Position numbers and translations under genes: made by a program
The notes under the pieces: generated by a model
What the model saw: the letters and a program-made list of their open reading frames with translations, nothing else
Told to the model about the DNA's origin: nothing
Databases searched by the model: none
In this document: one piece after another, positions 1 through 21,000 of the stretch
How positions within the stretch are numbered: the first letter of the stretch is position 1
Layout: each line of letters opens with the position of its first letter
IMG/VR virus record: IMGVR_UViG_3300009451_000007
Coordinates: 1-21,000 of that record
DNA: 21,000 bases
Strand: one strand, 5' to 3'
From: a virus

Positions 1-125
1 TTAGCATGCTAGGTATGCTAGGTATGCTAAGTATACATAAGTATTTATAGTTTACTTAAGTTTACTAGTATGCTAGGTATACTAAGCATACTGGTATACT
101 AAGCATGCTGTGCATGCGAAGCATA
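1..125. repeat. Degenerate ~9-bp tandem repeat array
   Basis: The stretch can be read as about 13 consecutive 8-10 bp units close to GTATGCTAR, with variants such as GCATGCTAG, GTATACTAA and GCATACTG. Many units contain a 6-bp palindrome (GCATGC, GTATAC) and several junctions contain CTAG. It lies immediately upstream of the first promoter and gene, so it could be a protein-binding array (operator or partition-like) or a recombination remnant. The function is unknown. The left limit is the window edge, so the array may extend further. Confidence 0.7.
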
Positions 126-191
126 TCATTTTTTGAGAGCTTGTCAAGGGGATAAATAATTTTTTTTATTAAAATTTTTCTTTAAACAATC

Positions 192-200
192 TGGTATCAT
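192..200 (+). promoter_or_regulatory. Extended -10 promoter, leaderless start
   Basis: TGGTATCAT is an extended -10 (TGN plus TATCAT). The ATG of the next gene begins 7 nt after it, about where transcription should start. The mRNA is therefore predicted to be leaderless, which is common in actinobacteria, and no Shine-Dalgarno sequence is visible. No convincing -35 is seen at 17 bp. Confidence 0.5.
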
Positions 201-206
201 TAGTAC

Positions 207-401
207 ATGAAAAATTTAATCGCTTATATTGTTTGGAGTTTTTTATCGCTTTTAGGCATCAAGTACTCTATTGAGTTTGCTATCAATAAAGATATTGGTT
301 GGATTTCTCCATTACTTGCTGTATATTCTCTCCAGATGGTTTTCAGCGTTTTTGCATTATTTATTACAGTAATTGTTGAAAGCAAATATGAGAATAAGTA
401 A
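207..401 (+). CDS. Small membrane protein, 64 aa
   Basis: The protein is very hydrophobic, with two probable membrane segments at about residues 3-25 and 33-57 and a short charged tail (ESKYENK). I do not recognise a family; small two-helix proteins of this type in phages include holins and membrane-modifying early proteins, but nothing specific supports either. The ATG follows an extended -10 directly, so translation is probably leaderless. It overlaps the next gene by 14 nt. Confidence 0.6.
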   Translation: MKNLIAYIVWSFLSLLGIKYSIEFAINKDIGWISPLLAVYSLQMVFSVFALFITVIVESKYENK

Positions 402-675
402 CTACGATAGTGAAATTAATTTACAAGACATTGAAAGCTTGTCTGTAATGATTAAGGCGGTTCCTTTTGAGGATTCGTTTGTCCCTGCGTTTATAATTAT
501 TTCACCTGAAGATCATTACCAAATGGATATTGATGAAATAAATGCTTTGATGGATGGAGTTGAGATTGCAAAAACAAGACTTGATGAAATTATTGATTAT
601 ATTTTAAGAAAGAAAATATTTAGAAATGCAGAGGAAGAGGAGAAGGAAATAGATGATTTTGGGGAGAGTGATTGA
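388..675 (+). CDS. Hypothetical acidic protein, 95 aa
   Basis: The family is not recognised. The protein is soluble and acidic, with a predicted beta-rich N-terminal half containing SVMIKAVPFEDSFVPAFIIIS and a helical second half ending in a Glu-rich stretch (NAEEEEKEIDDFGESD). I chose the ATG at 388; a TTG at 373 would add five residues. The start lies inside the end of the upstream membrane protein and the 3' end overlaps the next gene by 23 nt, suggesting translational coupling. Confidence 0.6.
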   Translation: MRISNYDSEINLQDIESLSVMIKAVPFEDSFVPAFIIISPEDHYQMDIDEINALMDGVEIAKTRLDEIIDYILRKKIFRNAEEEEKEIDDFGESD

Positions 676-940
676 GGGTTTCCCTTATCCTGAAAAAATT
701 TGTCCGTATTGTTTTAAAAAAATGACTGTTGTTAACGCAATACATTGGGAAGGAGATAAGTATCAGTATAAAGCTTTATACTTAGACCCAAATCCTGAGT
801 GTCCAGTTTATGATGAAGGTGCTATGCAAGCCTACGCTAGGATATATTACTCATCAGAAGATGCTTATGCTTATTACCATGATGTAAAGATACCAGTTCA
901 AAGATGGGGTCGTGATGACCTGTATAGCATTTATCAATAA
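653..940 (+). CDS. Small CxxC protein, 95 aa
   Basis: A CPYC pair near residues 17-20 suggests half of a zinc-binding site; a third Cys occurs in PECPVY. The C-terminal half is rich in Tyr and Asp. No family is recognised. The ATG at 653 is preceded by a purine-rich GGAGAAGGAA ribosome site in the upstream gene; an in-frame GTG at 668 is an alternative. Confidence 0.6.
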   Translation: MILGRVIEGFPYPEKICPYCFKKMTVVNAIHWEGDKYQYKALYLDPNPECPVYDEGAMQAYARIYYSSEDAYAYYHDVKIPVQRWGRDDLYSIYQ

Positions 941-944
941 TACA

Positions 945-953
945 TGGTAAACT
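945..953 (+). promoter_or_regulatory. Possible extended -10 before 964
   Basis: TGGTAAACT has the same TGG-TA layout as the elements at 192-200 and 2240-2248, 11 nt before the ATG at 964. A TAATAG at 953-958 is an alternative -10 that would give an exactly leaderless message. No ribosome binding site precedes the ATG. Confidence 0.35.
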
Positions 954-963
954 AATAGGTACT

Positions 964-1455
964 ATGCCAATTAATCGTTGCTCAAAAGATGGCAAACCTG
1001 GATTTAAATGGGGTAGCTCTGGCGCTTGTTATACCTATACAAGCGGAGATGATAAATCAATTGCTGACGCTAAAAAGAAAGTCTTAGCTCAAGCAACTGC
1101 AATTGGAGAGTTTAGTAGAGCTACAGATTCAGCTAAGGATATTAATATTTTTAAAGTTGCCGAAGATCTGGCTGAAGAAGAGGCAATGCTTGCGGATGCA
1201 TTGACCGCTATCGCTGAAATATACGGCAAATTTAACGAAGATGCAACAGGCATATGGGCTGGATATGAATCAGCTGAAGAAAATGATCATAAAGATATTG
1301 GCGTTAAATGTTCCAATTGTGTTCTTTATGAAGGCAATGGTGTTTGCAAGATTATTGCCCAAAAAGTTGAAGATGAAGGTATGTGCCGATTTGCAATTAT
1401 TCCAGACGGGGTTGTTCAAATGGATGATTCAGACATGGAAGATTATAGTCATTAA
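964..1455 (+). CDS. Two-part protein with N-terminal KPGFKWG domain and C-terminal Cys cluster
   Basis: The 163-residue protein has two parts. Residues 1-45 (RCSKDGKPGFKWGSSGACY, then a basic AKKKVLAQA helix) resemble a short basic motif I associate with phage head-region proteins. Residues 117-147 carry four cysteines in a CSNC...GVC...GMC pattern, reminiscent of the HiPIP-like cluster domain seen in phage structural modules. A long acidic helix joins them. The function is unknown; a link to the head or portal region is inference. The gene stands alone, with a 49-nt gap and a palindrome after it. Confidence 0.6.
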   Translation: MPINRCSKDGKPGFKWGSSGACYTYTSGDDKSIADAKKKVLAQATAIGEFSRATDSAKDINIFKVAEDLAEEEAMLADALTAIAEIYGKFNEDATGIWAGYESAEENDHKDIGVKCSNCVLYEGNGVCKIIAQKVEDEGMCRFAIIPDGVVQMDDSDMEDYSH

Positions 1456-1465
1456 TAAAAAATGT

Positions 1466-1485
1466 GATATGCTTATAAGCATATC
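1466..1485. repeat. Perfect 20-bp palindrome in a gene gap
   Basis: GATATGCTTATAAGCATATC reads the same on both strands and sits between the genes ending at 1455 and starting at 1505. It could be an operator, or a hairpin protecting or processing the mRNA. There is no T-tract, so it is not a classic terminator. Confidence 0.7.
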
Positions 1486-1504
1486 TTTGATATAAGGAGA
1501 TTTT

Positions 1505-1888
1505 ATGAAAGACAATATGAAGAAAATGGTTTCTGACCATAACGCAATGAAGTCTTGGCACGAAACTGCTGCAAAAACTGCTGCAGAACAAATGCAAGAT
1601 CACATTAAAGCTGCTGCATGGCACGATTCGCAAGTAAATCTTATCAAGGGAATGATTAATGAAGTTCCTCTTGATCCAGAGAAGAAAGTTTCTGGTGTTC
1701 CAACAGCTGGATCAGCATCAGCGCCAACTTCTGGTGCTGGAATGACTTCACCAAAGAAAGAAGTTCCTCTTGACCCAAACACGGTTAAGAAGAGCGATCT
1801 TGTAGAAATCCTTTCCGAACACGAAGAGCAGTTCGGTAAGTTTGATATGCCAGTTGAGGACATTGCAAGCTTTCTGCTCGCAGAGTAA
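1505..1888 (+). CDS. Ala/Pro-linker protein with duplicated EVPLDP motif, 127 aa
   Basis: An N-terminal helical part rich in Ala, His and Lys (HETAAKTAAEQMQDHIKAAA) is followed by a low-complexity Gly/Ala/Ser/Pro linker at about residues 60-85, flanked by two copies of a KKEVPLDP-like motif. The C-terminal part (about 98-127) looks like a small helical domain. AAGGAG upstream gives a good ribosome site. The modular layout suggests two domains joined by a flexible tether, as in phage scaffold, tail-accessory or lysis-accessory proteins; none can be assigned. Confidence 0.65.
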   Translation: MKDNMKKMVSDHNAMKSWHETAAKTAAEQMQDHIKAAAWHDSQVNLIKGMINEVPLDPEKKVSGVPTAGSASAPTSGAGMTSPKKEVPLDPNTVKKSDLVEILSEHEEQFGKFDMPVEDIASFLLAE

Positions 1889-1897
1889 TGGCACAGG

Positions 1898-2137
1898 ATG
1901 GAAGCCGTAACTGTTGCTCTAATTGCTGCTGTAGGAGGAATCCTGGTAGCACTAATCCAACAAACAAGAAAAGAAAACAAAGAAGATCATGGCGTAGTCG
2001 CTTCTTTACTAAATGACTTACATAAAGATGTTTCTAATGTAGAAGTTAAACTTGATAGACATATTGAGTCTCATGCCGTAACGGCTGCTAAAGAAGTAGT
2101 TAAGAAAGCAGTAAAGAAAGCAACAGATAAAAAATAA
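1898..2137 (+). CDS. Holin-like membrane-anchored coiled-coil protein, 79 aa
   Basis: A single N-terminal membrane helix (residues 3-20, VTVALIAAVGGILVALIQ) is followed by a charged amphipathic helix (about 22-60) and a Lys/Ala-rich tail. One anchor plus a coiled coil is common in actinophage proteins annotated as holins or membrane proteins near the lysis genes; that reading is inference. The gene starts 9 nt after the previous stop and is the last before a strong terminator. Confidence 0.6.
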   Translation: MEAVTVALIAAVGGILVALIQQTRKENKEDHGVVASLLNDLHKDVSNVEVKLDRHIESHAVTAAKEVVKKAVKKATDKK

Positions 2138-2141
2138 TTTT

Positions 2142-2213
2142 AGCGGGTATTTCTAGGCTTACATTTTTCCGAAAGGTTATGTAAGTGGTGGGAATACCCG
2201 CTATTTTTTTATT
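2142..2213 (+). terminator. Intrinsic terminator with nested hairpins
   Basis: AGCGGGTATT (2142-2151) pairs with AATACCCGCT (2193-2202), followed by ATTTTTTTATT. Inside the loop CTTACAT (2158-2164) pairs with ATGTAAG (2179-2185), making a two-level hairpin. It ends the first gene block. Confidence 0.9.
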
Positions 2214-2219
2214 TATGAC

Positions 2220-2248
2220 TTGATTTTCATTTCTATAAGTGGTAATCT
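2220..2248 (+). promoter_or_regulatory. Promoter of the 2277-6610 operon
   Basis: TTGATT (2220-2225), 17-bp spacer, then an extended -10 TGG-TAATCT (2240-2248). Transcription should start near 2255, leaving a 20-nt leader with GAAAGAG as ribosome site before the ATG at 2277. Its position just after the terminator supports it. Confidence 0.65.
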
Positions 2249-2276
2249 CTCTGTACCTTAGTAGAAAGAGATCAAA

Positions 2277-2735
2277 ATGTCAGATGAAAATTTTATTGAA
2301 GAAGATAATACTTTTATTGGAACAAAAGCTTTTGATGATATTTGTGATAAGTTGATTTCAAAAGTTTCTAATCCAGATAATCATAGAGAAGCCTATAGTG
2401 TGATATATGGTCACTACAAAGGATGGGCTCCATCTAAGACAATTAAGCATTACAACATTACAGAGACAGCATATAATTATTACGCAGGTCTCTTTGAGTT
2501 TACAGAAAGGGGGGAAAAGATTATGGCTGGAAGAAAGTCCAAGCAAGATAACATTGTCAATTTTTTGACAGGCAATGTTGGAAAGGTGGTAACACCGATT
2601 GAAGTTTCTACAAATGTAGATATTTCATTGCCGACATTCTATAACTTCTATAATGCCAATCGTGGTTACTTTAAGAAAGTAAAGCGAGGACATTTTGAAA
2701 TTGTAGATCCAAAGGTAGAAAGAGCAAATAGTTAA
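2277..2735 (+). CDS. Putative helix-turn-helix DNA-binding protein, 152 aa
   Basis: Two segments look like helix-turn-helix units: residues about 45-75 (GHYKGWAPSKTIKHYNITETAY) and 90-145, where KQDNIVNFLTGN, then VDISLPTFYNFYNANRG and a basic beta hairpin (YFKKVKRGHFEIVD) resemble a winged helix. First in its operon, it could be a regulator or a small DNA-processing factor. The family is not recognised; the DNA-binding call rests on fold-like pattern only. Confidence 0.6.
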   Translation: MSDENFIEEDNTFIGTKAFDDICDKLISKVSNPDNHREAYSVIYGHYKGWAPSKTIKHYNITETAYNYYAGLFEFTERGEKIMAGRKSKQDNIVNFLTGNVGKVVTPIEVSTNVDISLPTFYNFYNANRGYFKKVKRGHFEIVDPKVERANS

Positions 2736-2737
2736 TT

Positions 2738-3379
2738 ATGGAGAAGGTAGTTGTTGTGCGAAATATGAAATCATGGGAATACTGTGCAGAAGAAGCTGTA
2801 AAAGACTTGTTTTGGTTTGTAGACAGATTTGATATCACTGGCATGACACTTGAGTGCGGTACTTCTCAAAAATCAAGAATGAGTAATTTTTATTGGGATA
2901 ACTTAAACATTGAGTTGTCAAATGATCACATTAGCAATATTAAAAATATTATTGACTGGTGCATTGATAATAAAACATGGGAAAGCGATCCACATTATTA
3001 CCAGGATTGGAATGAAGATAAGTTAATGTATTGTCGGCAGTACCATAGTTGGCTATGGTCAATGATTGGTGCTGCCGCCTTACATTATTGCAAAGTAAGC
3101 GGTATTGTTTTAGATAAAGAGATGTTAACATCTACTTTAATTAAAAAACAAAAAGATTATGGTCCAAAAAATATTGAAAGATTTGGTCTTAACGGATTAA
3201 CAATTAGATTGCATGATAAAGTTGCAAGATTAGAAAATCTTTTATCAAAACCAGAAGGAGTTACTAATGCAGTATCAAATGAAAGCATTTATGATACATT
3301 GCTTGATATTGGCGGCTACGCTGCGATTGCGATAATGTGGATTCGTGAAGAGTTCTTGTTGCCAATGGAGAGTGCGTGA
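2738..3379 (+). CDS. Nucleotide modification-associated domain (DUF1599/Nmad1-like) protein
   Basis: The C-terminal half (about residues 125-210) has the pattern of the DUF1599 / nucleotide-modification-associated domain 1 family: a KQKDYGPKNIERFGLNGL segment, then RLHDKVARLENLL and YDTLLDIGGYAAIA. In phages this domain occurs with base- or nucleotide-modifying genes and is thought to act on nucleotides; its reaction is not established. The N-terminal half is Trp/Asp-rich and unrecognised. It starts 2 nt after the previous stop and overlaps the next gene at GTGA. Confidence 0.7.
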   Translation: MEKVVVVRNMKSWEYCAEEAVKDLFWFVDRFDITGMTLECGTSQKSRMSNFYWDNLNIELSNDHISNIKNIIDWCIDNKTWESDPHYYQDWNEDKLMYCRQYHSWLWSMIGAAALHYCKVSGIVLDKEMLTSTLIKKQKDYGPKNIERFGLNGLTIRLHDKVARLENLLSKPEGVTNAVSNESIYDTLLDIGGYAAIAIMWIREEFLLPMESA

Positions 3380-3600
3380 GTAATCAAATGTGGTCATGGC
3401 TTTTAGCCGCAATGGGAATAGCTGGGATGTTTTTTATTGGTAAGAAAAGATGGGAAGCTTTCCTGTGGATGATTTGTGTTGAGTGTTGTTGGACATACTA
3501 TGCAATTGTTACAAAGCAATATGGTTTCATCCTGGGAGCTTTTGCATACAGTACTGTTTATTTAAGGAATGCGTTTTTATGGAGGAGAAATGACAGATAA
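3376..3600 (+). CDS. Small membrane protein, 74 aa
   Basis: Starts with GTG overlapping the previous TGA. Two to three membrane helices are likely (about 5-22, 26-46 and 50-66), with Trp/Tyr-rich interfaces and a basic end (WRRNDR), so the C-terminus is probably cytoplasmic. The layout recalls short membrane proteins of actinophages with slight resemblance to PnuC-type transporters, but it is much too short for a full transporter. Confidence 0.65.
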   Translation: MSNQMWSWLLAAMGIAGMFFIGKKRWEAFLWMICVECCWTYYAIVTKQYGFILGAFAYSTVYLRNAFLWRRNDR

Positions 3601-3865
3601 TTTTTATGACCCAGAAAAAAATTTCAATCCATTTTTTGGGACAATGGAAGTGAATTTTGAGCAATGGATTACCACTGGGATAAACAATGGCTGGATCAGC
3701 AGACCAGTTTGTTCAACTCATGATGGCATACCTACTACTCATGATGAAGATTTAGAGTGGGAAGAGGGTAGTGACCCATGTATATATGCAGTTCGTCTTT
3801 TTTCTGATGAGACAGAAAGAATGCTTGTTATGGAAAATATGAATGATTTTAATGGTAAACACTAA
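3590..3865 (+). CDS. Conserved actinophage-type hypothetical protein, 91 aa
   Basis: The ATG at 3590 has a strong GGAGGAG ribosome site at 3581-3587, better than the in-frame ATG at 3569. The order VCSTHDGIPTTHDEDLEWEEGSDPC followed by YAVRLF resembles a small protein I associate with mycobacterial and other actinophages, with a conserved Cys-x-x-His-Asp and a final Pro-Cys. Function unknown. It overlaps its upstream neighbour, and its stop overlaps the next ATG. Confidence 0.7.
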   Translation: MTDNFYDPEKNFNPFFGTMEVNFEQWITTGINNGWISRPVCSTHDGIPTTHDEDLEWEEGSDPCIYAVRLFSDETERMLVMENMNDFNGKH

Positions 3866-4347
3866 TGAGTAAAAACACTCCGCTCGTACAACCAATTGAT
3901 CCTTGGATTCAGAGGTATGCAAATAAGCTTAAGAACATGATGGGTCTTTCTCATTGGACAATTTACATGAGTCCTAAGCCATGCAATGTTGATGCTTTAG
4001 GTGAAACAGAAGTTATTCATGCTCAGAATCTTGCAACAATTTATCTACATAAAGATTTTCGTAAAGATAAGCCAGAAGATATTCGTGCAACAATGGTTCA
4101 CGAACTTCTTCATTGTCATATGAGTCATATATCAGAAGTGGTTCATGAAATCCTTAAGCCAGAAGAAGATGATCAAAAAGGTAAAGCTGTTCATAAAGCA
4201 ACAATATCAGTTATTGATTATGAAATTGAAAGAATCATTGACGCAATATCTGAATCACTTGGTAAATGGATGCCAACACCTGATATGCCAAAACCAAAAA
4301 CAACTAAGAGTAGAGTTGCTAAAAAAGCGGTAAGGAAAAAAAGATAA
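3865..4347 (+). CDS. HExxH zinc metalloprotein, 160 aa
   Basis: HELLH at residues 79-83 is a zinc-metallopeptidase signature: two His zinc ligands and a catalytic Glu. A downstream helix (YEIERIIDAISESL, about 118-131) could supply the third ligand. The domain before it (YANKLKNMMGLSHWTIYM) fits SprT-like or other short phage metalloproteases. The C-terminal 25 residues are basic (PKTTKSRVAKKAVRKKR), suggesting nucleic-acid contact. The substrate is unknown. The start overlaps the previous stop (TAATG). Confidence 0.75.
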   Translation: MSKNTPLVQPIDPWIQRYANKLKNMMGLSHWTIYMSPKPCNVDALGETEVIHAQNLATIYLHKDFRKDKPEDIRATMVHELLHCHMSHISEVVHEILKPEEDDQKGKAVHKATISVIDYEIERIIDAISESLGKWMPTPDMPKPKTTKSRVAKKAVRKKR

Positions 4348-5109
4348 ATGATTCCAAATTGTGTAATTGTAAAAAGAAATGATACTCAGTTTCTACTATT
4401 TGATAAACCAGATATTGTTTCAAATGGAATTAGACACGGCAGTGGTTGGGAAGAACACCTAGAAACTATTTCTGAAAGGTTTCTTGTAAATACTTTTGGT
4501 GGTTCTGTATTAGATATTGGAGCTAATCTAGGAAGCTATTCTGTTCCTTTGGCACAGAAATTTCCCAATGTAACTTTTCATTCTTTTGAACCGCAAAGAA
4601 TTATTTTTTATCAACTGTGCTCAAATGTTTTAATCAATGCTCTACAGAATGTCGTTTGTCATAATTACGGTATATCAGATCGCAATGATAAGTTTATGGC
4701 AATAATGCCAGACTATGCTACTGAGACAAATGTTGGTGCGTTTAGCCTTGATGAGCAAACTCGTGATAATAATTATGAGTGCGCAACTAAAGGATTGATG
4801 GAAGAGATTGAGCTTAAAATTCTTGATGAGCAATCTTTTAAAGATGTTAGATTAATTAAAATTGATGTTGAGGGTCTTGAGATGGAAGTTCTCAAGGGGG
4901 CATTAAAAACAATTGAAGATAATAACTTTCCCCCGATTATTTTTGAAGCCTGGACTTATAAGCCCTGGTACCAGGACAGAAGAAACGATCTTATTAAGTT
5001 TGTTGAATCTCTTGGTTATAACATCACTACTATCGGTGAAAACAATATTGCTCAACACAACACCCATCCGCAAATAGAATTTAGATTTGAGGTGATTAAG
5101 AATGTCTAA
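4348..5109 (+). CDS. FkbM-family SAM-dependent methyltransferase, 253 aa
   Basis: SAM-binding motif I is VLDIGANLGSY at residues 54-64, followed by an acidic residue at the end of strand 2 (FHSFEPQ). The family hallmark IKIDVEGLEMEVLKGA lies near residues 170-187, and a PPIIFEAW strand follows. FkbM enzymes O-methylate sugars and other small hydroxyl substrates; in phages they often accompany sugar- or surface-modifying genes. The gene starts directly after the previous stop and is followed by a tRNA and two oxygenases, consistent with a modification module. Confidence 0.88.
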   Translation: MIPNCVIVKRNDTQFLLFDKPDIVSNGIRHGSGWEEHLETISERFLVNTFGGSVLDIGANLGSYSVPLAQKFPNVTFHSFEPQRIIFYQLCSNVLINALQNVVCHNYGISDRNDKFMAIMPDYATETNVGAFSLDEQTRDNNYECATKGLMEEIELKILDEQSFKDVRLIKIDVEGLEMEVLKGALKTIEDNNFPPIIFEAWTYKPWYQDRRNDLIKFVESLGYNITTIGENNIAQHNTHPQIEFRFEVIKNV

Positions 5110-5182
5110 ACAAGATAAAATTACTCATGCAGTGTATTTCACACTTCATGCAATTACAATTGCTATACTATTAATTAAGTAA
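5102..5182 (+). CDS. 26-aa membrane peptide
   Basis: An ATG inside the end of the methyltransferase gene, preceded by GAGGTG at 7 nt, opens a 26-residue frame (MSKQDKITHAVYF...) with a hydrophobic C-terminal half (AITIAILLIK). It would be a single short membrane helix. It is plausible from its ribosome site and coupling to the upstream gene, but length alone gives little support. Confidence 0.45.
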   Translation: MSKQDKITHAVYFTLHAITIAILLIK

Positions 5183-5187
5183 TACAA

Positions 5188-5263
5188 TGGCGAGTAGCTC
5201 AGTTGGCAGAGCAAGGGACTGTTAATCCCTGGGTCGTAGGTTCAAACCCTACCTCGCCAGCCA
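5188..5263 (+). tRNA. tRNA-Asn (anticodon GUU)
   Basis: The full cloverleaf can be drawn: acceptor TGGCGAG/CTCGCCA, D arm GCTC/GAGC with loop AGTTGGCA, anticodon stem AGGGA/TCCCT with loop CTGTTAA (anticodon GTT at 5221-5223), variable loop GGGTC, T arm GTAGG-TTCAAAC-CCTAC, discriminator G and an encoded CCA. It sits between protein genes in one operon, so it must be cut from a mixed transcript. No other tRNA was found in the window. Confidence 0.96.
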
Positions 5264-5274
5264 AAAGGAGAAAT

Positions 5275-5937
5275 ATGGAAACAAATATGGAAGCAACAAT
5301 ATACAACCCATTTGGGACACCTGTGTATAAATCATCACTCGGAAGAGATTTTACTCAAGAAGAAATGGAGTTCTTGGTAGAGCAGGCTAATAATGCATAT
5401 AAGTTTGAAGGTGTTTGGGTAACAGATGATAGGCTCATCCTTGATAACCCAGTTCTTTCAGACATTAAAGAAAGAATTCAAATCAATCTAGATGCATATC
5501 TAAATAATGTTTATGCAACAACTGATGATGTAAGTCTAACATTAACATCATCATGGGTTACTAGATTGCAAAAGGGAGATCACCATCCACCGCATGCTCA
5601 TCAAAATAGCGTTGTGTCTGGTGTTCTTTATGTTTCTTTGGCTGAGCTTGATGGGACTATGTTCTTTAGACCAGGTGTTAAGAGATGGAGTTTAAACAAC
5701 AGAGAAGAGAATTATTATAATTCAGACACATACGCAGCTGTTGCAAAACCTGGTGATATTGTATTATTTCCTTCAGAGTTGCTTCATTTTGTTCCAACAG
5801 TAACTGAAGATATAACAAGAATTGCAATTTCTATCAATAGTTTCTTTAGAGGAACAATGGGTCGTGCTGTTCCAAATGGAACATTGATTGATATTGGCGG
5901 TGGAAGAGAGTGTAAAAACTGTACATGCAGATCATAG
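5275..5937 (+). CDS. 2OG-Fe(II) oxygenase (TIGR02466-like), 220 aa
   Basis: The start is the ATG at 5275, with AAAGGAG at 5263-5269; an upstream in-frame ATG lies inside the tRNA and is not used. HPPHAHQNSVVSGVLYV (about 104-120) matches the iron-binding HxH-S-SGVYYV pattern of the phage-associated putative 2OG-Fe(II) oxygenase family. The distal ligand is probably H171 (ELLHFV) and R182 (TRIAISIN) would bind 2-oxoglutarate. The C-terminus carries a CKNCTC cluster. Substrate unknown; likely a hydroxylase of a protein, sugar or nucleobase. Confidence 0.85.
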   Translation: METNMEATIYNPFGTPVYKSSLGRDFTQEEMEFLVEQANNAYKFEGVWVTDDRLILDNPVLSDIKERIQINLDAYLNNVYATTDDVSLTLTSSWVTRLQKGDHHPPHAHQNSVVSGVLYVSLAELDGTMFFRPGVKRWSLNNREENYYNSDTYAAVAKPGDIVLFPSELLHFVPTVTEDITRIAISINSFFRGTMGRAVPNGTLIDIGGGRECKNCTCRS

Positions 5938-6479
5938 ATAATTACATACCTTTAAAGGATCAGGGGTATCTATATGGATACTTTACCGATCCCGAGGTTC
6001 CTTATCGCCTCTATCGCAGCCATATCTACCACGAAGGTAGAAAATGGGAACATGCACCGATGCAGATGTCACATTACCTTTATGAATCCGAATCGGATAT
6101 TGCATCCAAACATCTTCCCGCTATTAGTAATCTTGTTACAAATCTGAAAGATGTGGTCGGCAACATCAGACTTTTGCGGGCTAAGGTGAATGTAACCTCT
6201 CCATATCCACCAATGATGAATTATGAACACCAGGTTCCTCATATTGATTTGCAATATGATAACGGAGACCCTGTTGACCATAAAGTTCTTCTATATTACA
6301 TAAATGACTCAGATGGACCAACTTACTTCTTTAACGAAGCATATGAGATTACAGATACTATACAACCAAGACAGGGTACTGCTATCATATTTGATGGCAA
6401 CAAAATACATGCGGCTTCAAACCCTGTACACACCCCATTTCGTTTTGTTGTTAATATTGATTTTCAGGAGGTTAAATGA
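5925..6479 (+). CDS. Second 2OG-Fe(II) oxygenase-like protein, 184 aa
   Basis: The core shows H106-x-D108 (VPHIDLQY), a YYINDSDGPTYF strand, distal H162 (NKIHAASNP) and R173 (PFRFVVNIDF), the HxD...H...R layout of prolyl-4-hydroxylase-type 2OG dioxygenases. It is not a copy of the preceding gene, whose proximal motif is HxH. The start overlaps the previous stop by 13 nt, so translation is likely coupled. Substrate unknown; with the methyltransferase upstream, stepwise modification of one target is possible but inferred. Confidence 0.8.
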   Translation: MQIIDNYIPLKDQGYLYGYFTDPEVPYRLYRSHIYHEGRKWEHAPMQMSHYLYESESDIASKHLPAISNLVTNLKDVVGNIRLLRAKVNVTSPYPPMMNYEHQVPHIDLQYDNGDPVDHKVLLYYINDSDGPTYFFNEAYEITDTIQPRQGTAIIFDGNKIHAASNPVHTPFRFVVNIDFQEVK

Positions 6480-6610
6480 GATATCTGCTTATCATATGGA
6501 TCGGCTTTATGGTTGTTAGAGGAAGTGCCTACTTCTCAAGACAATCCCGAATTCGTAAACTATCCAATCGTGACGCATGGATTAGCTTCCGTAAATCATT
6601 TGATGAATAA
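6476..6610 (+). CDS. 44-aa membrane-anchored basic peptide
   Basis: ATGA overlap with the previous stop and a perfect AGGAGG site at 6466-6471 make this a convincing gene. Residues 3-15 (YLLIIWIGFMVV) form one membrane segment, followed by a basic, Ser/Arg-rich tail (SRQSRIRKLSNRD). Family unknown. It is the last gene of the + operon; no clear terminator is seen in the 58 bp before the convergent ferredoxin gene. Confidence 0.65.
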   Translation: MRYLLIIWIGFMVVRGSAYFSRQSRIRKLSNRDAWISFRKSFDE

Positions 6611-6668
6611 ATCGGGCTCTAAAATGTGGGCTCCGAAAATACTAGATATTTAAAGGGTTTTAAAGGAT

Positions 6669-6914
6669 TTAGGGTTCTATGAAGATGCATTCACCAGGGC
6701 ATTCGGTTGCTGCTTCTATCACATCATCAAGTCTTGCATCGGCAAAAGATGCCATGCCTTCTGCGCCTTCGGGATTGCTTCGGAGCTTGGAATACACCTT
6801 CCCGTTCTCTTGAACATAGGCTAATCCATCCTCCAGCATGGTGAAAACATCGGGGGCTATTTCGGCGCACAGACCATCTCCAGTACATAGGTCTTGGTCA
6901 ATCCATACTCTCAT
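6669..6914 (-). CDS. [3Fe-4S]-type ferredoxin, 81 aa
   Basis: Small electron carrier of the actinobacterial ferredoxin type. Cluster ligands are C10, C16 and C72 in a C-TG-D13-GL-C...CP arrangement; Asp13 stands where a [4Fe-4S] protein has its second cysteine, which points to a [3Fe-4S] cluster. An extra C76 follows in CPGECI. The 81-residue length is usual for the family. Such ferredoxins feed electrons to cytochromes P450 and other oxidases in actinobacteria. It is the only reverse-strand gene among 6.6 kb of + genes and no partner reductase or P450 is visible, so it looks like an acquired host-type metabolic gene. Confidence 0.9.
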   Translation of the reverse strand: MRVWIDQDLCTGDGLCAEIAPDVFTMLEDGLAYVQENGKVYSKLRSNPEGAEGMASFADARLDDVIEAATECPGECIFIEP

Positions 6915-6965
6915 TTACCAGCTCGCTTTGCGATATTCATACACATCCCATTGTATCATGCCGTG

Positions 6966-6974
6966 TGTTATACT
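6966..6974 (+). promoter_or_regulatory. Extended -10 for the endolysin gene
   Basis: TGT-TATACT is an extended -10; the ATG at 6984 lies 9 nt after it, so the message would be leaderless or nearly so. The stretch also contains the presumed divergent start region of the ferredoxin gene (ATG at 6914). No clear -35. Confidence 0.45.
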
Positions 6975-6983
6975 TGGTTATAC

Positions 6984-7676
6984 ATGGAATGGATGACTGC
7001 AATTGATGTTTCTCAGTATCAAGGGAATATTTTGTGGAAAAAAGTAAAAGAGGCGGGAATAGATTTTGCCTACATTCGCAGCAATGCGGGTTTAAACGAA
7101 GATGACTTGCTCACTCAGAATTGCAGGAGAGCGAGAAATAACGGCATTCCTTTTGGGCTTTATGTTTATATCAAACCAGAAAATGATGTGGTCGCCCAAA
7201 TGCGTATGATTTTAGATAATCACAAAAAACACGGAGCAACCCTTGTTCCCCAAATTGACATTGAGCATCACGGTGGGGCGAAGCCAAAAGTACTAAAGAA
7301 AATTGTTAGAACTTGTATTAAAATGGCGACAGATGAGATTGGTAAACCGCCAGTAATTTACACTTATGCGGTGTTTTGGAATGCTCATGTGAATATGAGA
7401 TTCGGAGTTTCACATTGTCCTTTATGGGTAGCTCGCTATGTTTATTATTCCGATGCTGAGTTTAAGGCTAATCCAGTACCAAAAGACCCAACCAAATGGA
7501 AAGTGTATGCTTTTAGTTCAAAAAAGGTTCCTCCATTGGTTAAGGGGTGGAAGAAATGGGATCTTTGGCAGTTTGCCGCCAATCACAACCATGCTGGTAA
7601 GAAATTTGGTATGTCCTCAGCCCACCTTGATTTGAACATTGTAAAGAAAGCATCTTACTCAAAACTTGTTTTATAG
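6984..7676 (+). CDS. GH25 lysozyme (phage endolysin), 230 aa
   Basis: Glycoside hydrolase family 25 muramidase, cutting the MurNAc-GlcNAc bond of peptidoglycan at host lysis. The N-terminal strand AIDVSQYQGNILW supplies the first active-site Asp (D8), PQIDIEHH carries the catalytic D92-x-E94 pair, and LWQFA near residue 194 and HLDLNIV near 214 are usual for the end of the barrel. The protein is essentially the catalytic domain alone: no cell-wall-binding domain and no signal peptide, so release should need a holin. ATG 6984 was chosen over an upstream in-frame ATG at 6894, which lies inside the ferredoxin gene on the other strand; ATG 6993 is also possible. Confidence 0.93.
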   Translation: MEWMTAIDVSQYQGNILWKKVKEAGIDFAYIRSNAGLNEDDLLTQNCRRARNNGIPFGLYVYIKPENDVVAQMRMILDNHKKHGATLVPQIDIEHHGGAKPKVLKKIVRTCIKMATDEIGKPPVIYTYAVFWNAHVNMRFGVSHCPLWVARYVYYSDAEFKANPVPKDPTKWKVYAFSSKKVPPLVKGWKKWDLWQFAANHNHAGKKFGMSSAHLDLNIVKKASYSKLVL

Positions 7677-7677
7677 A

Positions 7678-7706
7678 TTGCAGTTCCCATAACTAGTGTA
7701 TATAAT
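7678..7706 (+). promoter_or_regulatory. Sigma70-type promoter, near-leaderless
   Basis: TTGCAG (7678-7683), an exact 17-bp spacer, then a consensus TATAAT (7701-7706). The ATG at 7715 falls 8 nt after the -10, so the predicted mRNA has at most a couple of leader bases and no Shine-Dalgarno site. Confidence 0.8.
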
Positions 7707-7714
7707 ATAAAGCT

Positions 7715-7891
7715 ATGCCACAATATGATTACAAATGTTCCAATGGACATCCCTATAGTGAGTTTAGATCTATTCTGGAAGAAATTTCAAGCCCGAACTG
7801 TTCGGTGTGCAACGCTGCGCTAAAACAAATCTACTCCCCGCCGATGATTGAACTCAAAGGCAGTGGATTCTACCGCAACTCCCGAAAATAG
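7715..7891 (+). CDS. FmdB-type zinc-ribbon protein, 58 aa
   Basis: The opening MPQYDYKC and the CSNGH...CSVC pattern (C8, H12, C29, C32), followed by LKQIYSPPMIELKGSGFYR, match the FmdB/CxxC small zinc-ribbon family found in bacteria and actinophages. The role is poorly known; zinc binding and a regulatory or nucleic-acid-contact function are assumed. Length is typical. It has its own strong promoter just after the endolysin gene and is followed by a probable structured RNA. Confidence 0.85.
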   Translation: MPQYDYKCSNGHPYSEFRSILEEISSPNCSVCNAALKQIYSPPMIELKGSGFYRNSRK

Positions 7892-7893
7892 CT

Positions 7894-7922
7894 TTCTACA
7901 AATATCTACAATGTGATATAAT
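7894..7922 (+). promoter_or_regulatory. Strong extended -10 promoter for a non-coding RNA
   Basis: TGA-TATAAT (7914-7922) is an ideal extended -10, with a weak TTCTAC at 17 bp upstream. The predicted start is near 7929. No plausible ribosome site or long frame follows before the terminator at 8074-8103. Confidence 0.7.
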
Positions 7923-7928
7923 TTCTTA

Positions 7929-8104
7929 GGCACCCTAAAAGTGTCAAGCGGCAATCGTGATCTGCACTATCACCAGAGCAGAACGAATTTCGCTATCTTA
8001 GGACCGTTATAGTAACCATCCGCAAGGATGTTAACACCCAGCGCCTCCCAGCCTGGGACATCTAAGAGGAAAGAGAGACCGCCCGCAAAGCGGTCTCTTT
8101 TCTA
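7929..8104 (+). ncRNA. Probable structured non-coding RNA, ~175 nt
   Basis: Bounded by a strong promoter and an intrinsic terminator. Helices visible by eye are TTAGG/CCTAA near the 5' end, GTGAT/ATCAC, CATCC-GCAA-GGATG (a GNRA tetraloop), CCCA/TGGG in CCCAGCCTGGG, and a long-range CTTAG/CTAAG pair (about 7996-8000 with 8063-8067) closing the central part. The same CTAAG could instead pair with the TTCTTAG at the very 5' end, giving two alternative folds. It does not match tmRNA, RNase P, 6S or SRP signatures that I know. A 23-codon GTG frame inside it has no ribosome site. Confidence 0.6.
8074..8103 (+). terminator. Intrinsic terminator of the RNA
   Basis: GAGACCGC (8075-8082) pairs with GCGGTCTC (8090-8097) around a CCGCAAA loop, followed by TTTTCT. 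Outer A-T and G-T pairs extend the stem. Confidence 0.92.
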
Positions 8105-8105
8105 T

Positions 8106-8340
8106 TCATAGCCAAGCTTGCTTCTAAGCTCGCTTCCAACTCTTCTCCCGACTTTTAAACCAGCTCCCGCCCATTTCCCGCCCACGCCCTTTTTTAGAAA
8201 AATTGAGTATATATTAAAACAGTGTTATGCCGTATTTTACGGTGTACCTAAATTGGTATGTTGGGTAGGGTCAATGGCTTAGGTGATCAAATTGATCTAA
8301 TTTCTGATCTAATCTCTGATATATCTCTAAACAATTTATG
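8106..8340. other. Non-coding junction between AT-rich genes and the cassette region
   Basis: No credible gene. It holds a C-rich run with repeated CCCGCCCA-like words (about 8166-8190), a CCGTATTTTACGG palindrome (8230-8242), a GATCAAATTGATC palindrome (8285-8297) and the 12-bp repeats listed separately. Composition changes sharply from here to about 9400 (more GC, AAG-, GCN- and CGN-rich coding). Confidence 0.6.
8294..8329. repeat. Three tandem 12-bp repeats
   Basis: GATCTAATTTCT, GATCTAATCTCT and GATATATCTCTA follow each other without gaps. The last contains TGATATATC, an extended -10-like sequence (TGA-TATATC, 8317-8325) also found at 12369-12377 and 13059-13067. The repeats may be an operator upstream of the 8457 gene. 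Confidence 0.65.
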
Positions 8341-8363
8341 AAACCCTTATCCCATAAGGGTTT
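8341..8363 (+). promoter_or_regulatory. 5'-leader hairpin of the 8457 gene
   Basis: AAACCCTTAT and ATAAGGGTTT form a perfect 10-bp stem with a CCC loop, beginning about 15 nt after the putative -10 at 8320-8325. No T-tract follows, so it is not a terminator in this direction. A second perfect hairpin, GGTGATC-aacgg-GATCACC (8418-8436), lies just before the ribosome site. Leader hairpins also start the next cassettes. Confidence 0.6.
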
Positions 8364-8456
8364 GCGAGAGTGTCAGTACTTGCTATGTCTGCCCTATGCC
8401 CTGTATGGTTTAGTCATGGTGATCAACGGGATCACCCAAAACCGAAAGGGTTAGAA

Positions 8457-8927
8457 ATGGCAAAGGCAAAGGCAAGGTTTACCTACAAGGTAAGCGCAAG
8501 CGGTAAGGCGTTAGCAGATAAGACTATTGCTATCGTACAGGCAGACAGGGCTAAGGCTCTGAAGGCAGGGGTACGGGCTCGCTATGTAGATGTAGCATTC
8601 ATCACGGCACTAGCCGAAGCATACGAGCGGGCTCAGAGCGTACAGGCTCTACAGAGCGAGGTTGCATATTGCTACGAGAACGGCAAGGCGATTACCGTTC
8701 CGTCAGTAGTCCGCTACCAATTGCTACAGGGCAAGGCGAGCAAGAGCCCTACCGAAGTGAACAACCGAGGCGAGAACGCTATCCAACAAAAGATAGACAA
8801 CCTCGCAGGCGAGAAGGGTTGTGCATGGGTAGGCAAGATGAAGGCTACCCGAGCCCTATCCTATGGTATGAAGGTAAAGGCTACCGACCCCGAGATAGCC
8901 GATCTCGTAGTGTTCGCTCGGATCTGA
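8457..8927 (+). CDS. PSVxR-family basic protein, 156 aa
   Basis: The ATG at 8457 has GAAAGG nearby; the longer frame from 8370 runs through two leader hairpins and is unlikely. The protein is basic, Ala/Lys-rich and helical (MAKAKARFTYKVSASGKALA). Its second half shares spaced residues with the 9827 protein: PSVVRYQLLQGKA...NRGENAIQQKI here against PSVQRNMICRKA...RADNAMRQRL there. No database family is recognised. It may bind nucleic acid. Coding is GC-richer than the flanks, with Lys almost always AAG, as in highly expressed genes. Confidence 0.7.
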   Translation: MAKAKARFTYKVSASGKALADKTIAIVQADRAKALKAGVRARYVDVAFITALAEAYERAQSVQALQSEVAYCYENGKAITVPSVVRYQLLQGKASKSPTEVNNRGENAIQQKIDNLAGEKGCAWVGKMKATRALSYGMKVKATDPEIADLVVFARI

Positions 8928-8951
8928 GCGAAAGGGGGGCGAAAGCCCCCC
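8913..8951 (+). terminator. Double hairpin at the end of the 8457 gene
   Basis: TTCGCTC (8913-8919) pairs with GAGCGAA (8926-8932), enclosing the stop codon. It is followed at once by GGGGGGC-GAAA-GCCCCCC (8934-8951), a very stable tetraloop hairpin. No T-tract follows; the next bases are C-rich, so termination may be Rho-dependent, or the hairpins may protect the 3' end. Confidence 0.6.
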
Positions 8952-9053
8952 TACCCCCCCCTACCCCAAAATTTCGTGGGCGTAGGGGGTTATCGGGGGA
9001 ACATTTAGTACATAACAAAACACACACAAAACAATAGAAAAGGAAAAAACATT

Positions 9054-9254
9054 ATGAATACCGAAATTAGACCAAATATCCGAATGAAGGGAATGCCCGT
9101 AGCAATTGAGCGGGTAGATAATATCCTCGTAATCTGGGTCTCAAGCCCTACAGGGGATAGCTCAGATAGTCACCTATTCCGCATGCCATGTGTGAACGAG
9201 GCTCAAGCCGAGGTTATCATGGAGACATGGCTCAATGTCTGGGGGCTTGCGTGA
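9054..9254 (+). CDS. Hypothetical protein, 66 aa
   Basis: Small beta-rich protein with a hydrophobic strand IERVDNILVIWVSS in its middle and a helical end (NEAQAEVIMETWLNVWGLA). AAAAGGAAAAAAC precedes the ATG. The stop overlaps the GTG of the following membrane peptide. Family not recognised. Confidence 0.6.
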   Translation: MNTEIRPNIRMKGMPVAIERVDNILVIWVSSPTGDSSDSHLFRMPCVNEAQAEVIMETWLNVWGLA

Positions 9255-9391
9255 ATTGGTTCGGACTGTTCACCATGTTCCTCATGGCAACAGGCGTAAT
9301 CGTATGGTTCGCATACGAGGCGGGATACGAGAAGGCTATCAAGGATGTCACAATGTCCAAGACATGGATAGACCTAAACAATAAGAAATAA
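9251..9391 (+). CDS. 46-aa single-span membrane protein
   Basis: The GTG at 9251 overlaps the previous TGA (GTGA), arguing for coupled translation. Residues 3-22 (WFGLFTMFLMATGVIVWFAY) form one membrane helix, followed by a charged tail (EAGYEKAIKDVTMSK). The upstream in-frame ATG at 9188 lies inside the neighbouring gene and would break the hydrophobic start. Function unknown. Confidence 0.55.
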   Translation: MNWFGLFTMFLMATGVIVWFAYEAGYEKAIKDVTMSKTWIDLNNKK

Positions 9392-9400
9392 ACGGGAATG

Positions 9401-9429
9401 AGCCCCCTGAGAAATCGGGGGGCTTTTCT
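9401..9429 (+). terminator. Intrinsic terminator
   Basis: AGCCCCC (9401-9407) pairs with GGGGGCT (9418-9424), followed by TTTCTC. It ends the 9054-9391 gene pair. Confidence 0.85.
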
Positions 9430-9751
9430 CTGCACCAAGCAAAACACTGATACCCCTTTATCCAGCTTTAGTGCGTACAAAAATTACCTTTATGTAAGTT
9501 TACAAACCCCCCATTTTTCAACCTAAAATTACACGCCTGTAAAATTACACGGCGGGCGGGTGTGGAGCTGCCCAAGAATGTAGCAGACGCACACCCGCCG
9601 TACCATAAATGGTACAAGGGACATTTTTAGTACATAAAAGTAATTCAAATGTTGCTTTATCGCAACGCATGCGTTACTAATTCACAACAGACCTTTTATG
9701 GGACATGAATAATTATGCATAAAGATGAATAAATAGTGCATAAAATAGGTG
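9430..9751. other. Cassette spacer 1
   Basis: No gene. In order it holds TGTAAGTTTACA (9493-9504) overlapping CTTTATG (9488-9494); a TTACACGCCTGTA element running into TGTAAAATTACA (9538-9549); an inverted repeat GCGGGTGTG/CACACCCGC (9556-9564, 9590-9598) with a 25-nt loop; then palindromes of another type: GTTGC-TTTATC-GCAAC, AACGCATGCGTT and several ATGCAT-like words, with a CTTTTATGGG near 9693. Confidence 0.7.
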
Positions 9752-9780
9752 CTTGTATTGTTACGGATATCGGCTACAAT
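9752..9780 (+). promoter_or_regulatory. Promoter of the 9827 gene
   Basis: CTTGTA (9752-9757), 17-bp spacer and TACAAT (9775-9780). The -10 region sits in TATCGGCTACAATTTAGTTG, nearly identical to the sequence before the 11227 gene. A 5' hairpin TGAAGC-AACC-GCTTCA (9789-9804) begins about 2 nt after the predicted start. Confidence 0.7.
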
Positions 9781-9826
9781 TTAGTTGTTGAAGCAACCGC
9801 TTCACATTTCACAGATAGGGAAAAAA

Positions 9827-10255
9827 ATGGCACAGAAAAAACGCAAAGCCGATGCAGAAAAAGTTTCTGCATTGCAAAAAAAACTTGTTGCAAAGTCGCA
9901 ACGCAATTCCAAGGCGCAAGTCAAAAAGTTCTACACCGATAAAGGTGCAGACATTTTGTCTGAAGCCGTCACTGTTGCAATGGCAATGGATCCAATGCCT
10001 AAAGGCTTGAAGAATGGTGAAGAAATGCGCCAGTGGTGCATTGCAAATAATGCGCCATCAGTACAACGCAACATGATCTGCCGAAAAGCAACTAACTATC
10101 GTGCAGATAATGCAATGCGCCAGCGTTTGCAATCATGGCAAAAAGAAAACATTACTAGTGCAAAACTTGACATTGTTTGGGCATGCAATCATGCAACAGC
10201 AATGCGTGAACCATTTTCGGTACAAACCGAAAAGGTGTTCATTGTCAAAATGTGA
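9827..10255 (+). CDS. PSVxR-family basic protein, 142 aa
   Basis: The ATG at 9827 follows ATAGGGAAAAAA; the in-frame start at 9785 lies inside the 5' hairpin and is rejected. The N-terminus is strongly basic (MAQKKRKADAEKVSALQKK). Residues about 75-105 (APSVQRNMICRKATNYRADNAMRQRL) match the pattern of the 8457 protein, so the two look like distant duplicates. The coding strand is unusually rich in GCAA and TTGC words (for example TTGTTGCAAAGTCGCAACGC), like the palindromes in the flanking spacers. Function unknown; nucleic-acid binding is plausible. Confidence 0.7.
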   Translation: MAQKKRKADAEKVSALQKKLVAKSQRNSKAQVKKFYTDKGADILSEAVTVAMAMDPMPKGLKNGEEMRQWCIANNAPSVQRNMICRKATNYRADNAMRQRLQSWQKENITSAKLDIVWACNHATAMREPFSVQTEKVFIVKM

Positions 10256-10275
10256 CAATGAACAAAAAAGAAATT

Positions 10276-10306
10276 GCGGGGGCAGAAATGCCCCCGCTTT
10301 TTTTTT
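10276..10306 (+). terminator. Strong intrinsic terminator
   Basis: GCGGGGGCA (10276-10284), GAAA loop, TGCCCCCGC (10289-10297), then nine T. A textbook terminator for the 9827 gene. Confidence 0.95.
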
Positions 10307-10554
10307 GTATACACTGTTGCACATTTGCAACATGCGTGTTGCATATTTGGTACATACCATTTTCGGTACACGCCTGTTGCGAATACGCATCAAACGGGCG
10401 GGTGTCTTCCCCAGCGTAGCGACCCCATACACCCGCAGTAATATTACACAAATGTAACATTAGTTTAATACCTTTATGCAATGTAATATTACAAAACTCA
10501 TCCTTTATGGGAATGTAATAATACAGCTGCTTTTTATAGCCTCAAAATAGGTGT
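10307..10554. other. Cassette spacer 2
   Basis: No gene. It begins with TTGC-type palindromes (GTTGCACATTTGCAAC near 10315) and GGTAC/GTACC pairs. It then holds an inverted repeat GCGGGTGT/ACACCCGC (10398-10405, 10429-10436; 23-nt loop), AGTAATATTACA, TAATACCTTTATG (10466-10478) running into TGTAATATTACA (10482-10493), and a second CTTTATG 31 bp later (10503-10509) followed by TGTAATAATAC. Confidence 0.7.
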
Positions 10555-10583
10555 TTGCAATTGCCTCAGGGATCTGTTAGGGT
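10555..10583 (+). promoter_or_regulatory. Promoter of the 10631 gene
   Basis: TTGCAA (10555-10560), 17-bp spacer and TAGGGT (10578-10583). It is preceded by CAAAATAGGTG, also found before the 9752 promoter. The transcript would begin near 10590, right at a hairpin GCGAC-ACAA-GTCGC (10592-10605). AAAAGGGG is the likely ribosome site. Confidence 0.6.
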
Positions 10584-10630
10584 GGAGCGCAGCGACACAA
10601 GTCGCACTTAGACAAAAGGGGTAAAGTTAC

Positions 10631-10888
10631 ATGAACACTTACGAGGTTAGTTTCCAGTTTGAACAAGGCGAGTTGGAATGGTGCGACAGCATGCTTTACG
10701 ATGCATCGGACATCAAGGACTTGATCAAGGAAGTCCGTAAAGATATCAACGCATTCAAGGCAGACTTCAAGGGTCGGAAGGGTTACTCAATGAAGGTGAT
10801 CTTTGCACAGCAACACGAAGAAGAAGGTGTACTGGAAGAAGGCGAAGAAGACATCACTGACGAGTTTCCAGAGTCCATGCTCGCTTAG
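10631..10888 (+). CDS. NTYEV-family acidic protein, 85 aa
   Basis: Opens with MNTYEVSFQFEQGELEW, matched by MNTYEVGFQFQQGALKW in the 11693 protein. In both, a helical middle with spaced Ile/Lys residues is followed by MKVIFAQ/MQVTFAQ and an acidic end (DITDEFPESML here, DITNDLPQHLL there). The likely fold is a compact alpha/beta domain with paired outer strands. Strongly acidic, so a protein- rather than DNA-binding role is more likely; acidic phage proteins often inhibit host DNA-binding enzymes, but that is only a guess. The ATG is preceded by GTTAC. Confidence 0.75.
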   Translation: MNTYEVSFQFEQGELEWCDSMLYDASDIKDLIKEVRKDINAFKADFKGRKGYSMKVIFAQQHEEEGVLEEGEEDITDEFPESMLA

Positions 10889-10913
10889 TAAAATTACAAG
10901 CAAGTAAGATTAG

Positions 10914-10939
10914 CCCCTGCGCCCTCCGCAGGGGTTTTT
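10914..10939 (+). terminator. Intrinsic terminator
   Basis: CCCCTGC (10914-10920), loop GCCCTCC, GCAGGGG (10928-10934) and five T. It ends the 10631 gene. Confidence 0.92.
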
Positions 10940-10952
10940 CTTTGCCCCCGTT

Positions 10953-11019
10953 TGTAAAGTTACACGCATGTAAAATTACAGGGCGGGTGTAAGTTTACAT
11001 AAAGCTAAACTTACACCCG
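10953..11019. repeat. Palindrome cluster with 14-bp inverted repeat
   Basis: Three exact TGTAANNTTACA palindromes follow closely (10953-10964, 10969-10980, 10988-10999). The third lies in the left arm of a perfect inverted repeat, CGGGTGTAAGTTTA (10984-10997) and TAAACTTACACCCG (11006-11019), with an 8-nt loop CATAAAGC. Identically built elements occur at 12152 and 12893. Confidence 0.9.
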
Positions 11020-11049
11020 TGCTAAAATTACACAACTGTAATAATACTT

Positions 11050-11122
11050 TAATACCTTTATGGGATGTAATATTAGGTACATGTAACTTTATGATAAATG
11101 TAATATTAGCTACCTTTTTATA
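11050..11122 (+). repeat. 31-bp phased TARTAYCTTTATG array
   Basis: TAATACCTTTATG (11050-11062) is followed by TGTAATATTAG, then a second CTTTATG exactly 31 bp on (11087-11093), again followed by TGTAATATTAG. A degenerate CTTTTTATA follows about one period later. The 31-bp step is close to three DNA turns. Confidence 0.8.
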
Positions 11123-11170
11123 CCTCAAAAATAACCCTAAAATTACCTAAACTTACATGAAACTATCGGC

Positions 11171-11176
11171 TATGAT
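11171..11176 (+). promoter_or_regulatory. Putative -10 of the 11227-12061 gene group
   Basis: TATGAT lies in TATCGGCTATGATTTAGTTG, which matches the 9775 promoter context almost base for base. The -35 is weak. A hairpin TTGGGC-AATCCC-GCCCAA (11184-11201) begins about 2 nt after the predicted start, as in the other cassettes. Confidence 0.55.
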
Positions 11177-11226
11177 TTAGTTGTTGGGCAATCCCGCCCA
11201 ATGGGTTAGAGAAAGGCTAAAATTAC

Positions 11227-11442
11227 ATGGGTCAGCATAACGATAAGAGTGTGAAAAAATTGTTCTCACTAATCAGGTCACTAGGCTTTACTATTGACGA
11301 TAGAAAGAATGGTTATAAAATTACACCGCCGAAAGATTACGAAAACCAAACTCCATACTTCACACACGGTACGACTAAATGCGTGAAGCCTTTGGTGCGT
11401 GATTTTCGCAAAATGTACAACATAGAACTAGACCAAAAGTAA
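11227..11442 (+). CDS. HicA-like small protein, 71 aa
   Basis: The pattern LIRSLGFTIDDRKNGYKITPP, then a beta strand with a His-Gly (FTHGTTKC) and a basic helix KPLVRDFRKMY, fits the short HicA-like double-stranded-RNA-binding fold found in actinophages. HicA toxins cut mRNA using a conserved His; whether H48 plays that part here is unproven. No HicB-like antitoxin lies next to it, so a toxin-antitoxin pair is not supported. The gene is preceded by AAATTAC directly before ATG and a GAAAGG site. Confidence 0.6.
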   Translation: MGQHNDKSVKKLFSLIRSLGFTIDDRKNGYKITPPKDYENQTPYFTHGTTKCVKPLVRDFRKMYNIELDQK

Positions 11443-11461
11443 CACGAAAGGAATATTACAA

Positions 11462-11686
11462 ATGTCATACCTCACCTGTAAGATTAGAAACCGCATAAAT
11501 TATCGGGATAACCTTCCGCATGAATATATGTTCATTGGTACACATTCACTAGAGGTACAGAATGGGTACATACTCACGCAAATACATGCTACCTGTAAGT
11601 ATTGCGGTGTTCTGAATACCACAACACAAATTGAGGATAGCGAACACACATTCTCACAAATACTAGGCGAAACAGAAGGGTACTAA
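11462..11686 (+). CDS. CKYC-type small protein, 74 aa
   Basis: The one CKYC pair (about residues 47-50, in IHATCKYCGVLNTTT) looks like half of a zinc site. The segment HSLEVQNGYILTQIHATCKYCG resembles that of the 14089 protein (TIHCYTTLVCKYCNN), so the two are probable duplicates. AAAGGAAT provides a ribosome site. Function unknown. Confidence 0.7.
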   Translation: MSYLTCKIRNRINYRDNLPHEYMFIGTHSLEVQNGYILTQIHATCKYCGVLNTTTQIEDSEHTFSQILGETEGY

Positions 11687-11692
11687 AATAAC

Positions 11693-11950
11693 ATGAACAC
11701 ATACGAAGTAGGATTTCAATTTCAGCAAGGTGCGTTGAAATGGTCTGACCGTTATACAATTCAAGCATTGGGCATAAAGGAATTGTCTGAAAAAATTGAC
11801 AACATGATTAGTGAATGGGATCTAAATCATGCGCAGTACAATTTCAAATGTTCCATGCAAGTAACTTTTGCCCAGGACATGGAGCACGAACATGACGATT
11901 GCCCTGATGACATTACCAATGACCTACCCCAGCATTTACTGAACTACTAA
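11693..11950 (+). CDS. NTYEV-family acidic protein, second copy, 85 aa
   Basis: Duplicate of the 10631 gene with the same length of 85 residues, the same opening (MNTYEVGFQFQQGALKW), the same MQVTFAQ strand and an acidic DCPDDITNDLPQHLL end. Sequence identity is moderate, so the duplication is not recent or the copies are diverging fast. Here the gene lies inside a multi-gene group rather than alone. The ribosome site is weak: AAGGG lies 12 nt from the ATG. Confidence 0.75.
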   Translation: MNTYEVGFQFQQGALKWSDRYTIQALGIKELSEKIDNMISEWDLNHAQYNFKCSMQVTFAQDMEHEHDDCPDDITNDLPQHLLNY

Positions 11951-11968
11951 ACTTACAGGAGCGTAACA

Positions 11969-12061
11969 ATGAACATACTAAAAATAATCTACGGGGTCTT
12001 TGTACTTTGGTCATGGATAATCCTGCCAATAGCCCTAGCGTGGTATATGGAACGAGACTAA
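11969..12061 (+). CDS. 30-aa membrane peptide
   Basis: ATG at 11969 with AGGAG 7-8 nt upstream. The frame (MNILKIIYGVFVLW...) encodes one membrane helix with a Trp-rich core and a charged end (MERD). It closes the 11227-12061 group. Its stop is embedded in TAAACTTACA, like other genes of this region. Confidence 0.55.
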   Translation: MNILKIIYGVFVLWSWIILPIALAWYMERD

Positions 12062-12081
12062 ACTTACAAGCTGGTAAAATT

Positions 12082-12116
12082 ACACGCCTGGTACTTTAGC
12101 CAGGCGTGTTTTTTTA
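12082..12116 (+). terminator. Intrinsic terminator built on the spacer repeat
   Basis: ACACGCCTGG (12082-12091) pairs with CCAGGCGTGT (12100-12109) around TACTTTAG, followed by seven T. The left arm is the TTACACGCCTG element seen in other spacers, so here the repeat itself is used as a terminator. Confidence 0.95.
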
Positions 12117-12151
12117 TCCCCTCTAAAATTACATGCCCGTATTATTACACG

Positions 12152-12201
12152 GCGGGCGTAACTTTACATCAAGCTAAAGTTACGCCCGCTGTAATTTTAC
12201 A
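12152..12201. repeat. 15-bp inverted repeat plus palindrome
   Basis: GCGGGCGTAACTTTA (12152-12166) and TAAAGTTACGCCCGC (12175-12189) pair perfectly around the 8-nt loop CATCAAGC. TGTAATTTTACA (12190-12201) follows directly. Same design as 10984-11019 and 12893-12930. Confidence 0.9.
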
Positions 12202-12218
12202 CACATGTAATAAAAGTT

Positions 12219-12292
12219 TAGTATCTTTATGTAATAATACAGGGCGAACCCTGAAAGTTACCCAGATGTAATATAAGGCTATGTCCTTTATG
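12219..12292 (+). repeat. TARTAYCTTTATG array, third spacer
   Basis: TAGTATCTTTATG (12219-12231) and a second CTTTATG at 12286-12292, 61 bp apart, or two 31-bp steps less one. A decayed copy in between (GTTACCCAGATGTAATATA) fits the missing middle position. Confidence 0.7.
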
Positions 12293-12465
12293 GGGGTCAT
12301 GTAATAATAGAAGTTTTTCTAAACTTACACCGAAAAATAGGTTTGTAATCAAATTGTAACAATGACCGTGATATATCTCATATGGGCATTGGGTTTGCGG
12401 GGTTTGTTACATTCTCATTACCTTGCAATTCCTATTCCTATCCATTACCTTTACATATGTCAAAG

Positions 12466-12515
12466 CAACAACGCCTAGACAACCGCTTAGGCGGTTTACA
12501 CGCAAAGGTAGAAAA
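12466..12515 (+). promoter_or_regulatory. Leader with two competing hairpins
   Basis: CGCCTA can pair with TAGGCG, or the overlapping AACCGC (12481-12486) with GCGGTT (12491-12496). The two helices share bases and exclude each other. An AAAGG ribosome site follows. The leader may be about 130 nt long if transcription starts near the TGATATATC at 12369. It could act as an attenuator or thermosensitive leader; not shown. Confidence 0.4.
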
Positions 12516-12791
12516 ATGAAATTCCAAATCATTGAGGAGACCGCACTGGAGTTTACTCCACGAGGTCGCAAGTCAAATGTGGAACCTGAATTGGTAGAGG
12601 CACTAAAGACCTTGCCAAAGGGTAAGGCTGTAAAAATTACAGACATGAAATTGAACCCAAAGACCGACACATTCAAGACCGACAAGGCTCGTGTCTCCGC
12701 AACAATCCGTTCGGCAGGCAAGCAAGCCAAAGTCAATGTCAAGATCATGTGGGCAACTGATGGTACACCACAGGTAGTAGTTGCCAAGTAA
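12516..12791 (+). CDS. RGRKSN-family protein, copy 1, 91 aa
   Basis: Opens with MKFQIIEETALEFTPRGRKSN. The PRGRKS stretch at residues 15-20 resembles the RGR/AT-hook type of motif used by AT-hook and Lsr2-like proteins to enter the minor groove of AT-rich DNA. A helical middle (PELVEALKTLPKGKAVK) is followed by KARVSATIRSAGKQAKV and a strand pair (VKIMWATDGTPQVVV). Two further copies lie at 13324 and 15484. DNA binding is inferred from the motif and from the palindrome-rich setting; no known family was recognised. Confidence 0.8.
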   Translation: MKFQIIEETALEFTPRGRKSNVEPELVEALKTLPKGKAVKITDMKLNPKTDTFKTDKARVSATIRSAGKQAKVNVKIMWATDGTPQVVVAK

Positions 12792-12816
12792 ACTTACCAG
12801 CGTGTAAGAATAGAGT

Positions 12817-12854
12817 AGCCCTTCCCCAACCCCCTGGGGAGGGGCTCTCTTTTG
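12817..12854 (+). terminator. Intrinsic terminator
   Basis: AGCCCTTCCCC (12817-12827) pairs with GGGGAGGGGCT (12836-12846) with one G-T pair, followed by CTCTTTTG. It ends the 12516 gene. Confidence 0.88.
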
Positions 12855-12863
12855 TTACAGCTG

Positions 12864-12930
12864 TGTAATTTTACACGCCTGTATTATTACAGGCAGGTGT
12901 AACTTTACTTTCTGCTAAAGTTACACCTGC
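12864..12930. repeat. Palindrome plus 15-bp inverted repeat
   Basis: TGTAATTTTACA (12864-12875) is followed by an inverted repeat GCAGGTGTAACTTTA (12893-12907) and TAAAGTTACACCTGC (12916-12930) with an 8-nt loop CTTTCTGC. The stem differs from the 12152 copy, yet both arms changed together, so pairing is conserved. Confidence 0.9.
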
Positions 12931-12959
12931 GGTAATATTACACGAATGTAATAAAACTT

Positions 12960-13035
12960 TAGTATCTTTATGGAATGTAATATTAGACACATGTAACTTT
13001 ATGGAATTGTAATCGTGTAACTTTAGGGCTTTATG
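12960..13035 (+). repeat. TARTAYCTTTATG array, fourth spacer
   Basis: TAGTATCTTTATG (12960-12972), then CTTTATG at 12997-13003 (31 bp on) and 13029-13035 (32 bp on). Each is preceded or followed by TGTAA words. This is the clearest three-copy phased array. Confidence 0.8.
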
Positions 13036-13058
13036 TCTGTGTAACTTTAGGGATTTGG

Positions 13059-13323
13059 TGATATATCAGTGAGAAAAAAAGTTTATGTAATTTTAGAATT
13101 AGCCTATTATTACACCAAATCTTTGATATCGTCATTAGTGCTGGTTGACCCCAGCCGAGTTCTCGCCATTAGGCGGGCTGTAAAATTACAGCCCTGCAAT
13201 TTTGGTCTCGGTGTCCAGCCTAGAAGTTGCGGGAAGGGTTCGGGTGTACGATCCAAAAATTACACCGAGGCTACTTTAGGCATAAAGTAGTTGTCACTTC
13301 TAAACTTACACAGAGGTAAGATA
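13059..13323 (+). promoter_or_regulatory. Long structured leader of the 13324 gene
   Basis: It starts at an extended -10-like TGATATATC. It then holds the palindrome GGGCTGTAAAATTACAGCCC (13175-13194) and a closed domain in which CTCGGTGT (about 13206-13213) pairs with ACACCGAG (about 13261-13268) around a GC-rich loop. The ribosome site GAGGTAAG precedes the ATG. An open GTG frame across 13069-13290 has no protein-like features. The layout suggests RNA-level control or a second operator. Confidence 0.45.
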
Positions 13324-13626
13324 ATGGCTGATAAGAAATATCAGATCATTGACGAAGCCGAGTTAGAGTTCGTACCGCGTGGACGCAAGTCCAACACGGA
13401 CGCCGAGTTGGTAGACGCTATGCGTAAACTTACATCGGGCAAGGCTCTCTCGGTTACTTCTTTGCAAGTAGACATGAAACTCACTGCGGAAGTCGTGAAG
13501 TCCGAGAAGGCTCGCATTAGTGCGATGCTTCGGGCTTGTGCGAAACAAGCAGGGGTTACTATCTCAATTCGCTGGTCGCTTACGGGCGTACCGCAAATTG
13601 TCGTAGTGTCTACTTCTAAGAAGTAG
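13324..13626 (+). CDS. RGRKSN-family protein, copy 2, 100 aa
   Basis: Aligns with copy 1 throughout: YQIIDEAELEFVPRGRKSN, AELVDAMRKL-SGKA, KARISAMLRACAKQAG and IRWSLTGVPQIVV. The body is slightly longer around residues 45-60. The best conserved part is PRGRKSN, supporting its importance. Coding is GC-richer than surrounding DNA. The gene is bracketed on both sides by the same palindrome, GGCTGTAAAATTACAGCC (13175-13194 and 13660-13677), a likely autoregulatory arrangement (inference). No simple terminator follows, but a large nested hairpin does. Confidence 0.8.
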   Translation: MADKKYQIIDEAELEFVPRGRKSNTDAELVDAMRKLTSGKALSVTSLQVDMKLTAEVVKSEKARISAMLRACAKQAGVTISIRWSLTGVPQIVVVSTSKK

Positions 13627-13659
13627 TCGTCCTTGACGATCGTGCGAGTAAAGTCGCAG

Positions 13660-13677
13660 GGCTGTAAAATTACAGCC
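13660..13677. repeat. Downstream copy of the gene-flanking palindrome
   Basis: GGCTGTAAAATTACAGCC, an exact 18-bp copy of the core of 13175-13194, here 34 bp after the stop codon of the 13324 gene. Confidence 0.85.
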
Positions 13678-13691
13678 TCGTAACAGAAGGT

Positions 13692-13785
13692 GGACTAGTT
13701 GGGCATAATATTCCAGGCGTGTAACAGTAGGCATACTGTTCCAGGCTTGTCTGAATAACCCCAACTAGTCCCCATAATTTTTATT
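13692..13785 (+). other. Large nested hairpin, terminator or small RNA
   Basis: GGACTAGTTGGG (13692-13703) pairs perfectly with CCCAACTAGTCC (13760-13771). Inside, AACAGTA pairs with TACTGTT (about 13723-13740), flanked by two TTCCAGGC words. It is followed by CATAATTTTTATTAC, a weak T-rich tail. The only terminator candidate for the 13324 gene; it could also be a processed RNA. Confidence 0.6.
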
Positions 13786-14088
13786 ACAACCAAGTAATAT
13801 TACACAGGCTGGTTAGTGTAATATTACATTCGTGTCATTTTTAGTATCTGCGTTTTCCTGTGTAATATTACCAACCGTAATATTACATATCCAATTTATA
13901 AGTTTAGTGTATATCTAAAAAAACATTTCCTAATAATATTTCTTATTATATTACTAATTACATTTTTTACAACCTTTATGAGAACCTTTATGATAATAAC
14001 TTTATTGGATTTCTTTTGGATTGGGTTTTTAGTTAGAGATAGCCCCGTTAGAATTAGTGATATGAAAAATAAGAAATTGAAAGATACT
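13786..14088. other. Cassette spacer with inverted repeat
   Basis: GTAATATTACAC (13794-13805) and GTGTAATATTAC (13816-13827) form a 12-bp inverted repeat, each arm itself a palindrome core. Further TGTAATATTAC words occur at 13861 and 13876, and two CTTTATG at 13974 and 13986, only 12 bp apart. An open frame from 13978 covers the right end but lacks a ribosome site before 14089. Confidence 0.6.
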
Positions 14089-14352
14089 ATGTCTCAGACA
14101 AATAACGATAAATGTCCTGAGCTATTATCTGATAATAAACATATTCAAGGTAATCACCAATATATTGTTTTATCTTCAACCCAAACTAATGATGAGTTTT
14201 TACCTACTATCCATTGTTATACCACTTTGGTATGCAAATACTGTAACAATATCCAAAACGAATACAAAACACTAAATTACGGCTTAGAATATCTATTAGC
14301 CGATAATGAAGATATAAATATAGTCCAAATAGATCCAACAACTAATTCATAA
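14089..14352 (+). CDS. CKYC-type small protein, second copy, 87 aa
   Basis: I start at the ATG at 14089, with GAAAGAT upstream and an MS-opening as in the 11462 copy; the frame could extend to 13978, but that adds a hydrophobic stretch encoded over spacer repeats. TIHCYTTLVCKYCNNIQNEY carries the CKYC pair (about residues 53-56) in the same context as the 11462 protein. The rest is acidic and polar. Function unknown; a half zinc site suggests dimerisation or metal binding. Confidence 0.6.
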   Translation: MSQTNNDKCPELLSDNKHIQGNHQYIVLSSTQTNDEFLPTIHCYTTLVCKYCNNIQNEYKTLNYGLEYLLADNEDINIVQIDPTTNS

Positions 14353-14368
14353 ACGAAAGGCAAATCCA

Positions 14369-14791
14369 ATGTCCGAGCAATTCTTTTACCCAGAACCTGA
14401 TGAAACTCTTAGCCGTTGGCTAGAGAATACTTTTGATCAATTACATGTTGTTTATAGAAATTCAATGTATTTGATACAGGCTGATGAAGTTACTCATCTA
14501 ATTGATAATCCTACTGCTAAGGCAACTCATGACAAAGTTCTTAGTCTTACTGTCAAACTAATGTCTTATGAATTCAATAAGACAAAGATAATTGATAGCC
14601 AAACAGTAACTACACCTGTTGCAGATTTTTTGTTTGATACATTAGATTTTGCAATTACTATGATTGATTTTTATACAAATGGTTTTGAATTTGAAGATTA
14701 TTCTTTACAAAATCGTTTAGTTGAAGAAGCAGATATTCTCATATCTGTTATCCGAGCTACATCTGAATTTTCATTAGAAAACAATCTCTAA
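14369..14791 (+). CDS. Hypothetical acidic helical protein, 140 aa
   Basis: The protein appears nearly all helical and acidic, with long amphipathic segments (AKATHDKVLSLTVKLMSYEF, then VADFLFDTLDFAITMIDFY). GAAAGG precedes the ATG and the gene follows the 14089 gene by 16 nt, so the two form one unit. AT-rich coding, unlike the GC-richer genes at 8457-13626. Family not recognised. Confidence 0.65.
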   Translation: MSEQFFYPEPDETLSRWLENTFDQLHVVYRNSMYLIQADEVTHLIDNPTAKATHDKVLSLTVKLMSYEFNKTKIIDSQTVTTPVADFLFDTLDFAITMIDFYTNGFEFEDYSLQNRLVEEADILISVIRATSEFSLENNL

Positions 14792-14810
14792 TGCAATTCC
14801 TAATCTTACG

Positions 14811-14848
14811 CTATTGTAAAATTACAGACCTCTAATATTACAATAGCT
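14811..14848 (+). terminator. Hairpin after the 14369 gene
   Basis: GCTATTGTAA (14811-14820) pairs with TTACAATAGC (14839-14848) around an 18-nt loop that itself contains TTACA words. It may serve as terminator or operator; the tail TATTATTCC is only weakly T-rich. Confidence 0.5.
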
Positions 14849-14862
14849 ATTATTCCAGTCGT

Positions 14863-14960
14863 GTAACATTACAGGCGTGTAACTTTAGAACGGAAGGGTG
14901 TAATATTACTTTTATGTAATATTACACCCTCGTAATATTACACATAACCTTTATGAAATT
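14863..14960. repeat. Palindrome cluster with 14-bp inverted repeat
   Basis: TGTAACATTACA (14863-14874) is followed by GGGTGTAATATTAC (14896-14909) and GTAATATTACACCC (14916-14929), a perfect 14-bp stem with a 6-nt loop. CGTAATATTACA and CTTTATG (14949-14955) come next, keeping the spacer order of the other cassettes. Confidence 0.85.
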
Positions 14961-15077
14961 CAATATATAATTTCTAATCCAATTCCCTACCTTTATCTGG
15001 CTGCAAATACCAATACATATCCTTATCCTGACCTTTATGAAAGCTTTATCTGAATACAATTCTTAACCCCATTTATA

Positions 15078-15114
15078 TAAAAAAATAAGGGCTAGGTTTT
15101 ACCCTAGCCCTTAT
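15078..15114 (-). terminator. Intrinsic terminator of the reverse-strand RGRKSN gene
   Basis: On the reverse strand ATAAGGGCTAGG and CCTAGCCCTTAT (15103-15114 with 15085-15096) make a 12-bp stem followed by TTTTTTTATATAA. The + side has no T-tract, so it acts on the reverse strand. Confidence 0.92.
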
Positions 15115-15139
15115 CTAAATCGGTAGTTATTTGTTTAGT

Positions 15140-15484
15140 TTATTTCTTAGCCTTAGGCTTATCTATTCCGAAACGAATTGCTGGAACAGTTTCCTTATGC
15201 CAACGGATTTCTGAAGAATAACCCAAACGCTTAGCCAAACCCCGAAGCATTGCCGAAGTTGTAGCCTTATAGTTTTTCTTATCCTTTTCATCAGTTAGAT
15301 CTGAAGGAATAGCCAATTCCGTAAGTGTAAGGAATTTCTTACCTTCAACCATTTTGTTAGCAATAATCGTATTCTTAATCTCATTCACAAATTCATCTGA
15401 AAGATTAGATTTACGACCACGCTGAACAAATTCCAAATCATTTTCTTCAATGATTTCAAATTTCATTTTTTTATTCTCTGACAT
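15140..15484 (-). CDS. RGRKSN-family protein, copy 3, reverse strand, 114 aa
   Basis: MKFEIIEENDLEFVQRGRKSN shows it is a third copy of the 12516/13324 family; KATTSAMLRGLAKRLG and EIRWHKETVPAIRF continue the match. It has an insertion in the middle (about residues 40-65) and a Lys-rich end (KPKAKK). It is AT-rich with AAA lysine codons, unlike the other two copies, so it belongs compositionally to the right-hand block. It has its own promoter, a good ribosome site (AAAAGGG) and a terminator, and stands alone between palindrome clusters. A DNA-binding role is inferred from RGRKS. Confidence 0.8.
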   Translation of the reverse strand: MSENKKMKFEIIEENDLEFVQRGRKSNLSDEFVNEIKNTIIANKMVEGKKFLTLTELAIPSDLTDEKDKKNYKATTSAMLRGLAKRLGYSSEIRWHKETVPAIRFGIDKPKAKK

Positions 15485-15563
15485 TTGTTTTACCCTTTTC
15501 TTTCTTTGTTGTTTTATCCAATATTTTATTTATTTGGTAATTAGATTACCGATTTAGAAACCC

Positions 15564-15592
15564 ATTCTATCGTCTAATTCAATAAAAACCAA
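15564..15592 (-). promoter_or_regulatory. Promoter of the reverse-strand RGRKSN gene
   Basis: Reading the reverse strand: TTGGTT (15592-15587), 17-bp spacer, TAGAAT (15569-15564). The predicted start is near 15557, giving a leader of about 70 nt. Confidence 0.65.
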
Positions 15593-16280
15593 CCTCACCC
15601 AAAAATTAATAAAATAAAGTTTTAATTGCTTACCCAATTATTCACTCAATTTTTGATCGGCTGCGGGGGATGTAATATTACACGCCAGGGGCTAATGCTT
15701 TAGATAATGCTTTACCTAAAACAAAATACGCTTGGTGTAATATTACACGATTGTAATGTTACATAGAGTACACAAAAAAAATTAGAAAACGCTTTATGTG
15801 AATAATTAGAAAATGTAATACCTTTATGGGGCGGGTATTAGACAACCTATTGTCTGAGTCAATTACCCTATTGTAATTTAGACCCTATTCAACATAGGAT
15901 TTCTAATTTAATCCCGCCCCTAATAGGCATCCCTATTCCCACACTAAATTTTTTATAAATATGCTTCCAAATTCCCTCATTTAATTTTGGGGGTATTCAG
16001 ACATAAATATGTTCATCTCTTCTATAGAGAATAGACACACAAATATCCTTCCTTATTTAGAGACATATAAGTTTGCGGGTTTGATTATTTATTCTACTAA
16101 TAAATTATTTCATTACAGAGATAATACCTTTATGGGGACTATATATGCATACAAATTATAGCTATTTATAAAAATCCTAAGGAATTAGGTGTTTTTAAGG
16201 CTATTTTGCACTGTTTTTACATGTTACACCACAATATTTAATATAATCTGTACCTTTATTGAGCATAAAGCACATGAATA
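15593..16280. other. Long non-coding AT-rich spacer with palindromes
   Basis: No convincing gene on either strand. It contains TGTAATATTACA (15671-15682 and 15736-15747) and TGTAATGTTACA (15752-15763), TAATACCTTTATG at 15816-15828 and again at 16122-16134, and CTTTATG at 15792. An ATG frame at 16009-16158 lacks a ribosome site and covers one of these motifs. This 0.7-kb stretch separates the forward cassette region from the reverse operon and could be an origin or control region. Confidence 0.6.
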
Positions 16281-16324
16281 TAGGTATACGGTATGCTATT
16301 TTTTAGGTACACGGTAGCCTATTT
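16281..16324. repeat. Two 21-bp direct repeats, 23-bp period
   Basis: TAGGTATACGGTATGCTATTT-like copies begin at 16281 and 16304 and differ at three positions. The words TAGGTATAC and GTATGCTA also make up the array at 1-125, so the two elements may bind the same protein. The second copy overlaps the 3' end of the 16319-16537 gene. Confidence 0.7.
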
Positions 16325-16537
16325 AATAGACCAATACCATATATCTTCTAATTCCTTATCAATCTCTTTTACCCCAGGTAATTGATCAACCTTCTCCTCA
16401 ATTCTATTCAGAGTCTTTATCAGTCTCTTCTCTCTGAAGTAATCCTTTAGTATCTCTATCATAGTAACCAATAGATATACCCCGCCAAATATCATGAAGT
16501 ACGAGGCAACCATTTTTAGAAACAATTCAGTAATCAT
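16319..16537 (-). CDS. Membrane-anchored coiled-coil protein, 72 aa
   Basis: One or two N-terminal membrane segments (LFLKMVASYFMIFGGVYLLV, residues 5-24) precede a charged helix with heptad-like spacing (LIKTLNRIEEKVDQL) and an acidic end. AAGGGATAAGGGAT gives a ribosome site. Last gene of the reverse operon, with no clear terminator; the 16281-16324 repeats follow. Function unknown. Confidence 0.65.
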   Translation of the reverse strand: MITELFLKMVASYFMIFGGVYLLVTMIEILKDYFREKRLIKTLNRIEEKVDQLPGVKEIDKELEDIWYWSIK

Positions 16538-16542
16538 ATCCC

Positions 16543-16740
16543 TTATCCCTTCTCAATCGTAAAGTGAACATTATGCCCATCTGGATTCTCATCTGTAGAG
16601 ACCATATGATCTATAACCTCATCCAGATCTAATTCCCGCTTGCATTTCTTACAATAAACCAGAACCTTTTCCCCAGCTTTTAACACACTCAAAGGGAAGT
16701 TCCCGTATAATTCCATAACACTATTGGCACTCATGTCCAT
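16543..16740 (-). CDS. Small CxxC zinc-ribbon-like protein, 65 aa
   Basis: CKKC (about residues 31-34) follows a hydrophobic strand (KVLVY), with two later His (VIDHMVS, GHNVHF) that could complete a zinc site. The start is uncertain: ATGs at 16758, 16740 and 16734 are in frame, and the first lies deep in the upstream gene; I use 16740. Function unknown. Confidence 0.55.
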   Translation of the reverse strand: MDMSANSVMELYGNFPLSVLKAGEKVLVYCKKCKRELDLDEVIDHMVSTDENPDGHNVHFTIEKG

Positions 16741-16891
16741 ACCCAAATTCATCCTCATTTAATAATTGTTCACATTCTTCGCAAATATCATAATAAAGCG
16801 TACCTGTTTGCGGATCTTGAAGGGCTCTAATTGCCCCAACTTTGATCTTAGTCATAAACGGAATATCAGCCTTGAATTTAAGATTAGTCAT
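16721..16891 (-). CDS. 56-aa CxxC protein
   Basis: The ATG at 16891 has an excellent AAAGGTGG ribosome site. The protein has a basic N-terminus (MTNLKFKADIPFMTKIKVGA), then CEEC (37-40) and a final GHEC, forming a possible Cys2-His-Cys zinc site. It overlaps both neighbours, as is typical for this operon. Unrecognised. Confidence 0.65.
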   Translation of the reverse strand: MTNLKFKADIPFMTKIKVGAIRALQDPQTGTLYYDICEECEQLLNEDEFGYGHECQ

Positions 16892-17042
16892 TTTCTGCCA
16901 CCTTTGTTTGTTCTATGATTGTTTTCATTCTTTCAACTACCTTCTTACCTTCTGTATAATGCCATGCTGGTCTATTAGTATTACCTTTTTCTAGCTCAGA
17001 TACCAGGTCAATAACCCATTGCATTTCTTGTCTATTAATCAT
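16884..17042 (-). CDS. 52-aa hypothetical protein
   Basis: MINRQEMQWVIDLVSELEKG... is soluble and helical, ending in an amphipathic helix (KKVVERMKTIIEQTKVAE). The start overlaps the stop of the gene before it by 8 nt and its stop overlaps the next gene by 8 nt. This chain of overlaps is the main evidence for the frame. Family unknown. Confidence 0.55.
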   Translation of the reverse strand: MINRQEMQWVIDLVSELEKGNTNRPAWHYTEGKKVVERMKTIIEQTKVAEND

Positions 17043-17238
17043 GGGTATGACCGTATTCCTCATATAAATCCCGTTTATATTCCTGAACCAGTATTCTAAG
17101 GTTGTTCAAGATGTTATGGATTTGCCCAAAGTCGGGGTGATCTTTTATAATAACCCCGATCCTGGTATTTTCCATATCCTCAACAAAACCCTTAATGGCT
17201 TCAATCCCTTTCTCCATCTCTTCCAGGGTCAAATCCAT
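17035..17238 (-). CDS. 67-aa helical protein
   Basis: Predicted all helical: TLEEMEKGIEAIKGFVEDME and IHNILNNLRILVQEYKRDLYEEY. I prefer the ATG at 17238, which has AAGGGA six bases upstream, over the longer frame from 17286, which lies inside the overlapping small membrane gene. Unrecognised. Confidence 0.55.
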   Translation of the reverse strand: MDLTLEEMEKGIEAIKGFVEDMENTRIGVIIKDHPDFGQIHNILNNLRILVQEYKRDLYEEYGHTHD

Positions 17239-17252
17239 TATCATTCCCTTAT

Positions 17253-17390
17253 CTATTCCCTGTTCCATTTGTATTCTTCTTTCCATTGAGTTCCGTATTG
17301 ATCATGCTTTTCAATTGCTCTTCTAACCACATGAATATGAAACTGAATGCCCGCAAATACGCCAATAGCTAATGCCAATATTGTCTTCAT
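17253..17390 (-). CDS. 45-aa single-span membrane protein
   Basis: A perfect AGGAGG lies 6 nt before the ATG at 17390. Residues 2-16 (KTILALAIGVFAGIQ) form a short membrane or signal-like segment, followed by a charged tail rich in Lys, Glu and Trp. No signal-peptidase or lipobox motif is seen. Function unknown. Confidence 0.6.
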   Translation of the reverse strand: MKTILALAIGVFAGIQFHIHVVRRAIEKHDQYGTQWKEEYKWNRE

Positions 17391-17462
17391 CTATCCTCCT
17401 ATCACTATAATTGCTGCTATTACCAATAAACCAAACACTCCTGAAATTATGTTTAATGTCAA
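17391..17462 (-). CDS. 23-aa membrane peptide, TTG start
   Basis: A TTG overlaps the stop of the upstream gene (TTGA), with AGGAGG eight bases before. The 23 residues are almost wholly hydrophobic (IISGVFGLLVIAAIIVIGG). Chance cannot be excluded at this length, but its codon-by-codon fit between two neighbours and the ribosome site favour it. Confidence 0.4.
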   Translation of the reverse strand: MTLNIISGVFGLLVIAAIIVIGG

Positions 17463-17788
17463 AACTCCTCCTTTTTGAAGCCTAATCCATATGTATTATC
17501 ACATTCCATAATACGACTAAACCCATCTCTCATAACCTTACTTTGATGCAAACCGCAACAATAGTCTTGGTTATACCTACTTAGTTTAGTCGCACAATCA
17601 ACATAACAACAAATGCCTGTATTTAGCTTTGACACATCAAAACCAATTTCTGTTAGCTTTTTAATAACTCTAGCTTTTCTTGATTCATTTCTCTTACGAT
17701 TAATCGCAAGGCGAACTTCAGGATCAACCTTCATCAAAGCTTTTTTCTTTTCGTATTTCACTCTTCTTGATTCTGGACTATAAGCCAT
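17459..17788 (-). CDS. Basic zinc-finger-like protein, 109 aa
   Basis: A very basic N-terminal helix (residues 5-45, RRVKYEKKKALMK and NRKRNESRKARVIKK) precedes a Cys/His cluster: CCYVDC (about 60-65) and YCCGLHQSK (about 76-84). This C-x4-C...C-C-x2-H arrangement resembles the short zinc fingers linked to phage HNH or DNA-contact domains, but no HNH catalytic His-Asn-His is seen, so nuclease activity is not claimed. AAAGGGAAAAG is the ribosome site. Likely nucleic-acid-binding. Confidence 0.65.
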   Translation of the reverse strand: MAYSPESRRVKYEKKKALMKVDPEVRLAINRKRNESRKARVIKKLTEIGFDVSKLNTGICCYVDCATKLSRYNQDYCCGLHQSKVMRDGFSRIMECDNTYGLGFKKEEF

Positions 17789-17848
17789 CTTTTCCCTTTT
17801 ATATATGTTAGATATATTGCTAATATATGACAGTAATCCTAATGATAA

Positions 17849-18397
17849 TTATAACTCAATCTTAGGATAGTTTCCAAAGACATGTTCATTGAGTTTTATA
17901 TCTTTCTGAAACCTTGTCAATGTCTGAGCGTAAGGCGTAGCTGATTCTGAACTCATTATTGAATGACCACTAATATCATCTATAATATCTCTTCTGATAT
18001 AAGTGAAAAAGGTTTCCCATTTCTCAGGCTCAATCATATCGTGAATCCTTTGTAGGACTTTTAACATACCCAATGAGTTATCTGTAACCTTCCAGTTTTC
18101 ACAAGATAGTTTTACAGCGTCAATTACATGTGTATTATCAACAGTTTGTGATTCCAATTGATCATCATAAATATCATCATCAATAATATGACCAACGGCA
18201 CATTTAAGTGTATCAATAATATTACCGTCACTATCTCTTACATAACCACGATAAACACAATCTCCACTTGGTTCATATTCGTCAGTTTCATAATTCATAA
18301 AACTCTCAACTGATTTCTCACCCTGATTCAATAGGTTTGTAACAATATAATCCATCACATTCATATCATTGTCTAAATCACTCAATTCAATAGCCAT
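17849..18397 (-). CDS. Hypothetical acidic protein, 182 aa
   Basis: Asp/Glu-rich N-terminal half (ELSDLDNDMNVMDYI, YETDEYEPSGDC), then a more ordered region with AVGHIIDDDIYDDQL and a helical C-terminal half (LGMLKVLQRIHDMIEPEKW). GGAGAC precedes the ATG. Family not recognised. A 60-bp gap separates it from the zinc-finger gene, so a promoter may lie there; TATATAA words are present. Confidence 0.6.
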   Translation of the reverse strand: MAIELSDLDNDMNVMDYIVTNLLNQGEKSVESFMNYETDEYEPSGDCVYRGYVRDSDGNIIDTLKCAVGHIIDDDIYDDQLESQTVDNTHVIDAVKLSCENWKVTDNSLGMLKVLQRIHDMIEPEKWETFFTYIRRDIIDDISGHSIMSSESATPYAQTLTRFQKDIKLNEHVFGNYPKIEL

Positions 18398-18468
18398 TTT
18401 AAAATGTCTCCATTCAGCCCTGTTGGGCTCTATTTTCGTTTTTAAAGGTTAACTTGTACTCTTATCGG
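18398..18468 (-). promoter_or_regulatory. Gap with hairpin in the reverse operon
   Basis: AGCCC (18416-18420) and GGGCT (18425-18429) form a small hairpin just before the GGAGAC ribosome site of the next gene. On the reverse strand it is preceded by an A-rich run and not followed by T, so it is more like a 5'-leader hairpin than a terminator. A promoter may lie around 18440-18465; none is convincing. Confidence 0.35.
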
Positions 18469-18717
18469 TTACGGCATTAAATAGAAATTCGTTACCGTAT
18501 CTCCATCCTCACCCAATGATTTACCAAACATACAACCTGGACCATTACCCTCTTCATCACGAGAAGGGTAAAGTACACTTTGATCTGAAAGCACAAGTGC
18601 AATCGGAGCTTTGTTCATATTCAAAGACCAACCTTCCTTCTGCATTTCAAACTCAGTCATTTCCCTAGCCTTAACAATTGTTAATCCTTCGGGATAGTTG
18701 TCCTCATCAATTGACAT
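18469..18717 (-). CDS. Hypothetical protein, 82 aa
   Basis: A good AAAGGAG site lies 8 nt before the ATG. The sequence contains FEMQKEGWSLNMNKAPIALVLSD, a probable strand pair, then a Gly/Asp-rich loop and a final strand. Unrecognised. Overlaps the gene before it by 11 nt. Confidence 0.6.
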   Translation of the reverse strand: MSIDEDNYPEGLTIVKAREMTEFEMQKEGWSLNMNKAPIALVLSDQSVLYPSRDEEGNGPGCMFGKSLGEDGDTVTNFYLMP

Positions 18718-18937
18718 TATTTTTCTCCTTTTGATCTTCTTGATACATCTTGTGAATAGACTTCCAATATTTCCTTAATTCAGCATCTGTAGCTTCAGAT
18801 GAATCTATGCCATTAGACACAGTGTATTGATAATTCAAAAGAATTATCGCATACTCATCATCACAGCCAAGTGCATCTTTAACCATACCTCTCCAGTATG
18901 GATTAAATTCACTCCATTTAATATTGCTTTCATTCAT
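18707..18937 (-). CDS. Hypothetical protein, 76 aa
   Basis: Starts at the ATG that overlaps the upstream TGA. Aromatic-rich (IKWSEFNPYWRGMVKDALGC) with a helical, charged C-terminus (RKYWKSIHKMYQEDQKEKN). Unrecognised. Confidence 0.6.
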   Translation of the reverse strand: MNESNIKWSEFNPYWRGMVKDALGCDDEYAIILLNYQYTVSNGIDSSEATDAELRKYWKSIHKMYQEDQKEKNNVN

Positions 18938-19560
18938 CACACTACCGCTTCTTTCTTAATGTAATATGGTTCACCATCCATATCAGCTAAACAAATTTCT
19001 TCATTTAGAATTCTTGTTAATACATTTACTGCTGTTAAGTAATCAATAGTTGTAAAGTCAATCATAAGGTCTGGGTTATCCCATTCCATACCATATTCAT
19101 CAGCCTCTTCTAATGATCCATACTCTTCTACTCGCAAATCAGGATAATTATCTGACTCCATATACATCAACCATTTCCAAATAGAAGCACCATCACCATA
19201 ATAAAGATTTCTACCCTCTTCATATGTGAAACCTAAAAATTCATTTGATGTGCTTTCAAAACCTTGAAGCTGAGCTGAATGATCATCAATTGTCAACCAT
19301 TTAGGCGCTTTCCATTCATTTGCTATTGCTGTAGCAAATCCCGCAATGCAACCCATTGATGTACAATTAAAGATATCTGTACCTTCTTCAATACGAAGAA
19401 CTCTACTTATAGGATATTTACTTGCTAATTCACCATCTTCAAATATATATTCTTCATAACTATCATTATTTAGCTTACCAATAAAGGCAGCCATATTGAA
19501 TTTCTTTTGTCCATCAAATTTGATGGCATCAATCACTCTCTGTAGATTTTGCTTATTCAT
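18937..19560 (-). CDS. Phage protein with CIAGFA motif, 207 aa
   Basis: The layout of an N-terminal helix pair (NLQRVIDAIKFDG...FNMAAFIG), then NCTSMGCIAGFATAIANEW, EFLGFTYEEGRNLYYGDG and a C-terminal helix TTIDYLTAVNVLTRIL matches a widespread but uncharacterised phage and bacterial protein family with a conserved Cys-x-Ile-Ala-Gly. Function unknown. I chose ATG 19560 (GGATTGG upstream), which overlaps the previous stop; the longer frame from 19578 is less likely. Confidence 0.7.
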   Translation of the reverse strand: MNKQNLQRVIDAIKFDGQKKFNMAAFIGKLNNDSYEEYIFEDGELASKYPISRVLRIEEGTDIFNCTSMGCIAGFATAIANEWKAPKWLTIDDHSAQLQGFESTSNEFLGFTYEEGRNLYYGDGASIWKWLMYMESDNYPDLRVEEYGSLEEADEYGMEWDNPDLMIDFTTIDYLTAVNVLTRILNEEICLADMDGEPYYIKKEAVV

Positions 19561-19795
19561 TTCCAATCCATCCTTCATTGTTGTCTATGATTTGTACTAT
19601 TTGGTTATATATTAATTCTTGAGGATATACAGTCATATCATCAAACTCTGATACAACAGTTCCCCAAACTTCTTCTTTTATATCTTTGTCATATGCGCTT
19701 TCAAATAATTCCTTAGCCCACCATGCAATACAAATTTCTTCATCTTGGTCTAAATAATCATTTAGCATCTTGATCGCTTCTTTTACTGTTGTCAT
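19553..19795 (-). CDS. Hypothetical protein, 80 aa
   Basis: The ATG at 19795 overlaps the upstream stop (ATGA), so the longer frame from 19849 is not needed. MTTVKEAIKMLNDYLDQDEEICIAWW begins with a helix followed by a hydrophobic strand with Cys-x-Ala-Trp-Trp; the rest is acidic. Resembles small phage proteins of the kind that open with a helix and a WW strand, function unknown. Confidence 0.6.
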   Translation of the reverse strand: MTTVKEAIKMLNDYLDQDEEICIAWWAKELFESAYDKDIKEEVWGTVVSEFDDMTVYPQELIYNQIVQIIDNNEGWIGNE

Positions 19796-20118
19796 GCTAT
19801 AAATTCCAATGCATTCTCTACTCTTAGGAAATCCAATACCTGGAGCCATTTCTCATCATTAAGCGCACCCAAATCATAGAAGTCTTTTTCTAACTTATCA
19901 TTCAACCCAAGCTCAGCCAATTCCTTAATGTAAGAAACAAACTCAGGCTTATTGGTTTCAAAGTGAGAAATCTTACCTGTAACTGGATTTCTTACATAGA
20001 TAAATTTTGCACCCTTACAAGGAATCAAAAGGCTATAGCTTCCGTTAATTGCACCTTGAATCAATTGTTCTTGCTCTGTTCTTTTATCTACTTTTACTGC
20101 TGCTTTTCTAGTTGCCAT
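19792..20118 (-). CDS. Hypothetical protein, 108 aa
   Basis: Basic N-terminus (MATRKAAVKVDKRTE), then a beta-like middle (YSLLIPCKGAKFIYVRNPVTGKISHF) and a helical C-terminal half (KEFVSYIKELAELGLNDKLEKDFYDLG-like pattern). Not recognised. Overlaps both neighbours by a few bases. Confidence 0.6.
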   Translation of the reverse strand: MATRKAAVKVDKRTEQEQLIQGAINGSYSLLIPCKGAKFIYVRNPVTGKISHFETNKPEFVSYIKELAELGLNDKLEKDFYDLGALNDEKWLQVLDFLRVENALEFIA

Positions 20119-20359
20119 TATTAATACTCAATCTTTCCTGTAGTAGTTGTAACATTCTTGTATCTGTTGCCATAATCTTTTCGTTATCCAATTTCACCCA
20201 TTCACCAGTACCCATATTGAAAACTGGGGTTGGATAAAATACTTCAACATTTTCAAGATCTAAATCAAAATTGATTTTGTCATCTTTATCAAGCCATGCT
20301 TTTACAATAAAGTGATGTTCTTTTCTATGGATATCTCCATGTCTAATGTCTCTCGGCAT
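20108..20359 (-). CDS. Hypothetical protein, 83 aa
   Basis: ATG at 20359 has AAAGGAAAG in front; the frame from 20380 overlaps deeper into the neighbour. Opens MPRDIRHGDIHRKEHHF, a His/Arg-rich start, followed by a strand-rich region (FIVKAWLDKDDKINFDLDLENVEVFY). Unrecognised. Confidence 0.6.
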   Translation of the reverse strand: MPRDIRHGDIHRKEHHFIVKAWLDKDDKINFDLDLENVEVFYPTPVFNMGTGEWVKLDNEKIMATDTRMLQLLQERLSINNGN

Positions 20360-20747
20360 AATCTTTCCTTTGCATATCAATAAGGATATTCTTAGCTATT
20401 TCCATAGCTTCATAGATATCGTAAAGAACAATATCTAAGTGTTCCCCATCTTGATCATAAAGATCAAACCAGGGATTCATCTGAACTTTATTCTGATCGT
20501 ACAATTCATTTAAATCATCATCGGTTTTAATATCATTATTGATCAGCTCAATATAATCTGCAATGTGTTCTCCATTGTGATTGATGCGCATTTCACCATC
20601 ACAATAGATACTGATAGATTTACCCTTAAGGTCTGCATTAGTAACAGTAATTGCTATATTAGACCCTAAGCCTTCACAAAAGAATTCTGGATTCTTTTGA
20701 TCTTCAGATATATCAAATCTAGTTTCATACATTGTTATTGCGCTCAT
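20343..20747 (-). CDS. Hypothetical acidic protein, 134 aa
   Basis: GAAAGGAT precedes the ATG. Beta-rich N-terminal half (ITMYETRFDISE, SNIAITVTNADLKGKSISIYCDGEMRI) and an acidic C-terminal half (LYDQDGEHLDIVLYDIYEAM). Unrecognised. Overlaps both neighbours. Confidence 0.6.
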   Translation of the reverse strand: MSAITMYETRFDISEDQKNPEFFCEGLGSNIAITVTNADLKGKSISIYCDGEMRINHNGEHIADYIELINNDIKTDDDLNELYDQNKVQMNPWFDLYDQDGEHLDIVLYDIYEAMEIAKNILIDMQRKDYAERH

Positions 20748-21000
20748 CAGTTATCCTTTCAATAGCTTCATGAAATGCAATCAGTTTTCTTTGAACCGCT
20801 TCTATTTCTTTTTGATTCAAGGTTTCAATTGCCTCATTGAATGATTCAATTAATCTCTCAGCATCTGTCAGATAGATACCATCACCCTGGTATTCAGATA
20901 TATACTCTTCATATTTTGGGTTATAAACTGTTTTATTATCCATGAAATCAGATTCAGCTTCAACATTATGAAACCAAGTATTGTCAGTAGTATCATAACC
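20725..21000 (-). CDS. Hypothetical protein, 5' end beyond the window
   Basis: An ATG at 20943 would give 72 residues, but it has no ribosome site and the frame stays open upstream to the window edge (19 further codons, GYDTTDNTWFHN...). The gene therefore probably starts outside. The visible part is helical and Glu-rich (LTDAERLIESFNEAIETLNQ). Unrecognised. Confidence 0.5.
   Translation of the reverse strand, partial: GYDTTDNTWFHNVEAESDFMDNKTVYNPKYEEYISEYQGDGIYLTDAERLIESFNEAIETLNQKEIEAVQRKLIAFHEAIERITDERNNNV

Follow-up and report, generated by a model that had tools for sequence, protein, structure and literature searches.

We identified, between two genes of an uncultured phage, what appears from its sequence to be a discrete RNA gene, whose predicted product carries a 29-nt arm antisense to helix 69 and the adjoining strand of 23S rRNA. 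The gene lies in a 21,000-nucleotide stretch of viral DNA (the window, meaning the whole of the stretch analysed), and promoter, hairpin, antisense arm and terminator follow one another in it in this order. The best overall explanation, to which we assign a probability of roughly 0.6, is a trans-acting antisense RNA directed at host 23S rRNA, probably hindering 50S assembly or subunit joining. That the phage encodes an antisense RNA pairing with host 23S rRNA is very probable, and an inhibitory outcome on host ribosomes is given a little less than an even chance. The features concerned are as follows.

7715–7891, plus strand: gene for an FmdB-like zinc-ribbon protein (Pfam Zn_ribbon_8, E 6e-7, under the gathering cut-off), the conserved 5' neighbour in the RNA's class
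7914–7922, plus strand: extended -10 promoter TGATATAAT, with the hexamer TATAAT at 7917–7922 and TCTACA 16 nt upstream
7929–8106, plus strand: predicted small RNA of about 178 nt (124–155 nt in relatives), placed from the promoter and terminator positions and the fold score (z = -5.2)
7947–7994, plus strand: 5' bulged hairpin of the minimum free energy (MFE) structure, whose closing strand on the 3' side forms the beginning of the antisense arm
7985–8013, plus strand: antisense arm, 29 nt against E. coli 23S rRNA 1913–1941, with 28 Watson-Crick pairs and one G.U at 1930
7996–8067, plus strand: second hairpin of the MFE structure, closed by TCTTAG/CTAAGA and enclosing much of the anti-helix-69 sequence
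7997–8012, plus strand: 16-nt core CTTAGGACCGTTATAG (also written CUUAGGACCGUUAUAG), antisense to 1914–1929 and common to all classes
8017–8030, plus strand: GCAA-capped hairpin CATCC-GCAA-GGATG, a lineage-specific insertion
8068–8106, plus strand: intrinsic terminator, a strong and conserved hairpin with the end TCTCTTTTCTATT

The original prediction had proposed a new structured RNA at this position, framed by an extended -10 promoter and a strong terminator and lacking a convincing protein, and comparison with related loci bears out all of these elements. All relatives examined have TGATATA[AC]T or TGCTATACT ahead of the RNA; promoter-like sites overall are in no excess in the stretch (3 vs 3.5 in shuffles), and the extended -10 site itself is conserved. 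The terminator hairpin is likewise kept, and no conserved coding frame runs across the predicted RNA in relatives. The 177-nt stretch folds with an MFE of -61.4 kcal/mol, compared with -41.2 for shuffled sequences, and none of 200 shuffles was as good. Three pairs are compensated in the equivalent 5' hairpin of L003, L014, L054 and L009. The GCAA hairpin that had been pointed out is real, though shared only by the window and L005, L010 and L012. The CTAAG segment at 8062–8066 had been given two possible CTTAG partners and hence two alternative folds. One partner holds, as the copy at 7997–8001 is conserved and can pair with this segment (CTGAG, CCAAG or CTAAG in relatives). The other copy (7925–7929), at the predicted start or 5' of it, reads acttatg or tccttgg in relatives; since this copy is not conserved and falls outside the predicted RNA, we rejected the two-state fold. 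The feature that defines the RNA, its 29-nt arm antisense to helix 69, was absent from the original prediction.

Neither the window nor 15 related loci matched any Rfam covariance model at its gathering score, except for tRNAs, and a known RNA family, including tmRNA, 6S, RNase P, SRP and riboswitches, was therefore rejected. The best sub-threshold match of the window was Trp_leader, at 15.1 of 41 bits. The complementarity between positions 7985–8013 and 23S 1913–1941 was recognised through a sub-threshold match of the minus strand to large-subunit rRNA (7.7 of 50 bits). A sense rRNA fragment was discarded, since the minus strand alone matches and the GGCC half of helix 69 is absent.

The arm covers the loop of helix 69, the 3' side of that helix and the single strand beyond it (1913–1941). 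This run of 29 nt stands against next-best runs of 13 elsewhere in 23S rRNA and 12 in 16S rRNA, and composition shuffles gave best runs mostly of 11–16, with one of 21. Ranking of duplex energies over 23S rRNA was uninformative because GC-rich terminators took the top places. The 5' strand of helix 69 is never included in the antisense sequences. In the predicted folds of classes E, C and D (described below) a large part of the core is base-paired, so its exposure varies by class. A further rRNA complement in the hairpin of L003 (23S 1853–1869, 17 nt with many G.U pairs) was dropped as not conserved.

An exact search with the arm returned 14 viral contigs, nearly all carrying it directly 3' of the same FmdB-like gene and each with the extended -10, hairpin, arm and terminator; the core was also found 3' of the gene in 14 close FmdB relatives. 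In L027 and L029, close FmdB relatives found by protein alone, the RNA is shorter and holds the identical core of 16 nt. Counting all lineages, some 190 IMG/VR phage stretches contain CTTAGGACCGTTATAG, nearly always directly followed by a terminator. Two core patterns, both designed so that rRNA cannot match, found 86 and 111 IMG/VR stretches, and a dinucleotide-shuffled control, made for the first pattern only, found 5 against its 86, by which chance recurrence was rejected. Three of the 197 matches are likely chance (L069, L099 and L108, of which the first two fall within long open frames); the status of L048, a neighbour of tRNAs, is doubtful. Contamination of the contigs with 23S genes was also rejected, as the flanks are not rRNA and the patterns exclude it. 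The remaining matches sort into groups A to J, which are unrelated in sequence beyond core and terminator and occupy the following settings.

Classes A, E and I: after FmdB
Class B: 5' of a RuvC-like resolvase, in many cases following an HNH gene
Class C: after the tail tube gene
Class D: after ribonucleotide reductase
Class F: 3'UTR of the capsid gene
Class G: near tRNAs, uncertain
Classes H and J: lysis regions

BLAST searches with three class sequences returned mostly 23S contaminants or chance matches, the exception being an uncultured 735-kb phage with a diverged class C copy. Scans of genomes for prophage or cellular copies were empty for the window core, and the bipartite pattern found 23S genes only. 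At the homologous positions of cultured relatives (Streptomyces Samistivirus, Microcystis and Flavobacterium phages) the RNA is absent. In the class C lineage of L060 and L068, a gene for a 536-aa protein adjoins the tail tube gene upstream of the core; on visual inspection the protein resembles a homing endonuclease.

The gene for WhiB, a regulator of Actinobacteria, was present in each of the three long class A contigs tested and in several class B contigs; the tested contigs of classes C, D and G all lack it. From this distribution, some phages with the RNA infect Actinobacteria and others would infect different bacteria, so that the hosts appear to span phyla. A solitary gene for a 4Fe-4S ferredoxin (6669–6914, minus strand) is present in the window too, on the opposite strand within the late-gene block and conserved in L134.

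Conservation of the core was assessed free of ascertainment in 80 loci fetched by the RuvC protein alone, without use of the core. The exact core was present in 63 of these 80 loci, a core with one change in 7, and no core in 10. Six of the single changes are A to G opposite U1923, which keeps a G.U pair, and one (L340) is T to C opposite A1916, where the pair is lost. Among the ten loci lacking the core, three have no such intergenic space (L333, L335 and L336), the intergenic sequence of six is different, and the remaining one, L264, is a short contig end. The sequence upstream of RuvC in L325, L328, L329, L330, L332 and L338, as well as in L264, holds another terminator-ended and probably structured element (gcaggtggtcgaat...ggcgggttttctgct), with no notable complementarity to rRNA.

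Elsewhere, the class A changes that keep a wobble pair are C to T at 1930 and A to G at 1940 (L003, L009 and L054), and L160 (class I) has a wobble-keeping C to T. The 735-kb phage combines a C to T with wobble and a compensated stem (ACGG/CCGT to ACGAT/ATCGT) with loss of the pair at 1929. Counted by lineage, the pair is kept in 5 of 7 departures, a small and partly post hoc tally. Such conservation with mostly wobble-preserving changes suggests that pairing with 23S rRNA is under selection. In the bipartite classes C and D, the terminator loop holds TTCGCTAC or a near variant, antisense to 1931–1938; two separate pieces, in reversed order, thus make up the antisense sequence there. Of 46 representatives covering all classes, 44 have a same-strand terminator 3' of the core, compared with 8 on the other side and 5 in shuffled sequences. 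Class B has TANNNT exactly 13 nt 5' of the core in 48 of 55 cases, from which its RNA should begin with the antisense core itself. Each of 16 long contigs contains one core site, and no second complementary site was found within these phage genomes. The marks of a trans-acting antisense sRNA that can be read from DNA are thus present, namely its own promoter and terminator and an extended, conserved complementarity to its target.

The same 29-nt complementarity would also apply if the RNA bound 23S rRNA to the benefit of the phage, by shielding helices 69–71 from a host defence or toxin nuclease, by chaperoning 50S, or by tuning the subunit pool for phage mRNAs. MazF-type toxins cut near 1940, the class A and I arms extend to 1941, and several copies adjoin late genes (capsid, tail tube, lysis), when translation is still needed. 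We nevertheless consider a beneficial effect unlikely, as helix 69 should be inactive once paired and the peptide nucleic acid (PNA) data cited in PMC7038079 favour inhibition. The minimal core shared by all classes, moreover, spans only 1914–1929. Still less probable is a DNA-level feature with an incidental RNA, either a homing-endonuclease target of the I-CeuI kind or an att-type fragment of 23S rDNA. The complementary stretch overlaps the I-CeuI site in 23S rDNA, and an HNH gene often lies just 5' in class B, but many class B loci have no HNH gene and the 5' strand of helix 69 is never present. While the I-CeuI site is a DNA target, conservation in the phages follows RNA pairing on one strand: orientation relative to the terminator is fixed (44/46), most substitutions retain RNA wobble pairs, the split arms stand in reversed order, and class B has a promoter-like box at a fixed distance.

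A guide RNA that directs a nuclease or a modifying enzyme to 23S rDNA or rRNA would resemble the predicted molecule in its hairpin and exposed arm, and the RuvC-like and often HNH genes next to class B could be read in this sense. These neighbours are, however, confined to class B, no protein partner is common to all classes, and the TnpB/Cas12f domain (PF07282) was found in none of 16 long RNA-carrying contigs, compared with 6 of 14 control genomes. The C/D and H/ACA guide RNAs of archaea and eukaryotes are small RNAs that pair with rRNA, as predicted here for the window RNA, which differs in lacking boxes (inspection of 7929–8106 revealed no C box, RUGAUGA, or D box, CUGA), in belonging to bacterial phages and in its single conserved site; we consider a guide function very improbable. 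The slightest chance is given to an element acting in cis from the 3'UTR, which would hold 50S subunits on phage mRNAs or modulate termination. Such an element would suit the 3'UTR positions of classes F (capsid), D (nrd) and C (tail tube), whose RNAs may be 3'UTR-derived, but not the promoter-like sequence just 5' of the RNA in classes A and B.

If the RNA is a trans-acting inhibitor, it would be transcribed from about 7929 by a host-type promoter, end at the terminator near 8100 and offer its 29-nt arm to 23S 1913–1941. First contact would probably be made via exposed loop nucleotides, followed by strand invasion of helix 69 on free or nascent 50S. Helix 69 would then likely be unable to fold or to join 30S, new ribosome assembly or 70S formation would fall, and the host translation economy would shift during infection. 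As the phage itself depends on ribosomes, it has reason not to block them all, and timing or selectivity must be assumed; with invasion directed at free or nascent 50S and mature 70S partly spared, it could limit new host ribosomes and use existing ones. PMC7038079 describes helix 69 as an inter-subunit connection and cites a synthetic antisense PNA against this same hairpin as inhibiting E. coli growth (Kulik 2017). That PNA is synthetic and short, whereas the window RNA would be a natural phage RNA.

The complement is universally conserved in rRNA and therefore not host-specific. The small RNAs of phages known to us, or described in PMC12197685, act on mRNAs. The c4 RNA of P1/P7 and other trans-acting antisense sRNAs of phages, reviewed in PMC12197685, resemble the window RNA in being short phage RNAs with complementary sequence in loops, but c4 targets mRNA and the complement here is rRNA; a word search of that review returned no mention of rRNA. 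A limited search of open-access full texts found no description of a phage antisense RNA against rRNA, subscription papers and preprints being mostly outside this coverage and priority unproven, and on this basis we rate the kind as new, with its function predicted. If true, a natural RNA aimed at rRNA would be a new viral route to control host translation; some 190 environmental phage sequences represent it, and it seems to have arisen independently in several unrelated gene settings. It would also validate helix 69 as a naturally chosen target, and since the target is identical in essentially all bacteria, the effect should be testable in a laboratory strain. We see even odds that antisense RNAs against this one universal, essential ribosomal hairpin arose repeatedly among phages infecting several bacterial phyla, as a general weapon or control device acting on assembly or subunit joining in any bacterium.

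Other features of the window include three paralogous small proteins with an LEFxxRGRKSN motif (12423–12791, 13291–13626 and, on the minus strand, 15140–15484), with no Pfam match in the two tested, and a second paralogous pair with MNTYEVxFQF (10631–10888 and 11693–11950). The GC content climbs to 50% just 3' of the RNA (8000–9000), and GC skew is positive at 1–6 kb and negative at 15–21 kb, a shift that perhaps marks a replication or transcription boundary.
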